From Candidatus Gastranaerophilales bacterium (GTDB taxonomy: Bacteria; Cyanobacteriota; Vampirovibrionia; Gastranaerophilales; Gastranaerophilaceae): a DNA stretch of 59,552 nt. The translations under genes and the position numbers were made by a program. Shown here one piece after another: positions 1-59,552 of this stretch (position 1 is its first letter; each line of letters starts with the position of its first letter). Under the pieces are notes generated by a model. That model was not told the DNA's origin. It saw only the letters and a program-made list of their open reading frames with translations, and did not search any database. The stretch is from positions 1 to 59,552 of the forward strand of contig CALUVG010000013.1 in the NCBI GenBank assembly GCA_944324165.1. Direction: 5' to 3'.

Positions 1-80
1 GCACTATCTTTATTCATTAACTGCAATTTTAATGTTGTAATAAATGGTTCGATATAAAACGCATTATTTCCGCCATTAAG

Positions 81-106
81 AAAAGCCACCTTGTGTGGCT
101 TTTTTT
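81..106 (+). terminator. Rho-independent terminator
   Basis: A short GC stem (AAAAGCCAC / GTGGCTTTT) with the loop CTTGT runs into a T-tract on the plus strand. It would end a transcript entering from left of the window. A dispersed repeat follows directly. Confidence 0.7.
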
Positions 107-114
107 AATGGCAG

Positions 115-284
115 AATGCCAGTGGCGAGAAATGCTTTTTGCGAGTTCGGCGGATTTGCGGACGGATGGAGTGAACGAATCCGGATAGCGAACAGATTGA
201 GTCGGCTAAACCTTCAGGTTTTAAGGCGAAACTCTGTGAGCGTGGAGCAAATCCAAGACGAGCCTCGTCGTTCCCGCCATTTAA
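115..284 (+). repeat. Dispersed structured repeat, copy 1
   Basis: This non-coding stretch is clearly related to the sequence at the right end of the window (59440-59552). Shared blocks include CGGATTT, GAGTGAA and TCCGGATAGCGA, followed by a small hairpin. Its 3' end (about 245-284) also matches 5083-5122, ending in the shared TCGTTCCCGCCATTT. The hairpin AAACC-TTC-GGTTT at 209-222 corresponds to GAACC/GGTTC in the right-end copy, a compensatory pair change that favours a conserved RNA or DNA structure. An open frame across it (95-310) is judged accidental. Confidence 0.6.
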
Positions 285-404
285 TAATCCATAATCATTA
301 CAAAAATTAATTAGTTAGTTAAATATTACCCACATGGCTAATTGACATGGGGAAATATTGTGATACCTTTAATGCAATGGGTAATTATACTAATGGAGTA
401 AGAA

Positions 405-1619
405 GTGATGAAAAAGTTTATAACAATATTATTTTGTATATCAATTATTATTTTAATAAGAATAAAATTGACGACTCTGAAAACAACATCCGATTATGGA
501 TATTTTGTAACAACTAATTATTTAAACAGTATTCATTATGCAGCTGATGCAATAAAATTGAGTGATGGACAAATATTAGTTTTGGGTGATGATAATTTAG
601 GCATTCCATCTGAAATATATAACCCCAAAAATAATAGTGTTAAACTTTATAAATTTCCTAATAATTTGCATGTTAATGAGAGAGGAATTACTTTGGGTAA
701 CGGTAAAATTTTATTGTTAGATACCTGTGATTCAAATAAATCAACATGCAGTGATTATGCAAAAGATTTTAAAGGTAATATTACAGTTTATGATACTAAT
801 TTAAAAAAGATCGTTAGTTCTAATTCGCTTAAAATTTCTAATAAACAATTTATTATATATGATTTCTTTTGTTTAAATGATGGTCGAGTATTTTTTGTCA
901 CATCTTATTGGCAGATAAAACAGAAATCGAAATCTTACTTTGCAATATACGATTTTAAAACAAATAACTTGACTTTTTCAAAAGAAATTCCAGAACTTAA
1001 TATTCCCAAAGGAGTGCAGATAAATGAAAATGAAATTTTAATACTTCAAAATAATGGACCAATTATGAAATATAATATCAAAAATAAAAAATTAACGAAA
1101 ATGAAAAGTAAAAATCCATTAACTAATTCGTTGTATGCTAAAATTGGTGAAAATTATATTCTTATTTGCGGAACAAAAGAATCACCAGGTCATCTACACA
1201 ACGATAATCTTCTCTATGATATTTCAAAGGATAAAATTACAAAAATTGGTGAAATGAATTATGAACGTATGTATGGAGTATGTAATTCTAATACAAAACT
1301 CCCTTATAATTTATTACCTATTGATTCAACACGAGTCTTGATAACAGGAGGCAGAAGAGGTCCTAAATGGTGGATTTATACAATAGCAGGACTTCCAGTA
1401 GATGCAGCTGAGATATATGATTTGAATAAAAATAAGTTTATACCGATTGGAAAATCAAATTATACACATGCTACACATAATATGATTAGGCTAAATGATA
1501 ACGAAATAGTACTTATTGGTGGTTATAGAACTCATAAGAGAATAAAAGATTTTTTGTATGGCTCAAAAGGTAAAAGTTGGATTGAAATATTTAAAATAAA
1601 TGAAAAGGTAAAGGAGTAA
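405..1619 (+). CDS. Kelch-repeat beta-propeller protein, membrane-anchored or secreted
   Basis: The 404-residue protein starts with a hydrophobic segment at residues 5-22 (signal peptide or anchor). About seven repeats of 40-50 residues follow, each with a kelch-like core of small/acidic residues and a hydrophobic strand (DGQILVLGD near 54, GNGKILLLD near 98, STRVLITGG near 308, DNEIVLIGG near 365), several ending in an (E)IY(N/D) strand. Such propellers are usually binding scaffolds and no catalytic residues can be assigned. The start is GTG 405 or, more likely, ATG 408, because GGAG at 395-398 is better placed for it. The next gene starts 4 nt after the stop, so the two may be co-transcribed. 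Codon use is very AT-rich. The fold call is fairly safe; the function is unknown. Confidence 0.7.
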   Translation: MMKKFITILFCISIIILIRIKLTTLKTTSDYGYFVTTNYLNSIHYAADAIKLSDGQILVLGDDNLGIPSEIYNPKNNSVKLYKFPNNLHVNERGITLGNGKILLLDTCDSNKSTCSDYAKDFKGNITVYDTNLKKIVSSNSLKISNKQFIIYDFFCLNDGRVFFVTSYWQIKQKSKSYFAIYDFKTNNLTFSKEIPELNIPKGVQINENEILILQNNGPIMKYNIKNKKLTKMKSKNPLTNSLYAKIGENYILICGTKESPGHLHNDNLLYDISKDKITKIGEMNYERMYGVCNSNTKLPYNLLPIDSTRVLITGGRRGPKWWIYTIAGLPVDAAEIYDLNKNKFIPIGKSNYTHATHNMIRLNDNEIVLIGGYRTHKRIKDFLYGSKGKSWIEIFKINEKVKE

Positions 1620-1622
1620 AGT

Positions 1623-3172
1623 ATGAATATTAGTGCAAAAGCAGAATTAGCAGTTTATGCAGATGAAAATACGGTCAAAATAGGGAATACTTACTCTATT
1701 CAAGGAGAAAAATTTAAATTAATTGATATATATTCAAATCCTGATAATGGATATCAAGGTTATGCATATCGTTCTGAGAATGATGGAAACTTAAAATTGT
1801 AGATATTGAAACTTTAAAAAAATTTATATCAGAAATAACCTCATATAACGTTCAAATTGCATTTTTTAATGACTTTTATTTTGGTTATTCTATTCCGCAA
1901 ATAGGAAAAGAATTTGATTTATTGAGATTTACAGATAATAGTGTTTTAAATATAGAGTTAAAAAGTGCGTATACCCCAAAAGTTGAAAGACAGCTCATTA
2001 AAAACAAATATTATTTAAAATTCTTGGATAAGCAAATGTATTTATATACGTATGTGGCGCAGGATAATACTTTATGGAAATTAAATTACAATGATAAGCT
2101 AATAAAATGCGATTTCCAAGAAATAGTTAGTATCATTGAAAAACATATAAATGAAAGCTTAGTAAAAGAAGATCCGGATAAGATTTTTATTCCAAGTAAT
2201 TATCTCATATCTCCATTCAATAAAACACAAGAATTTATTAATGGTGAGTATTTTTTAACTCAAGAACAAGAGGAAATTGAGAAAAAAGTTTATCAATCCA
2301 TTTTGGATGGTAAAAAATCTTTTTTAATAACGGGGAATGCTGGAAGCGGAAAAACCTTATTAACATATCATTTAGCAAAAAAATTCATAAACGAAGGCAA
2401 AAATGTGGGAATCATTCATGCTGCCAATTTGAATTCGGGACATGTTTGTCTTCGTAATAAATTTCAATGGAATATTGAACCAATAAAAAATTGGAATTTG
2501 ATTTTTTCTAAAAGTAAACCTTATTTAATTGTAATTGACGAAGCTCAACGTTTAAATCATAAAGAACAATTTGCTAATTTAATGCAAAAAATTAATAATG
2601 TAAATGCAATTATAATATTCAGTGGAGATAGAAATCAAATATTAGGAAAAAATGAAGGTTGGTCCCTTAATAGTAATTGTGAGGAACATTTTGAGTTGAC
2701 AGGTAAAATAAGAACAAACAAAGAATTAGCAAATTTTATAAAAGTATTATTGAATTTAAAAAGAAAACATCATATGAAAGTTTCAAGTCAGAATATTAAT
2801 ATTACTTTTTTTAATGATGTTAAAGATGCAACACAATATATTTGTTCTAAACAAAACGAATATAAATATATATCATATACGCCTAATAATGCAAGATATT
2901 CCCCGCCGTGTGAAATTCATAAGTACAATTTTATTTGGGCTGAGACTTCTCATCAAGTAATTGGTCAAGAGTTTGAAAATGTAATTGTTATTATGGGACG
3001 ACATTTTTATTACGATAAAGATAATGTATTACGTGCATATAATGTACAACATAATCCGTATTTTACTTTAAGGATGTTTTTTCAACAAATAACAAGAGCA
3101 ATAAATAAATTAGAAATTGTCATAGTTGAAAACATAGAATTATATAATAATATAATGCAAATTTTTGAATAA
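1623..3172 (+). pseudogene. PD-(D/E)XK nuclease fused to DUF2075 (Schlafen-3-like) helicase, frameshifted
   Basis: A 59-codon frame beginning at ATG 1623 ends at TAG 1800-1802, while the homologous-looking continuation lies in another frame and runs to 3172. One extra A in the A-run at 1793-1796 would join them into about 516 residues. The N-terminal half carries EFDLLRF then LNIELKS, a D...ExK nuclease signature. The C-terminal half is a superfamily 1-like ATPase: Walker A GNAGSGKT (about 2333), Walker B LIVIDEAQ (about 2525), SGDRNQ, an R finger-like KIRTNKELANF, HQVIGQEF and FFQQITRA, the DUF2075 pattern. DUF2075 proteins often sit in defence islands, and the SIR2-like gene nearby fits that. 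A programmed -1 slip is possible, but the heptamer is not a standard slippery site. The loss could also be a homopolymer sequencing error. Confidence 0.75.
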
Positions 3173-3287
3173 AATCATTTGTTTAAATACTGTAAATTTC
3201 TATTAATTTTAGAAAAAGTACAGGGCATTTTAAGAAACTTTAGAAGTAACTCTACCAAAATTCCTAAACTGTCTGTTACTTCCTCTC

Positions 3288-3312
3288 AAAAACGATACTC
3301 AATCGTTTTTTC
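3288..3312 (+). terminator. Rho-independent terminator after the helicase gene
   Basis: AAAAACGAT and ATCGTTTTTT form a stem around the loop ACTCA and end in a T-run. It lies about 115 nt after the DUF2075 gene and just before the promoter of the next gene. Confidence 0.6.
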
Positions 3313-3344
3313 GGCAGAGTAAAAATCATTATATATAATTTTTA

Positions 3345-3353
3345 TGATAGTAT
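3345..3353 (+). promoter_or_regulatory. Extended -10 promoter, leaderless arrangement
   Basis: TGATAGTAT matches an extended -10 (TGn plus TAGTAT at 3348-3353). Exactly 6 nt separate it from the ATG at 3360, so transcription should start at the start codon. No Shine-Dalgarno sequence precedes this ATG. Confidence 0.55.
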
Positions 3354-3359
3354 AGATAT

Positions 3360-3748
3360 ATGAAAAAAATTTATAGTTTATTAAATAAATACGTACAATC
3401 AATTAATGAGTGTAATCTAGAACTTGCAAGAGAAATATGGGATAGTGAAGATTCAATCTCTTTTATTCATCCGCTCGGCTATGAAGATTCTTTTGAGGAA
3501 ATTAAAGAACATTTTTATCTTGGTATCATGGGAAATTTGTTTTCAAAGAGAGATTTAAAGATAAAAATGTTTCGGCAAAATTTTATGACAAAGCTGCTTT
3601 TTTAGAATTTAGTTTGGATTTTTATGCTGTTAAAAAAGAAGATGACGAACAAATCCGTACTCAGGGGCGTGAAACGCAGCTTCTTGTTTTGCGGAACAAT
3701 GAATGGAAAATTAGCAATATTCATTATTCTCAAGAACCCATCTTATAA
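3360..3748 (+). pseudogene. NTF2-like / SnoaL-like (DUF4440 type) small protein, frameshifted
   Basis: The first frame gives about 68 sensible residues (KKIYSLLNKYVQSINECN...) and then a short nonsense tail ending at 3605. Shifting frame at the A-run near 3565-3570 continues with SAKFYDKAAFLEFSLDFYAV and QLLVLRNNEWKISNIHYS, ending at TAA 3746-3748. The rejoined product of about 129 residues has the layout of the NTF2/SnoaL fold: N-terminal helices, then beta-strands ending in a W-K-I-x-x-x-H strand. One missing A accounts for the break, as in the helicase gene upstream. The family binds small ligands or acts as an accessory domain; no function can be assigned. The shared type of lesion suggests either decay of the island or homopolymer errors in the assembly. 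Confidence 0.6.
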
Positions 3749-3834
3749 AATAAATTTTATAATTTTCAATTAATACGAAACTGACACAAAACTCGGAAAT
3801 GTATTAATTATATTTTACAAAGTAATGGACAACA

Positions 3835-4839
3835 TCACCATATATCGACATTTTCTGCATCATAGAAATTCACATCTAATGTTTTTTCACGTTCTCTCTT
3901 GGCAAAGAACGTATCTGCTTTATCCCGTTTGTCCTGATATTTTTCTTTAGAGCATAGACTTATATATACTCTTTTTATTTTTAAATTTTTACTTATGGCA
4001 TCAAAGATATGTTTATCTTTTTTATCAAGAGAATGTCCATGAATAAATAAAACACCTTTAATTTCATTTAACTTCGAATAACAATATGAAAGATATTCAT
4101 TATTTTCTTTTAGAATTTTGTTTAATTTATTTTTGCTACTTCCCTCCGTTACTATTAAAGGATATTTATTGTTATATATATTCTCTTTTATAATATTCAT
4201 TAGATATCTTCCATCATTTTGGGGTTTACATATTAAACCATTATCCTTTTTATAAATATGTAATGCACCATGCAAATAAAAAACATTCTGTGTTTCTTTT
4301 TGCTTCCAAGCAAGTTCATTGTAGTATGGTCTAAATCCATCATCCATTTTAAAAATTTCCATATCAGAGTATTTTTTCAAAAAATCTTCTCTATTAAGCA
4401 AAACCCAGTATAAAAGGCAATCATAATTTAACGTAAAGATTTTATGAAAATTTGAAAGAAAAACTAAAGTTTTAAACATTCTATCTTTTTCAATATCATT
4501 TTGTGATAAAGGATGAATCTCTAATATACGATTGATTAATTCGTCTCGTAAATTAATAGCTTCTTGATATAATCTACCACTTGTTGTTAATCTATGGTCA
4601 TATGCATTTAATAACTGTGCAGAACTTTCAAACTTTTTTATAATCACTTCAAAATCAGATGTATGAAATGTATGAAAAACTCTTTTTATATAAAAAGGAA
4701 TATTAGGAGAATCTAATAGACTTGAATAATCAAATCGCTTTTCATCAAAAGCCATGCTAAAACCATTTCCAAGCAATATATTTCTTTGACAAACGTTATT
4801 TTCAGAAATAACCTCTTCAAATTTTGGAAGACGTTCCAC
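3835..4839 (-). CDS. SIR2-like / DUF4917-family protein, candidate antiphage NADase
   Basis: The reading frame is open from 4932, but the most convincing start is GTG at 4839, preceded by AGGAGG at 4843-4848, giving 334 residues. Numbered from that start, the protein shows LLGNGFSMAF (about 22-31, the GxGxS nucleotide loop), FTLNYD (135-140, the T-x-N-Y-D motif of SIR2-like domains), FYLHG (187-191, LHG motif) and FIHGHSL near 268. These fit the SIR2-like/DUF4917 superfamily, whose bacterial members often hydrolyse NAD+ or bind nucleotides in abortive-infection systems. It lies convergent to the NTF2-like gene. No obvious partner effector is adjacent; the DUF2075 nuclease-helicase 0.7 kb away is the nearest candidate. 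The family call is good; the defence role is inferred from family and context. Confidence 0.75.
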   Translation of the reverse strand: MERLPKFEEVISENNVCQRNILLGNGFSMAFDEKRFDYSSLLDSPNIPFYIKRVFHTFHTSDFEVIIKKFESSAQLLNAYDHRLTTSGRLYQEAINLRDELINRILEIHPLSQNDIEKDRMFKTLVFLSNFHKIFTLNYDCLLYWVLLNREDFLKKYSDMEIFKMDDGFRPYYNELAWKQKETQNVFYLHGALHIYKKDNGLICKPQNDGRYLMNIIKENIYNNKYPLIVTEGSSKNKLNKILKENNEYLSYCYSKLNEIKGVLFIHGHSLDKKDKHIFDAISKNLKIKRVYISLCSKEKYQDKRDKADTFFAKREREKTLDVNFYDAENVDIW

Positions 4840-5014
4840 TATACCTCCTATAACTTGAAAACAAGAATAGCATAAGGGTACAAAAATTTTATACTTTATT
4901 TTGATGAAAATTTGTAAAATATAAAATGACAAAAATTTTGAAAAATTTTAAACTTCAAGTTGCCGAAAATAATCAAACCATCTGTAACAAATAATCAAAC
5001 CATGTGTTCTTTTA

Positions 5015-5122
5015 CACAGAGGGCGAAGGCTTGTCTGCATATGGCTTTAGCCATATAAGCAGACGACCGTAGACCCGTTTAACGCGAGCAGGTCAAGACA
5101 GCCTTGTCGTTCCCGCCATTTT
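5015..5122 (+). repeat. Dispersed structured repeat, copy 2
   Basis: This non-coding block can form nested hairpins (GTCTGC...GCAGAC enclosing ATGGCT/AGCCAT; GACC...GGTC). Its 3' end at about 5083-5122 matches 245-284, with shared GAGCA, CAAGAC, AGCCT and TCGTTCCCGCCATTT. Together with copy 1 it brackets the 0.3-5.1 kb accessory genes as an imperfect direct repeat. Confidence 0.5.
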
Positions 5123-5175
5123 AAGAGGATTTAAGACCCTCTTTTTAAATTTTTCATTTAAGTTTGTCATATTTG

Positions 5176-5184
5176 TGATAGTAT
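5176..5184 (+). promoter_or_regulatory. Extended -10 promoter, leaderless arrangement
   Basis: TGATAGTAT is identical to the element at 3345-3353 and is again followed by exactly 6 nt and an ATG (5191). The spacer here is a T-run, and no ribosome-binding site is present. Confidence 0.5.
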
Positions 5185-5190
5185 TTTTTT

Positions 5191-5385
5191 ATGAAAAAAT
5201 CGACTATAAAATTAATCATTTTTACTGTTTTGGGGATTATTGTTTCAATAATTTTTTATCAACTGAATAAGAGTCCAAATTCAATGATGGTTATGAGAGT
5301 TAAGTCTCAAATTACTTTGGGAATGTATGTTTGTCCTTTTATTGGGCTTATTTATTGGCTTTTTTGTCGTCATCTTGATGATTGA
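5191..5385 (+). CDS. Small membrane protein, unknown
   Basis: This 64-residue frame has two predicted transmembrane segments (about residues 7-24 and 44-59) and a charged N-terminus (MKKSTIK). It is not recognised as a known family. It is supported by its own extended -10 element, placed for a leaderless message. It lies between a dispersed repeat and the inner copies of the inverted repeat, so it may be cargo of a small mobile element. Short length and lack of a family keep confidence moderate. Confidence 0.45.
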   Translation: MKKSTIKLIIFTVLGIIVSIIFYQLNKSPNSMMVMRVKSQITLGMYVCPFIGLIYWLFCRHLDD

Positions 5386-5633
5386 TTACTTTACACAGAC
5401 ATTTCAATTGTGTACGGTTAAATGATTATTGGCTAAAAAGTGGTTTTATGTTTAAGTTCTGACTTGCTGGAAGTGTCCGAAAATAATCAAACAAATTACT
5501 TGAAATGTCCACGAAGTGTCCGTTGAAGTCTACCCCTTCGACTTTTGGTAGTACCCCTTGTGTGGTGAAAGTTTAGGGTATATTTGAATTTGTACGAATG
5601 GTTTGATTATTTTCGGCAAAGACATTTGAAATT

Positions 5634-6083
5634 TTAGTGGAAAATTTTCTTTAAATAAATCATATCTACAAGTTGTTTGCCATCTTCAAAAATTGGATGC
5701 CCATAGTTATCTATAAAAAAGTTTTGCAGCCTATGAGTTTCTTGAAACCCTCGTTTCTTATAGAATTTCAATGTATTGTTATTTTCTCCGGTTCCAAGAA
5801 TTAAATATTTATAATTTGTTTTATACTTATTACTTACAAAATTAATCAATGCTGATGCATAACCTCTATTTCGGTATTGAGGATATGTTGCAAGATTTTT
5901 TATTTCAATAGTTTCGTTATTTATTGGTATAACGGCACAAACAGAGGTCAATACATCTTTCTCGTATAAAGCAAAAACAGTTGACTGCTCTATATATTTA
6001 TTAATCATTTTTTCGTCTTCATCGCCAATTAACAAAATATCCATATAATCAGCTTTATTTGTAGTTATTTCTTTAATTTGCAT
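5634..6083 (-). CDS. GNAT-family N-acetyltransferase
   Basis: The 149-residue single-domain protein shows the acetyl-CoA site of the GNAT fold: NLATYPQYRNRGYASALI (about 67-84; R/Q-x-x-G-x-A type loop) and a C-terminal NTLKFYKKRGF strand-helix (about 103-113). Members acetylate small amines, peptides or proteins using acetyl-CoA; the substrate cannot be read from the sequence. The gene stands alone on the minus strand. Its ATG is preceded by TGGTATATT (extended -10 at 6090-6098) with exactly 6 nt between the hexamer and the ATG and no Shine-Dalgarno sequence, so the message is probably leaderless. It lies at the edge of the repeat-rich accessory region. Confidence 0.85.
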   Translation of the reverse strand: MQIKEITTNKADYMDILLIGDEDEKMINKYIEQSTVFALYEKDVLTSVCAVIPINNETIEIKNLATYPQYRNRGYASALINFVSNKYKTNYKYLILGTGENNNTLKFYKKRGFQETHRLQNFFIDNYGHPIFEDGKQLVDMIYLKKIFH

Positions 6084-6266
6084 AAGTTAAATATACCATA
6101 ATTAAACTTGCTTTCAGGATTTTCATCAAATTCAATGTGAGTAAGAAAAGTACAACCGATTTTTGCTAATTTTAAATAATTTATTTAAATTGAACAGTTT
6201 TTCCAAAAACTATCAGGAATTTTGTTTATTCATTTTACAGTAATGAATTAAAATTCTACTGATGCA

Positions 6267-6596
6267 TTAAGCATTTTTGATTTGTTCAGCTTTATTAACA
6301 GCTTCTTTGATAAAATCATAGTTAAACGCTGATTTTTGAGTATAAATTTGTTTATCGTGTCCGCTAAATACTGTTGCTTTTAAACCCCACCAATAATCTT
6401 TGTTAGATTCTATAAAAACTTTTACCGGATTATTTTTCATTTTATCCTGTAGAACTCCTACAATCTGAGCGTATTCGACTCTTCTATGTACAGAGCAGGG
6501 TGTTTTTTCAAATATTTTTTCAAGTTTTTGGTTTGCAGAAGGTTTTATATATAAACCTTTAAAATTTTGCTGTGAATTTATTTTCTCTACACGCAT
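6267..6596 (-). CDS. Hypothetical protein with N-terminal NFKG motif
   Basis: A 109-residue soluble protein with a good ribosome-binding site (AAAGGAA) before ATG 6596. No known domain is recognised. The N-terminus has a polar stretch then QQNFKGLYIKP (about 9-19), similar in position to IPFEG in the agmatine-deiminase-like gene and ITFKEN in the gene at 6889, both close by on the same strand. In my reading, such an N-terminal 'F-K/E-G' motif recurs in hypothetical proteins of this lineage and may be a sorting tag; that is inference. The rest mixes helices with a basic/aromatic patch (KDYWWGLKATVF). Confidence 0.6.
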   Translation of the reverse strand: MRVEKINSQQNFKGLYIKPSANQKLEKIFEKTPCSVHRRVEYAQIVGVLQDKMKNNPVKVFIESNKDYWWGLKATVFSGHDKQIYTQKSAFNYDFIKEAVNKAEQIKNA

Positions 6597-6765
6597 TTAA
6601 TATTCCTTTTCTGATTTAAGTATTAATATATCATTAAAATTGTGATTTTAATACTTGTTTAGCTTAGTCTGGATTATATTAAAACTCGGGCACAAAATTT
6701 TTTGTCGTGGGGTACAGAAATTATAATCAGTTGAAAAACGGCACTACACAATTATCTTAAACTAC

Positions 6766-6794
6766 TTGAACAAATTATTTTTCAGTGCTACAAT
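6766..6794 (+). promoter_or_regulatory. Promoter of tRNA-Glu
   Basis: TTGAAC (6766-6771), a 17-nt spacer and TACAAT (6789-6794), with TGC just before the -10, form a near-consensus sigma-70 promoter. Predicted initiation is about 4 nt upstream of the mature tRNA. Confidence 0.7.
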
Positions 6795-6804
6795 AAAGTT
6801 ACAA

Positions 6805-6879
6805 AGCGGTATCGTCTAGAGGTTAGGATAGCAGATTCTCATTCTGTTGACACGGGTTCAATTCCCGTTGCCGCCGCCA
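6805..6879 (+). tRNA. tRNA-Glu (anticodon CTC), CCA encoded
   Basis: A full cloverleaf can be drawn. The acceptor is AGCGGTA pairing with TGCCGCC, the D-arm region is GTCTAGAGGTTAGGAT, and the anticodon stem GCAGA/TCTGT encloses the loop TTCTCAT (anticodon CTC, reading GAG). The T-arm is ACGGG-TTCAATT-CCCGT, then discriminator G and an encoded CCA at 6877-6879. The first acceptor pair would be A1-C72, a mismatch, and 6-67 is U-G. The near-consensus promoter immediately upstream supports expression. Confidence 0.9.
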
Positions 6880-6888
6880 TTATTAAAA

Positions 6889-7239
6889 TTAAGCATTAAT
6901 TGATTTTGCTTCTGATCTGTTATTTTCATTTGAAGTCGCTTTTTTAGCCCTAAAATATGTAAATACACCTGCTACTAAGCCTATCCCGCTATTTATTATT
7001 AGTGATTGTTTAGCAGATGTTTTAAACATATTAAAAGGCATAAGATTAAATAATCTATCTGTCGCAAGCCCGAATACTGCCCACAACAATCCGTTTCCTA
7101 CAGCTTGTTCTGTAGGAGATAATTCAGGTAATTGTATCCCTTCTTTTGCCAGCAGGTCTTTAAAATTTTCTTTGTTAGGCGGGGTAGAAGATTTGTTAGT
7201 TTTTATCGGATTTTCTTTGAATGTTATTGATTGTATCAT
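6889..7239 (-). CDS. Hypothetical small membrane protein
   Basis: This 116-residue protein has a polar N-terminal third (ITFKENPIKTNKSS) and two hydrophobic segments at about residues 47-63 (VGNGLLWAVFGLATDRL) and 78-98 (SLIINSGIGLVAGVFTYF), then a charged tail. No family is recognised. The start is supported by AAGGAAACTTG upstream of ATG 7239. It lies 27 nt downstream of the agmatine-deiminase-like gene on the same strand and is probably co-transcribed with it. Its 3' end lies 10 nt from the tRNA on the opposite strand. Confidence 0.6.
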   Translation of the reverse strand: MIQSITFKENPIKTNKSSTPPNKENFKDLLAKEGIQLPELSPTEQAVGNGLLWAVFGLATDRLFNLMPFNMFKTSAKQSLIINSGIGLVAGVFTYFRAKKATSNENNRSEAKSINA

Positions 7240-7266
7240 TAGTTCAAGTTTCCTTATTTTTAATTA

Positions 7267-8427
7267 TTATTTACTTATCTCGACCGGTATTTCGTTGCAA
7301 AGACAGTGAATTCCTCCGCCTTCATTTTGGAGCAGAGATGATATTTTATTTTTATTTCCGGCAACAAAATATATGTTTTCTTTTTTTACATACGGCTTTA
7401 AATATTTTATGAGCATTTTTTCAAAATCAAATTCTATTTTATCAGAAATATCGGGCATTATTTCATAGTCGTGATTGAAAGTGGATTTATTAGTTATGAA
7501 AACTAAATCACCGTTTGTTTTCTCATGGACAAGGGCATTCATATAATTTAGAGAATGCACTAAATCATCGGACTCATTTCCGGGAATAGTGTAATAAATA
7601 CGTCCCGGGATAAAAATTGGTTGGTAGCCATTAGTTTTTAATACATTTGCAATGTCGTCGGCTTTTGGATTTTTGTTATTTTTAGCATCTTTTTCAAAAT
7701 CTTTTATCAAGCCTTTTAATCCATTTTGAACATTTTTGAATTTAGCGGTTTCTGAAGGGGTACTTTTATATTTTGCAAGATTCTGTATAGCTTTTTTAAT
7801 TTCTTGTATTGTCAGCCTGTCATCAGCTACAAGAACTTTTTTGTTGTTTAATGGTCTTATAAACATATCCAAATGAAAGTCTGCTTGAGGAATTGAAATT
7901 ACGTTGTCAACTCCATAATGATGTTTTATATAATCTATATTATTATGTAATAGTTCTTTTTCACCTACAAAAAGTTCGTTTTTTCCATTATTTTTGACAA
8001 AAAATAAGTTTCCTCCTTCTATGAGTTTTGTACTGGCAAGTCTATTCCCTTTTGTCAGCCAAGAGAATCTATTTGCAAATTCCATGCTATCATTGAAAGC
8101 ACCATAATATAATATTTTATTATTGGGGGTTACAACAGCCATATCCTGTGCCCATTTGGAAAAGCCTGAAACACACAGTTTAAAATATTGTTTTATATTA
8201 TCAAGATTTGTGTATAATTTGTTTGTTTGATTTGCAAAATATACTTTAAAACCTTCTTTTTTACCTATTTCGGACATTTGTTTAATTATATCAAAAGAAT
8301 TAAATTCATCATTAACGGTCATGACAACTGCTTTTAAGACTCTTGCATCATAACCTTCAAAAGGTATATTTTTTTGATTAACAGATGAGTTATAATTAAA
8401 TTTTGGGGCAACATTATTAACTTTCAT
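7267..8427 (-). CDS. Agmatine deiminase-like protein (guanidino-group hydrolase fold)
   Basis: The 386-residue protein carries the scattered active-site motifs of the agmatine deiminase/peptidyl-arginine-deiminase-like fold: KWAQDMAVV (Asp95), LIEGGNLFF (136-143), DFHLDMFIRPL (His185) and the C-terminal nucleophile region NEGGGIHCLCNEIP (Cys375 or Cys377). The family cleaves guanidino groups of arginine derivatives to ureido products and ammonia. An extra helical insert at about 205-260 and the N-terminal NIPFEGYDAR stretch differ from standard agmatine deiminases (about 340-370 residues), so the substrate may differ. No putrescine-pathway partner (carbamoylputrescine amidase) is adjacent. 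A ribosome-binding site AAAAGG lies before the start. Confidence 0.7.
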   Translation of the reverse strand: MKVNNVAPKFNYNSSVNQKNIPFEGYDARVLKAVVMTVNDEFNSFDIIKQMSEIGKKEGFKVYFANQTNKLYTNLDNIKQYFKLCVSGFSKWAQDMAVVTPNNKILYYGAFNDSMEFANRFSWLTKGNRLASTKLIEGGNLFFVKNNGKNELFVGEKELLHNNIDYIKHHYGVDNVISIPQADFHLDMFIRPLNNKKVLVADDRLTIQEIKKAIQNLAKYKSTPSETAKFKNVQNGLKGLIKDFEKDAKNNKNPKADDIANVLKTNGYQPIFIPGRIYYTIPGNESDDLVHSLNYMNALVHEKTNGDLVFITNKSTFNHDYEIMPDISDKIEFDFEKMLIKYLKPYVKKENIYFVAGNKNKISSLLQNEGGGIHCLCNEIPVEISK

Positions 8428-8485
8428 ATGCCTTTTTAAAAAACGGTAAAAAAGAAATTTGCTAGTAATTACTTAAAATTATCTG

Positions 8486-9013
8486 TTATATTTTGGAATC
8501 CATACCAACAAGAGTGTCAAAAAATCTTTTCAACCAGGAGCGATTTTTAGCAAGTTCTTCACGTTCAGCATCAAGAGCTTTTAATTTAACTCCAACGGTC
8601 TCATATAAATAAGCCATGGTATCCGCAGAGCGATCTGCTTCCGTTAAGTATTGGCTTCTGATTTTTGTTAATTCTCCGTGATCGAGGAATTTTCCGCCGC
8701 AGGCATAGCACTCATCAATTTGTACTTCTTTTTTGATACTTGCAAAATTTTTAACCATTCTGGCACCGCAGACAGGGCAAGTTCTTGGCAGGGTTTCATC
8801 TACTTTTATAAATTCTTTTCCTTCAATGGCTTTAAGGATTTGGTCAATATTTTCATGCTGCTCGTCAAAGCTTTTAAATTCACGGTTATCAAAATAAATT
8901 CCTCCACAGCCATCAAGACAGACATCTATATTTATGCCTTCAGATGGAATAAAGATTTTATGCATTTCCTTTTGACAGGCAGGGCATTTTATTGTTTTAA
9001 AGTTATCAGCCAT
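8486..9013 (-). CDS. Zinc-ribbon (zf-TFIIB-like) protein
   Basis: Two similar zinc-binding modules are visible in the 175-residue protein. The first is CPACQKEM...CLDGCGG (about residues 10-38) and the second CPVCGARM...CYACGG (about 79-106). Each has two CxxC-like pairs followed by GG and a hydrophobic FxxxEL/REF turn, typical of the zf-TFIIB family. The C-terminal third is helical and charged and ends with an amphipathic stretch (SWLKRFFDTLVGMDSKI). The role is unknown; such proteins may bind nucleic acids or act as zinc-dependent scaffolds. A clear GGAGAA ribosome-binding site precedes ATG 9013. Confidence 0.8.
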   Translation of the reverse strand: MADNFKTIKCPACQKEMHKIFIPSEGINIDVCLDGCGGIYFDNREFKSFDEQHENIDQILKAIEGKEFIKVDETLPRTCPVCGARMVKNFASIKKEVQIDECYACGGKFLDHGELTKIRSQYLTEADRSADTMAYLYETVGVKLKALDAEREELAKNRSWLKRFFDTLVGMDSKI

Positions 9014-9085
9014 TATTATTCTCCATTAATTTATAAAAGAATATTAATTTAATTTTTAAATGATGTCAATAAAGCGACATGAATT

Positions 9086-9991
9086 TCATACATTTGTACC
9101 AGCAAAATTCTGCGCGGGCGTGTCTTCTAGGGTAATATCCTTGCAATTCATTTTTTCTTTTAATGCAGGCAGATATTTTTGAATTGTAAAGTCTTGTATT
9201 GTATCTGGGAAATTGATATCTGAATTATTAAAATTTCTTTTAGGAGCAGAGTCAGCGCATCCTTGAGCAATTTTTTCGGTATAGTCTTTTATTGACTTGC
9301 TAAAATAATGATTTATTCTGATTTTATTTACAGAATTGTATCTGGTAAATGGACCTTTACAGAGTTCAAAGTTTTCAGTAACCGCATATTCATTACCATG
9401 GTAAAAACAATAATGAGGATTGTGTACCAAGCGTACTTTTTTAGTATTTACGATAGATTTGACATGTCGGTTTACAGGTGAATGATATTGACTGTGAACT
9501 CTTGTATATGCTTCTGTAACAAGTTTGCCTTGAGGATGTTCTTGCAGCCCGTTGCTGTCAAACATAACCCAGTTTGCGACAAGTGCAGGATATTCTTCGT
9601 ATTCTTTTAACAAATCAGACAAAGAGTTTTTTTCAACAGGAAAAAGATATTCATCCAGATCTAAAATAACCATCCAATGTGTTGAATATTTATAGCGGTA
9701 AATCGCATCCTGATAAACGGGCATCTGCTTGGCTGTTCCTTTTACATAGTGATAAATTGCTGTTTCTTCTTTTATATAAGGGGCTAAAACTTCTTTTACA
9801 TTATCAGTTGATTCGTTATCATACAGAAAAAAACGTTCGACACCGATCAGTTTATGAAATTCAATCCATTCTTTTATGTATGGAGCCTCGTTTTTTAAAA
9901 TTGCAGTTATTGGTTTATTAATCGAAGAATTTTTGCATTTTTTTATTTGCAACTCTCCGGTTATATTAAATTTATGTAAATATTGTGGCAT
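9086..9991 (-). CDS. Glycosyltransferase family 92-like protein
   Basis: The 301-residue protein begins its catalytic domain with AILKNEAPYIKEWIEFH (about 27-43), the GT92/GT2-like entry motif. It continues with FFLYDNESTDN and the metal-binding DLDEYLFP (about 110-117, DxD-type), then a conserved H-x-Y segment (HYCFYHGNEYAV) and RINHYFSKS. This pattern is typical of GT92 (DUF23-like) enzymes that add sugars to surface glycans. It has no membrane segment, so it is probably a cytoplasmic or peripheral enzyme. It is divergent from pxpA with only 53 nt between the starts; a TATACT-type -10 is shared in that gap. Confidence 0.85.
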   Translation of the reverse strand: MPQYLHKFNITGELQIKKCKNSSINKPITAILKNEAPYIKEWIEFHKLIGVERFFLYDNESTDNVKEVLAPYIKEETAIYHYVKGTAKQMPVYQDAIYRYKYSTHWMVILDLDEYLFPVEKNSLSDLLKEYEEYPALVANWVMFDSNGLQEHPQGKLVTEAYTRVHSQYHSPVNRHVKSIVNTKKVRLVHNPHYCFYHGNEYAVTENFELCKGPFTRYNSVNKIRINHYFSKSIKDYTEKIAQGCADSAPKRNFNNSDINFPDTIQDFTIQKYLPALKEKMNCKDITLEDTPAQNFAGTNV

Positions 9992-10044
9992 TAATTTATT
10001 TATTAAGTATAATTATCTCATCAGTAATAATGGAATTTTAATTT

Positions 10045-10839
10045 ATGCAAAATACACTGGAGAGAAAAATTATTAAAAATATTGATTTTAACTGTGATTT
10101 AGCCCAGAGTTTCGGGATATATAAAAATAACAGTGAATTTGAGTTACTTGATTATGTTAGTTCGGTAAATGTATCCTGCGGATTTCATGCAGGAGATCCT
10201 TTAACAATAAAAAATGCTTTATTAAGGGCTAAAGAAAAAAATGTTGTTATTGGTGCGCATATCGGGTTTGATGATATTCAGGGGTTTGGTTACAGACCAA
10301 TGGAATTGTCAGAAGATGAAATAGAGGCACTTGTAATCTATCAGGTCGGAGCGTTGATGTCTTTTGCCAGAAGTTTTAAACTGGAAATAGAGCATGTTCG
10401 TCCGCACGGGGCAATGTATAAACAGGCATCTGAAGATTTTAGCTTTGCATGTGCCATTGCAAAAGCTGTGAAAAAATGTTCTAAATGGCTTGTATATTAC
10501 GGGGCAGCCGGTGATATAACCGAAAAAGCAGGTGAATATGTTAATATTCCAATTGCACAGGAAGTTTCTCTGAATAAGATCTATAATATTGATGGTTCGG
10601 TTGATTATTCGGCAAAAGATATCGAAAATACAGAGACATCAATTTCACGTTTGAAGTTGTTATTGTCAAACTCTCAGGTATATAACAACGAAGGCGGTAA
10701 AACAGTTGTTAATGCGGATACTATCCACTTTACAAATCGTTTGAGTAATGCTGTGGAACTGGCAGAGGCTGCAAGAGAGATTATATCGCCGCTGCCTGTT
10801 AATTATAAAAATGTCTGCGAATCAGGCTGGGTAGGTTAA
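10045..10839 (+). CDS. pxpA: 5-oxoprolinase subunit A (LamB/YcsF family)
   Basis: PxpA works with PxpBC in ATP-dependent opening of 5-oxoproline to glutamate. The 264-residue protein has the expected markers: IDFNCDLAQSFG (family consensus NCDLGESFG), NVSCGFHAGDP, IGAHIGFDD (consensus IGAHPGYPD), GFGYRPM and HVRPHGAMYKQA. The G-to-A and E-to-Q changes in the first motif are noticeable, but the metal/substrate-binding Asp and His residues are kept. pxpB and pxpC are not adjacent. Six nucleotides separate its stop from yvcK, and the operon continues into panB. No strong ribosome-binding site precedes ATG 10045. Confidence 0.85.
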   Translation: MQNTLERKIIKNIDFNCDLAQSFGIYKNNSEFELLDYVSSVNVSCGFHAGDPLTIKNALLRAKEKNVVIGAHIGFDDIQGFGYRPMELSEDEIEALVIYQVGALMSFARSFKLEIEHVRPHGAMYKQASEDFSFACAIAKAVKKCSKWLVYYGAAGDITEKAGEYVNIPIAQEVSLNKIYNIDGSVDYSAKDIENTETSISRLKLLLSNSQVYNNEGGKTVVNADTIHFTNRLSNAVELAEAAREIISPLPVNYKNVCESGWVG

Positions 10840-10845
10840 GGATTT

Positions 10846-12201
10846 ATGGTGATGAAATTGAAAAATAATATGAAATTTACACAGGATGCAAGATGGTTAA
10901 TCCCGGGACTGCAGGTAAAAAGATGGTTTATGCTTATCTTTTTAGGAGCTGCAATGATGACTCTGGGCGTTTTAATTTTGATAGATATTAAACCGATTTT
11001 TTATACAATGGAATTTATCCGCAAAATTGCTTTACATGCATCTACTGAGTGGCTTGCATTTTCTGTTTTGATGTTGGGAGCGGCATTATTTTTTAAGGGC
11101 TGGGAAAAAACAAATCTTTCAATTCTTGATGGCAAAGATAATCAAACTTTATTAGAAACTTTATATAGAAGAAGAAAATTAAACAGAGGTCCTAAAATTG
11201 TTGCAGTTGGCGGCGGTACGGGACTTTCAATGTTATTAAGAGGAATTAAACATATAACAAATAACGTAACTGCGGTTGTAACCGTCGGCGATGATGGCGG
11301 AAGTTCAGGCAGATTGCGTGAGGAAATGGGAATGCTGCCGCCTGGCGATATCAGAAACTGTATAGCGGCACTTGCTGATGACGAAGATTTGATTACTAAA
11401 TTGTTCCAATATAGATTTAAATCCGGTGAAGGACTTGAAGGTCATAGTTTTGGCAACCTGTTTTTGACTGCATTATGTGCAATTACGGGTGATATGGTTC
11501 GTGCGGTAAAAGAGTCTTCTAATGTTTTATCAATTAGAGGTCGTGTGCTGCCTTCAACGTTGGATGATATGAAATTGGTTGCGGAAATGGAAGACGGGCG
11601 TATTATACATGGTGAGTCTAATATTCCTGAAGCACACGGAAGAATAAAGAGACTTTATACTGATCCGGCAGATTGCAAAGCTTTATCTGATGTTATTGCC
11701 GCAATAAAAGATGCAGAATTAATAATTTTGGGTCCGGGAAGCCTTTATACCAGTGTAATTCCTAATCTTATAATAAAAGAAATTGCGGAAGAAATAGTGA
11801 AATCCAGAGCTAAAAAAATATATGTTTGCAATATAATGACACAGCCGGGAGAAACTGATGGTTATGCCGTATCAGACCATTTGAAAGCGTTAATGCAGCA
11901 TGCCGGAAGTTCGCATATTGTTGATGCTGTTCTTGTAAATGATTATTTACCGTCTAATCTTGCTCAGAAATATCAACAATCAGGTTCGTTCCCTGTAAAA
12001 ATAGATACCGAAAATATTAAACGGCTGGGAGTAAGATTATACTCTAAGAAACTTATTGAAGACAGCAGGGAAGGACTTGTCAGACATAGTTCAAACCGTG
12101 TTGCACGTGCAATATACTGCTGGTTTAAAAAAGAACATAAACACGATAAAACATTGTTTTTTACTGCAAAAGAAATCGAAAAACAGGACTGTAAATTATA
12201 A
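10846..12201 (+). CDS. yvcK: YvcK/CofD-like gluconeogenesis factor with N-terminal membrane anchor
   Basis: Residues about 115-430 form the CofD/YvcK domain: KIVAVGGGTGLSML (Rossmann-like nucleotide loop at 122-129), TVGDDGGSSGRLR, PPGDIRNC, GHSFGNLFL, LGPGSLYTS and TQPGETDGY. YvcK proteins bind UDP-sugars and affect cell-wall metabolism and carbon use. Unlike Bacillus YvcK (about 320 residues), this 451-residue protein has two N-terminal membrane segments (about 27-46 and 68-84), a form seen in cyanobacteria-like lineages. The start may be ATG 10846 or ATG 10852. Its TAA overlaps the panB ATG by one base, indicating translational coupling. Confidence 0.9.
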   Translation: MVMKLKNNMKFTQDARWLIPGLQVKRWFMLIFLGAAMMTLGVLILIDIKPIFYTMEFIRKIALHASTEWLAFSVLMLGAALFFKGWEKTNLSILDGKDNQTLLETLYRRRKLNRGPKIVAVGGGTGLSMLLRGIKHITNNVTAVVTVGDDGGSSGRLREEMGMLPPGDIRNCIAALADDEDLITKLFQYRFKSGEGLEGHSFGNLFLTALCAITGDMVRAVKESSNVLSIRGRVLPSTLDDMKLVAEMEDGRIIHGESNIPEAHGRIKRLYTDPADCKALSDVIAAIKDAELIILGPGSLYTSVIPNLIIKEIAEEIVKSRAKKIYVCNIMTQPGETDGYAVSDHLKALMQHAGSSHIVDAVLVNDYLPSNLAQKYQQSGSFPVKIDTENIKRLGVRLYSKKLIEDSREGLVRHSSNRVARAIYCWFKKEHKHDKTLFFTAKEIEKQDCKL

Positions 12202-13049
12202 TGGCTAAAAAAATAACTGTGAGAACAATTCAAAAAATTAAAGACAATAATGAAAAGTTTTCAATGTTAACAGCTTATGATTATTCAACTGCAAAATATA
12301 TAGACGAAGCCGGCGTAGACGTTATACTCATCGGAGACAGTCTTGCAATGACCGCTTTAGGATATGAAACAACCCATGCAATAGGTGTTGAAGAGATGAA
12401 AATTTTTACAAAAGCGGTTGCAAAAGGTGTTCAGCATGCTCTTGTAGTCACAGATATGCCGTTTTTAAGCTACCATACTGATATTTCGACAGCGGTTAAG
12501 AATTGCGGAGAAATGATTAAACAAGGCGCTAACGCTGTGAAAATTGAAGGGGCAGATGAGTATATTTATGAAGTCATAAAACGCCTTGTCGGCTGCGGAA
12601 TTCCTGTAATGGGGCATGTCGGGTTTACTCCTCAATTTTTAAATACAATCGGCGGTTATAATATTCAAGGTAAGTCATTTGAAACTGCACAAAAAATTCT
12701 TGAGCAGTGCAAGCATCTGGAGCATGCCGGTGTTTTTTCAATAGTTCTTGAAATGGTACCGGAGGAAAGTGCTAAATACATTACTGATAATCTTTCAGTT
12801 CCGACAATTTCTTGCGGAGCAGGCAAATACTGTTGTGGACATGTTATCGTATGTGATGATTTGTTCGGAAAATTCTCAGATTTTAAACCAAAATTTGCCC
12901 GTAGATACGGTGATATGAAGTCGCTTATTTTGAATTGTGCAAAACAATTTAATGAAGATGTTAAAAATGGCAGCTATCCTTCTGATGATGAAGTTTTTAA
13001 ATTAAGCGAAGATGAATTAAAGCATCTGAAAGATAATATACAGATATAA
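12201..13049 (+). CDS. panB: 3-methyl-2-oxobutanoate hydroxymethyltransferase
   Basis: PanB transfers a hydroxymethyl group from methylenetetrahydrofolate to 2-oxoisovalerate in pantothenate (CoA) synthesis. The 282-residue protein has MLTAYDYSTA near the N-terminus, ILIGDSLAM with the metal-binding Asp, VVTDMPFLSY, AVKIEGADE with the catalytic-region Glu, MGHVGFTPQ and SCGAGKYCCGHVIVCDDLFG, all hallmark motifs. It starts inside the stop codon of yvcK (TAATG), so it is translationally coupled. panC follows 0.8 kb downstream, separated by an unrelated gene. Confidence 0.95.
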   Translation: MAKKITVRTIQKIKDNNEKFSMLTAYDYSTAKYIDEAGVDVILIGDSLAMTALGYETTHAIGVEEMKIFTKAVAKGVQHALVVTDMPFLSYHTDISTAVKNCGEMIKQGANAVKIEGADEYIYEVIKRLVGCGIPVMGHVGFTPQFLNTIGGYNIQGKSFETAQKILEQCKHLEHAGVFSIVLEMVPEESAKYITDNLSVPTISCGAGKYCCGHVIVCDDLFGKFSDFKPKFARRYGDMKSLILNCAKQFNEDVKNGSYPSDDEVFKLSEDELKHLKDNIQI

Positions 13050-13182
13050 ATATTATAAATTTATTGACACATTTCTTCATATTACCTCAAAATTTCTAAA
13101 GTTTTTCTAAAACACATCCGTTTACTTATTTGTCTTAGTTTTTAAGAGAGGGAATAGTTAAGTAAAGAAAGGATGTGCATTT

Positions 13183-13683
13183 ATGACAACATCAATTTCG
13201 TCAGTTAATGCCGGCAGTACTGCCGCAAGTGAAGTAATGACAAAAAAATCAACACTAAGCAGTGAGACAAAAGCAAAACTTGAGGCATTAGGTATTACAG
13301 TAACAGACGGTATGACGGAATCAGAGGCTAAGTCAAAAATTTCACAGGCTGAAGCACAACAACAATCTCAAAATGGCGGACAACAAAACTCATCTGAGAG
13401 CGAAATTCTTTCAAGAGCAAAAACTCTGGCATCGCAAGTAGGTGTAACAGTATCAAGTGACGCTGATATAAGCGAAATTCTTGATGATATTGGTGCAGAG
13501 CTGGAAACTTTGCTTGAAGAAGCCGAAGGTAATCCTACAAGATTATCTACATTGTCTTCTTATCTTAATGAATTGATGACTCTGGAAGATCAGTATTCAT
13601 CTATTCAAAGTTCACAGCAGAGCATGTATGCTGCTATGAATATGGTGTCTACAAACAACAAACTTGCACTGGGATTGTCTTAG
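13183..13683 (+). CDS. Hypothetical Ser/Gln-rich protein between panB and panC
   Basis: The 166-residue protein has an extended Ser/Thr/Ala-rich N-terminus, a Gln/Ser-rich linker (about 56-72) and a helical C-terminal half with heptad-like Leu spacing (ILDDIGAELETLLEEAE; LSTLSSYLNELMTLE). Two short similar segments (KLEALGITVTDGMTESE and TLASQVGVTVSSDADISE) suggest an internal duplication. No signal peptide or membrane segment is seen, and the family is not recognised. It has its own ribosome-binding site (AAAGGATG) and a terminator at 13722-13743, so it is probably monocistronic. Upstream, TAAAGTTT with TCCGTTTA 12 nt later loosely resembles a flagellar sigma-28 promoter, a weak hint only. 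Confidence 0.65.
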   Translation: MTTSISSVNAGSTAASEVMTKKSTLSSETKAKLEALGITVTDGMTESEAKSKISQAEAQQQSQNGGQQNSSESEILSRAKTLASQVGVTVSSDADISEILDDIGAELETLLEEAEGNPTRLSTLSSYLNELMTLEDQYSSIQSSQQSMYAAMNMVSTNNKLALGLS

Positions 13684-13721
13684 AGACTAAAGATTAAAAT
13701 TTGAGTAACATATTTTTCGAG

Positions 13722-13752
13722 GGCGTTCTTAAATAAGGACGCCATTCGTTTT
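13722..13752 (+). terminator. Rho-independent terminator
   Basis: GGCGTTCTT and AAGGACGCC pair fully (one G-U) around AAAT, and a T-rich tract follows within 8 nt. It ends the Ser/Gln-rich gene. Confidence 0.7.
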
Positions 13753-13793
13753 TATTTTTGTTTGTAAAAATAATTTCAAACGTATACTTTTTA

Positions 13794-13802
13794 TGATATT
13801 AT
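13794..13802 (+). promoter_or_regulatory. Extended -10 promoter of panC
   Basis: TGATATTAT provides TGn plus TATTAT (13797-13802). Predicted initiation near 13809 leaves a short leader containing GAGG before ATG 13822. Confidence 0.6.
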
Positions 13803-13821
13803 AAGAGCAGAGGTATTTAAC

Positions 13822-14676
13822 ATGATTTTGCATACAATAGAAGATGTTAGAGAGCAGATTAAGAACTGGAAAAAAGAGGGATTAACTATCGGTCTTGTGC
13901 CGACAATGGGGGCTTTGCATGCCGGGCATTTGAGTCTTATAAAAAAAAGTGTTGAAAAATGTGACAGAACTGTTGTTTCTGTATTTGTAAACCCTATACA
14001 GTTTTGCCCCGGAGAAGATTTGGACAAATATCCGCGTACGCTTGATGCAGACGAAAAATTATGTAATGATGCCGGTGTGAATATTGTTTTTGCTCCGTCT
14101 CCTAAAGAAATGTATGGCGAAGGACATATTCTGTCTAATGATTTTTTGACTTATGTAATCCCGCCGTATTTTTATGTGGACAAATTGTGCGGCAAGTCTC
14201 GTGTAGGGCATTTTGACGGCGTTTGTACCGTTGTTAACAAGTTATTCAATATAGTGCAGCCGGATTATGCATTTTTCGGACAAAAAGATGCACAGCAGCT
14301 TATTATTATTAAAAAGATGGTTAAGGATCTAAACATACCTGTAGAAATTATTCCTTGCCCTATTGTTAGAGAAGAAAACGGGCTGGCTCTTAGCTCAAGA
14401 AACAAGTATCTTTCAGAAGAAGATAAAAAAGAGGCATTTGTTTTAAGTAGAATTTTATTTAATATAAAGGCTTGTTACGATAAAGGAATAACAGATGTAA
14501 AAGCACTTACTGAAACCGCTTATAGTTTTTTGAATGAACATCACAATCTTGAATATTTGGAATTCAGAGATAAGGAAAATTTGGAGGGAAAAACTGTAGC
14601 AGATAAGGATACACAGGTATTTATAGCATTAAAGATAGGTAATGTGCGGTTAATTGATAATATATTGTTAGGTTAA
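13822..14676 (+). CDS. panC: Pantothenate synthetase
   Basis: PanC joins pantoate and beta-alanine with ATP to make pantothenate. The 284-residue protein shows PTMGALHAGHLSLI (the HxGH nucleotidyl-transfer motif), FVNPIQFCPGEDLDKYPR, KSRVGHFDGVCTVV, YAFFGQKDAQQL and LALSSRNKYLS (the KMSKS-equivalent loop), all in the expected order. Length is normal for the family. It has its own promoter and SD (AGAGG at about 13808-13812, 8 nt before the ATG). With panB 0.8 kb upstream, two of the pantothenate steps are local; panD and panE are not visible here. Confidence 0.96.
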   Translation: MILHTIEDVREQIKNWKKEGLTIGLVPTMGALHAGHLSLIKKSVEKCDRTVVSVFVNPIQFCPGEDLDKYPRTLDADEKLCNDAGVNIVFAPSPKEMYGEGHILSNDFLTYVIPPYFYVDKLCGKSRVGHFDGVCTVVNKLFNIVQPDYAFFGQKDAQQLIIIKKMVKDLNIPVEIIPCPIVREENGLALSSRNKYLSEEDKKEAFVLSRILFNIKACYDKGITDVKALTETAYSFLNEHHNLEYLEFRDKENLEGKTVADKDTQVFIALKIGNVRLIDNILLG

Positions 14677-14690
14677 TGAGGATTTAGGTT

Positions 14691-15611
14691 ATGCTTAAAT
14701 TTTATTATGCGCAGAAAAAAATGTGGCAATTATTGATAAATATTGTGTTTATAATCCAGATTTTATTATTTATTGTAATATTTCTTGTAACTTTACACTG
14801 GTTTTTAGATTTAATAAACCTGCAATTTTTAGGGTTTGTTGACTCACTGTCGAATTTTGTTTCAGGACTTGTTAAAATTTTTTATAAAAGAATGATAGAG
14901 ATAGGCGGAGTAAAAATTGATGGCTCTATTCTTCTGTTTGATATTGTAGCCTTGCTGATAATATATGGCGGGGCACAATTACACGGATTTTTTGAAAAAC
15001 AAATTACAAAAATTGATATAATAATAGATAAAGTAGCCCGTGATCAGGAAGAATTGTTTAATAAGCAACTTCAAGAAGATTATGAAAAACAGCAATTGAA
15101 AAATTCAAATTTTGCAATGCTGATAAGTTACAATTTGAAAAATGTACTGGGTAATGCTTTCTGGTCAGAACAAAGCACGGATTTGCAGGATAGCAAAGAA
15201 AAAGAGGTTGACAAACAAATCTATTATGCATTATCAAAACTACCCGGTTGTAAAGTAGCTAAATCCGGTGCTCAATTTTTATTGTTATGCCCGCAGTTTG
15301 AACGCGTAGATGATGTTTTGAATTATGTGTTGAGTTTGCTTGGTAAAATTGATGAATTTGTTTTGAAAAGCCAGATGACCCTGACAACTTATGTCGCAAT
15401 TGAACCATATGATAATAAAGCCGATATAAAAAAGGTCTTTACAACATTAAACAAATTGATTTCCCTTAAAATGCCGGGTGAAATTGTATGTCTTGGCAGT
15501 TTCCAATTACGCTACGAATTTTTGAAAACAAGAAAGTTTACTACAGTACTAAAAGGTACATATTCAATAGATGAAAGTGATAAAGTTTGGTCATTGATTA
15601 AGAAAAATTAA
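14691..15611 (+). CDS. Hypothetical membrane protein with C-terminal soluble domain
   Basis: The 306-residue protein starts 14 nt after panC and is probably co-transcribed with it. It has hydrophobic segments at about residues 14-39 and 82-97, possibly another at 45-65, then a charged coiled region (KVARDQEELFNKQLQEDYEKQQ). The soluble C-terminal domain runs from about 160 to 300. In that domain the strand-helix order and endings such as PGEIVCLGSFQLRYEF and TVLKGTYSI are reminiscent of class III nucleotidyl-cyclase folds, but no catalytic metal-binding Asp pair is evident. Treat this as an unknown family, with the fold idea at low confidence. Confidence 0.65.
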   Translation: MLKFYYAQKKMWQLLINIVFIIQILLFIVIFLVTLHWFLDLINLQFLGFVDSLSNFVSGLVKIFYKRMIEIGGVKIDGSILLFDIVALLIIYGGAQLHGFFEKQITKIDIIIDKVARDQEELFNKQLQEDYEKQQLKNSNFAMLISYNLKNVLGNAFWSEQSTDLQDSKEKEVDKQIYYALSKLPGCKVAKSGAQFLLLCPQFERVDDVLNYVLSLLGKIDEFVLKSQMTLTTYVAIEPYDNKADIKKVFTTLNKLISLKMPGEIVCLGSFQLRYEFLKTRKFTTVLKGTYSIDESDKVWSLIKKN

Positions 15612-15619
15612 TAAACCTG

Positions 15620-15647
15620 TTGATTTTTAAGATTTTTTTGATATTAT
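15620..15647 (+). promoter_or_regulatory. Promoter of the rplJ-rplL operon
   Basis: TTGATT (15620-15625), 16 nt, then TATTAT (15642-15647) with TGA before it. Initiation should fall near 15654, exactly at the start of the L10 leader, leaving an untranslated leader of about 280 nt. Confidence 0.65.
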
Positions 15648-15653
15648 AAGTAT

Positions 15654-15815
15654 ACAACCGCAGACAGCAAGCGGGTTGGGAAATACTGACAGAAAAGAAA
15701 TGAATTGTCAATCTTAAAGAAATGTCTGTAATGAACCGGAACAATATTTTAAAACAAATCCGGAACATCCCATAAACCCCTTAAAAATTAAAGCTTGCCG
15801 AGGTTACACAGAAAA
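15654..15815 (+). ncRNA. Ribosomal protein L10 leader (autoregulatory mRNA element)
   Basis: The leader has the L10-binding features known from other bacteria. CCGCAGACAGCAAGCGGG appears at its 5' end and GCTTGCCGAGGT at 15792-15804; AGCAAGC and GCTTGC can pair to close the structure. In characterised systems, surplus L10 or L10(L12)4 binds this kink-turn element and represses rplJ-rplL. The position directly upstream of rplJ and the promoter at its 5' edge support the call. The middle part (15680-15790) is variable and forms further pairings that I did not resolve. Confidence 0.8.
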
Positions 15816-15936
15816 TTATTACAAGTCGAAATATAATTATTGTGTAAGATTTTGCGGTTAAAACATATTGCAAAGTCTTTTTTGTATATGTAAAAATGAA
15901 TAAAAAGGTCGATAAAATATAAAAAAGGAGCTAAAA

Positions 15937-16458
15937 ATGGCAACAAAAGCTTTTAAATCAGAAAAAATAGATGAAATTAAATCAAAAGTTGAAAAAGCCC
16001 AGGTAGCTATCCTGACTGAATACAAAGGTTACAGTGTAGAAGAAATTACAAACTTAAGACGTGCCCTTCAAAAAGAAGGCGGCGACTACATGGTAACTAA
16101 AAACACATTAGCAAAAATAGCAGTAAAAGGTACTGAATACGAAGTTTTAACTGATGCTTTAAAAGGACCAATCGCTATTGCTTTCGGGTTTGAAGATCAG
16201 GTAAGTCCTGCAAAGGCTGTTTCAAAATTTATTAAAGAAACTAAAAAAGGCGCGATTTTAGGCGGTGCTCTTGACGGTAAATTGTTATCAGCAAGTGAAG
16301 CTGAAGATTTAGCAAAATTACCTTCAAAAGAAGAACTTTATGCAAAAATTCTTGGTTCAATCAACTCACCGGCATCCGGTATCGCCAACTCTATCAATGC
16401 AGTTATGGCTCAACTTACACGTGCTATGGCAGCTGTTAGAGACCAAAAAACTGCTTAG
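15937..16458 (+). CDS. rplJ: 50S ribosomal protein L10
   Basis: The 173-residue L10 anchors L7/L12 dimers on the ribosomal stalk. It shows AILTEYKGYSVEEITNLRR near the N-terminus, YMVTKNTLAKIA, GPIAIAFGF and the C-terminal L12-binding helix LGSINSPASGIANSINAVM...LTRAMAAV. Length is usual. AAAAGGAGC precedes ATG 15937. The L10 leader lies upstream and rplL 91 nt downstream, the standard autoregulated operon. Confidence 0.98.
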   Translation: MATKAFKSEKIDEIKSKVEKAQVAILTEYKGYSVEEITNLRRALQKEGGDYMVTKNTLAKIAVKGTEYEVLTDALKGPIAIAFGFEDQVSPAKAVSKFIKETKKGAILGGALDGKLLSASEAEDLAKLPSKEELYAKILGSINSPASGIANSINAVMAQLTRAMAAVRDQKTA

Positions 16459-16549
16459 TAGTAGATTTTGTAACGGATAAAGTTTAAAAATCAAATAAAG
16501 CAAAATAAATTAGTAACTAACAAAATTAAAAATAAAAAGGAGAAAACAA

Positions 16550-16927
16550 ATGAGTAATGTAGAAACTATTTTAGAATCAATTGAAAAATTAACTTTATTA
16601 GAAGCAGCTGAATTAGTAAAAGCTATGGAAGAAAAATTCGGCGTATCTGCAGCAGCTCCAGTAGCAGTTGCAGCAGCAGCTCCTGCAGCAGCCGGTGAAG
16701 CAGCAGCAGATGAAGCTACTGAAGTAAGCGTAATTTTGGCATCAGCAGGTGCTAACAAAATCGCTGTATTGAAAGAAGTACGTGCTATCACTGGTCTTGG
16801 CTTGAAAGAAGCTAAAGATTTAGTAGATGCTGCTCCAAAACCTGTTAAAGAAGGCATCAAAAAAGAAGATGCTGAAGCTATCAAAAAACAACTTGAAGCA
16901 GCTGGCGCTACTGTTGAAATTAAATAG
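16550..16927 (+). CDS. rplL: 50S ribosomal protein L7/L12
   Basis: The 125-residue protein has the N-terminal dimerisation helices ([20 protein letters not shown]), an Ala-rich flexible hinge (about 35-57) and the globular factor-binding domain ([38 protein letters not shown]) that recruits translation GTPases. A strong AAAAGGAG ribosome-binding site precedes ATG 16550, fitting the high copy number of L12. A terminator follows within 30 nt. Confidence 0.98.
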
Positions 16928-16951
16928 TTTATTTTTCAGACAAACTTTTGC

Positions 16952-16980
16952 AAAAGCCCCTTGTATAAGGGGCTTTTGTT
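16952..16980 (+). terminator. Rho-independent terminator of rplJL
   Basis: AAAAGCCCCTT and AAGGGGCTTTT form a perfect stem around GTAT, followed by TGTTGTTTT. It lies 24 nt after the rplL stop. Confidence 0.85.
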
Positions 16981-17142
16981 GTTTTAAGGGGGAAATGGAT
17001 ACTTTCATTTAGTGGGAATAGTTGAAAAATTAACGTATAAATTGTAAACATTAATTACAAACTAGCAAAAAGTCAAAAAAAAATGTTTTAATATAAAACA
17101 ATAATTTTTTAGATGTTACTCTAATGATGAAAGGAGGCAATT

Positions 17143-17400
17143 ATGCCAAAAATAGACAGAATCGCTATTTACATACCATCAGGACAGGATGTAGACAGAG
17201 CAGCCAGGCTGGCAATGGAAAACATAGATAAACAGCTTAAAAAAATGCCTCCTTTAAAGAAACCTGCAAGTGCCGCAGATAATTTCCCGGGAATATATGA
17301 TGATGCAAACTCTTTTAAACCTCTGGAAATTAAAAATACTTTGGGATTAAATAAATTAATGACAGATAAGGCAATTAGAACGTATCGCTCTGCAGGATAG
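17143..17400 (+). CDS. Hypothetical small protein
   Basis: The 85-residue soluble protein is rich in Lys/Pro/Ala (KKMPPLKKPASAADNFPGIYDDAN) and has no membrane segment or recognised family. A strong AAAGGAGG lies 5 nt before ATG 17143, which strongly supports translation. The C-terminal NTLGLNKLMTDKAIRTYRSAG could form a short helix. It stands alone between rplL and the convergent prepilin gene. Confidence 0.6.
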   Translation: MPKIDRIAIYIPSGQDVDRAARLAMENIDKQLKKMPPLKKPASAADNFPGIYDDANSFKPLEIKNTLGLNKLMTDKAIRTYRSAG

Positions 17401-17492
17401 AAAGTCATAGGATAAAGTCCCTTGCAAAAATTAAACAATAAATGCAGAAACTATAAATGAAACCGAGACACTATACCCTACTATTTAGTAGC

Positions 17493-18209
17493 TTATAGCT
17501 TGTATGGATAATCCTTTTTGTACTCCCAGTTATCCAGTCTAATTAGCTCTGCGCAATATCTGCCATTTATTGAACAACATCCATGTATGTATTCTCGATA
17601 GTCTTCTGTATTAACATTGTGGTTCCCAAATGTACCAAAGTATTGCTTATCATTTCCAAAAAATGTTGTACGTGCATCAGATTGGGGTATAAACAGAAAA
17701 CGATACCGGTCAATTCCTTCTTTATTTGGGGATTTATCCCCATTTACATCATATATAAAGTCAATAGCCGCACCATTTGATACAAAAAATACAGACCCGT
17801 CATTCAGATAGATTTTGGGGAGTTTAAAAATCTCTAAAGAATTCTCACTTGTAACTATTTCAACCGGTGACTCTTCTTCTATTTTTAAGTATTTCATATA
17901 AGGTAGAATATATTTATTTATGAAATTTAACGCTTCTTTTCCGTTGGCTATTTTCATTTCTTCTGCTTCTTCGTCATCTTCAGCTGTGGTGTAGTCAAGC
18001 GTCTCCTTTTTGTTCCAGTATTCAACAGCACCATTTTGTACTGTAGAAAGCTGTATTGCCTGATGCATTGTTGAGTAGAACTTTTGTAATTTTGTTGAAT
18101 ATTCTCTTTGCTTATAATTTTGTATTAATGCAGGTATCGTTAAAGATGCGACGATACCGATTATTGCAAGTGTAATTAAGACTTCAGCTAAAGTAAATGC
18201 GTGTTTCAT
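17493..18209 (-). CDS. Type IV prepilin-like protein (type II secretion/pseudopilin family)
   Basis: ATG 18209 with AGGAGG upstream gives 238 residues. The N-terminus KHAFTLAEVLITLAIIGIV is a class III signal: a short basic leader, cleavage before Phe+1 and Glu at +5, then a hydrophobic helix. The residue before the cleavage site is Ala rather than the usual Gly. The ectodomain has paired cysteines (GCCSINGRYC) and a phrase DVNGDKSPNKEGIDRYRF of the kind often seen in pseudopilin-like proteins of this lineage, which may bind calcium. It lacks the C-terminal variable-looking region seen in the prepilin at 36855. An XRE regulator starts 66 bp away on the opposite strand. Confidence 0.85.
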   Translation of the reverse strand: MKHAFTLAEVLITLAIIGIVASLTIPALIQNYKQREYSTKLQKFYSTMHQAIQLSTVQNGAVEYWNKKETLDYTTAEDDEEAEEMKIANGKEALNFINKYILPYMKYLKIEEESPVEIVTSENSLEIFKLPKIYLNDGSVFFVSNGAAIDFIYDVNGDKSPNKEGIDRYRFLFIPQSDARTTFFGNDKQYFGTFGNHNVNTEDYREYIHGCCSINGRYCAELIRLDNWEYKKDYPYKL

Positions 18210-18263
18210 AAATAGTCCTCCTTGTGATGTATGTATACATAGGTTTATTAATATTATAACTCT

Positions 18264-18269
18264 TATACT
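18264..18269 (+). promoter_or_regulatory. -10 element of the XRE regulator, leaderless arrangement
   Basis: TATACT ends 6 nt before ATG 18276, with no Shine-Dalgarno sequence. The palindrome ATGTATACAT at 18231-18240 lies in the same divergent gap and is a candidate operator for autoregulation or prepilin control. Confidence 0.45.
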
Positions 18270-18275
18270 GTATGT

Positions 18276-18548
18276 ATGCAACATAAGACAGAAAAAACTT
18301 TACATTTGATAAAACAGTTCGGAGAAAATATAAAACACAAAAGAGAAATGCTGAATAAATCCCAACGTCTGCTTGCGTTTGAGTATGACCTTGATTCAGG
18401 CAATTTAAGCCGTATTGAGGCAGGGCAAATTGATCCTAAACTCACTATGCTCTGGCGTATATCAGAGGCTCTTGGGGTACCGCTGTCTGAAATAATTAAA
18501 TCATTAGAAGATGAACTCGGAAGTGAGTTCCATATTATTGACCAGTAA
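18276..18548 (+). CDS. XRE-family HTH transcriptional regulator
   Basis: This 90-residue protein consists almost entirely of a Cro/CI-type helix-turn-helix: FGENIKHKREMLNKSQRLLAFEYD (about 15-38), then LDSGNLSRIEAGQIDPKLTMLWRIS (recognition helix and following helices), with GVPLSEIIK closing the domain. There is no effector domain. It is divergent from the prepilin gene, so it may control that gene or itself. The ATG sits 6 nt after a -10 hexamer. Its stop is 2 nt from the convergent permease gene. Confidence 0.85.
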   Translation: MQHKTEKTLHLIKQFGENIKHKREMLNKSQRLLAFEYDLDSGNLSRIEAGQIDPKLTMLWRISEALGVPLSEIIKSLEDELGSEFHIIDQ

Positions 18549-18550
18549 AA

Positions 18551-20110
18551 TTATAGTTTAACCTTTTGTTGTGCTCGCGGTTGTCTTTGAAGTCTTACCT
18601 TCTCTTCCAGACGTTTTTGTTTATAGCCGTATCCAACATAAATTGCAAGCCCCATCAACATCCATAGCGGGAAATATATTGAGGAAGTTGTTAATGATTT
18701 CATTGAGTAAATCATTAATCCTCCGCATGTTATTATTCCTAAAATCGGAAACAGTGGTGAAAATGGAACTTTGAATGGTCGTTCTCTATCCGGATCAGTT
18801 TTTCTTAATATCAATACTGCAATACAAATAATTATAAATGAAGTGAATGTTCCATAATTGCAAAGTTCTGCTGAAATATTCAAATCCATAAACAATGCGC
18901 ATACTATTACAACAATACCTGATATCCAGGTTAAAACATGCGGCGTTCTGAATTTCTTATGGATTAATCTTAGTGATTTTGGTAAAAATCTGTCGCGGCT
19001 CATTGCATAAAGAATTCTTGTTGTTCCAAGCTGATAAATCAGAAGTACAGAAGTTAGTGCGCATAATGCGCCGATAGAGATTAATCCTGCAAACCAATCA
19101 ATTCCAATTGCACGCATTGCATGCGCAATTGGTGCCTGAATATCAATATGTCCCAAAGGCACTGTACCTGTCAAAACTAATGCAACACATACATACAAAA
19201 TTGTACAAATAACAAGTGTACCAAGAATAGCAATAGGTAAATCTCTTTGCGGATTTTCTGTTTCTTCAGCGGTTGTTGATATTGCATCAAAGCCAATATA
19301 TGCGAAGAATATTAAAAATGCACCCATAAATACACCTTCAAAGCCGCCAGGCATGAAAGGCGTCCAGTTTTCAGGCTTTACATAAAACGCCCCAACAAGA
19401 ATAAATGATATTATCATAAACATATTTACGCCAACCATTATACTTGCAACTCTTGTCGATTCTTTTACACCTTTAATTAAAAGCATTGTAAGTACAAGTA
19501 CAATAGCTATTGCCGGCAAATTTATTGCTACCGGTATTTTATCAAATAAATATGGCATCTGTGTATGCGGATCAAGCCCCCATTTGTCACAGTAAGAAAG
19601 CATGTAGCGGTAATCATTTCTAAGCCACATAGGAAAATTTACAATAAATGAAGGCAGGATATGTTTAAACCCTTTTAAAAATTGGGTAAAATATCCTGTC
19701 CATGCACTTGCAACAGTGATATTTCCAATAGCATACTCAAGCATTAAAATCCAGCCGACCATCCACGCCATAAATTCGCCCATTGTAGCATAAGTATATG
19801 TATAAACACTTCCCGCAACCGGTATCATTGCGGATATTTCGCTGTAACAGAGAGCGGAAAATACACAGGCTATCACAGCTAAAATCATTGAAATTATAAT
19901 TGCAGGTCCTGCCCCTACACTTTCAGGTCCACCCTGAATAGCTGTACCGATAATTGTAAATATACCTGTTCCTACAACTGCGCCAATACCTATTACTATT
20001 AAATCAAAAACATTTAAGGTCTTTTTCAATTCAGATTTTTTACTTGTCGCTATTAATTCATCGGGGCTTTTTTTGCTTAGTGCATTAGCCAGTATTGATT
20101 TTATATTCAT
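18551..20110 (-). CDS. APC-superfamily amino acid permease (copy 2 of tandem pair)
   Basis: The 519-residue protein has about 12-14 predicted membrane spans and starts its core with VFDLIVIGIGAVVGTGIFTI, the conserved TM1 GxGxxxGxGIF motif of APC transporters. Similarity to cationic amino acid transporters (YfnA/CAT type) is seen in FFAYIGFDAISTTAEET and ILYAMSRDRFLP. It very probably exchanges or imports amino acids across the inner membrane; the substrate is unknown. It directly abuts the upstream paralogue (its ATG ends one base before that gene's stop codon), so the two arose by tandem duplication and share a transcript with glyQ. Confidence 0.92.
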   Translation of the reverse strand: MNIKSILANALSKKSPDELIATSKKSELKKTLNVFDLIVIGIGAVVGTGIFTIIGTAIQGGPESVGAGPAIIISMILAVIACVFSALCYSEISAMIPVAGSVYTYTYATMGEFMAWMVGWILMLEYAIGNITVASAWTGYFTQFLKGFKHILPSFIVNFPMWLRNDYRYMLSYCDKWGLDPHTQMPYLFDKIPVAINLPAIAIVLVLTMLLIKGVKESTRVASIMVGVNMFMIISFILVGAFYVKPENWTPFMPGGFEGVFMGAFLIFFAYIGFDAISTTAEETENPQRDLPIAILGTLVICTILYVCVALVLTGTVPLGHIDIQAPIAHAMRAIGIDWFAGLISIGALCALTSVLLIYQLGTTRILYAMSRDRFLPKSLRLIHKKFRTPHVLTWISGIVVIVCALFMDLNISAELCNYGTFTSFIIICIAVLILRKTDPDRERPFKVPFSPLFPILGIITCGGLMIYSMKSLTTSSIYFPLWMLMGLAIYVGYGYKQKRLEEKVRLQRQPRAQQKVKL

Positions 20111-21709
20111 TTATTTTAAAATTTCCTGTTTATTTTTATTATGTACTAATTGTCTATGAATTTCATTTTCATTAGATCTATTGCGTGAAAATCCATAGTA
20201 GAGGTAAATCAATGCTCCAACCCCTAACCAAACCGGAAACAATAATGCGGAACTTGTTGCAGACTGCATTTTGTAAATCATCAAGCCGCCGCAGCAAATA
20301 ATACCCATAGCCGGCATCCACGGAGAAAACGGAACCTTAAACGGACGAGGTCTGTCCGGTTCTGTGTGTCTCAATATTAATACTGCAATACATACAACAA
20401 TAAATGATGTAAATGTACCGAAATTACAAAGTTCTGCAGCTATGTTTAAGTCAAGAGTTAAAATTCCCAGAACAGAAAGCAGACCTACAGTCCAGGTAAG
20501 TACATGCGGAGTTTTGAATTTGGGATGTAGTGCCTGAAATCTTTTTGAAATAAAATGATCGCGGCTCATTGCGTAAAGAATTCTTGTTGCAGCCATTTCC
20601 ATAACGATTAAAACAGAGGTTAAGCCGGCAAGTGAGCCTAAAGATATTAATCCTGCAGCCCAATTCTGATGTATCATCTTCATACAGTAAGCCATCGGGG
20701 CAGCCAGGAATGCTGCGGAGACATTGCCGCTTGTATCCTGCATACCTGTTAAAACAAGGGCAACAAGTACATATACTATTGTTGTTGCAATAAGTGAGCC
20801 GATAATACCTATTGGCAAATCTTTTTGCGGATTTTTGCATTCTTCGGCTGCTGTTGCTATTGCGTCAAACCCTATATATGCAAAGAATATCAAAAATGCA
20901 CCTGCAAAAATTCCTTCAAATCCGTGCGGAGCAAAAGGAACCCAGTTATCAGGCTTTATATAAAATGCACCGACAAGAACAAATAATGCTATAACTGCAA
21001 GCTTTACAAATACCATTATACCTGCCATTTTAGTGGAATCTTTTGTACCGCGAACAAGAATCATAGTGCTTAAAAGTACCATAATTATAGCAGGGATATT
21101 TATGCATATTGGCATACCCAAAACTGACGGAATAACATCATGAGGATTTACCCCGTTGTCATTTGCAATTTTCATTGCAGAATGTATATCATTTACCAGC
21201 CATATTGGCGGATTAGCGATCCAGGCAGGCAGAACTTTGGAAAATCCGTGTAAAAATTGGACAAAATGATTTGACCAAGCGCAGGCGACAGCGATAAATC
21301 CTACTGCATACTCAAGCATTAATACCCAGCCTACCATCCAGGCAGCAAATTCACCAAGAGTTGCAAATGTATAAATGTAAGCTCCACCTGCAACCGGTAT
21401 CATTGTTGCAAATTCTGTATAGCATAGTGCTGAAAAAATACAAGCGATAGCTGCAATAATCATTGACACAATCAGGGCTGGTCCGGCTCCGGGTTGATCC
21501 GCTGAGCCTGCTGCCGCAATACCAACTACTGCAAAAATTCCTGACCCAATAATTGCCCCGACCCCGAGAATGATTAAATCCCAGGCTCCGAGTGTTTTTT
21601 CTAAGCCTGCATCTTTTGCCTCTGCCAGCATTTCATCAGGGGCTTTAATTTTTGTAAGTTTTCTCAAAAAATTTCTGGTAAATGTTGCACGATTAAATTT
21701 TTCTGCCAT
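20111..21709 (-). CDS. APC-superfamily amino acid permease (copy 1 of tandem pair)
   Basis: The 532-residue paralogue of the gene at 18551 shares the same architecture: AWDLIILGVGAIIGSGIFAVVG, FFAYIGFDAIATAAEECKNP, RILYAMSRDHF and a long ending of conserved spans (AELCNFGTFTSFIVVCIAVLI). The paralogues remain clearly similar along their length, with differences mainly in loops (around IHSAMKIANDNGVNPHD and MQDTSGNVSAA), which suggests substrate divergence. It starts 15 nt after glyQ on the same strand, so glyQ-permease-permease looks like one operon. Confidence 0.92.
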   Translation of the reverse strand: MAEKFNRATFTRNFLRKLTKIKAPDEMLAEAKDAGLEKTLGAWDLIILGVGAIIGSGIFAVVGIAAAGSADQPGAGPALIVSMIIAAIACIFSALCYTEFATMIPVAGGAYIYTFATLGEFAAWMVGWVLMLEYAVGFIAVACAWSNHFVQFLHGFSKVLPAWIANPPIWLVNDIHSAMKIANDNGVNPHDVIPSVLGMPICINIPAIIMVLLSTMILVRGTKDSTKMAGIMVFVKLAVIALFVLVGAFYIKPDNWVPFAPHGFEGIFAGAFLIFFAYIGFDAIATAAEECKNPQKDLPIGIIGSLIATTIVYVLVALVLTGMQDTSGNVSAAFLAAPMAYCMKMIHQNWAAGLISLGSLAGLTSVLIVMEMAATRILYAMSRDHFISKRFQALHPKFKTPHVLTWTVGLLSVLGILTLDLNIAAELCNFGTFTSFIVVCIAVLILRHTEPDRPRPFKVPFSPWMPAMGIICCGGLMIYKMQSATSSALLFPVWLGVGALIYLYYGFSRNRSNENEIHRQLVHNKNKQEILK

Positions 21710-21724
21710 TTATATTCCTTTTTA

Positions 21725-22597
21725 TTATTTGCAAAGAGGGAAACCCATTTCTTCTCTTTGCGCTACATACAATTTTGCAACAGCTGAAGCCATTGTTCTA
21801 ACTCTGTTTATGAAATTAATACGTTCATCTTTGCTTATTACACCGCGTGCATCGAGAAGATTGAATGTATGAGAACATTTCAAAACATAATCATAAGCCG
21901 GCAAAACAAGTTTTGCATTAATACAATTATCAACTTCCTTCTGATAGAGGTCAAACATTGTGAATAAAGCTTTAGCGTCACTAACTTCAAAGTTATATTT
22001 TGATTGTTCTATTTCGTTTTGCAAGTAAATATCGCCATATTTTAGTTTATCATTCCACATTATATCGTATACGGATTCTTTATTTTGCAGATACATGGCA
22101 ATTCTTTCAAGTCCATAGGTTAGTTCAAGCGCAACCGGTTTAACTTCAAGTCCGCCAACCTGCTGAAAGTATGTAAACTGTGTTATTTCCATACCATCAA
22201 GCCAAACTTCCCAGCCTACACCTGCAGCTCCAAGAGTTGGAGATTCCCAGTTATCTTCGACAAATCTTACATCGTGGTCTTTCAGATCAATACCCATAGC
22301 CTCCAGACTTTTCAGGTAAAGTTCCTGTGCATTGTCAGGAGAAGGTTTCAAGATAACCTGAAACTGATAGTAATGTCCCAGACGATTAGGATTTTCTCCG
22401 TATCTTGCATCAGTTGGACGTCTGCAAGGTTCAATCATTGCAGTGTTCCACGGTTCAGGACCTAAAGCTCGTAAGAAAGTCGCAGGGTTCATTGTTGATG
22501 CACCTTTTTCTATATCATAAGGTTGTTGAATTATACAACCGTAATCTGACCAGAATTTTGATAAATTAAAAACTAATTCTTGAAAATTTAAAGCCAT
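21725..22597 (-). CDS. glyQ: Glycyl-tRNA synthetase alpha subunit
   Basis: The alpha2-beta2 type GlyRS alpha subunit contains the class II catalytic core. ATG 22597 with AGAGG upstream gives 290 residues, [16 protein letters not shown]. Key motifs are [30 protein letters not shown] (motif 1 region), [18 protein letters not shown] (motif 2) and [15 protein letters not shown] (motif 3). glyS is not adjacent, unlike the usual glyQS pair, so the beta subunit must lie elsewhere. A promoter is likely at TTGCAA, 17 nt, TAGGAT about 60 nt upstream. Confidence 0.96.
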
Positions 22598-22865
22598 AAC
22601 CTCTTTATCCAAATATTGTAATGTATACACTCGTTAATTTATCCTATTACCAACATAGTACAATTGCAAGGATTTGATAAAAAATGTTAAGTGTCTGACC
22701 TTTTGCGGCTAATTTAATTTTGTTGGAATTTTGCTGTAAATATACTAAAAAAGCTGTTAATGTTTAGCCTGAAAGTATAATATAGCCTGCTTTTTGTCTT
22801 ACTATTTGCGTCTCTTTATTTTCTGGAATATTTATGTTATACTTAAGTCTGTAAGGAGAAATGTT

Positions 22866-23210
22866 ATGACTTTAAGAAATGAACGTGTTAGAAAAGAGTT
22901 AATGAGAGATATCTCAGATATTTTACGTAAAGAAATACGCGGACTTGCCGGGGTTGTTTCTGTTATTGATGTTGAAGTTTCACATGATAATTCATTTGCA
23001 AAGGTCATATATAGTGTACTTGGTTCACCGGAGCAGGTGGAAAAAACAAAAGAAATTATAGAAAAAAGTACTCCGAAAATAAGATTTGAAGTTGGAAAAC
23101 GTATTCGTTTACGTTTGACTCCCGAGTTAAAATTTATTTATAGCGATTCTTTTGAAAAGGGATCTAAGGTAACTGAAATTATTGATAAAATTTCTCGTGG
23201 AGAATTGTAG
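22866..23210 (+). CDS. rbfA: 30S ribosome-binding factor RbfA
   Basis: ATG 22866, with AAGGAG 8 nt upstream, gives 114 residues beginning MTLRNERVRKEL. RbfA binds the 30S subunit during 16S 5'-end processing and cold adaptation. The KH-like fold is recognisable from DILRKEIRG, VVSVIDVEVSHDNSFAKVIYSV, VGKRIRLRLTPELKFIYSDSFEKGSKVTEII. It is followed 9 nt later by truB, the common rbfA-truB ribosome-maturation pair. An extended -10 (TGTTATACT) precedes it. Confidence 0.93.
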   Translation: MTLRNERVRKELMRDISDILRKEIRGLAGVVSVIDVEVSHDNSFAKVIYSVLGSPEQVEKTKEIIEKSTPKIRFEVGKRIRLRLTPELKFIYSDSFEKGSKVTEIIDKISRGEL

Positions 23211-23219
23211 ACAATAGAG

Positions 23220-24122
23220 GTGAATGGTCTTTTGGAAAGCTCTGCCGGATTACTAAAAAATAATTATTTTGGCTTTTTAAATATTTATAAACCTGCAGGC
23301 ATGACATCCCATGATGTTGTGGCTTGTATTAGAAAAGTTACCGGTATAAAGCAGGTAGGGCATACCGGAACTTTAGATCCTTTTGCGCAGGGAGTACTGC
23401 CTGTTTGTATTGGAAAAGCAACAAGACTTATAGAATTTCTCACTGATGACAAAGAATATATTGCAACTGTTCAGTTTGGAAAAACTACTGATACCTATGA
23501 TCTTGAAGGCAATGTTACGGCGGTTTCAGATAAAAAAGTAACTGCAAATGAAATTAGTGAGGTTTTGGCATGTTTTCAGGGGCATATTGAGCAGATGCCT
23601 CCAATATATTCTGCAATAAAAGTAAACGGCAAAAAACTTTATGATTATGCACGTCAGGGGCAGACTATAGATATTCAGCCAAGAAAAGTTTTTATTGAAA
23701 AAATAGAACTTTTGAATTTTGACGACATTGCTCAATCTGCAGAAATTCTTGTAAAATGCTCAAAAGGAACATATATTCGATCAATTGCACATGATTTAGG
23801 ACAAAAGCTTGGCACGGGCGCATATTTGACAAAGCTTATAAGAACAAAATCAGGCAAATTTACGGTACAAAATTCTGTTGAGCTTGATGCATTAAAAAAC
23901 AATTTTTCACATGAATATTTAATAAACCCGCTTCAAGTTCTTGAATTACCTGTTTGGGAGCTTGATAAAGAAATGTTGGAAAAGGTAAAACACGGACAAT
24001 TTTTGAAAAATCTAAAGTTTAATGATGGTCAACTTGTTATTTTGGTTTATAATAAAGACGAGATTGCAGCTGTTGGAGCTGTTGAGGGTGATAAAATTAA
24101 AACAAAGAAAGTGTTTATTTAG
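23220..24122 (+). CDS. truB: tRNA pseudouridine-55 synthase
   Basis: TruB makes pseudouridine 55 in the T-loop of tRNAs. The 300-residue protein has GFLNIYKPAGMTSHDVV, the catalytic-loop GHTGTLDPFAQGVLPV (Asp of TLDP), KEYIATVQFGKTTDTYDLEG, MPPIYSAIKVNGKKLYDYAR and GTYIRSIAHDLG, all canonical. A C-terminal PUA-like region is present but short. The exact start is uncertain: GTG 23220 is too close to GAGG, while TTG 23232 has better spacing. One base separates its stop region from the next ATG at 24124, indicating an operon. Confidence 0.94.
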   Translation: MNGLLESSAGLLKNNYFGFLNIYKPAGMTSHDVVACIRKVTGIKQVGHTGTLDPFAQGVLPVCIGKATRLIEFLTDDKEYIATVQFGKTTDTYDLEGNVTAVSDKKVTANEISEVLACFQGHIEQMPPIYSAIKVNGKKLYDYARQGQTIDIQPRKVFIEKIELLNFDDIAQSAEILVKCSKGTYIRSIAHDLGQKLGTGAYLTKLIRTKSGKFTVQNSVELDALKNNFSHEYLINPLQVLELPVWELDKEMLEKVKHGQFLKNLKFNDGQLVILVYNKDEIAAVGAVEGDKIKTKKVFI

Positions 24123-24123
24123 T

Positions 24124-24990
24124 ATGAAAAAACTGATTATTGCAATTTTTTGTCTGCTAATGATGTATAGTAATGCCGTATGGGCAGTTAAGAATTGCGG
24201 CGAGGAATTTAAATGTCAGGAAGAAAGCGGTCTCTCACCAACATATTCCAGATTTTTTAGTAAAATAACTGGAAATAATTTCCTTGCAGAAAAAATAGCT
24301 CAAGCTATCATTAGAAAAAATATTAAAAAGAATGCAGAAGGCGATTTTAGTGTGCGGCTAAAATCTTATAGTGCAAAGGATATGAAAGCCGGACGTTTTA
24401 AGTCATTTGAACTCCGGGGAAAAGATATAAATTTAGACGGAATATATTTTTCTTCGTTTAATATGAAAACAATATGTGATTTCAATTATATAAGTCTTGA
24501 TAAAGATTGGAACATGACTATCGTTGATGATGTTCCTTTGCGTTTTGATATTACTATGACGCAGGATGACTTGAATAAAACAATGACTTCAAAAGAATAT
24601 ACAAGGTTATTACAGGATATAAGCATGCTCGGTGGCGGATTTTTTACAATAGAGTCCACAAGTTTAAAAATAAAAAATAATAAAATTTATTATATTTTGC
24701 ATATAGCAATACCTTTTGTCCGTGGAACTCAGGAAGTTGCACTATCTGCAGGTTTGCAGGTTCTTGATGGTGATATAAAGTTTGCGGATGTAGAACTTTT
24801 GAATAAAAATTTTATTCTTAAATCAGATAAACTTTCTTCAATTTTAAATTATATTAACCCACTTGATTTTTCTGTACAAATACTGGAAAATAAAGATGCA
24901 AGGTTAAATGTAAAAAATGTATTAATAGAGGATGAAAAAATATTGATTGACGGAACTGTAGTTTTGTTGAAAGATATTATCAGAAAATAA
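24124..24990 (+). CDS. DUF2993-family (LmeA-like) lipid-binding lipoprotein/secreted protein
   Basis: ATG 24124 gives 288 residues with a clear signal peptide (KKLIIAIFCLLMMYSNAVWA). The mature part matches the DUF2993/LmeA type, common in cyanobacteria and actinobacteria: repeated long beta-strands such as FSVRLKSYSAKDMKAGRFKSF, LNLDGIYFSSF-like strands and DLNKTM...YTRLLQDI. The SRPBCC/TULIP-like fold is thought to bind phospholipid in the cell envelope. The frame is also open upstream within truB (24022), but the signal peptide and close spacing favour 24124. It belongs to the rbfA-truB transcript. Confidence 0.75.
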   Translation: MKKLIIAIFCLLMMYSNAVWAVKNCGEEFKCQEESGLSPTYSRFFSKITGNNFLAEKIAQAIIRKNIKKNAEGDFSVRLKSYSAKDMKAGRFKSFELRGKDINLDGIYFSSFNMKTICDFNYISLDKDWNMTIVDDVPLRFDITMTQDDLNKTMTSKEYTRLLQDISMLGGGFFTIESTSLKIKNNKIYYILHIAIPFVRGTQEVALSAGLQVLDGDIKFADVELLNKNFILKSDKLSSILNYINPLDFSVQILENKDARLNVKNVLIEDEKILIDGTVVLLKDIIRK

Positions 24991-25000
24991 GGAATTAACT

Positions 25001-25606
25001 ATGCAAAAAGATCAAAAAATGTTTCTTGGCACACTTGCTGTAATAATGGTTGCAATATGCGGTTATACTGCAATGAAAGTATTATATAATGATGATCAGA
25101 CTGCAACCGGTCCGCTTTTGCCTGTTCAAGAACAGACAAATCCTGAACAACCGGCACAGCAGGCTCCGCCTGAGAAAGAAAAAGTATATGTTAATGTCTT
25201 TTTTATAGGACAGGATGAAAATAATTATGAAGTATATAAAGCTGTTAAACGTGAATATGATGAAACCGTTGACGGTCAAAAAATAAAATTTGCAATAGAC
25301 AGCCTTGTAATGGGTCCTAAACCTGAAGAAAAGGTAAGAGGTGTTTATTCCGAAATACCTTCCGGTACGCGTGTCATATCAATTACTGAACGTCCTGAAG
25401 GCATAATAGTTAACCTCTCCTCTGAATTTGAAGCAGGAGGCGGAACAGACAGCATTTATAAAAGAATTTATCAGTTGATTAAAACAGCTAAAAGAAATAC
25501 CGACAAACCTGTATATTTATACATTGAAGGAAGAAAAGCAGATGTTATAGGCGGTGAAGGTATTATGTTAAATCAGCCTTTAAATGAAAATTCTCTGGAT
25601 GGTTAA
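25001..25606 (+). CDS. GerMN-domain protein, membrane-anchored
   Basis: The 201-residue protein has an N-terminal membrane segment (about residues 8-27), a Pro/Gln-rich linker (QEQTNPEQPAQQAPPEKEK) and a GerMN domain from about 52 to 190: VYVNVFFIGQDENNYE, KFAIDSLVMGPKP, GVYSEIPSGTRV, IIVNLSSEFEAGGG and ADVIGGEGIMLNQPL. GerMN domains were first described in spore germination protein GerM but occur in non-spore-formers as envelope proteins. It probably faces the periplasm. Ten nucleotides separate it from the DUF2993 gene. Confidence 0.85.
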   Translation: MQKDQKMFLGTLAVIMVAICGYTAMKVLYNDDQTATGPLLPVQEQTNPEQPAQQAPPEKEKVYVNVFFIGQDENNYEVYKAVKREYDETVDGQKIKFAIDSLVMGPKPEEKVRGVYSEIPSGTRVISITERPEGIIVNLSSEFEAGGGTDSIYKRIYQLIKTAKRNTDKPVYLYIEGRKADVIGGEGIMLNQPLNENSLDG

Positions 25607-25611
25607 TTAGT

Positions 25612-25878
25612 ATGGAAAAAGATATTGATTATTATCTAAATTTGGATTGGACGTTAATAGAGGGGCAAGATCTGGATTTTGAGGGCAATACTTATTATTA
25701 TATAGAAATCAGAGAAATTCCAAGTTTTGTGTTTTGTGCAAAAACGCCTGAAAAAGCACGTGAAAATTATAAACAGCAGCTTAAATTAACCTTAACGGTA
25801 ATGCTTGAGGAAGGTGAACATATTATTGAACCTGATGAATTTGAAGATGAACCGGATTGGGAATCGCTTTGTCCTTAA
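25612..25878 (+). CDS. HicB-like small protein
   Basis: The 88-residue acidic protein has a short N-terminal strand-rich part (YYYIEIREIPSFVFCAKT) then an amphipathic helix (PEKARENYKQQLKLTLTVMLEEGE) and an acidic tail. This resembles the HicB partial-RNase-H fold (strands followed by 'TPEEA..N..EAI'), but no HicA toxin is next to it and the DNA-binding tail is missing. It sits 5 nt after the GerMN gene and probably shares its transcript. It could be a domesticated HicB-like regulator; function unknown. Confidence 0.6.
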   Translation: MEKDIDYYLNLDWTLIEGQDLDFEGNTYYYIEIREIPSFVFCAKTPEKARENYKQQLKLTLTVMLEEGEHIIEPDEFEDEPDWESLCP

Positions 25879-25882
25879 AAAC

Positions 25883-26101
25883 TTAAAATTGGCAGTTTAA
25901 AATATCTTCAATCTTAACGTCTAATGCGTCAGCAATTCTGTAAAGTGTTTTTATCCGAATATTATAATTCCCTCTTTCAATAGCACTTAAAGCATTTGTG
26001 CTCAGGTCAGATTTAAAACTCAACTCTTCTTGTGAATAATCTTTTTTGAGCCGCAGGTATCTGATACTTTGTCCTATTTTGAAAAGTAGTTCATCCTTCA
26101 T
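25883..26101 (-). CDS. XRE-family HTH transcriptional regulator
   Basis: The start ATG 26101 gives 72 residues, essentially one HTH: IGQSIRYLRLKKDYSQEELSFKSDLSTNALSAIERG, then IKTLYRIADALDVKIEDIL. It is a Cro/CI-like DNA-binding domain without effector domain. The frame is also open from ATG 26140, which would overlap a palindrome. A -10 hexamer TACTAT at 26108-26113 lies 6 nt before ATG 26101, implying a leaderless mRNA. The 12-bp-arm palindrome at 26137-26170 lies just upstream and is a likely operator for autoregulation. Confidence 0.8.
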   Translation of the reverse strand: MKDELLFKIGQSIRYLRLKKDYSQEELSFKSDLSTNALSAIERGNYNIRIKTLYRIADALDVKIEDILNCQF

Positions 26102-26136
26102 AACAACATAGTAAAATGTTGACAATTTTTTTTTTA

Positions 26137-26170
26137 ACATGTATACTTAGATTAATACAAGTATACATGT
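26137..26170. promoter_or_regulatory. Palindromic operator candidate (12-bp arms)
   Basis: ACATGTATACTT (26137-26148) and AAGTATACATGT (26159-26170) are perfect inverted copies with a 10-bp spacer, so the half-site centres are about two helical turns apart. The site lies between the XRE gene and the multi-GntR gene upstream, both transcribed leftwards. Confidence 0.55.
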
Positions 26171-26291
26171 AACAATACAAGCAAAATTGATGATTATATA
26201 AATTTTAAACATCTGGAAACGCTGCTTGTTTAAAAGTAGTAAGGAGATGGTACTCCCATTCCCAGTATCATCTCCGGTTTCCATTAGTATT

Positions 26292-27452
26292 TTATTTATA
26301 AGCTTTTGTATATTGCGGATTAACAGCAAGCCATCTGAAGTTTTCAGTTTCAATCTCCGGCACCTCGATTACGTAAGTTCCGCCGTAGCGACCGCGGGCA
26401 AAGCCGATATAACCTTCTTTTGCCAGATTAGCAAATGCTTTTCGTATTGTATTTTGGCTTAAATCTAATTCTTTTGAGAGTGCCAAAATAGAAGGAAGTT
26501 TGTCACCGGCTTCATAGTTTTCGGCTATCATTTTTTTGAGGTAATTTTGAGTTTTTTCATAATAATAAAATGCAGTTTCATGTGCCGGTGCAAAAATAGA
26601 AGTTTCTTTTTTTTCGTCAAAAGTTTTATCATCAGGCATTTTTATAACAGTTGTGCCGTATCTACCGCGTCTTGCAAGCAAAATGCCTTCGGAAATTAAT
26701 ATTTTAAGTCCATCGTGGATCGTTTTAATACTTGTTTTTAATTCTTTTGACAGAAAATCATGTGCAGGCATCCTATCGCCGACGGAAAGATTGTCTTTAA
26801 TATAATTTTTTAAATCAGTTTCAACTTGTTCTATCAATGTAGAAAATTGTTTGTTATTTTTTTCTAACTCGAAATCGGTTGTTTTGATTTGCCAACCGGT
26901 TTCCGTGTCCTGATTTTTGTGTTTATGTTCAAGAATATTGTTTATACATAAATAATCTAATGCTATTCTTGTGGTATTTAGTGAACAGTCTATGACTTTT
27001 GCCAGTGATCTTGCTGTCGGTATAAATTGTCCCGGTTGAAAATTGTTATCTTTTATATATTTTTTTATTTCAAATATTGCAACATCACGTTTTGATGTGA
27101 ATTTTCTCATTTGTTTGGTATTTGTATCTCGGGGATTCCGGATTATAGTTCCTATACATTGTTTAGATTCAATATAACCTAAATCTTCAATAATTCGATA
27201 TGCATTTTGTATAGTTCCTATGCTTACACCTAATAAATAAGCAAACTCAGGTTTTGACGGCATAAGATTGCTTACCTGCAATGTTCCTTCTTTTAATCCT
27301 GATTCAATCCATTCCATAAGCCATTTGGCAATAGCCGCAGCTTTAGAGTCATCAATATTTTTTAAATTTGGCAGGGGATAGTTTATTTCATTAATCTTAA
27401 TTTTTGTAAGATTAGATTTTTTCTGTAAAATATAATTATTTCCCATACACAC
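26292..27452 (-). CDS. Tandem four-domain GntR-like winged-helix protein
   Basis: The 386-residue protein consists of four consecutive GntR-type winged-helix units at about 37-107, 123-190, 207-272 and 298-364. Unit 3 (GDRMPAHDFLSKELKTSIKT, RRGRYGTTVI) and unit 4 (GDKLPSILALSKELDLSQNT, ARGRYGGTYVI) are most canonical. Unit 1 (LMPSKPEFAYLLGVSIGTIQ) and unit 2 (GQFIPTARSLAKVIDCSLNT) are more diverged. No FadR/UTRA/aminotransferase effector domain is present. Standard GntR regulators have one such unit. The arrangement suggests binding to repeated sites or bridging DNA. An SD (AAAAGG) precedes ATG 27452. Confidence 0.8.
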   Translation of the reverse strand: MCMGNNYILQKKSNLTKIKINEINYPLPNLKNIDDSKAAAIAKWLMEWIESGLKEGTLQVSNLMPSKPEFAYLLGVSIGTIQNAYRIIEDLGYIESKQCIGTIIRNPRDTNTKQMRKFTSKRDVAIFEIKKYIKDNNFQPGQFIPTARSLAKVIDCSLNTTRIALDYLCINNILEHKHKNQDTETGWQIKTTDFELEKNNKQFSTLIEQVETDLKNYIKDNLSVGDRMPAHDFLSKELKTSIKTIHDGLKILISEGILLARRGRYGTTVIKMPDDKTFDEKKETSIFAPAHETAFYYYEKTQNYLKKMIAENYEAGDKLPSILALSKELDLSQNTIRKAFANLAKEGYIGFARGRYGGTYVIEVPEIETENFRWLAVNPQYTKAYK

Positions 27453-27564
27453 ATATCCTTTTTAAGTAAATAAATAATACACTATTTATAAAAAAACATC
27501 AAATTTTTTTTTGTTAATATGTAAAGAAATTTTACGTGATACGTGCCCGGGTATATAAATAAGA

Positions 27565-27587
27565 AAGACCGCATTAATTGCGGTCTT
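27565..27587 (-). terminator. Rho-independent terminator overlapping the minE stop codon
   Basis: AAGACCGCA and TGCGGTCTT form a perfect stem around ATTAA on the minus strand, followed by TCTTATTTAT. The minE stop codon TAA lies in the loop region, so the last minE codons encode the 5' arm. Confidence 0.65.
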
Positions 27588-28128
27588 CAATTTTTTCTTT
27601 AGATTTCTTTTTTTTCTTTTTAATTTCACATTCGACATCATCAGAGACAACGCATTCATTACACTCAGCGCATTCCTCATCATAATCTTCGCATTTAGAT
27701 GTTTTTATATCTTCGTCAGTATTTTCATTTGTTTGTTTTTCTGTTTCGGAGTTGTCAGACTCCGTGGCAGTTTCTTCTGAAGATTGATCAGAGTCTTCTT
27801 TTTCCGCATTTTCTTTTTCAAGTGTTTCTTCTATTTCTTCGGCATCTTTTGCGCGTATTACAGGAATAGAAAGCATTAACGCCATTTGATCACCGTCTTG
27901 TTCAAGATTTAATTCAAGTGCTTCTTTATCCATTTCAACATATTTTGAAAGCAATTCAACGAGTTCTTTGCGCATTCTCTCCATCAATTCAGGAGTAAGA
28001 TTTGTTCTATCCTGCATTAATACAACTCTTAATCTATTGCAAGCAATATCCTTTGCATTTGCTTCCGGTTCAGTTTGTTTGAAAAAACCGATTACTTTGT
28101 TGTAAATACCTGTAAAAATTTCTTTCAT
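27574..28128 (-). CDS. minE: Cell division topological specificity factor MinE with long acidic/Cys/Lys tail
   Basis: MinE drives MinCD pole-to-pole dynamics so that FtsZ forms at midcell. Residues 1-95 are a normal MinE: the N-terminal amphipathic membrane-targeting helix (IFTGIYNKVIGFF), the contact helix (AKDIACNRLRVVLMQDRTNL) and the dimer domain (MRKELVELLSKYVEMDKEALELNLEQ, ALMLSIPVI). Usual MinE is about 85-105 residues; this has about 85 extra. The tail is Glu/Ser/Asp-rich (about 105-145), holds five cysteines in a C-x6-C-x2-C-x2-C-x8-C arrangement (about 147-169) and ends with a Lys run (KKKKKKSKEK). It follows minD by 1 nt in the operon. Confidence 0.9.
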   Translation of the reverse strand: MKEIFTGIYNKVIGFFKQTEPEANAKDIACNRLRVVLMQDRTNLTPELMERMRKELVELLSKYVEMDKEALELNLEQDGDQMALMLSIPVIRAKDAEEIEETLEKENAEKEDSDQSSEETATESDNSETEKQTNENTDEDIKTSKCEDYDEECAECNECVVSDDVECEIKKKKKKSKEKIEDRN

Positions 28129-28129
28129 T

Positions 28130-28945
28130 TTATTTCTCCTTACCCATTAAACCTGAAAAAAATTTTTTCATTTTTCCAACTAAACTGTTATCTTCTTCCA
28201 GATTGAGAAAAGGAACATCTTCGCCCATAATTCTTCTTGCAACATTTTTGTAAGCTTTACCGGCTAAAGATTTTTCGTCATTTACAATAGGCTCCCCTTT
28301 GTTTGTTGAAGTGATAATACCCGTGTCTTCCGGAATTATACCGATTAAATCGGCGGATAAAATTTCCACAACATCATCAACACTCATCATATCGTTAGAT
28401 TTAATTAAATTTGGACGAACTCTGTTAAGGAGTAATTTGTAAGATTTAATTTCTTCTTTAGCTTCCAGAAGTCCGATAATTCTGTCAGCATCACGCACTG
28501 CAGACATTTCCGGAGTTGTAACGACAATAGCTTCACTGGCACCTGCAACTGCGTTTTGAAATCCCTGTTCAATACCGGCAGGGCAATCTACAAGGATGAA
28601 ATCAAAATCTTTTTTAAGCTGTTCGCAAATATCTTTTAACTGTTCTTCAGTTACCGCAGTTTTATCTCGGGTTTGAGCGGCAGCCAAGAGACAAAGGTTA
28701 GGATTTTTTTTATCTTTAACCAGAGCTTGTTTAAGTTTGCAGCGTTCTTCAACAACATCTACGATGGTATAGACAATTCTGTTTTCAAGTCCGAGAAGCA
28801 GATCAAGGTTTCTTAAACCGAGATCGGTGTCTATCATAACGACTTTTTTGCCTTCTTTTGCAAGGGCTGTACCAATATTGGCATTTGTAGTTGTTTTGCC
28901 TACTCCGCCTTTACCAGATGTAATTACAATTACACGACCGTCCAT
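28130..28945 (-). CDS. minD: Septum site-determining ATPase MinD
   Basis: MinD is the membrane-cycling ATPase that recruits MinC. The 271-residue protein has the deviant Walker A GKGGVGKTTTN (residues 11-21), VMIDTDLGLRNLDLLLGLE (switch I region), FILVDCPAGIEQGF (switch II/Walker B) and the C-terminal amphipathic membrane helix (SLVGKMKKFFSGLMGKEK). Length and motifs are standard. minC lies 9 nt upstream and minE 1 nt downstream, all leftward, giving minC-minD-minE. Confidence 0.97.
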   Translation of the reverse strand: MDGRVIVITSGKGGVGKTTTNANIGTALAKEGKKVVMIDTDLGLRNLDLLLGLENRIVYTIVDVVEERCKLKQALVKDKKNPNLCLLAAAQTRDKTAVTEEQLKDICEQLKKDFDFILVDCPAGIEQGFQNAVAGASEAIVVTTPEMSAVRDADRIIGLLEAKEEIKSYKLLLNRVRPNLIKSNDMMSVDDVVEILSADLIGIIPEDTGIITSTNKGEPIVNDEKSLAGKAYKNVARRIMGEDVPFLNLEEDNSLVGKMKKFFSGLMGKEK

Positions 28946-28954
28946 TATTTCTCC

Positions 28955-30067
28955 TTAGTTTTCATACATTTTGCTAATAATAATTTGTTTGTTTTTCACT
29001 TTTGCTTCTTCAGGTGTAAATGTTGCGGATCTTTGGATATATGGAATATTAATGCTATCCGGTCTTCTTGCAAATACATCCGCGATACGCAGTTGAATGG
29101 CGTGCATTTTTAATGCGCGAATTCTTGCGTATTTATTTCCGCCGGCGCCGGCATGTGCGATACCGCCTAAGACGCCCCATACTGTTATATCACCTTTAGC
29201 TTTAATTTCAGAGCCCGGATTTACATCGCCGATTACGACAATGTTTCCTTCTGCAGTGATACTTTGTCCTGAACGCAAAGTTCTTTGAATATATAATGTA
29301 GGAAGTTTTTCAGTTTCTCTTAAGCTTTTTTGCAATTGTGCAAATTCTTCATCGATTTCTTCTTTGTTGTCATAAGCCTCTATAACTTCCTGATTAACTT
29401 TATCTAATTGTTTGTTAAAATCTTCAAGCTGTGCAAATTCTTCTTTTAATTCTTCATCAACATTATCCTGACGTGTATGAACAATATGTTCCGAAAATTC
29501 CGGAGCTATCACAGAAGACGGTTCCGCAATTTCAGGTTCTTCTTGTTGATGAGTATTTTCATCTGCATCAACAATTTCTTCTGAAGTTTTAAATTCGTTT
29601 AATTCAGGTACGGTTTCAGAATTTTCAGTTTCAGCTTTTAATTTTTTCATTTCTTTTTCAGCGTGGAATGTTTGTTCATCCGGATTATTGTCACCAAAAA
29701 TTTTATCAAGAGCTTTTTCAAGTTCATTATTAACGGCTTGTGTTTTTTCTTCATCCTGATTAAATTCCGGTGCCTGGACTTTATTTTCCAGTTCAGAAAC
29801 TTTTAATCCTATTTCCATTGCAGAGTCGACTGTAACACGGGAAAGAGTTGTAACAAACTCAATTTCGGAATTCATAGATTCAACGAGAGCTTTGATGCTC
29901 AAAAGTTCAGAAGATGACAAATCTATATCACCGAGTTTAAGACATACCTTTTTGCAATGAGCATCGGGTAAATCAAGGATTGTACTTAATTGATAAATAA
30001 TTTCGGATGTTTTTTTTGCATTACTGACATCAACAATAAAACCGTTTTCAATATATCCCTGTTCCAT
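28955..30067 (-). CDS. minC: Septum site-determining protein MinC with enlarged linker
   Basis: MinC inhibits FtsZ assembly away from midcell. The N-terminal domain (about residues 1-105: VSNAKKTSEIIYQLSTIL, KVCLKLGDIDLSSSELLSIK) and the C-terminal beta-helix (about 262-350: TLRSGQSITAEGNIVVIGDVNPGSEI, GDITVWGVLGGIAHAGAGG, ALKMHAIQLRIADVF) are clear. They are joined by an unusually long Glu-rich linker (about 110-260); MinC is commonly 220-260 residues, this one 370. A similar acidic extension is found on its partner MinE. It is the first gene of the operon, with GGGAAGG before ATG 30067. Confidence 0.94.
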   Translation of the reverse strand: MEQGYIENGFIVDVSNAKKTSEIIYQLSTILDLPDAHCKKVCLKLGDIDLSSSELLSIKALVESMNSEIEFVTTLSRVTVDSAMEIGLKVSELENKVQAPEFNQDEEKTQAVNNELEKALDKIFGDNNPDEQTFHAEKEMKKLKAETENSETVPELNEFKTSEEIVDADENTHQQEEPEIAEPSSVIAPEFSEHIVHTRQDNVDEELKEEFAQLEDFNKQLDKVNQEVIEAYDNKEEIDEEFAQLQKSLRETEKLPTLYIQRTLRSGQSITAEGNIVVIGDVNPGSEIKAKGDITVWGVLGGIAHAGAGGNKYARIRALKMHAIQLRIADVFARRPDSINIPYIQRSATFTPEEAKVKNKQIIISKMYEN

Positions 30068-30306
30068 CAGAAACCTTCCCTAATCTATATTAATAATATT
30101 AAATAGAATACATGAAATAAATTCAAACATCAACACAATATTTCGAATTGTGAATTATTAGACTTTGCATATTTTTTCATTAAATAACAGTCAAGAACTC
30201 TCAAATCAATCCATTTATCTACACGATATGTATGATTTATGGTGATATCGGTATATGTATGTGAAAAAATTACGATACAATAATTAAAGAAAGGCGGGAT
30301 TAATTT

Positions 30307-30651
30307 ATGTTTAACAATTTTTATCCACAATATGATCTGGCGGGCAGGATTCAGCATACGAAACTGGATCCGGGAATTTCCGACAGAATGCCTGCAGGCA
30401 GAATGGGGCGTGTCGAAGACCCGAACACTCCTGATTTCAAACAGGTATTTTCCGGTCTGGTAGAAAATTTTAATACAGAATTAAATGCGCCGGATAACTT
30501 GTTAAAAGATGTTATGTCAGGCAGCCAGAATGTGGATATACACGATGTAATGACGGCAATAGCCAAATCAGAAATAAGTGTTAACGTTGCGACGCAGGCT
30601 GTCGGAAAAGTCATACAGGCGTATGACAAAGTTATGCAGATTCAGGTGTAG
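30307..30651 (+). CDS. fliE: Flagellar hook-basal body protein FliE
   Basis: FliE links the MS ring to the rod and helps export-gate assembly. The 114-residue protein has the FliE domain in its last 70 residues: DFKQVFSGLVENFNTELN, DVMSGSQNVDIHDVMTAIAKSEIS and VATQAVGKVIQAYDKVMQIQV, the conserved ending. The N-terminal 40 residues are Pro/Gly-rich and not typical. It heads the fliE-fliF-fliG-fliH-flhA run and has an AAAGGCGGG ribosome-binding site. Confidence 0.93.
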   Translation: MFNNFYPQYDLAGRIQHTKLDPGISDRMPAGRMGRVEDPNTPDFKQVFSGLVENFNTELNAPDNLLKDVMSGSQNVDIHDVMTAIAKSEISVNVATQAVGKVIQAYDKVMQIQV

Positions 30652-30694
30652 AATATATTTATTGTAGAATAATTATAAACAGACCGGGGACAAA

Positions 30695-32350
30695 ATGGAC
30701 TTTCAGAAGATACTTGAAAACAAACCTTTATTGTATGGTATAATAGGCGGTGTTGTAGTTGTAATCGCCCTGATACTTTTGATCGCAATTATGGCAGGTT
30801 CAGGCGGTAACAGTCAGGTGCAAGGGGGAGACCCTTTAAAATCCGACGTTGACCTTTTAACCACGGATAATTTGGGAAAAGCATTAGAAATACAGGCGTT
30901 ACTTGCAAGACAGGGAATTACGGCACAGCGTAAAGCTGATGGTACAAAATCTGTTTTATATTTACCAAAAGATAATTGTTCTACTTTAACTAAAAAATGT
31001 ACGGTTACAGATCGTGACAGAGCCATTTTAACAATTGTTAAAAGCGGTATGATGGATAAAAATGTAGGGCTGGAAATTTTTGATAAAGGAGATTTTACAT
31101 CAACTAAGGAAGATAAAAAGATAAGACTTTCCCGTGCAATAAATGGTGAACTTGCACGATTGATACGTAATATCGGTGATATAACCGATGCGTCAGTCTT
31201 TATTTCTATCCCCGAACAAACGATGTTTACATCAATGCAAAAACCTGTTACGGCAACCGTTCAGGTTGTAATTCCAGAGGGAGCAAAACTTGATCAGATG
31301 AAGGTTAAAGCTATAACAAACCTTCTTTTAGGCAGTGTTTCGGGATTAGAAGCAGAGAATATCGCTATTACAGATACAAACGGTAATGTTTACCATAGTA
31401 TTATGGATGCACAGGATGAGATGTTAACCCGTCTTGAAGAAAATGATAAATATATGCAACAGAAAGTTAATCAACAGTTGGATAGATTAATCGGTAAAGG
31501 AAATTATGTTGCAACTGTTAGTACATTTCTGGTACAGGCACCGGTTGAAAAATTCAGTATTGTTTATGACCCTGAAAGAAAAACTGCGGTTAATGAACAA
31601 TCGTTTTCAGAAGGCTTGGGAGATAGAACTCAAGATATAAACCGGGGGGTTAATGCAGTTAGTGTATACCTGCCTAACGGGTTGCCTGCAAATGGAACAG
31701 ATTCCTCTCAAAACAGAAATTACTCTCGTTCAGCTACCGAGACACAGTATGGGGTTACTAAAACACAGATTAATGAGTATATAAAACCGGGTGTTGTTGA
31801 AGAAATTTCTATTGCAGTAACACTTGAAAAAAGTGCATTACCTGCAAATACAACTCTTGAAGAATTAAAAGAATTAATTGCAAATGCAGCAAGTCCAAAG
31901 GCAACAGCAGATAATGTGTCAATAGCATTTTCAGATGCAACAGATCCATATCTTGCATCAGACCGACCTGTTAATTTGCCTAAACCTGATGAAACAGGTA
32001 ATCCGTGGTGGCTTGCAGTTGCAGTATCCGGTATCGGCTTAATCGTTGTCTTCCGTATGATATCCAATAAAGTAAAAGCTATTCAGGAAGAAAATGCTCA
32101 GGAAGTTGAAATGTTAAGACAACAAAATCAACAACAGGAAAAACAGTTAAATGATATTAATCAGCGCGCAAATCAATTAACTCAACGTCAATCAGAATTG
32201 GCACAAAATTTAATTGAACAACAGCAGCGGGAAGCATTGCCTAATACAGACAAACTGGCAGAAACATTATCTGACTTGTCTTCCCAAATGGCTGATGCTG
32301 ATGATGAAGAAACAGCGGAAAAAATTAAGAGCTGGATAGAACAAGGTTAA
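30695..32350 (+). CDS. fliF: Flagellar M-ring protein FliF
   Basis: FliF oligomerises in the inner membrane to form the MS ring. The 551-residue protein has an N-terminal membrane segment (about 12-32), the YscJ/FliF domain (LTTDNLGKALEIQALLARQGI, ARAINGELARLI-like RLSRAINGELARLIRN), the FliF C-terminal domain (LNAVSVYLPNG-type and TQYGVTKTQINEYIKPGVVEEISIAV) and a second span (about 438-455). The cytoplasmic tail is Gln-rich, coiled and ends EKIKSWIEQG, comparable with the FliG-binding tail of other FliF proteins. It lies between fliE and fliG. Confidence 0.93.
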   Translation: MDFQKILENKPLLYGIIGGVVVVIALILLIAIMAGSGGNSQVQGGDPLKSDVDLLTTDNLGKALEIQALLARQGITAQRKADGTKSVLYLPKDNCSTLTKKCTVTDRDRAILTIVKSGMMDKNVGLEIFDKGDFTSTKEDKKIRLSRAINGELARLIRNIGDITDASVFISIPEQTMFTSMQKPVTATVQVVIPEGAKLDQMKVKAITNLLLGSVSGLEAENIAITDTNGNVYHSIMDAQDEMLTRLEENDKYMQQKVNQQLDRLIGKGNYVATVSTFLVQAPVEKFSIVYDPERKTAVNEQSFSEGLGDRTQDINRGVNAVSVYLPNGLPANGTDSSQNRNYSRSATETQYGVTKTQINEYIKPGVVEEISIAVTLEKSALPANTTLEELKELIANAASPKATADNVSIAFSDATDPYLASDRPVNLPKPDETGNPWWLAVAVSGIGLIVVFRMISNKVKAIQEENAQEVEMLRQQNQQQEKQLNDINQRANQLTQRQSELAQNLIEQQQREALPNTDKLAETLSDLSSQMADADDEETAEKIKSWIEQG

Positions 32351-32426
32351 TCTTTATTATTCAAAACAGTGTATGGGGCGGGTAAGGTGAAGTGTGCCAG
32401 CCATATAAAAAACAACAGAGGTAAAA

Positions 32427-33446
32427 ATGGCAATAGAAGGATTTGATTATAAAGCGTTTGCGCAAAACTTAACTCAGCAGGCATTAGAATTAGTTCCGCA
32501 AGAATTTAATAATGTACAAAAGCAGTATGTTGCAAACACTTTATTAAATTTTTCTACAGTCGCGGGTGAAGCTTTATATAATGATACCGAACTGCACTTT
32601 AATGCAGATACTGCGGTAATGATTACACAAATCATTGCCGAATGGTCTTTCCACAAGTCTGTTGATTTAATCCGTTCCGGTATTCCTCAGCAATACTGGG
32701 ATCCTATTATGCAAAAGATTGCTTTTACGATTTTTGAAGTTGCCAAACAGGCATTTCGTCAAAATTTGCCTCAGGATCAGATATTACAATTAATAGAACA
32801 TCATGTCAGAAAAACATATGTGGAATCAATTGCAGAATTAAAAGCAAAAAATCTTATTACTGAAGAGCTGCAGGAACGTGCCTCTAAAATGTCTAACATA
32901 GACGATATGATGCAGCAGGCAGCAGCACAAGAACAAGCTGCACAACAGGCTGCTGCACAGCAGGCGGCAGGAGGGGTACCGCATGGACAGGCTTTACCTC
33001 AGCCTGCTCAGGGAGGAGTTCCTCAACAACAGGGAACTCAACCTAAAATCTTTAAACTTGCAACTCTTGCAATGTTATTCCGCCAAATGAAGGCAGATAA
33101 AGTTCAAACAATTCTTAACAAATTTCAGCCTGATGATGCCGCTTCGGTTATCCGTTTTATGGAAATGGATGATTTGGGTGACAAAGTAGATCCGCGCTTG
33201 GCTTTAAATTGTCTTCAGGAAATAAAGATGAGTATGCCAAAAACTAAAGATATTACTCCAAGTAAGTTAATACAACGCATACAAAATATTTCACAATATG
33301 TAGACAGAGCTCAAATGGAACAAATTCTTAAACTAGAACGCCAACGCGTAAAACGTTTTGTTTTCAATGCTTTAGAGGGTGAATTTTATGAAATTGCCCC
33401 CAGAATTGGTAACATTATTGCCTCACATATAGAAGATAGTGTATAA
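32427..33446 (+). CDS. fliG: Divergent FliG-like flagellar motor switch protein
   Basis: Position between fliF and fliH and length (339 residues) fit FliG, which forms the rotor ring under the MS ring. The middle part (about 210-290: KLATLAMLFRQMKADKVQTI, FQPDDAASVIRFMEMDDLG) resembles the armadillo-like FliG repeats. The N-terminal domain is atypical, and an Ala/Gln/Pro/Gly-rich spacer (about 165-208) separates the halves. The C-terminal torque helix with its alternating charged residues is not obvious. So the gene may be a highly diverged FliG or a structural replacement. The ATG follows GAGGTAAAA. Confidence 0.7.
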   Translation: MAIEGFDYKAFAQNLTQQALELVPQEFNNVQKQYVANTLLNFSTVAGEALYNDTELHFNADTAVMITQIIAEWSFHKSVDLIRSGIPQQYWDPIMQKIAFTIFEVAKQAFRQNLPQDQILQLIEHHVRKTYVESIAELKAKNLITEELQERASKMSNIDDMMQQAAAQEQAAQQAAAQQAAGGVPHGQALPQPAQGGVPQQQGTQPKIFKLATLAMLFRQMKADKVQTILNKFQPDDAASVIRFMEMDDLGDKVDPRLALNCLQEIKMSMPKTKDITPSKLIQRIQNISQYVDRAQMEQILKLERQRVKRFVFNALEGEFYEIAPRIGNIIASHIEDSV

Positions 33447-33458
33447 TACAATTAAATC

Positions 33459-34190
33459 ATGATTATAAAGAAGAAAACACAAAAAACTGACGTTTCAGAA
33501 GAAGATGTTAAGGTCGAAGAAACAGAAGAGAATACGGAAGTTTCTCAGGCAGAAAACGAAGAGAAAACAGTAGAGTCAGTTGAAGAAATTGATTTGTTTG
33601 ATCTGGATAACATTGACTTCAAGCAACGTCATGAACGCCGTAGAGGTGATAGAAGAAGAGGTTTCAGACGAATTGACGACAGAAACCTTATTTCCCGTGC
33701 GCGTGAGGAGGCGCAATCAATTAAAGAATCTGCTGTTAAAGAAGGGTATGAAGAGGGTATGAATCAGGCTAAAGCTGATATAGAAAATCTTCGCAATTCT
33801 CTTAGCGCATTTGTTTCTGCTAAACAGGAAGTTTTTGATTATATAGCGCCGGACATACTTGAAATAAGCGTTGATATAGCAAAAAAAATTATTAAAAAAG
33901 AAATACAGCAGGATCCGACAATAATTTTAGAAAATATTGTGGATTTGCTGAAGACTTTATCTAAAGAAGAAACAAGAGTAACACTGCGTGTAAATCCGGA
34001 GCAGGCAATGCTTATAAAACAAAAAATTCCGGAAGTAGTGGAAATGGCCGGTTCGGAAGCTAAAATAAATGTTATTTCTGACGAAAATATCAGCTATGGC
34101 GGCTGCATGGTCACAACAACAAACGGCATTATTGATGCCACAATTGAAACACAAATGTCAATAATTAGTGAGGCTTTAAAAGAAGTATAA
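33459..34190 (+). CDS. fliH: Flagellar assembly protein FliH
   Basis: FliH regulates the FliI export ATPase and docks cargo at the export gate. The 243-residue protein has a long acidic N-terminus (EEDVKVEETEENTEVSQAEN), an Arg-rich patch (RHERRRGDRRRGFRR, about 60-74), the coiled AxxxG-like region (AREEAQSIKESAVKEGYEEG) and the C-terminal FliH domain (LEISVDIAKKIIKKEI, VTLRVNPEQAMLI, SYGGCMVTTTNGIIDATIETQM), which is well conserved. fliI is not adjacent. Its TAA overlaps the flhA ATG by one base. Confidence 0.9.
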   Translation: MIIKKKTQKTDVSEEDVKVEETEENTEVSQAENEEKTVESVEEIDLFDLDNIDFKQRHERRRGDRRRGFRRIDDRNLISRAREEAQSIKESAVKEGYEEGMNQAKADIENLRNSLSAFVSAKQEVFDYIAPDILEISVDIAKKIIKKEIQQDPTIILENIVDLLKTLSKEETRVTLRVNPEQAMLIKQKIPEVVEMAGSEAKINVISDENISYGGCMVTTTNGIIDATIETQMSIISEALKEV

Positions 34191-36283
34191 TGGCACAGGG
34201 ACAAAGCGCAGGAAATCCGTTAAGTGAAATTTTTATGGCAGTATTCGTACTGTTCCTTATTGTCATTTTGCTTGTTGAATTGCCAAACTGGATTATTAAT
34301 GTCTGTATTTGCCTTAATATTACTCTTGGAATTGTCTTGCTGATGTTTGCATTGTATGTACAAAAGACTCTTGAGTTATCTTCATTTCCTTCAATCATTT
34401 TGATTGGTACAATGTTTCGATTATGTCTTTCAATTGCATCAACCAGACTTATTCTGGCGAAAGGGGAGGCAGGTGAGGTTATCCACGCGTTTGGAACATT
34501 CGTAACCGGCGGTAACATGATTGTAGGTGGTGTAATCTTCCTTATTATCACAGTTGTACAGTTCATGGTAATCACCAAAGGTGCGGAACGTATCGCCGAA
34601 GTTGCAGCAAGATTTGCCTTAGACGCTATGCCAGGTAAACAAATGACTATTGACGCGGATTTTAACGCCGGCTTAATATCACCAGAAGAGGCGACCAAAA
34701 AACGTGAAGATTTACAAAGAGAATCAAACCTCTTCGGTAGCATGGACGGTGCGATGAAATTCGTAAAAGGTGATACTATTGCAGGTATCATCATTGTAAT
34801 CATTAACATTGTCGGAGGCTTATGTATCGGGTGTTTGCTGAATGGTATGCCTGCAGCGGATGCTGTTTCCAAATACACAATCCTTACAATTGGTGACGGT
34901 CTTGCTGCGCAGGTTCCGTCCCTGCTGATGTCAATTGCCGCCGGTGTATTTATGACCCGTTCTTCAGCCGCAAGCGCCACATTGGGTGCGGATGTTGCCG
35001 GTCAGATTATGAGTAAACCTCATGCCCTGTTCTTTGCCGCTGCATTCCTTATGCTGCTTGCTATTACAGGTCCTGTAACAGGTCTGCCTTGGCTGCCATT
35101 TACTTTGTTTGCTATAGGGCTTGGAATTGCCGGATTCTCTGTATTGATTAACGCAGATGTTCAATCACAATTAGGACAATTGGAAAATGTGCGCCAGAAC
35201 ATGCAAGACCTTGTTAACCCGAACAGAATGTATGAACGTTTAGGGGTTGATACATTGAGCTTGCAGGTAGGGGCCAACCTGCTTGTTATTGCGGATCCGG
35301 ATCAGGAAGGTCAATTGCTTGCAAAAATTGCAGCTTTACGTCAAAGAGTTACAGATGAATTAGGTTATATTATTCCGAATATAAGAATTATGGACTCATC
35401 TGCACTTGATGCGAATGAATACATGATTTCAATCCGCGGCAATACTGTTGCAACCGGTTATGTTTATCCGGGTAAATACATGGTAATTGCAGACCAATGG
35501 GATTCTACGCGTCGTGAAGTTCCTGACGATGCAATTATTGGTATAGATCCTACTTATCAAACACAGGCTTACTGGATATCGCCTGAAGCCGCAAAAGTCG
35601 CACGTTCTGTTACTGCAGTTGACGCAACTGACGTTATTGTTACTCACCTGCAGGAATGTGTAAGAAAACACGTTGATGAAGTTATGACAAAAACTGATGT
35701 TCTGAAATTAATGGAACTTGTTCGTTCACAAGACCCTACACTTGTTAATGACCTTGTTCCTACAATCATTTCAACAAGTGATTTGAGAAAAATCTTTGTT
35801 AACTTAATCAGAGAAAAAGTTTCTATTAAGGATATTATATTTGTCTTTGAAAGACTTTGTGATTACGCAAGATTTTCAAAAGAGCCGGATATTTTGTCTG
35901 AACGTTTACGTGCTGCATTGGGACGTCAAATATGCTTGTCAAATGTTCAGGAAGATAAAGTATTGTATGCCCTAACTCTTTCACCAGAGTGGGAAAAGAC
36001 ACTGGATGACAGTTGTCAGCGTACGGAACTTGGAACAATGTTTTTGTTAAACCCTATGCAGGTACAGGAATTAATTGAAAGTGCTGCAACTACGTTAATG
36101 CGTGCTCATCAGGCTTGCGGGCAGCAGCCGGTAATTTTGTGTTCTCCGAGAATTCGTCTGCCGTTGTATCAGTTATTGGAACGTCATATTCCGACGATTG
36201 TTGTAATCTCTTATTCTGAATTGATTACAGATATTAAGGTTGAGGCTGTTGACACTATTGGCGAATCTTACGCAATGGAGTAG
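34190..36283 (+). CDS. flhA: Flagellar biosynthesis protein FlhA (export gate)
   Basis: FlhA is the ring-forming export-gate component with a nine-stranded cytoplasmic domain. The 697-residue protein has eight predicted spans in its first 320 residues, the FHIPEP signature region (AARFALDAMPGKQMTIDADF), QVPSLLMSIAAGVFMTRSS and a cytoplasmic domain to the end (IRIMDSSALDANEYMISI, GIDPTYQTQAYWI, LERHIPTIVVISYSE). It closes the fli run by direct overlap with fliH. yidD follows 7 nt later. The presence of fliE/F/G/H/flhA but no fliI/fliPQR/flhB nearby means the rest of the apparatus must be elsewhere. Confidence 0.96.
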   Translation: MAQGQSAGNPLSEIFMAVFVLFLIVILLVELPNWIINVCICLNITLGIVLLMFALYVQKTLELSSFPSIILIGTMFRLCLSIASTRLILAKGEAGEVIHAFGTFVTGGNMIVGGVIFLIITVVQFMVITKGAERIAEVAARFALDAMPGKQMTIDADFNAGLISPEEATKKREDLQRESNLFGSMDGAMKFVKGDTIAGIIIVIINIVGGLCIGCLLNGMPAADAVSKYTILTIGDGLAAQVPSLLMSIAAGVFMTRSSAASATLGADVAGQIMSKPHALFFAAAFLMLLAITGPVTGLPWLPFTLFAIGLGIAGFSVLINADVQSQLGQLENVRQNMQDLVNPNRMYERLGVDTLSLQVGANLLVIADPDQEGQLLAKIAALRQRVTDELGYIIPNIRIMDSSALDANEYMISIRGNTVATGYVYPGKYMVIADQWDSTRREVPDDAIIGIDPTYQTQAYWISPEAAKVARSVTAVDATDVIVTHLQECVRKHVDEVMTKTDVLKLMELVRSQDPTLVNDLVPTIISTSDLRKIFVNLIREKVSIKDIIFVFERLCDYARFSKEPDILSERLRAALGRQICLSNVQEDKVLYALTLSPEWEKTLDDSCQRTELGTMFLLNPMQVQELIESAATTLMRAHQACGQQPVILCSPRIRLPLYQLLERHIPTIVVISYSELITDIKVEAVDTIGESYAME

Positions 36284-36290
36284 ATGAATT

Positions 36291-36500
36291 ATGATTAAGA
36301 AAATTGTGCTGTTTCTTATAAAAATTTATCAAAAGATATCAAAATATACACCTGCAGTGTGCAGATTTACACCGACTTGTTCGGAATACACAAGACAGGC
36401 AATAGAGAAATATGGAGTAATAAAAGGCGGTTGGCTGGGCGTGAAGAGGATTTGTAAATGTCATCCATTGCATGAAGGCGGGTATGATCCTGTGCCTTAG
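36291..36500 (+). CDS. yidD: Membrane protein insertion efficiency factor YidD
   Basis: The 69-residue protein has the full YidD pattern: [38 protein letters not shown] and [23 protein letters not shown], with its conserved cysteines. YidD assists insertion of membrane proteins through YidC. It is usually found in the rpmH-rnpA-yidD-yidC cluster; here it sits 7 nt after flhA, so it has been relocated and may be expressed with the flagellar genes. A repeat cluster begins immediately after its stop. Confidence 0.95.
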
Positions 36501-36520
36501 GCACACGAGGGTAGGCGTAG

Positions 36521-36668
36521 GTGGACGAAGTCCACTTTTACATATTGGGGGGAACTGCTAAAGAAGTGCAGTAGAAAATAGGTCGGGCTTTAGCCCGACA
36601 ACAACATTGTAGGTCGGCTTTACTAAGCCGACAATTAAAAAAGGTGGGCACGCATTGCTTTGCCCACC
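36521..36668. repeat. Cluster of REP-like palindromes
   Basis: Four hairpin units in a row: GTGGACGAAGTCCAC (36521-36535), GTCGGGCTTTAGCCCGAC (36582-36599), GTCGGCTTTACTAAGCCGAC (36613-36632) and GGTGGGCA...TGCCCACC (36643-36668). The middle two share the frame TAGGTCGG(G)CTTTA. Such units resemble REP elements mobilised by RAYT-type Tnp proteins, none of which is present here. GC content is clearly above the surroundings. Confidence 0.65.
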
Positions 36669-36676
36669 CTACGAAG

Positions 36677-36712
36677 CTTAACGTCTTAGCGTCTTAACGT
36701 CTTAACGTCTTT
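36677..36712. repeat. Tandem repeat of TTAACGTCT unit
   Basis: Four units of about 9 nt (TTAACGTCT with one TTAGCGTCT variant) run head to tail. The same unit recurs, on the minus strand, within the coding region of the neighbouring prepilin (37912-37946). Confidence 0.65.
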
Positions 36713-36718
36713 TGAACA

Positions 36719-36751
36719 AGGCAACGCAAGATTTATGCGTTGCCTTATTTT
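36719..36751 (+). terminator. Rho-independent terminator
   Basis: GGCAACGCA and TGCGTTGCC pair perfectly around AGATTTA (36720-36744), followed by TTATTTTT. It probably ends the flagellar/yidD transcript about 240 nt after yidD. Confidence 0.75.
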
Positions 36752-36793
36752 TGTAAAGAACTTATTTCCTTATTCCCCTATTCCCTTATTCCC

Positions 36794-36826
36794 TTCCAGT
36801 AAGAGCCATAAAGCCTCTTACTGGAA
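36794..36826 (-). promoter_or_regulatory. 12-bp perfect hairpin just downstream of the variable-region stop codon (DGR homing hairpin candidate)
   Basis: TTCCAGTAAGAG (36794-36805) and CTCTTACTGGAA (36815-36826) are perfect inverted copies with a 9-nt loop. It lies 28 nt beyond the stop of the prepilin. On the gene's strand no T-run follows, so it is a poor terminator. DGR target genes often carry a hairpin/cruciform right after the variable region that aids mutagenic homing; stems there are typically shorter with 4-nt loops, so the match is approximate. Confidence 0.5.
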
Positions 36827-36854
36827 AAAATCGCGCGAATCAGGAATTGGAAAA

Positions 36855-38015
36855 TTAATCACCTAGGCAAACCGCGAGGAAGTAGCTGTAGTTGCGGTTG
36901 CTGAAGTCCCAGTACGTGGCGGTAGGGTAGAAGTAGCGGAGGTACGCGTAGCTCTGGCTGTACTCCTGCCCGGACCAAACGTAGAAGTAGGAGGTTCCGC
37001 CAGGTGATTGGGCTGTGAAGAGCGAAGCTCGATCGGCATCCCAGTTTGCATTAGTTGTGCTAGTTCCACCTTTTATTTCATCGGCATCAGGATATATGTA
37101 TGCCGCTAATTGTTCTAGCTGAGCTTGAGTTGGCATGTTTTGTACTCCGCCGCAGGCTCTTACTGCTCCTGCCCAATAATCTGAGTTATAGTAACATGCT
37201 GTTATTCCTAATTTGCCTTCTGATACCGCTTGGTTACATTCTTCTAATGTCATTGGACTATAGCCGCCGTTTTGTGGTCCTAATATCTGTGTTATGCACA
37301 TTGTATCTTTTAACTCAGGTATCATACACCCTGTTACGCCTGCTAATTGTTCTACGTTTATCTTACCGATATCTTTTCCATTTGTATTTGGATTCTTATT
37401 ACCGGATACATCGTATAATATAGCCATGCTGTTTGAGGTTGCGCTAAACTGGTTATTATACGGATCCTGCGTTGCATTCGGATTATATGCTATTATCGCG
37501 TTTACTCCGTTTGCAAATTGTACTGCTACTGTATCTGTGTCCCAGTCCTCTTGACCGAGTGAGGCTGCATTTTGGATTGTTGACATGTCTATTGGTTCTT
37601 CGCCATCGCTCCAAATTACTTCTTTTGCAAAACACTTAGTTATTTCATCACTGTCGCATATGCGGGTGATTTTGATATACTTTTTAAGTTCGTTTACAAA
37701 ATCCATGGTACTTTCGTAACCTGCAAGCTTTTCTTCTGTATTCATCTGGCGTGTTGCGACTTCAAGGCGTTTTGTAAATACATCTTGTGCGGTTGACCAT
37801 GCTTTTTCATTGTGGTTCTGGATTAAGTTCGGCAGCGTCAGCACTGCTACTATGCCGATGACCGCGAGGGTGATGAGCACCTCGGCGAGGGTGAAAGCGA
37901 CCCGTCGTTTAAAGTCGTTAAGACGATAAGACGTTAGGACGTTAAGTTCGTTACATTTTTTAGGCTCTGCTACTTTGTAACAAGTAATGCCTGTTTTAAG
38001 TTTTTCTGTTGTCAT
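36855..38015 (-). CDS. Prepilin-like protein with C-terminal DGR-type variable, DUF1566/C-lectin-like domain
   Basis: The 386-residue protein starts at ATG 38015 (GGAGAATAATCAT upstream). A 37-residue leader precedes the class III prepilin cleavage motif RRVAFTLAEVLITLAVIGIV (Ala at -1, Phe+1, Glu+5). The ectodomain holds paired Cys and a DVSGNKNPNTNGKDIG phrase similar to the prepilin at 17493. From about residue 300, MPTQAQLEQLAAYIYPD...YVWSGQEYSQSYAY...NYSYFLAVCLGD matches the DUF1566/Lcl C-terminal (C-type-lectin-like) layout. The last 46 codons use NNC codons in 31 cases, with ten of ten Tyr as TAC and four of four Phe as TTC. This is what adenine-targeted mutation of AAC codons in a template yields. 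It is likely a surface-displayed diversified receptor; no reverse transcriptase lies nearby. Confidence 0.8.
   Translation of the reverse strand: MTTEKLKTGITCYKVAEPKKCNELNVLTSYRLNDFKRRVAFTLAEVLITLAVIGIVAVLTLPNLIQNHNEKAWSTAQDVFTKRLEVATRQMNTEEKLAGYESTMDFVNELKKYIKITRICDSDEITKCFAKEVIWSDGEEPIDMSTIQNAASLGQEDWDTDTVAVQFANGVNAIIAYNPNATQDPYNNQFSATSNSMAILYDVSGNKNPNTNGKDIGKINVEQLAGVTGCMIPELKDTMCITQILGPQNGGYSPMTLEECNQAVSEGKLGITACYYNSDYWAGAVRACGGVQNMPTQAQLEQLAAYIYPDADEIKGGTSTTNANWDADRASLFTAQSPGGTSYFYVWSGQEYSQSYAYLRYFYPTATYWDFSNRNYSYFLAVCLGD
36858..36995 (-). other. Putative DGR variable region (VR)
   Basis: Read on the minus strand, codons 341-386 contain a dense run of TAC, AGC, TTC, CGC, GAC, GCC, CTC, ACC and AAC, all reachable from AAC by changing only the two adenines. 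Invariant codons between them (TGG, CAG, GAG, GGG, GTT) have no changed A, or are adenine-poor. The 3' end (about 36858-36880) is adenine-poor and could be the homing-initiation end. GC content is well above that of the flanking gene. Confidence 0.6.
37912..37946 (-). repeat. TTAACGTCT-type repeat inside coding sequence
   Basis: On the minus strand CTTAACGTCCTAACGTCTTA TCGTCTTAACGAC-like units encode residues about 24-34 (NELNVLTSYRLND) in the prepilin leader. They match the tandem array at 36677-36712, 1.2 kb away, in sequence and unit length. Confidence 0.6.
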
Positions 38016-38072
38016 ATGATTATTCTCCTTTCTTGTTTATTTCTATATGACTACTTTTTTTGCATTACAAAT

Positions 38073-38106
38073 ACACAAGTTAATCTTAACTTGTGTCGTT
38101 TTTTTG
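38073..38106 (+). terminator. Strong hairpin with T-run facing rightward
   Basis: ACACAAGTTAA and TTAACTTGTGT form an 11-bp stem with the sequence TC between, followed by CGTTTTTTTG on the plus strand. No plus-strand gene precedes it after yidD, so it would stop a transcript antisense to the prepilin or read-through from the left. On the minus strand it lies in the prepilin's 5' region and could alternatively be regulatory. Confidence 0.5.
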
Positions 38107-38270
38107 TTGAATGATGTATAGGTGGTCGTCTGCCTTTAGCGGGTTCCCAGGATGTAAGAGTGGACTGTGTCCACCCCGCAAGGTAAAAATTACTGTGGAG
38201 TGCACACATTCTCGTTGCGGGATGACGTAGTGTTGCCGGGTGAGCGATAGGGTGGAAAGCCGCACGGGGC
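38107..38270. other. GC-rich non-coding, repeat-like stretch
   Basis: Between the prepilin promoter region and the small frame at 38271 lies GC-richer sequence with short palindromic motifs (GTGGAC...GTCCAC at about 38162-38177; GTGCACAC). I see no gene with a ribosome-binding site and no template repeat resembling the variable region here. It resembles the GC-rich dispersed repeats elsewhere in the window. Confidence 0.4.
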
Positions 38271-38486
38271 TTAGATAGGAGCCCCCCCCCCCTGGAAGCC
38301 GCTCAGGACAAGGGTTTGAGCCCCATACGGGGCTGTGGTGAGTGTGGAGAGTGGAGTGAGTGCCGTTTTTTCGCTGTACAAACTTTCACTACCACTGGAA
38401 TTTTGTGATGCAACAGTATTTTTATTGTTGAGATAGAAACCCCACCCTACTTTATGTTTTTGTTTTGTTGCCAAATTTGCAGCCAT
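38271..38486 (-). CDS. Possible small protein with G11 tract near its 3' end
   Basis: A 71-codon frame starts at ATG 38486 with GAGGAATTTGA upstream (an acceptable SD). The N-terminal half (MAANLATKQKHKVGWGFYL) looks codon-normal. The C-terminal half runs through GC-rich repeat-like DNA with palindromes (AGCCCCATACGGGGCT at 38319-38334). A run of 11 G (minus strand; C at 38282-38292) precedes the stop by four codons. One more G would extend the frame to about 38090. The protein may be a repeat-invaded or phase-variable small gene, or not a gene at all. No family is recognised. Confidence 0.3.
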   Translation of the reverse strand: MAANLATKQKHKVGWGFYLNNKNTVASQNSSGSESLYSEKTALTPLSTLTTAPYGAQTLVLSGFQGGGAPI

Positions 38487-38672
38487 TCAAATTCCTCGCA
38501 AATATCCACACTTTCATTATTACATATTGTCCTAAATATTTCAAGTCCTTAGAGGAAAAATAGCGTTATCGTTTTAATCTTTATAGGAGTCCTCATTGCC
38601 TATCACTTGCACAAATTCTTTTTTGCGCTATGATTTATAAAGATACATGTATTTAATATAAAGGATTATGAA

Positions 38673-39980
38673 ATGAAAGTTACACTAGAAAAAGAACAGG
38701 CAAATTTAGTTAAATTAGATATTACTATTCCGGCAAAAGATGCCGTTGATGCTTATAATCAAGCTGTTAGAACTATCTCTCAATATGTTAATATTGACGG
38801 ATTTAGAAAAGGTAAGGCTCCGCGTGCTGTTGTTGAAAGACATGTAGGCGTAGAGAGAATTAAACAGGAAGCTATGGAACGATTGATGCCTAAAGCTATC
38901 AGCGAAGCTATTTCTGAAAACAAACTTGATGTAATTGCTCAACCTTACATTACTTCTTATGAATTTAATGTTGGCGAAGATGTTAAAGTTGTGGCAAAAG
39001 CTGAATTAAGACCGGAAGTTACTCTCGGTCAATATAAAGATTTGACAGTAAAAGTAGAAGATGCTGTTGTCCCTGAAGATGCTCTTGATAAATCAATAGA
39101 GGCATTACTAAGACAGCATTCAACTCTTGAATTGGTTGTTGATCGTCCGGCAAATGAAACTGATACTGTTGTTATTGACTTTGACGGGTATGTTAACGGT
39201 GAAAAAATTCAGGGCGGTGAAGGTAAAAAATATCCGCTTGATTTAGGGCATTCAAACTTTATTCCGGGATTTGCTGAACAAATCGTAGGGCATAAACTTG
39301 ATGAAGAATTTGATATTAACGTTAAATTCCCTGAAGATTACCACGATGAAAAATTAAAAGGACAAGATGCAGTTTTCAAAATTAAAATCCACGAAATTAA
39401 AGAAAGAAAAATGCCTGAATTGAATGATGAATTCGCTCAAAAAACAGGTAAATTTAATACAGTAGATGAATTGAAAGCTGATATTCAGAAATATTTAGAT
39501 TCTCAAAGAGAACGCACAAATAAAATCAATTCTGAAAATGAGTTGTTTAAGCAAGTTGTAGATGCTGCAAAAGTTGATATTCCTCAAACGATGATTGACA
39601 GAGAGGCTGCGTCTTTGACAGAAGATTACAAACACAGACTTGCTGCTCAGGGAATTAAATGGGAAAGTCTTGTTAAATCTCAAGGTGAAGATGAATTATT
39701 AAAAAATATCAACGAAGATGCTGCGGTAAGAATTAAAAATTCTCTTGTAATTGATAAAATTGCAAAAGAAGAAAATATTAAATTAGATCCGTCTGATATA
39801 GAAAAGAAATTTTCAGAGTTAGGCAGTGCTTACGGCATGTCTGCACCAGATATAATAAAGCAGTTTGGAAGAAATCCTGACTTTATCGCATCAATCTCAC
39901 AGCAGGCTTTGAATGATAAAATCAGAGATTTTCTTGCAGAAAACAATAAAATTGAATTTGTTGAACCTGCTAAAAAGTAG
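38673..39980 (+). CDS. tig: Trigger factor
   Basis: Trigger factor is the ribosome-bound chaperone and prolyl isomerase at the exit tunnel. The 435-residue protein shows the N-terminal ribosome-binding domain with the signature FRKGKAPRAVVERHVG (about 43-58), the PPIase domain (VVIDFDGYVNGEKIQGGEGKKY, FIPGFAEQIVGHKLDEEFDINVKFPEDYH) and the helical C-terminal substrate cradle. It heads the conserved tig-clpP-clpX order. A long AT-rich region with an ATACATG -10-like stretch precedes ATG 38673. Confidence 0.96.
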   Translation: MKVTLEKEQANLVKLDITIPAKDAVDAYNQAVRTISQYVNIDGFRKGKAPRAVVERHVGVERIKQEAMERLMPKAISEAISENKLDVIAQPYITSYEFNVGEDVKVVAKAELRPEVTLGQYKDLTVKVEDAVVPEDALDKSIEALLRQHSTLELVVDRPANETDTVVIDFDGYVNGEKIQGGEGKKYPLDLGHSNFIPGFAEQIVGHKLDEEFDINVKFPEDYHDEKLKGQDAVFKIKIHEIKERKMPELNDEFAQKTGKFNTVDELKADIQKYLDSQRERTNKINSENELFKQVVDAAKVDIPQTMIDREAASLTEDYKHRLAAQGIKWESLVKSQGEDELLKNINEDAAVRIKNSLVIDKIAKEENIKLDPSDIEKKFSELGSAYGMSAPDIIKQFGRNPDFIASISQQALNDKIRDFLAENNKIEFVEPAKK

Positions 39981-40037
39981 TAGACGAAAAAAGAAAGTAG
40001 TTTTATAATATAAATATTAAAGAAAGGAATTTAAATC

Positions 40038-40628
40038 ATGAGTTTTGTACCTGTTGTAATTGAACAATCCAGTAGAGGAGAACGTTCTTTTGATATCTTT
40101 TCAAGATTGTTAAGAGAAAGAATTATTTTTCTCGGAACTCCGATTGATGACATGGTTGCTAACCTTGTAGTGGCACAACTGTTGTTATTGGATAGTGAAA
40201 ATCCTGAAAAAGATATTATGTTGTATATAAACAGCCCTGGCGGAAGTGTTACAGCCGGATTCGCTATATATGATACAATGCAGCATATCCGTGCAGATGT
40301 TTCAACAATATGTCTCGGGCAGGCTGCGTCAATGGGTGCATTCCTTTTGTCATCAGGTGCAAAAGGTAAACGTCTGGCATTGCCGCATTCAAGAGTACTT
40401 ATTCACCAGCCTTTGGGCGGTGCGCAAGGACAGGCTACTGATATTGAAATTCAGGCTGCTGAAATTGTTCGTATTAAAAAAGCTTTGAATGAAATATTAG
40501 CATCAAATACCGGTCAATCTTTGAAAAAAATTGAAAAAGATACCGACCGTGATTATATCATGACTCCGGAAGAAGCTCTGGAATATGGTATGATTGACAA
40601 AGTTATTACTCGTGATGAAATTAAATAA
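40038..40628 (+). CDS. clpP: ATP-dependent Clp protease proteolytic subunit
   Basis: ClpP forms the double-heptamer serine protease used by ClpX. The 196-residue protein has the catalytic Ser98 in [11 protein letters not shown], His123 in [14 protein letters not shown] and a downstream Asp ([12 protein letters not shown] region), plus [14 protein letters not shown]. Length is typical. It lies 57 nt after tig and 14 nt before clpX, as in many genomes, so the protease and its unfoldase are co-produced. Confidence 0.98.
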
Positions 40629-40642
40629 ATTGGAGATTATAA

Positions 40643-41947
40643 ATGCCAAAACATGATGACAGCAGATTAAAATGTTCATTTTGCGGTAAAACTCAGGATC
40701 AGGTAAAAAAATTAATTGCAGGTCCTGAAGTATATATTTGCGATGAATGTGTGGAACTTTGTAATGAAATTCTTGATGAGGAGTTCTTTGAATCTAAAGA
40801 TAAAGAAGTGGAGGGCACTACCGAGCAGGAAGAAAAACCTATTCCAAAACCTCATGAGATTAAGGCATATCTTGACCAGTATATAGTAGGGCAGGATGAC
40901 GCTAAAAAAGTTTTATCTGTTGCCGTTTATAATCATTACAAACGTTTAAAACATAACAAATCAAATGATAAAGAAGGTGTAGAAATCCAAAAATCTAATA
41001 TACTACTGGTAGGTCCAACCGGATCCGGTAAAACACTTCTCGCTCAAACATTAGCCAAAATGCTTGATGTTCCTTTTGCAGTTGCAGATGCTACGACTTT
41101 GACTGAGGCAGGGTATGTCGGCGATGATGTTGAAAATATACTGCTCCGTCTTTATCAAAATGCTGAGTTTGATTCTGCTAAAGCTGAACGCGGTATAATA
41201 TATATTGATGAAATTGATAAAATTTCAAGAAAATCCGAAAACACTTCAATCACGCGTGATGTATCAGGTGAAGGTGTACAGCAGGCACTGTTGAAAATGA
41301 TTGAGGGTACGGTTGCTCATGTACCGCCTCAGGGAGGCAGAAAGCATCCGCATCAGGAATTTATTGAAATAGATACAAGTAATATTTTATTCATTGTCGG
41401 TGGTGCTTTTGTCGGATTGGAAAAAATTGTTGAGCGCAGAGCAGGTGAAGGTACAAGTGTTGGATTTGGTGCTAAAGCTCCGTTAACTCAGGCTGAAAAA
41501 GAAGCAAATGCTGTGCGTATGCTCAAAAAATTGCAGCCGGAAGACTTATTGAAATTCGGTTTAATTCCTGAATTTATCGGACGTGTACCAATTTATGCCG
41601 TTCTTGACCAGTTGAATGAAAAAACATTAAAGATGATTTTAACAGAACCTAAAAATGCTGTCTTGAAACAATATAAATGTTTATTGGAAATGGATGGTGT
41701 TGATCTTGAATTTGAACCGGCTGCGGTTGATTTAATTGCTCAGGAAGCAATGAAAAGAAAAACAGGCGCACGCGCATTGCGTTCTATTGTTGAGGAAATC
41801 ATGCTTGATGTTATGTATGATGTTCCGACCAAGGGCGATATTACAAAATTTGTAGTTACAGAAGATATGGTAAAAAACAGAAATAAAGCAGAGCTAATAA
41901 AACTACCTACAAACAACAATACAACTACAAACGAAAGTATTGCATAA
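40643..41947 (+). CDS. clpX: ATP-dependent unfoldase ClpX
   Basis: ClpX unfolds tagged substrates and feeds them to ClpP. The 434-residue protein carries the N-terminal zinc-binding C4 domain ([10 protein letters not shown]...CDECVELC), Walker A GPTGSGKT, pore-loop GYVG, Walker [10 protein letters not shown], sensor/arginine region ([11 protein letters not shown]) and the C-terminal [16 protein letters not shown]. All functional motifs are present. Polar Asn/Thr repeats end the protein ([12 protein letters not shown]). Confidence 0.98.
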
Positions 41948-41975
41948 TTTCTAATAAAATTACAGGGGTTATAGT

Positions 41976-44804
41976 ATGAAAAGAAAGAAGACTCTTATTC
42001 TTATAGACGGGCATGCACTGGCTTTTCGTCAGTATTATGCATTAGAAAGAACGAATATGAGTACTTCTGATGGGACCCCTACATGGGCAGTATATGGCTT
42101 TTTTAAGGCTATTTTTGATTTATTGAAAAATAAAAAAATTAAAACGGATGCAATAGCTGTTGCATTTGATGTCAGCCATCAAACCTTCAGGGTTGAAAAG
42201 TATAACGAATATAAGGCTAACAGACAAGCTATGCCTGAGCCTATGCAGCTTCAAATGAAATTAATAATGCAGGGGCTGGATGCTTTTAATATTCCTATAT
42301 ATACAAAAGAAGGTTATGAGGCGGATGATGTTATTGGCACTATAGCCAAAAGAGCATGTGAACTCGGTCATAATGTGTTAATTTTGACCGGAGATCAGGA
42401 TGCATTCCAACTTGTAGATAAAGAGGGTTGTGTTAAGGTTATCATTCCTTTTAGAGGAGAGCTTTCAACATATGATTGGAACAGAGTTCGAGAAAAAATG
42501 GGGGTTTTTCCTGACCAGATTGTTGATTATAAAGCACTTCGCGGTGATACATCAGATAATATTCCCGGAGTTTATGGAATTGGTGAAAAAACAGCGTGTA
42601 AACTCCTTGCTGATTATGGCAATCTAGATAATATCTTTGCTCAATGTAAGGATATGCCCGAGTGTTCAGTAAAAAACAAGCTGCTTGAGGGGGTTGAATC
42701 CGCAAAATTGAGTAAGTTTCTCGCAACTATTGTAACTGATGTTGATATTGATTTTAATTTTGAAAGCGCGTGTATAGAATTGCCTGATGTTGTCAAAGTC
42801 AATGCATTTTTTAGAGAATTACAATTTTATTCATTTATAAAAAGTATGAATTCAATAATGACAACATTTAATAATGGGGCTCCTTGTACAAAAGAAGATT
42901 TGATTATACACAGTGATACTGATGCGGATCAATTACAGTTGAGTCTTTTGAATTCTGTAGTAAAGGAAGAAGATGACGATTTTGATTTAGAAATGATACA
43001 AACTCTTGAGCAGTTAAAAAATGCTGCGGAGGATTTAAAGAAACAGGCATTAATTACATTTAACTGTCAGGCTGAAATTAAAGATATTGTGAATTCGCAT
43101 TTAATAGGGCTTACAATAGGCTATAATCCTGATGTTACATATCAAAACAAAATTGTTACTGCGGATACCAAAGCCAGAGCAAAAGTTTATTATATCCCGT
43201 TTTTACACAGCAATGTTAGCGGACAGTTGAAAATTTCGGAAACATTACCATTGTTGAAAGAAATTTTTGAAAATCCCGAAATCAAAAAAACTGCGCATAA
43301 TATAAAAACTCAATACGGAGTGTTGAGGGATAATGAAATTTATACAAACGGCTTTGTATTTGATACAATGCTTGCGAGTTATGTATATAACCCGTCTAAA
43401 AATCAGGATTTATCAGTACAGGCGATTGAGTATCTGGAGCATTCTCTCAGTGATTCCGGTGAGGGTGAAAGCAAAAAGGATAGAATTAAATTTTCGGAAG
43501 TTTCTATTGAACGTGTTAAAAATTACGTGGGTGATTACGCAAACACAATATTAAATTTGACAAAGTTCTGGGCGAATAAACTATCAGAAAAAGAAAAGGA
43601 ACTTTTGAAGAATGTTGATTTGCCTTTGGCACTGGTGCTTGCGGATATGGAATTCACCGGTATAGCTATAGATAGAGAGCTCCTTAATGATTATGCACGG
43701 GAATTAGGCAGGTCTATATACAGAGTTGAGCGTAAAATATATGATATTGCAGGCGAGACATTTAATCTTAATTCTCCAAAGCAAATTGCAGAAATAATAT
43801 ATGATAAATTACAGATTTCAAAACGTAAAAAGCGTTCAACAGGAGCAGAAGTGCTGGAGGAACTGGCAAAGGACAGTGAAATTTGCCGGTTGATATTAGA
43901 ATATAGAAAATATTTCAAATTAAAGACGGTTTATTTTGATAGTTTTCCTAATTTGATTGATCCAAAGGATAATCGTATTCATACAACTTATAATATGACA
44001 ATTACGACAACCGGAAGACTATCATCATCCAATCCTAATTTACAGAATATTCCTATTCGAACTCAGGAGGGCAGTAAGGTTCGTCAGGCATTTGTACCCG
44101 GTGACAGAGAAAATTATTTGATACTTTCTGCAGATTACTCACAAATTGAATTACGCCTTCTGGCACATATTTCTGAGGACAAAAATTTGATAGCAGCGTT
44201 TAATGAAGGGATGGATATACACACTTTGACCGCATCAAAGGTATTTGACGTGCCTATAGAAAAAGTTACAAAAGAAATGCGCTACCGCTCAAAGGCTGTT
44301 AATTTTGGTATTATATACGGGCAGAGTAAATATGGACTTGCAAAAGCTCTTGGAATAACAAATCAAAGTGCTCAGAATTTCATTGACAGATATTTCAAAA
44401 CTTATCCGGGAGTTAAGAAATATATGAAAGAGGCTGTAGCAAAAGTTGAAAAGGATGGATATTTAGAGACAATGTTTGGCAGAAAGAGATACTTTTCAAA
44501 AGAATTAGAAAGTACGATTGCTGCAGTAAGAGAGTTTGCACGCCGTGCGGCTATCAATTTTCCTATACAGGGAGCCGGAGCAGATTTAATTAAGATGGCA
44601 ATGATTGATTGTCATAATAAATTTGAAGAAATGAATTTGAAATCAAAAATGATCATTCAGGTTCACGATGAAATAGTTGTAGAAGTCCATAAAGATGAAC
44701 TTGATATAGTTCAAAAGATAGTCAGAGAGGCGATGGAACTCGGGCAGCCGTTTAGAGTGCCGCTCGTTATAGATATTGCGGTAGGTGAAACATGGAAAGA
44801 GTAA
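41976..44804 (+). CDS. polA: DNA polymerase I with degenerate proofreading domain
   Basis: PolA processes Okazaki fragments and fills repair gaps. The 942-residue protein has the 5'-3' exonuclease (LILIDGHALAFRQYYAL, YEADDVIGTIAKRA, LTGDQDAFQLVD, GDTSDNIPGVYGIGEKTA), a middle domain and the polymerase (SADYSQIELRLLAHIS, RSKAVNFGIIYGQSKYGLAK, QVHDEIVVEV). The 3'-5' exonuclease site is altered: where E. coli has FDTETD, this has FNCQAE, and the second motif reads AHNIKTQYGVL without the metal-binding Asp. Proofreading is therefore probably lost, as in several other bacteria. It starts 29 nt after clpX, and the next gene overlaps its 3' end. Confidence 0.96.
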   Translation: MKRKKTLILIDGHALAFRQYYALERTNMSTSDGTPTWAVYGFFKAIFDLLKNKKIKTDAIAVAFDVSHQTFRVEKYNEYKANRQAMPEPMQLQMKLIMQGLDAFNIPIYTKEGYEADDVIGTIAKRACELGHNVLILTGDQDAFQLVDKEGCVKVIIPFRGELSTYDWNRVREKMGVFPDQIVDYKALRGDTSDNIPGVYGIGEKTACKLLADYGNLDNIFAQCKDMPECSVKNKLLEGVESAKLSKFLATIVTDVDIDFNFESACIELPDVVKVNAFFRELQFYSFIKSMNSIMTTFNNGAPCTKEDLIIHSDTDADQLQLSLLNSVVKEEDDDFDLEMIQTLEQLKNAAEDLKKQALITFNCQAEIKDIVNSHLIGLTIGYNPDVTYQNKIVTADTKARAKVYYIPFLHSNVSGQLKISETLPLLKEIFENPEIKKTAHNIKTQYGVLRDNEIYTNGFVFDTMLASYVYNPSKNQDLSVQAIEYLEHSLSDSGEGESKKDRIKFSEVSIERVKNYVGDYANTILNLTKFWANKLSEKEKELLKNVDLPLALVLADMEFTGIAIDRELLNDYARELGRSIYRVERKIYDIAGETFNLNSPKQIAEIIYDKLQISKRKKRSTGAEVLEELAKDSEICRLILEYRKYFKLKTVYFDSFPNLIDPKDNRIHTTYNMTITTTGRLSSSNPNLQNIPIRTQEGSKVRQAFVPGDRENYLILSADYSQIELRLLAHISEDKNLIAAFNEGMDIHTLTASKVFDVPIEKVTKEMRYRSKAVNFGIIYGQSKYGLAKALGITNQSAQNFIDRYFKTYPGVKKYMKEAVAKVEKDGYLETMFGRKRYFSKELESTIAAVREFARRAAINFPIQGAGADLIKMAMIDCHNKFEEMNLKSKMIIQVHDEIVVEVHKDELDIVQKIVREAMELGQPFRVPLVIDIAVGETWKE

Positions 44805-45217
44805 TATTAATATTTACAATACTTATCTTACCTGTATTTTATTTTTTACCATCTGCAAATGCAGAGGAGGTAATGAGTATGAGTACACTTGTGACGCCGC
44901 ATAATATGAATTTAGAGGATTGTAATAAATTATATCGAATGCCTTCTGAAAAATTGTTTTATATGACAATTGCGGGAATAAATGCTAACAGATTTAGTGT
45001 TGATGAACTTCAATCTAAAACAGGTTATATATTGTTTACTGCTGTTGGTAAACAATTTTTGGCAAGTGTTGTCAAGATTGACAATAACCGCTCAATGTTA
45101 AAGATTACACCGGCAGACAATGTTTATTATTTTCAGCCGGGTATAGTGTTGAATTTGTTTAAATATATTGATGTAAACTCTCTTGAACCGCTGGCAAAAA
45201 TTCCGGCACGCACCTAG
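44792..45217 (+). CDS. Hypothetical exported protein
   Basis: The 141-residue protein begins with a classic signal peptide (MERVILIFTILILPVFYFLPSANA, cut before EE). The mature part is small, soluble and mixed alpha/beta (EKLFYMTIAGINANRFSVDE, GYILFTAVGKQFLASVVKI, DNVYYFQPGIVLNLFKYI). No family is recognised. Its ATG lies inside the last codons of polA (13-bp overlap), suggesting coupling. Its 3' end overlaps the convergent tlyA gene by 4 bp. Confidence 0.65.
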   Translation: MERVILIFTILILPVFYFLPSANAEEVMSMSTLVTPHNMNLEDCNKLYRMPSEKLFYMTIAGINANRFSVDELQSKTGYILFTAVGKQFLASVVKIDNNRSMLKITPADNVYYFQPGIVLNLFKYIDVNSLEPLAKIPART

Positions 45218-46023
45218 TTTAGTGTTTTGAATGCATTTTCAACAACTTCTTTGATATCATATTCAACGTTTTCTTGACTGCTAGCCAACCAAACAAGGTA
45301 TTCTATATTTCCGGACGGTCCTTTTATAGAAGAAAATGTCAAACCTTTAACACCATACCCGCAGGATTGAGCATAGTTCAAGACATTTTCAATAACCTCG
45401 TAATGCACTTTTTTATCTTTGACAACACCGCCTTTTTCAACATTTTCTTTTCCTGCTTCAAATTGGGGCTTTATCAGACAAACCATTTCATGAAAATCCG
45501 GGTTAAGCAGAGTTTTAAGATTTTTTATTACTTTTGTTAAAGAAATGAAAGACAGGTCACTTACAAGTAAATCCGCAATTGGGTCATTTTCAGAGTAAAT
45601 ATCGTTGAATGTGCAAATTTTAAGATTAGTTCTCTCAATAGTTTTAACCCTGCTGTCAGAGCGAATTTTCCAGTCAAGCTGCCCGTATCCGACATCTACT
45701 GCATAAACAAATTTTGCTCCGTTTTGTAATAGACAATCCGTAAATCCTCCGGTTGAAGCACCGGCATCAAAACATATTCTGTCTTTTACTATTACGGGAA
45801 AGGTATCCAGTGCTTTTTTTAACTTGAAACCGCCGCGTGAAACATATGGCATTGATTTTACCTGAATATCATATTCTTTTGCCGGATTAATTTGGAACCC
45901 TGCTTTGGTTATGTATTCATCGTTGATTTTAACATGTCCGGCAAGAATTGCAGCCGCGGCTTTACTTTTGGTCTCAAAATAACCTAAATCAACCAGATAT
46001 TTATCTAATCGTTCTTTTAACAT
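45214..46023 (-). CDS. tlyA: TlyA-family S4-domain rRNA methyltransferase
   Basis: TlyA-type enzymes 2'-O-methylate cytidines in 16S/23S rRNA; many are annotated as hemolysin A. The 269-residue protein has an N-terminal S4 RNA-binding domain (ERLDKYLVDLGYFETKSKAAAAILAGHVKIN) and an FtsJ/RrmJ-like Rossmann domain (CFDAGASTGGFTDCLLQNGA, YAVDVGYGQLDWKIR, VSDLSFISL, LIKPQFEAG). The SAM-binding loop and the K-D-K-E-like positions are in order. It begins 2 nt after tatD on the same strand, so they form one transcript. Confidence 0.88.
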   Translation of the reverse strand: MLKERLDKYLVDLGYFETKSKAAAAILAGHVKINDEYITKAGFQINPAKEYDIQVKSMPYVSRGGFKLKKALDTFPVIVKDRICFDAGASTGGFTDCLLQNGAKFVYAVDVGYGQLDWKIRSDSRVKTIERTNLKICTFNDIYSENDPIADLLVSDLSFISLTKVIKNLKTLLNPDFHEMVCLIKPQFEAGKENVEKGGVVKDKKVHYEVIENVLNYAQSCGYGVKGLTFSSIKGPSGNIEYLVWLASSQENVEYDIKEVVENAFKTLN

Positions 46024-46025
46024 TG

Positions 46026-46805
46026 CTAAAACTTAAATATCCTTTCTGCATTTTCTGTAGTTGCCTGCGCAAGTTCTGGAAGAGACATACCTCGCAGGGA
46101 TGCAATTTCTTCTGCTACAAATCTTACATATGCGGGCTGATTTTCTTGACCTCTGTGCGGAACCGGAGTGAGATATGGCGCATCTGTTTCAAGCAGAAGG
46201 CACTCTAGTGGAATATCTTTTGCAACTTCTTTCATTTTTATTGCGTTTTTGAAAGTTACAACACCCCCGAGTGCTATATAATACCCTGCTTTGCTACATT
46301 CACGTGCGAATTCTACGCTGCCTGAGAAACAATGCATTATTACTGTTGAACCGTCATTATTTTCTTGCAAAATATCAAAAGTGTCTTTATGAGCATCCCG
46401 ATCATGAATGTTTACAGGCATTTGGAGTTTATTTGCCAGTTTTATTTGCTTTATAAAAACATCTTTTTGTATATCGTTAAAACTTTTATCCCAGTAGTAA
46501 TCTAATCCTATTTCTCCAATCCCTACAATTTTTTTATTTGAGAGAATAATATTCTCTATTTTTTCAAGCAAACTATCATTCCAATCCCTAGCTTCAGAGG
46601 GATGAACCCCGAGATATGCATATACGTTTTCAAATTTTTGGACTATATCTGCAATTTTATCAATATCAGCGGGGTATGCACAGGGCAGGATTATTTTATT
46701 TACGCCATTTTTTTGCGCGTTGGTTATTACATCCTCAATACTGATATTTTGAATCATATCTATGTGTGAATGTGTGTCTATTAGATTTATGTTATCTTTG
46801 TTCAT
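46026..46805 (-). CDS. tatD: TatD-family metal-dependent DNase
   Basis: TatD hydrolases are metal-dependent 3'-5' nucleases of the amidohydrolase fold. The 259-residue protein has DTHSHIDMI near the N-terminus, IGEIGLDYYW, HDRDAHKDTF, MHCFSGSVEFA and ETDAPYLTPVP, which supply all the metal ligands. Its ATG is preceded by TGGTATAAT and exactly 6 nt (T-run), the cleanest of the leaderless-type promoters in this window. It is divergent from gatD with about 50 bp between the starts. tlyA follows. Confidence 0.93.
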   Translation of the reverse strand: MNKDNINLIDTHSHIDMIQNISIEDVITNAQKNGVNKIILPCAYPADIDKIADIVQKFENVYAYLGVHPSEARDWNDSLLEKIENIILSNKKIVGIGEIGLDYYWDKSFNDIQKDVFIKQIKLANKLQMPVNIHDRDAHKDTFDILQENNDGSTVIMHCFSGSVEFARECSKAGYYIALGGVVTFKNAIKMKEVAKDIPLECLLLETDAPYLTPVPHRGQENQPAYVRFVAEEIASLRGMSLPELAQATTENAERIFKF

Positions 46806-46811
46806 AAAAAA

Positions 46812-46820
46812 ATTATACCA
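46812..46820 (-). promoter_or_regulatory. Extended -10 promoter of tatD, leaderless arrangement
   Basis: On the minus strand TGG-TATAAT (hexamer 46812-46817) is followed by six T and the tatD ATG at 46805. It is a perfect extended -10, and no ribosome-binding site could fit. Confidence 0.7.
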
Positions 46821-46833
46821 CGCGCAGAATTTG

Positions 46834-46842
46834 TGTTATAAT
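46834..46842 (+). promoter_or_regulatory. Extended -10 promoter of gatD
   Basis: TGTTATAAT (TATAAT at 46837-46842) is a perfect extended -10. Initiation near 46849 places GGAGAGAG in a short leader and rules out starts upstream of 46849. Confidence 0.65.
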
Positions 46843-46857
46843 CCGTTATGGAGAGAG

Positions 46858-47586
46858 ATGATGAATTTAAAAATTTCGATAGCCCATTTATATCCGGGAT
46901 TACTGAATTTATACGGTGACAGAGGCAATATCATAACACTGTTAAGACGTTGTGAGTGGCGCGGGATTGAGACTGAGTTTGAAGAAATAAATCCGGGAGA
47001 TAAAATATACGGGCATGACTTGTATTTTATCGGAGGCGGGCAGGACAAACAGCAAGTAGAAGTTGCCTCAGAACTCTTTAGACAGAAAGATAATTTGACC
47101 GACCAGCGTGATGAAGGGGCTGTATTTCTGGGAATATGCGGCGGATATCAGTTAATGGGGCATTATTACCAGCCTTTTGAGGGGGATAGATTAAACGGCA
47201 TTAGTTTGTTAGATGCATATACTGTTGCCGGTAAAAAAAGGTTTATCGGAAATGTTACTGCGGAAACTGATTTTTTGACTCTGAAAACACTTGTCGGCTT
47301 TGAAAATCATAGCGGACTTACGTATTTGCAAGGGAAGACTTTGCCGCTTGCAGAAATTATAACCGGCAATGGAAATAATGGCATTGATAAAACTGAAGGA
47401 GCAAGATACAAAAATGTTTTCGGTACCTATCTGCACGGGTCGTTACTGCCTAAAAATCCGCATTTTGCAGACTATTTGATTGAACTTGCTCTGGAAAAAA
47501 GATATGGGGAAAAAATTGAGCTTAAACAACTGGATGACAAATTAGAATTACAAACGCACTATTCATTAGTGAACAAAGCATATTAA
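46858..47586 (+). CDS. gatD: Lipid II isoglutaminyl synthase, glutaminase subunit GatD-like
   Basis: GatD supplies ammonia to MurT to amidate the Glu of lipid II stem peptides. Starting at ATG 46858 (or 46861) gives about 242 residues: IAHLYPGLLNLYGDRGNI, DLYFIGGGQDKQQ, the class I glutaminase nucleophile loop FLGICGGYQLMG, GFENHSGLTYL and GTYLHGSLLPKNP with the catalytic His. This matches GatD/CobQ-like class I amidotransferases. The usual partner murT is not adjacent. The open frame extends upstream to 46762, but the promoter and SD favour the later start. Confidence 0.85.
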   Translation: MMNLKISIAHLYPGLLNLYGDRGNIITLLRRCEWRGIETEFEEINPGDKIYGHDLYFIGGGQDKQQVEVASELFRQKDNLTDQRDEGAVFLGICGGYQLMGHYYQPFEGDRLNGISLLDAYTVAGKKRFIGNVTAETDFLTLKTLVGFENHSGLTYLQGKTLPLAEIITGNGNNGIDKTEGARYKNVFGTYLHGSLLPKNPHFADYLIELALEKRYGEKIELKQLDDKLELQTHYSLVNKAY

Positions 47587-47655
47587 AATTGCTGTTAAGA
47601 ATTGTAAAATTGCTACAGATGTAGTTCTTTAGAACGATGAAATTTGTGTAAAAAG

Positions 47656-47664
47656 TGGTATAAT
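47656..47664 (+). promoter_or_regulatory. Extended -10 promoter of the R3H ATPase gene
   Basis: TGGTATAAT (hexamer 47659-47664) is a perfect extended -10. It implies a leader of about 80 nt before ATG 47751, which contains AAAGGCGATG as the ribosome-binding region. Confidence 0.6.
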
Positions 47665-47750
47665 AATATTAGGAGAGAAAATAATTTAGCCAATAATCTT
47701 GATTTTGAATATAGACAATTGAATATCAAAATAAGAAAGGCGATGATCTA

Positions 47751-49382
47751 ATGAGCAACCTTGAATTTCAAAATGACATTGACAAATTAATAAACATCCT
47801 GCCGGATAGTGTCAAAAAATATTTGAGCTACGAAAAATTGGAGGATGTGATAGAGATTGTTCTTGATATTGGGAGAACGCCTGAGATAAGGCACTCGGGC
47901 GGGAAAATAGAATACTTAGGTAATGATACTGTTACTGATGAAGATATTTCATTCATAACAAGTCATATTCAGGAATTTACATCGGATAATCGTTCAGGGA
48001 TCCCCGGAACACTCCACAGAATCAGCGCAATACGGAACAGACAAGGGAAAATTATTGGTCTTACGTGCAGAATCGGTAGAGTTGTTACGGGGACAATTGC
48101 TTGTATAAAAGATTTTTGTATGATGGGTAAAAGTATTCTGTTTCTTGGACGTCCGGGGGTTGGTAAAACAACTAAATTAAGAGAAATATCACGACTTGTA
48201 GCTGATGAACTTGGTAAACGTGTTGTAGTTGTGGATACATCAAATGAAATAGCCGGAGACGGTGATACTCCTCATCCGGCAATAGGGCATGCTCGTCGTA
48301 TGCAGGTAAGACAGCCGGAATTCCAAAAAGATATTATGATTGAAGCTGTTGAAAACCATACACCGGAAGTTATTGTTGTTGATGAAATCGGAACGGAAGC
48401 AGAGGCGCAGGCTGCAAGAACTATTGCAGAACGCGGGGTTATGTTAATTGCAACGGCACACGGTAACAGTCTTGAAAACTTAATTAAAAACCCGACACTT
48501 TCGGATCTTGTAGGCGGCGTACAATCTGTAACCTTAGGCGATGATGAGGCAAAACGCCGTGCATCCCAAAAAACTGTTCTGGAACGTGAAAAACAACCAA
48601 CCTTTGATATTGTTATTGAAATTCTTGATCGCAATACACTTGCTGTATACAAAAATACCGCAGAAGCTGTTGATTATATTCTTCGAGGCTGGCCGATAAG
48701 ACCGGAAATTAGAAAAGTTGATAAAACTTACGATGAAAATATGCCAAAAGATCAGCCTAAATCGGAAGAACATACTAAGCCGACTATTACAGAAGAAATT
48801 CACAGGCTTGAGGAAAAAATTAATACTGATGATAGTTTGAAGTTTTCGTTCTCACGCCAAAAATATGTTGACGAAGTTAAGAATTTCAAAAAAATCTACC
48901 TCTATGCAGTTTCAAGAAGTATTGTAGAAAAAGTAATAGAACGTCTGGACTTGAATGCTGAAATCACAAGAAATATTGACGAAGCTGATATTGTAATTGC
49001 TCATAAAAATTTTGCAAAAGGCGGAGCAAAAATTTTAAGCACTGCAAATGATTACAGACTAAGAATTTTCTATATAAAGACAAATTCAATGGCGCAAATA
49101 CAAAAAGTCCTAAAAGAAGCACTTGATATAACAGAAGTAGAAACTCTTCAAGGATATTATGATGAGGCTGAACGGGCTCTTGATGAGGCAAAAGCAGCGA
49201 TAAATAAAATACTTGCGGGCGCAGATCATATAGAATTGCAGCCGCAAAATCAGCAGATTAGAAAATTGCAGCATGAATTAGTTGAACAGCATAATCTAAT
49301 TTCAAAATCAGTAGGAGAAGGTGCACAACGGCACTTAAAAATCGTTGGCGGTAAAGACTTTAATCAGAAAAAGACAGGATAA
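47751..49382 (+). CDS. Ycf45/SpoIIIAA-like AAA ATPase with R3H domain
   Basis: The 543-residue protein has a SpoIIIAA/Ycf45 ATPase core: Walker A GRPGVGKTTKLR (about 134-145), VVVVDTSNEIAGDGD (Walker B region), VIVVDEIGTEAEAQAARTIAERG and LIATAHGNSLENLI. A second alpha/beta part (about 365-470) and a C-terminal R3H domain (NQQIRKLQHELVEQHNL with R-x3-H, then SVGEGAQRHLKI) follow. Ycf45 is encoded on some red-lineage plastid genomes and in cyanobacteria; its role in nucleic-acid handling is unclear. Presence here supports a cyanobacteria-related host. Glutaredoxin follows 4 nt later. Confidence 0.9.
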   Translation: MSNLEFQNDIDKLINILPDSVKKYLSYEKLEDVIEIVLDIGRTPEIRHSGGKIEYLGNDTVTDEDISFITSHIQEFTSDNRSGIPGTLHRISAIRNRQGKIIGLTCRIGRVVTGTIACIKDFCMMGKSILFLGRPGVGKTTKLREISRLVADELGKRVVVVDTSNEIAGDGDTPHPAIGHARRMQVRQPEFQKDIMIEAVENHTPEVIVVDEIGTEAEAQAARTIAERGVMLIATAHGNSLENLIKNPTLSDLVGGVQSVTLGDDEAKRRASQKTVLEREKQPTFDIVIEILDRNTLAVYKNTAEAVDYILRGWPIRPEIRKVDKTYDENMPKDQPKSEEHTKPTITEEIHRLEEKINTDDSLKFSFSRQKYVDEVKNFKKIYLYAVSRSIVEKVIERLDLNAEITRNIDEADIVIAHKNFAKGGAKILSTANDYRLRIFYIKTNSMAQIQKVLKEALDITEVETLQGYYDEAERALDEAKAAINKILAGADHIELQPQNQQIRKLQHELVEQHNLISKSVGEGAQRHLKIVGGKDFNQKKTG

Positions 49383-49386
49383 AAAA

Positions 49387-49647
49387 ATGAACAAAATTGA
49401 AATTTACACATCACAAACTTGTCCGTATTGTATAAAAGCTAAAAAGTTATTAAAAATGCTTAATTTAGAATATACAGAACATGATGTATCTAATTCTTTT
49501 GACAGTATGTGTGATGAGTTGGCAAAACGCTTTAATCGTTCAATATCTACTGTTCCGCAAATAATTATTAATGATAAATATGTCGGCGGTTATACAGACT
49601 TAGAGGCTTTGCACAAAAGCGGCAAACTTAATGATTATCTGAATTAA
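49387..49647 (+). CDS. grxC: Glutaredoxin (GrxC-type)
   Basis: ATG 49387 gives 86 residues: EIYTSQTCPYCIKAKKLL with the dithiol CPYC active site, the cis-Pro loop TVPQIIINDKYVGGYTDL and the glutathione-binding GGYTD segment. It is a small classical glutaredoxin reducing protein disulfides or mixed disulfides with glutathione. It follows the R3H ATPase by 4 nt, so it is in the same transcript. Confidence 0.95.
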   Translation: MNKIEIYTSQTCPYCIKAKKLLKMLNLEYTEHDVSNSFDSMCDELAKRFNRSISTVPQIIINDKYVGGYTDLEALHKSGKLNDYLN

Positions 49648-49736
49648 GATATGTTACATTTTGGTTTGATATGCAGAACAAAATGGCAAATTTTTAGTAT
49701 TCCATGTTTTTATAAAATTGTAACAGAAGGTGTAGT

Positions 49737-50132
49737 ATGTCTTTAAGTGTTGATGTTGTAAGAAATTTAGGCAATAACAAAGTTCTTATTAAAGAAAAAT
49801 CAGGTTCTGATAAAAAGCCTGTAGAACGTTATTATATAGCCTCGCAAGAGAATGCAGATAAATTTATTGCGCAAAGAAAAACATTAAACACAAATAATAA
49901 ATTTCAACATGTAATGACTTATGTTATGAGTGCCGGTATTGGCTTACTTGTCGGCGCAGTTGTTAAATTTGGCACTTTAGGAAAAGTTCTGTCCGGGGCA
50001 GGTGTAGGTCTGCTGGCATTGATAAGCAGCCGTAAAGTTGATAAAATGATGGACAAGCGTCTGCAGCAGCATGTTATGAAAAATTACAACGTAGAAGATG
50101 TCACAGGTCAGAAACCTGAGGATATTAAATAA
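49737..50132 (+). CDS. Hypothetical membrane protein (paralogue A)
   Basis: The 131-residue protein starts MSLSVDVVRNLGNNKVLIKEK, has a hydrophobic hairpin region at about 60-92 (VMTYVMSAGIGLLVGAV, VLSGAGVGLLALIS) and a basic then acidic tail. It is paralogous to the next gene: the starts MSLSVDVVRNLGNNKV and MSLSVEVVKPLDNGRV align, as do the 'Y-x-x-x-x-E-x-A-D-(K/E)-F-I-A' segments. No known family is recognised. A weak GAAGG lies before ATG 49737. Confidence 0.65.
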   Translation: MSLSVDVVRNLGNNKVLIKEKSGSDKKPVERYYIASQENADKFIAQRKTLNTNNKFQHVMTYVMSAGIGLLVGAVVKFGTLGKVLSGAGVGLLALISSRKVDKMMDKRLQQHVMKNYNVEDVTGQKPEDIK

Positions 50133-50156
50133 TAGTATAAATGGAGGTCAAGTAGA

Positions 50157-50690
50157 ATGTCATTATCAGTAGAAGTGGTTAAACCATTGGACAACGGCAG
50201 AGTTCAGGTAGATGCAAAAAATAAACTTTTTGGCAAAGATGTTCAAACTCATTATTCTGTACCAAAAGAAAAAGCCGATGAATTTATTGCCGATTTTAAA
50301 AAGGAAGAAAACACACGTACTAAAAAAGGAATAGCCGCATGTGCGATTACAGCCGGTTCAATGATTCTGGGTGGTTTGGCTTCAAAAAAAGCTAATATAC
50401 TGTTAAAAGGCTTATCAGTAGCACTGTTTGGTGCTGCCGGTGCTGTTGCTTCTGTTGTTGGATTTGGTATGAATAATGCAAAAAGATTGAATAAATTGTT
50501 TGAAAAGCATGATGCAAAACCTATTGTTTATTTGAAAGAAAACGACAAGACCGAAGAAAAAGTGAACAAACCTTCTGATAAAAAAGCTCTAAAAGCAGAA
50601 GAAAAACCTTTAGATAAAAAGGCAGAAGTTAAACCTCAAGAAGAGGTAAAGCCGAAAAAAGAGTCAGAAAAAGAAGACGACGATGATTAA
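50157..50690 (+). CDS. Hypothetical membrane protein with Lys/Glu-rich tail (paralogue B)
   Basis: The 177-residue paralogue of the gene at 49737 has the same N-terminal domain (SLSVEVVKPLDNGRVQVDAK, then KEKADEFIADF), a glycine/alanine-rich membrane region (about 63-105: ACAITAGSMILGGL; GAAGAVASVVGFGM) and an added tail of Lys/Glu/Pro repeats (EEKPLDKKAEVKPQEEVKPKK) ending in DDDD. A GGAGGTC ribosome-binding site lies just before ATG 50157. A terminator follows at 50701. The pair arose by tandem duplication followed by gain of the charged tail. Confidence 0.65.
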   Translation: MSLSVEVVKPLDNGRVQVDAKNKLFGKDVQTHYSVPKEKADEFIADFKKEENTRTKKGIAACAITAGSMILGGLASKKANILLKGLSVALFGAAGAVASVVGFGMNNAKRLNKLFEKHDAKPIVYLKENDKTEEKVNKPSDKKALKAEEKPLDKKAEVKPQEEVKPKKESEKEDDDD

Positions 50691-50700
50691 TTAATAAATA

Positions 50701-50732
50701 AACAAGCTCCTCTTTATGAGGAGCTTGTTTAT
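50701..50732. terminator. Rho-independent terminator (bidirectional)
   Basis: AACAAGCTCCTC and GAGGAGCTTGTT form a 12-bp stem around TTTAT, with A-rich sequence before and TTTATTAG after. It ends the paralogue pair. Confidence 0.8.
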
Positions 50733-51056
50733 TAGTGTCTTAGTGCCATAGAAAGGAAGATTTATAAATCCGATGCTGCAGATATAAAATGTATTGGAAT
50801 TAAAAGGTTGTTAGAGTTCAAATAACAAAAAAAGTATGTATTGAAAGATAGATATCCTGAAAAAATTTACAAACTATTTCAGCCGTTAAGACGAAAGTTT
50901 AGTCCTCTCGCAAAGAAGGTAATTGTAGACAACTTAGTTTTAGTTTCATAAGTTAACTTCTTCTTTTGTTGTTAAACTCATAACATTCTAAATGCCTTGT
51001 TTCAGACTGTAACTTTTATTGTGTGCTTGTCTATATTTTTACAATTTTATTTAAAA
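50733..51056. other. Intergenic region, nothing recognisable
   Basis: About 320 nt between the terminator and the dut stop. Short frames are broken and lack ribosome-binding sites; a few short direct repeats and AT-rich stretches are visible. The stretch 50745-50825 has weak codon-like character and could be a remnant gene. Confidence 0.4.
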
Positions 51057-51497
51057 TTAAACTTTGCCTGTTGATCCAAAACCACCTTCACCGCGTGCAG
51101 TTGCGGTTAGTTCCACTGCAACTTGAATTTCTGCCTGTTCTACACGTGCAATTACCATTTGCGCAATACGTTCATCCGGTTGGATTGTATATGCTTCATT
51201 AGATAAATTCACTACCGGCACGCAAACTTCCCCTCTGTAATCTTCATCTATTGTACCTACGCAATTAATCAATGTAATTCCATGTTTTATTGACAATCCT
51301 GAACGAGGACGTACCTGTGCTTCATATCCATGTTCAAGTTCTATTTTTAAACCTGTAGGTATTAATTTACGTTCAAGCGGCTGTAATGTAACCGGCTCTG
51401 TTATTGCTGCGCACAAATCCATGCCGGCTGCTCCTTCTGTCTTATATTCCGGTACAAAACGATTATGCGGTAATCTTTCTATTTTTAATACTGTCAT
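51057..51497 (-). CDS. dut: Deoxyuridine triphosphatase
   Basis: dUTPase hydrolyses dUTP to dUMP, keeping uracil out of DNA and feeding thymidylate synthesis. The 146-residue trimeric-type protein has all five motifs: GAAGMDLCA, RPRSGLSIKHG, NCVGTIDEDYRGE, DERIAQMVIA and the C-terminal GEGGFGSTG arm. An AGGAGG lies 6 nt before ATG 51497. It is preceded on the same strand by the DUF2142 gene with 17 nt between. Confidence 0.97.
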   Translation of the reverse strand: MTVLKIERLPHNRFVPEYKTEGAAGMDLCAAITEPVTLQPLERKLIPTGLKIELEHGYEAQVRPRSGLSIKHGITLINCVGTIDEDYRGEVCVPVVNLSNEAYTIQPDERIAQMVIARVEQAEIQVAVELTATARGEGGFGSTGKV

Positions 51498-51514
51498 TTT
51501 TCCTCCTTATTTTT

Positions 51515-52897
51515 TTATATCTTATAATACAATTTCGGTGTTATGTTATAAAATCTGTGCAGTAATGACAATTCACTTGATGCAAGAATTAAAATTACTG
51601 CAATTATTATCGCAAGTTTAACTTTGTCATAATCATATTTTGCTATAGAGTTTTTAAAAATCAAACATAATGGCAGCATTAACGGTATAAAGTATTTACC
51701 GTTCAATCCGAGAATAACACTGTTACCTACAGGCGACCACATAATATACAGACTTGTATAAGTAATTATTGTTCCTGCAATTAAAACAATCCAAATCAAT
51801 ATTTTTTGCCATCTTTCCGGTTTAAAATCAAAATTGTCGGCACAAACAGCAAAATACATCAAAACAGGATATGCAATATATGTTATCCAATCAAGCTTTG
51901 TATCCTGCCAGCCCAAAACTCCAATCATAGTAATCAAAAGCCGCGGAGTCTTTACAAAAAATGTTTTTATAAGAACAAAAATATACGCAAAAGGATGAGA
52001 CTTTATAAATTCCATCTGCATTGCAGAATTTGCAAAACTATTGTTCATATCAAGGCTTAAACCTCTTATACAGAAAGACCAGAATGCCAGTCCGGCAATT
52101 GCTACTGCAAGTATTCCCAATGTAGAAATAAAATAATCTTTCTTTGTATTAAAAAATTTTGGCGGTAATAAAAATATTAGTGGTAGCAGTAATATATATG
52201 ATTTTGACAAAGATATCAAAAGTCCCAGCACTGCTAAAATAATTACCCATTTATTAGAAAAAGTTACTTTTTGCGGCAAAGTCATAACTTTTAAAATTAC
52301 AGCCATCCACAAAAAATTTAAACCTAACACAGCCACATCACATGTATAAGCCCCCGCAAGCGATAACGACATCGGCATTAATGCAAGCAAAAACATCGGA
52401 CATTTGAAAAACGGAGTAATTCTTAGTGCAAAAAATACAAGCAGGCAGTAAGAAATTAAATTACTAATACGCCCCAGATAATAAAGACCGCCAAGTGACA
52501 AGCCGGCAATCTTACCTGCAATAACGCCCGGTAACTGGCTTATATAACACACCGGCGAATACAATGATGTATTCGTAAAACGTGTAAATACTTTTTCTTC
52601 TTTATTCAATGGAAACAGCAAATCTCTTTTTATATCAGAAATTCCTGTTTTTTTATCAATATTTCTTATAAAAGGAACATACATCTCATAAAACTTTGAA
52701 AGTGAAGCCGGAATTTCATCGCCAACTGCCCCCTCAATATTTTGAGAAATAAACTTACCTTCCGATATTTGATAAGTTCTGAAAAAATGCATGCCTTCAT
52801 CTACCGACTGAAACGGCGGAAGAATAAATACAAACAATATCCCGAAGAATAAAGCTATTAATACAAATAATTTTTCCAAAGAAAAATCTTTTATCAT
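51515..52897 (-). CDS. DUF2142-family membrane protein (glycosyltransferase-C-like)
   Basis: The 460-residue protein has about ten to twelve predicted spans and the DUF2142 entry motif LPPFQSVDEGMHFFRTYQISEGK (PPxxxxDExxHFxR, about 27-50). It resembles polytopic GT-C glycosyltransferases such as PMT/OST-like enzymes that use lipid-linked sugars; in several genomes DUF2142 genes lie near surface-polysaccharide loci. The acidic DE after the first span fits a GT-C catalytic site. It is followed by dut and preceded by alaS. No strong SD is seen at ATG 52897; a weak -10 (TAATAT) is 6 nt upstream. Confidence 0.8.
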   Translation of the reverse strand: MIKDFSLEKLFVLIALFFGILFVFILPPFQSVDEGMHFFRTYQISEGKFISQNIEGAVGDEIPASLSKFYEMYVPFIRNIDKKTGISDIKRDLLFPLNKEEKVFTRFTNTSLYSPVCYISQLPGVIAGKIAGLSLGGLYYLGRISNLISYCLLVFFALRITPFFKCPMFLLALMPMSLSLAGAYTCDVAVLGLNFLWMAVILKVMTLPQKVTFSNKWVIILAVLGLLISLSKSYILLLPLIFLLPPKFFNTKKDYFISTLGILAVAIAGLAFWSFCIRGLSLDMNNSFANSAMQMEFIKSHPFAYIFVLIKTFFVKTPRLLITMIGVLGWQDTKLDWITYIAYPVLMYFAVCADNFDFKPERWQKILIWIVLIAGTIITYTSLYIMWSPVGNSVILGLNGKYFIPLMLPLCLIFKNSIAKYDYDKVKLAIIIAVILILASSELSLLHRFYNITPKLYYKI

Positions 52898-52919
52898 AAA
52901 TCTATATTACTATAAAAAT

Positions 52920-52944
52920 AAAAGCGGGATTAAATCCCACTTTT
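52920..52944 (-). terminator. Rho-independent terminator after alaS
   Basis: On the minus strand AAAAGTGGGATT and AATCCCGCTTTT pair (one G-U) and run into TTTTATTTTT. It lies right after the alaS stop codon. Confidence 0.75.
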
Positions 52945-52949
52945 ATTTA

Positions 52950-55550
52950 TTATTTCAAATCGCTTTTAACTTTAGCAAAAATTTCATCAAGTTTTGAGGT
53001 ATCTTTTACGCCGCCCTGTGCAAAATTTGGACGACCGCCTCCATTTGCTCCTGTAAAGCGGGCTATTTCGCCGACAATTTTACCGGCATTTACTCCTTTT
53101 TTCACAAAACTGTCTGAAACTTTAACTGCAACGGTTCTAGGTGATGCCAATACAATTATACTTTCGCCCAGTTTTTGTGCAAGATATTCAATTCCTGCTT
53201 TTATTGCATCAGCATCAAAGTTTTCAACTTTTGTTATAAACAATTTACCGCCGTCTATATCTTCTGCTTTAGATAAGAATGTCGCAAACTTAGCTCTTGC
53301 ATTTTCTTCTTTCAGCTGTGTAATTTGTTTTTGATATTCTTTATTTTCTTCAGAAAGTTTTTCAACACGTTCAAAAACTTCATCATAATGTGCTTTAAAC
53401 ATCAAAGAAAGTTTATCCAGCTCTTTAACTTTAGCATTCATAAACTCAAAGGCAGCTTTAGAAACAACGGCTTCAATACGTCGTGTTCCGGCGGCTATTG
53501 CCCCTTCTGAAACAATTTTTATCAGACGCAAGTCGCGAATATTTCTGGCATGAGTTCCGGCGCAGAATTCTTTTGATATACAAGTTTTGCCGTCAGTTAT
53601 TGATACAACCCTTACTACATCATCATATTTTTCGCCGAATAATGCCATTGCTCCGGTAAGTTTTGCCTGTTCAATATCCATAACTTCAGTTTTAACATCA
53701 TAGCCTTTTGCTATCCAATTATTCATGATAGTTTCAACTTTTTCAAGCTCTTCAGGAGTCATTGCTCTTGAGAATGTAAAGTCAAAACGCATTCTGTACT
53801 CTTCAACCTGAGAACCGGCCTGATGAACCTCGTCACCGAGAACTTTTATCAAAGCAGCTTGCAGCAAATGTGCGGATGTGTGGTGAAGTCTTATTTCTTC
53901 ACGTCTTGGCACATCTATTAATGCTTTAACCTTTTCCCCGATTGTAATATCACCGTTTATTATTTTTGAACGATGAACAAAAAGATTGTTTACTTTAAAT
54001 GTTGTTAGAACTTCGGCTTTCAAGTTTTCGTTTTCAATTATACCACTGTCACCTACCTGACCGCCGCATTCCGCATAGAAAGGCGTTTTATCTAAAACAA
54101 TATCTACAAAGCCATCACCTTCAACCGTAGCCAAAATTTTGGCATCCGCTTCATTTTCTGTATAACCAACAAATTCCGTTGAACCAACCTGTTCTTCTAT
54201 TTTTGCATATTTCATATCACCGGTTACACTGATTTTTTGAGTTGCAGCCTTGGCACGGTCTTTTTGTTCCTGCATTGCTGTTTTAAAGCCTTCTTCATCT
54301 ACATTTAAACCGTTTTCTGCCGCAATTTCTTTGGTTAACTCAAATGGAAATCCGAAAGTATCATAAAGTTTGAATGCACTTTCACCATCAATATCTTTTT
54401 TGTCAGTGATAAATTCGTCAAGCATTTTGTAACCGCGGTCAAGTGTTTTTGCAAACCTTTCTTCCTCTTTTTTAATAGTATCAATAATTTTAGCTTTGTT
54501 TTTAATCAAATCAGGATAAGCCTTGCCATATAAATCTACAACTACATCAACTAATTTGTATAAGAAAGGCAGATCCATACCGAGGATTTTGCCATGACGC
54601 AATGCACGGCGTAAAATCATTCTCAATACATAACTTCTTCCTTCATTACCAGGAATAACTCCGTCTGATATAAGGAAAGTTACACATCTTGCATGGTCAG
54701 TAATAATTCGCAATGAGATATCTGTTTTTTCAGACTTTTTATATGGTACTCCGCTCATTTCCGAAACTTTATCAAGAATTGGTTTTAAAAGATCTGTTTC
54801 AAAAGTTGAGGCAACGCCCTGACATACCATGGTAATACGTTCAAGACCCATACCAGTATCAACATTTTTATGCTCAAGCGGCGATTGATTACCTTCTTCA
54901 TCCTGATATAATTCTGTAAATACAAGATTCCAAATCTCAACCCAGCGGTCACATTCACAGGTATCAATACCACAGCCTCGCGGATCATCACATTTATACT
55001 GTTCGCCTAAATCATAATGTATTTCAGAACAAGGACCGCAAGACCCTGACGCACCCGGAGGTCCCCAGAAGTTATCTTTTTTGCCTTTTCTTTTAATACG
55101 CTCAGCCGGTACTCCAACACTGCGCCATATTTCATAAGCCTCATCATCTGTTTCAAATATTGTTATCCACAGGCGGTTTTTATCAAGTTTAAGAACATTA
55201 GTTACAAAATCCCACGCCCACGGGATAATTTCCTTTTTATAATAATCACCGAATGAAAAATTACCTAACATTTCAAAAAATGTATGATGTCGCGGAGTGC
55301 GTCCTACATTTTCGATATCGCTGTCTTTACCGCCGGCGCGGGCACATTTTTGACATGAAGTTGCGCGTGCCGGATCATATGGAGATTTAACAATACCCAA
55401 AAATATCGGCAAAAACTGCAGCATTCCGGCAGTCGTTAACAATACGGTAGGATTATCAGGCACTAGGCTTGAACTTTCTACAATTGTGTGCTGGTGTTTA
55501 TCTTTAAAATAATCTAAGTATAATTTTCTAATTTCGTTTCCGGTTAGCAT
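52950..55550 (-). CDS. alaS: Alanyl-tRNA synthetase
   Basis: AlaRS charges tRNA-Ala and edits mis-charged serine/glycine. The 866-residue protein has the class II catalytic core (SSLVPDNPTVLLTTAGMLQF, RTPRHHTFFEMLGNFSFGDY, NLVFTELYQDEEG, VDTGMGLERITMV), the editing domain (LHHTSAHLLQAAL with HxxxH, and CAGTHARN) and the C-Ala domain ending GANGGGRPNFAQGGV. All motifs are complete and length is typical. A terminator follows. ATG 55550 has AGGAAAAAG upstream. Confidence 0.98.
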   Translation of the reverse strand: MLTGNEIRKLYLDYFKDKHQHTIVESSSLVPDNPTVLLTTAGMLQFLPIFLGIVKSPYDPARATSCQKCARAGGKDSDIENVGRTPRHHTFFEMLGNFSFGDYYKKEIIPWAWDFVTNVLKLDKNRLWITIFETDDEAYEIWRSVGVPAERIKRKGKKDNFWGPPGASGSCGPCSEIHYDLGEQYKCDDPRGCGIDTCECDRWVEIWNLVFTELYQDEEGNQSPLEHKNVDTGMGLERITMVCQGVASTFETDLLKPILDKVSEMSGVPYKKSEKTDISLRIITDHARCVTFLISDGVIPGNEGRSYVLRMILRRALRHGKILGMDLPFLYKLVDVVVDLYGKAYPDLIKNKAKIIDTIKKEEERFAKTLDRGYKMLDEFITDKKDIDGESAFKLYDTFGFPFELTKEIAAENGLNVDEEGFKTAMQEQKDRAKAATQKISVTGDMKYAKIEEQVGSTEFVGYTENEADAKILATVEGDGFVDIVLDKTPFYAECGGQVGDSGIIENENLKAEVLTTFKVNNLFVHRSKIINGDITIGEKVKALIDVPRREEIRLHHTSAHLLQAALIKVLGDEVHQAGSQVEEYRMRFDFTFSRAMTPEELEKVETIMNNWIAKGYDVKTEVMDIEQAKLTGAMALFGEKYDDVVRVVSITDGKTCISKEFCAGTHARNIRDLRLIKIVSEGAIAAGTRRIEAVVSKAAFEFMNAKVKELDKLSLMFKAHYDEVFERVEKLSEENKEYQKQITQLKEENARAKFATFLSKAEDIDGGKLFITKVENFDADAIKAGIEYLAQKLGESIIVLASPRTVAVKVSDSFVKKGVNAGKIVGEIARFTGANGGGRPNFAQGGVKDTSKLDEIFAKVKSDLK

Positions 55551-55616
55551 AATCTTTTTCCTTATCTTTTTCCTGTGATAAGAAAATTATAACGTAAAAA
55601 TAAAATTTATGCGCAA

Positions 55617-55952
55617 TTACAACAATCCTTTGAAAAATAAATATGCATTTTTTAACAATACAGGGTCATCCTTTATTTGTTTTAGACTTTCAGTCAGATA
55701 GTTATACATTTCTTCCTTTGATAAAACTGATGATAAATCATTACTTATAAATAATTCATAAGGCTCTACATTTAATGTTTCGACAATCTTTTCTAATGTT
55801 TTTGCCGTCAAAAATCCATTCCCTGTTTCAATATAGCTTAAAGACGTCGGAGCTATACCAATTGCTTCTGCAAATTTTTCCTGACTAAACCCTTTAGCTT
55901 TCCGCAGTTTTTGTATTCTTTGTCCAAGTTGTTTCTGGATAAATTTAGACAT
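55617..55952 (-). CDS. XRE-family HTH transcriptional regulator
   Basis: The 111-residue protein has an N-terminal Cro/CI HTH (LGQRIQKLRKAKGFSQEKFAEAIGIAPTSLSYIETGNG, about 8-45) followed by TLEKIVETLNVEPYELF, and a small helical tail (about 78-111). It lies upstream of alaS and may or may not regulate it. An AAGGAG ribosome-binding site and a TATAATCC promoter precede ATG 55952. The tail may act in dimerisation. Confidence 0.88.
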   Translation of the reverse strand: MSKFIQKQLGQRIQKLRKAKGFSQEKFAEAIGIAPTSLSYIETGNGFLTAKTLEKIVETLNVEPYELFISNDLSSVLSKEEMYNYLTESLKQIKDDPVLLKNAYLFFKGLL

Positions 55953-56091
55953 CAGTTCTCCTTATTAGGATTATAATTTTATTTTAAAAATCGTTCTAAC
56001 AGATTAAATCTATAGTTTATATGTTTAACATTATCAATAACTTTTTTAATTAGTGCTAAAATACAAAAATTATAGGAATTAGGGAAATAAC

Positions 56092-57021
56092 ATGCTGGAG
56101 AAAAAATTTTTCGGGCTTGATAGAAGTCATTATTCACATGACACAATATATATAGCCGGTATAAAGATAAACATATTAAAATCATCAATAAAAAAGAATG
56201 CAGAATTATATAACACATATCAAAATGCTGAAGATATTCCAAAAGCAACAGGATTGTTAAGAGATGTTCAACTGGGTAATCTTACCCTGTTAAAATTATT
56301 TGACGAATTTTGCAATGAAAATGATCTTCAATACTGGATAGATTTCGGAACACTTTTAGGTGCTGTACGCCACAAAGGATTTATCCCATGGGATGATGAT
56401 ATTGATATAGGTATGTTGCGTGATGATTATGAAAAATTGATACAGCTATTATCCGAATGTAATCACCCCTATCTGAATTTGGATTTAGCAAGAAACAAAC
56501 CGTACCAATGCTTTATAAAAATACGCTACAAAGGATTACGTAAATTATTCATAGATATATTCCCTTATGATTTATACATTTCCCGAACTAATAGTCAGGA
56601 AAAAATTACACTGCATAATAAAATCACAAAAATAATAAAAAAATTAAAATTTACCTCAAAATTTATTAAAGATAAAAATAAATTAAGAGAAAAATTTTCC
56701 CGGATAACAAAACACGAAATTACGCAGGACATGCCATGCAGAAAAGAAAACAAACCTTCCCTGTTCTGGGGAATTGATTTTCCTCACGGACGTTGGAAAA
56801 ACAGAGTTTACGACTGGGAAAATATTTTCCCGTTAAAAAAAATAATGTTTGAAAATGTGGAAGTTTCTTGTCCAAATGACCCTGATTTTGTTCTTAAAAA
56901 TGTTTATGGAAGCTATATGCAAATTCCTAAAAGAATTTATCCGGGACACGTAAACATTTCTAACTTAAGTGAAGAGGATTTAAAAATCATAAGAGACTTT
57001 ATCAAGGAGACAAATGCATGA
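56092..57021 (+). CDS. LicD-family phosphotransferase
   Basis: LicD proteins transfer phosphocholine, ribitol- or glycerol-phosphate from CDP-activated donors to surface glycans. The 309-residue protein has the core signature LLKLFDEFCNENDLQYWIDFGTLLGAVRHKGFIPWDDDIDIGM (about 63-105), with the catalytic D-D-D-I-D motif, and later FENVEVSCPNDPDFVLKNVYG. The N-terminal 55 residues lack a recognised domain. Its TGA overlaps the ATG of the cytidylyltransferase gene (ATGA), making co-translation likely and suggesting that gene supplies its donor. Confidence 0.88.
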   Translation: MLEKKFFGLDRSHYSHDTIYIAGIKINILKSSIKKNAELYNTYQNAEDIPKATGLLRDVQLGNLTLLKLFDEFCNENDLQYWIDFGTLLGAVRHKGFIPWDDDIDIGMLRDDYEKLIQLLSECNHPYLNLDLARNKPYQCFIKIRYKGLRKLFIDIFPYDLYISRTNSQEKITLHNKITKIIKKLKFTSKFIKDKNKLREKFSRITKHEITQDMPCRKENKPSLFWGIDFPHGRWKNRVYDWENIFPLKKIMFENVEVSCPNDPDFVLKNVYGSYMQIPKRIYPGHVNISNLSEEDLKIIRDFIKETNA

Positions 57022-57428
57022 AGACTGTTTTAACATATGGCACATTTGACTTACTCCACTACGGACATATTAACCTGTTACAGCGTGCAAAAGCTCTCGG
57101 TGATTATTTAATTGTTGCATGTTCCACTGATGAATTTAACGAAATAAAAAACAAACACTCTTTTTACAATTATGAAAATCGTAAAAGAGTTTTGGAAGCG
57201 ATAAAATACGTTGATCTCGTAATACCTGAAAATAACTGGGAACAAAAAAGAGATGATATAAAAAAATACAATGTAGATATTTTTGTCATGGGAGATGACT
57301 GGCAGAATAAATTTGATGAATTATCAGACCTGTGTGAAGTAATTTATCTGCCGCGAACGCCTGATATATCCACAACAATTGTAAAATCATATTTAAACGA
57401 AAAAGATATTACTGTTAACAAATCTTGA
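57018..57428 (+). CDS. tagD: Glycerol-3-phosphate cytidylyltransferase (TagD-like)
   Basis: TagD-type enzymes make CDP-glycerol from CTP and glycerol-3-phosphate. The 136-residue protein has TYGTFDLLHYGHINLLQRAK (HxGH motif), FYNYENRKRVLEAI (the R-x-x-x-V-x-x-I-like stretch) and the RTPDISTTIVK motif (cytidylyltransferase RTxGISTT). It overlaps the LicD gene by 4 bp. Together they suggest CDP-glycerol (or a similar CDP-alcohol) is made and transferred to a glycan. Related enzymes use ethanolamine or choline phosphate, but this length and sequence favour the glycerol type. Confidence 0.88.
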   Translation: MKTVLTYGTFDLLHYGHINLLQRAKALGDYLIVACSTDEFNEIKNKHSFYNYENRKRVLEAIKYVDLVIPENNWEQKRDDIKKYNVDIFVMGDDWQNKFDELSDLCEVIYLPRTPDISTTIVKSYLNEKDITVNKS

Positions 57429-57511
57429 TTTATGAATTATTTCAATTGACACAACCATTTGAAGTCCTATAATAAATTTAAAGCTTTAGGATAGTTTAAG
57501 AGGGATTTAAA

Positions 57512-58240
57512 ATGACGGAAACACGCAATATCATCTGTATGAAGTGGGGAACAAAATTCGGACCTGAATATGTAAACAGATTATTCAAAATGGTAGAAAA
57601 AAATCTTACACTCCCTCATCGTTTTGTATGTTTCACCGACAACGCAGAAGGACTGGATCCGAAAATTGAAGTTCGTGCGATACCTGACTTCCCTATAGAT
57701 CCGAGTATTCCTGACCGAGGCTGGAAAAAATTGACTGTATTTTCTGAAAAACTGGCAGATTTAGAAGGACAGGCTATATTTTTGGATTTAGATATTGTAA
57801 TCCGTGACAACATTAATTGTTTCTTTGAAGAAGAAGGTGAATTTTTAATTGTTAAAGATTGGGATTTTCCAAAGGATATTATTGGAAATTCATCAGTATT
57901 CAGATTTGAAGTGGGAAAACATCAGGATGTTTTGGACAACTTCTTTAAGATAGGCAAAGATATCAGAAATTTCTATAAAAATGAACAGGCATATCTGTCT
58001 TATGAAATGCATAGAAAAGGTATTTTAAAATACTGGAACAAAGATTGGTGTGTAAGTTTTAAACGTCAATGTCTACAAAAATTCCCTATGAATTACTTCA
58101 AAATGCCAAACGATCCGCGACAGGCAAAAATAATTGTCTTCCATGGACGTCCAACTCCAATGCAGGCTTATGAAGGATTCTTTGGCAAAATGGGATTGCG
58201 ATATGTAAAACCTACCAAATGGCTTGCGAAGTACTGGTAA
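57512..58240 (+). CDS. Glycosyltransferase, DxD-type (GT-A fold)
   Basis: The 242-residue protein shows the GT-A-like elements LPHRFVCFTDN, QAIFLDLDIVIRDNINCFF (LDLDI as the metal-binding DxD), FLIVKDWDF, NEQAYLSYEMHRKG and IIVFHGRPTPMQ. It resembles small glycosyltransferases with similarity to GT8/GT32-like families. The acceptor is unknown; the neighbourhood (LicD, cytidylyltransferase, GT8) argues for a surface polysaccharide. The start follows GAGGGATT with a short gap. It lies 83 nt after tagD, so it may be a separate promoter or the same transcript. Confidence 0.85.
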   Translation: MTETRNIICMKWGTKFGPEYVNRLFKMVEKNLTLPHRFVCFTDNAEGLDPKIEVRAIPDFPIDPSIPDRGWKKLTVFSEKLADLEGQAIFLDLDIVIRDNINCFFEEEGEFLIVKDWDFPKDIIGNSSVFRFEVGKHQDVLDNFFKIGKDIRNFYKNEQAYLSYEMHRKGILKYWNKDWCVSFKRQCLQKFPMNYFKMPNDPRQAKIIVFHGRPTPMQAYEGFFGKMGLRYVKPTKWLAKYW

Positions 58241-58253
58241 TAAGGCAGAATTC

Positions 58254-59165
58254 ATGAATAGAATTAACATATGTGTATCTACGGATGACAATTACAGCCA
58301 ATATGCAGGAGTGGTTATAGCATCAGCACTTGCTCATGCGGCGGAAGATGATGATTTGCATATTTATATTCTCGATGGCGGTGTAAGTGATAAGAATAAA
58401 GAAAATATACTTTCTTTAAAAGATATACATAGGTGTGAGATAAATTTTATAAAAATTGATGAACGATTATTTGATTTATATAAAAACGTAAAAACACACA
58501 GTTATCTTTCATTGCCGGCTTATTACAGATTAAAACTGGCAAGTATTTTACCGGAAATTGATAAAATAATATATTTTGATTGTGATGTAGTTATAAATTC
58601 TAGCTTAAAAGATTTATTCAATTATGATTTATGCTCCAACCCGATTGGCGGCGTGCTGGACATAAAAAATAAAAAAGTTAAATTAAAAAATAATACATAT
58701 GTAAACTCCGGCATGCTTGTATTTGATCTGAATAAAATCAGGGAAGAAAATATTGAACAGAAATTGTATGAATATACACGTGACAATTTTGATAAAATAG
58801 TAATGGGCGATCAACAGATAATAAATGAAGTTTTAGAGGGGCAAATCGCAATATTACCGGAAGAATGGAATGTCCAGACGAGTAACTTTGTGAACCGTTC
58901 CAGTTACACAACGCATCCTAAAGTAATCCATTATGTAAGCCGCCAGAAACCATGGCTATACGGCAGTTGGAATTATTTCAAAGGATATTATTTTGAAAAC
59001 TTGCAGTTAACACCGTGGGCATTAAAAGATGAGGAAAAATCTTATTGGTATGTAAAAAGTGATATAGTATCAATATTGAGATATATAAAATATCGTCCGT
59101 TATTTATGTTTCGACCGCGCTATTGGTACGCATTATGGCAGACATACATTGTAAAACACAAGTAA
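58254..59165 (+). CDS. Glycosyltransferase family 8 protein
   Basis: ATG 58254 gives 303 residues of GT8 type: INICVSTDDNYSQYAGV at the start, LYILDGGVSD, YYRLKLASILPEIDKIIYFDCDVVINSSLKDLF with the DxD (FDCDV), NSGMLVFDLNKIREE, MGDQQIINEV and VIHYVSRQKPW (conserved H-x-x-x-x-K-P-W). It is a retaining galactosyl-/glucosyltransferase, probably adding hexose to LPS- or capsule-like glycans. It begins 13 nt after the previous glycosyltransferase and closes the cluster. Confidence 0.92.
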   Translation: MNRINICVSTDDNYSQYAGVVIASALAHAAEDDDLHIYILDGGVSDKNKENILSLKDIHRCEINFIKIDERLFDLYKNVKTHSYLSLPAYYRLKLASILPEIDKIIYFDCDVVINSSLKDLFNYDLCSNPIGGVLDIKNKKVKLKNNTYVNSGMLVFDLNKIREENIEQKLYEYTRDNFDKIVMGDQQIINEVLEGQIAILPEEWNVQTSNFVNRSSYTTHPKVIHYVSRQKPWLYGSWNYFKGYYFENLQLTPWALKDEEKSYWYVKSDIVSILRYIKYRPLFMFRPRYWYALWQTYIVKHK

Positions 59166-59193
59166 TTATTTGGAAAAATTTTTCAAAAACATA

Positions 59194-59222
59194 TTGCGCG
59201 AAAAAAATGTTTATGATAGTGT
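59194..59222 (+). promoter_or_regulatory. Promoter of tRNA-Arg
   Basis: TTGCGC (59194-59199), a 17-nt spacer and TAGTGT (59217-59222) with TGA before it. The TGATAGTGT motif resembles the TGATAGTAT motifs at 3345 and 5176. A leader of about 80 nt separates it from the tRNA. Confidence 0.6.
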
Positions 59223-59307
59223 AGAAATATGAGGGATAAATACAGATACCCCACACTAATCCAACATCTGATTGTCCCTCTGGATCCTAAAAAAAGAATA
59301 AAAATAA

Positions 59308-59381
<74 letters not shown>

Positions 59382-59383
59382 AA

Positions 59384-59417
59384 TAAAAAAAGATGGGTAT
59401 ATCTCATCTTTTTTTAT
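59384..59417 (+). terminator. Rho-independent terminator after tRNA-Arg
   Basis: AAAAAAAGATG and CATCTTTTTTT form an A-T-rich stem around GGTATATCT and run into TTTTATTTA. Confidence 0.7.
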
Positions 59418-59439
59418 TTACTTTGGGACAAGAGGAGAA

Positions 59440-59552
59440 TGCCTTTTTGCGTTCGAGCGGATTTCCGTACGGACGACACGAGTGAAACGAGTTAGTCCGG
59501 ATAGCGAGAATATTGAGCGAAGTTGAACCGCAGGTTCAATAGCGAAACTATT
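59440..59552 (+). repeat. Dispersed structured repeat, copy 3 (cut by window end)
   Basis: GCCTTTTTGCG-TTCG-GCGGATTT, GTCCGTACGGAC-like palindromic segments, GAGTGAAACGA, TCCGGATAGCGA and TTGAACCGCAGGTTCAA follow the same order as copy 1 (115-240). Like copy 1, it sits just after a terminator/RNA gene. The element continues beyond the window. Confidence 0.55.

Follow-up and report, generated by a model that had tools for sequence, protein, structure and literature searches.

The hairpin lying behind the variable region (VR) of a pilin-like surface protein gene in the window, the whole 59,552-nt stretch of DNA analysed here, is very probably a target-site element of a diversity-generating retroelement (DGR). 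Hairpins at DGR target sites are known; new here is a long covarying stem with a fixed core and a free loop, in one genus of Gastranaerophilales, and our literature search for DGRs in Gastranaerophilales or Melainabacteria found no report. The role of such hairpins in DGR targeting has so far rested mainly on one phage system. With some 100 natural gene ends, many of them from a single genome, that together display compensatory stem changes, free loops and a fixed core, the recognition rules (stem versus loop, letters versus shape, VR versus template repeat, TR) become readable from evolution and testable. The finding also points to a very large DGR target set in gut Gastranaerophilales, with some 30 pilin-like genes in each genome. 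The window features concerned are these:

36855 to 38015, minus strand: putative DGR target gene, 386 aa; the N-terminus is of prepilin type, and the variable C-terminus ends in ...YFLAVCLGD
36855 to 36857, minus strand: stop codon of this gene, separated from the hairpin by 28 nt
36862 to 36986, minus strand: VR, compared with the TR of genome G003
36862 to 36878, minus strand: IMH-like 3' end of the VR, CTCGCGGTTTGCCTAGG, identical in the same-genus TR
36827 to 36836, minus strand: orphan arm (GCGCGATTTT, the 5' one) of a second type of hairpin, directly before the TAAGAG-type stem in gene direction
36794 to 36826, minus strand: hairpin with a perfect 12-bp stem and a 9-nt loop, in minus-strand order TTCCAGTAAGAG-GCTTTATGG-CTCTTACTGGAA
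36638 to 36672, minus strand (the gene strand): separate terminator-like, T-tailed hairpin, about 185 nt past the stop codon

The assignment of the window gene as a DGR target is supported by adenine-specific differences between its VR and a TR of the same genus. Five genomes of this genus were compared (G000, the 2.05-Mb, 55-contig draft genome of the window, and G001, G002, G003 and G004), and the reference TR was that of G003, G000 itself having yielded none. Over 122 aligned nt, all 18 differences (18/18) fall at TR adenines, of which there are 41 among the 122 nt. Most of the G003 VRs that align gap-free to the G003 TR likewise show 15-22 changes at A and 0-2 at other bases. The first 14 nt of CTCGCGGTTTGCCTAGG are free of adenine, and a 14-nt stretch without adenine, CTCGCGGTTTGCCT, is common to the 3' ends of VR and TR; the adenine-free homing-initiation region common with the template, for which an earlier note on this DNA had proposed to look, is thus present. 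Together with the occurrence of the hairpin family at VR ends described below, these observations support that note's reading of the hairpin as DGR-associated.

The arms of the inverted repeat lie at 36794-36805 (TTCCAGTAAGAG) and 36815-36826 (CTCTTACTGGAA) and enclose the loop at 36806-36814 (GCTTTATGG), the spacer towards the stop codon is 36827-36854, and the gene strand has no T-run past the hairpin. The earlier description of a perfect 12-bp hairpin, 28 nt beyond the stop codon, with a 9-nt loop and no gene-strand T-run is borne out in full by these coordinates. Counting perfect inverted repeats with stems of 12 bp or more and loops of 3-9 nt, the window contains four different ones, against a mean of 0.125 in first-order Markov sequences. 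Folded as DNA, the gene strand of the hairpin reaches -14.6 kcal/mol (z = -5.8), and 0 of 200 shuffles did as well. The TAAGAG core common throughout the genus lies at 36820-36815.

The 9-nt loop GCTTTATGG corresponds to a sibling stem end, GGC-TTTAT-GCC, carrying one C-to-G change, and the siblings of the window copy have a 12-14 bp stem and a 5-nt loop. Judged from this comparison, the long loop is a degeneration, by a single mismatch, of a stem of 14 bp enclosing 5 nt, and thus a local feature rather than a defining one. The remark in the earlier note that the loop exceeds the 4 nt described for such hairpins therefore holds for the window copy but not as a trait of the family. The window hairpin is furthermore fused, at the junction TTTTCCAG, to the 5' arm GCGCGATTTT; the complete hairpin of this second type, GCGCGATTTT-TCCAG-AAAATCGCGC, follows the cassette-linked target in G003 and, in G000, the targets of C23 and C41. 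Several G003 genes share this layout of a second-type 5' arm followed by a TAAGAG-type stem. A short ACGTCTTA-like motif also recurs around target genes, and positions 36677-36712 and 37911-37946 of the window form a 36-nt inverted pair, one arm of which lies past the end of the target gene and the other inside its start.

Comparison with the other putative DGR targets of the same genome, as the earlier note had proposed, and of the genus as a whole, revealed the same hairpin family with its conserved stem. Among 101 VR gene ends of the five genomes, with a stem score of 9 or more counted, stems were found at 82 and a T-run followed none of them (0/82). Per genome, stems were present at 18/29 (G000), 26/32 (G001), 17/18 (G003), 17/17 (G004) and 4/5 (G002) ends, where the G004 and G002 ends, like a few G000 and G001 genes, were fetched via the hairpin motif and are a biased sample, and one counted G000 stem (C29) is a different, dispersed repeat. 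As a control, 38 of 332 other gene ends reach the same score, 14 of these 38 with a T-run. The difference in position is sharper: stems starting at -6 to 0 of the stop codon occur at 65 VR ends versus 0/332 control ends. Most sibling genes have their TAA stop inside the 5' arm, as in GAC CAG TAA GAG GC-GAT-GCCTCTTACTG. Stems of the family are 10-16 bp long and of mixed composition, and the loops, mostly of 3-5 nt, have no consensus (for example GAT, GGA, TTT, TTGAT, TTGGT). A search of G000 with one arm returned hairpins behind VR ends. Copies of TAAGAGG..CCTCTTA also end VRs of G004 and G002 that belong to another VR family with another TR, there with stems of up to about 16 bp. Some VR genes have no intact hairpin, which counts against the target-site reading. 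A fixed hairpin of this kind was also lacking in several VR families from other genera in the order, and we therefore claim the variant for this genus alone.

Selection on the stem was assessed in 45 distinct, sequence-aligned hairpins, with shuffled and slid structures as controls. Paired cells made up 85.7% versus 73.8% in shuffled and 35-61% in slid structures, cells changed on both sides numbered 77 versus 33.0 and 2-12, and the covariation score was 0.281 versus 0.093 and at most 0.053, the slid controls retaining the relatedness of the gene ends. The base pair preceding TAA is seen as GC, CG, TA and AT, and TAA and the following G are nearly invariant. Since covariation exceeds both kinds of control, the aligned sequences indicate that base pairing of the stem is under selection. 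The 101 VR ends are related to one another through duplication and recombination, so that the counts are not numbers of independent events.

On the template side, the three TRs had no comparable stem at the corresponding position, and the VRs beside two of these three do carry stems, GCGCGATTTT/AAAATCGCGC and GGGGCGATTTT/AAAATCGCCCC. The targets adjacent to core modules have GCGCGATTTT-TCCAG-AAAATCGCGC in G003 and GGGGCGATTTT-TTCAG-AAAATCGCCCC in G004, the stem covarying between species.

In phage BPP-1, an inverted repeat behind the VR is needed for efficient retrohoming; the structure of its stem matters rather than the letters, and both the size and the sequence of its GRNA loop are critical (PMC3240598). 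In an E. coli reconstitution, deletion of the hairpin impaired homing severely though incompletely, and the authors suggest that the hairpin holds the target open (PMC12875486). The hairpins described here resemble those of BPP-1 and other phage DGRs in forming an inverted repeat just past the VR and IMH, near the stop codon (Guo et al. 2011, PMC3240598). As in BPP-1, pairing is kept while stem letters vary, but here the letters of the TAAGAG core are conserved too, which sets the family apart. VR and hairpin are some 3 nt apart in the class that overlaps the stop codon and 35 nt apart in the window, which is within or close to the 4-34 bp of phage DGRs (PMC3240598). The stems are longer (10-16 bp and partly GC-rich, versus 7-10 bp and GC-rich in the BPP-1 type), and the loops, mostly of 3-5 nt, lack the 4-nt GRNA of that type. 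The misfit of the window loop with GRNA counts against the target-site reading, given that this loop is critical in BPP-1. In most genes of the present family TAA is built into the stem, whereas the stop codon of BPP-1 must occupy, at least in part, the 4-bp spacer ahead of the stem, since changing that spacer removes it.

The matching anatomy, with an adenine-free 14-nt stretch followed by a hairpin on the target side only, leads us to infer the same role as in BPP-1. In such a mechanism, the hairpin or cruciform would form as DNA beside CTCGCGGTTTGCCTAGG, the homing-initiation sequence, and would mark or open the gene end, and not the template repeat, for replacement of the VR by mutagenised cDNA. 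That the hairpin promotes homing is suggested by its likeness to BPP-1, and that it acts as DNA by the same analogy and by how seldom one-sided G-U type changes occur (8/629 cells). What the GRNA loop does in BPP-1 may here fall to the TAAGAG core.

Covariation is compatible with structure in DNA or in RNA, and conserved pairing would be equally expected of an mRNA 3' hairpin around the stop codon with a part in translation termination or in protecting the transcript. The overlap of 65 stems with the stop codon fits such an RNA-level role. However, the stems are specific to VR genes, none of the non-VR gene ends having one at the stop codon, and the window gene and others of the spacer class have their hairpin beyond the stop codon with TAAGAG still kept. 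One-sided G-U type changes are rare though an RNA would tolerate them, and the analogous BPP-1 element works in the target DNA (PMC3240598). We therefore consider an RNA element improbable.

The hairpins might also be passive hitch-hikers without a role in homing, either as 3' ends copied along with duplicated targets or as mere recombination joints between paralogues. VR, upstream part and tail are indeed mosaic between genes and species, and the window hairpin itself joins two hairpin types. Yet passive copying does not explain why both sides of the stem show compensatory changes, why two VR families keep the hairpin at a fixed place, or why TRs lack it, which makes this explanation quite improbable. 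An intrinsic terminator of the target genes, to which a strong stem soon after the stop codon would be suited, is highly improbable and was rejected, given the lack of T-runs and the separate T-tailed, terminator-like hairpins found downstream in 82/96 loci (in G000 mostly at +45 to +230); the earlier note's proviso that the hairpin might simply be a terminator is thus answered in the negative. Group IIC introns, a related class of retroelement, recognise the stems of their target hairpins by structure over letters (PMC3240598), but those hairpins are terminators with T-runs beside an insertion site, whereas the hairpins of this genus lack T-runs and go with the replacement of a VR. A repeat dispersed after unrelated genes, the other proviso of that note, was rejected because nearly all of the listed TAAGAGG..CCTCTTA copies whose context was read in a six-genome motif scan sit at VR gene ends.

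VR genes number about 29 in G000, at least 32 in G001 and about 20 in G003, and G003 contains a complete DGR, composed of Avd (bAvd, PF22296), TR, and a reverse transcriptase (RT) that carries IGNLTSQ and YVDD motifs. The 55-contig assembly of G000 yielded neither a DGR RT nor Avd nor TR, which counts against the target-site reading as regards activity in the window's species, and that of G001 neither an RT nor a clear Avd. The sole PF00078 match in G000 is a retron-like RT at C10, and a DGR core beside it was rejected because of this type and because there is no TR nearby. This RT (YVDD; L039:4480-9400) lies near tyrosine-recombinase-like and helix-turn-helix-like genes and resembles a small mobile element. 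None of G000, G001, G002 and G004 has a core at the site equivalent to that of the G003 core, beside a HAD-type gene, and all four are contiguous there, so that the core is either elsewhere and unassembled, or lost. A phage source was rejected as well, the exact TR pattern and the exact hairpin pattern giving no match in viral contigs, where RT relatives are only 36-67% identical. Many G000 contigs end at VR genes (for example C3:87, C41:189, C23:30497, C8:77981 and C48:5828), and assemblies of such genomes are thus likely to lose or scramble DGR parts.

In G004 the DGR parts are present as separate pieces: an isolated DGR-type RT is surrounded by housekeeping genes, and two Avd-TR modules without RT lie elsewhere.

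C9:49789 (L071/L257), C12:9508 (L198) and C19:12186 (L194) of G004: lone RT and two Avd-TR modules

With the RT unlinked from both modules, action of the DGR in trans within the genus is plausible. Chromosomal DGRs with several targets are known from Treponema denticola, with up to 7 (PMC4891356), and from Thiohalocapsa PB-PSB1, with 15 targets and 21 VRs (PMC10907252). They resemble the present case in their many targets, some of them unlinked, with VRs matching a distant TR, in the evidence for trans action, and in that some genomes keep targets without a core (PMC4891356, PMC10907252). The present genus differs in the size of the target set in G000 and G001 and in the covarying hairpins that these gene ends share.

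With this in mind, one may speculate that the hairpin is a tag of sequence plus structure, in which a trans-acting DGR reads the TAAGAG core of the stem instead of the loop, and that gene ends swap such tags by recombination, thereby becoming targets or ceasing to be so. This extension of the target-site reading is possible but rather doubtful. If true, dozens of unlinked genes would be addressed by one or a few cores, with the stop codon built in.

The idea that VRs without a hairpin are frozen was given up, since genes and species exchange VR, upstream part and tail with one another. G000 C24:28080 (L053) and G001 L151 are 100% identical in upstream part and VR and diverge in their tails after the VR end, which suggests a recent transfer with its joint at that end. 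Elsewhere, VR genes of G000 (C18:40306-40470, L054; C22 near 30600, L049) and of G001 (L131, L261) end in ...GCGGTATGTATTGGAGAATAATGCAC, and at C18 and C22 an older VR end with its hairpin lies about 140 nt further downstream, as if an insertion had hit the homing-initiation site.
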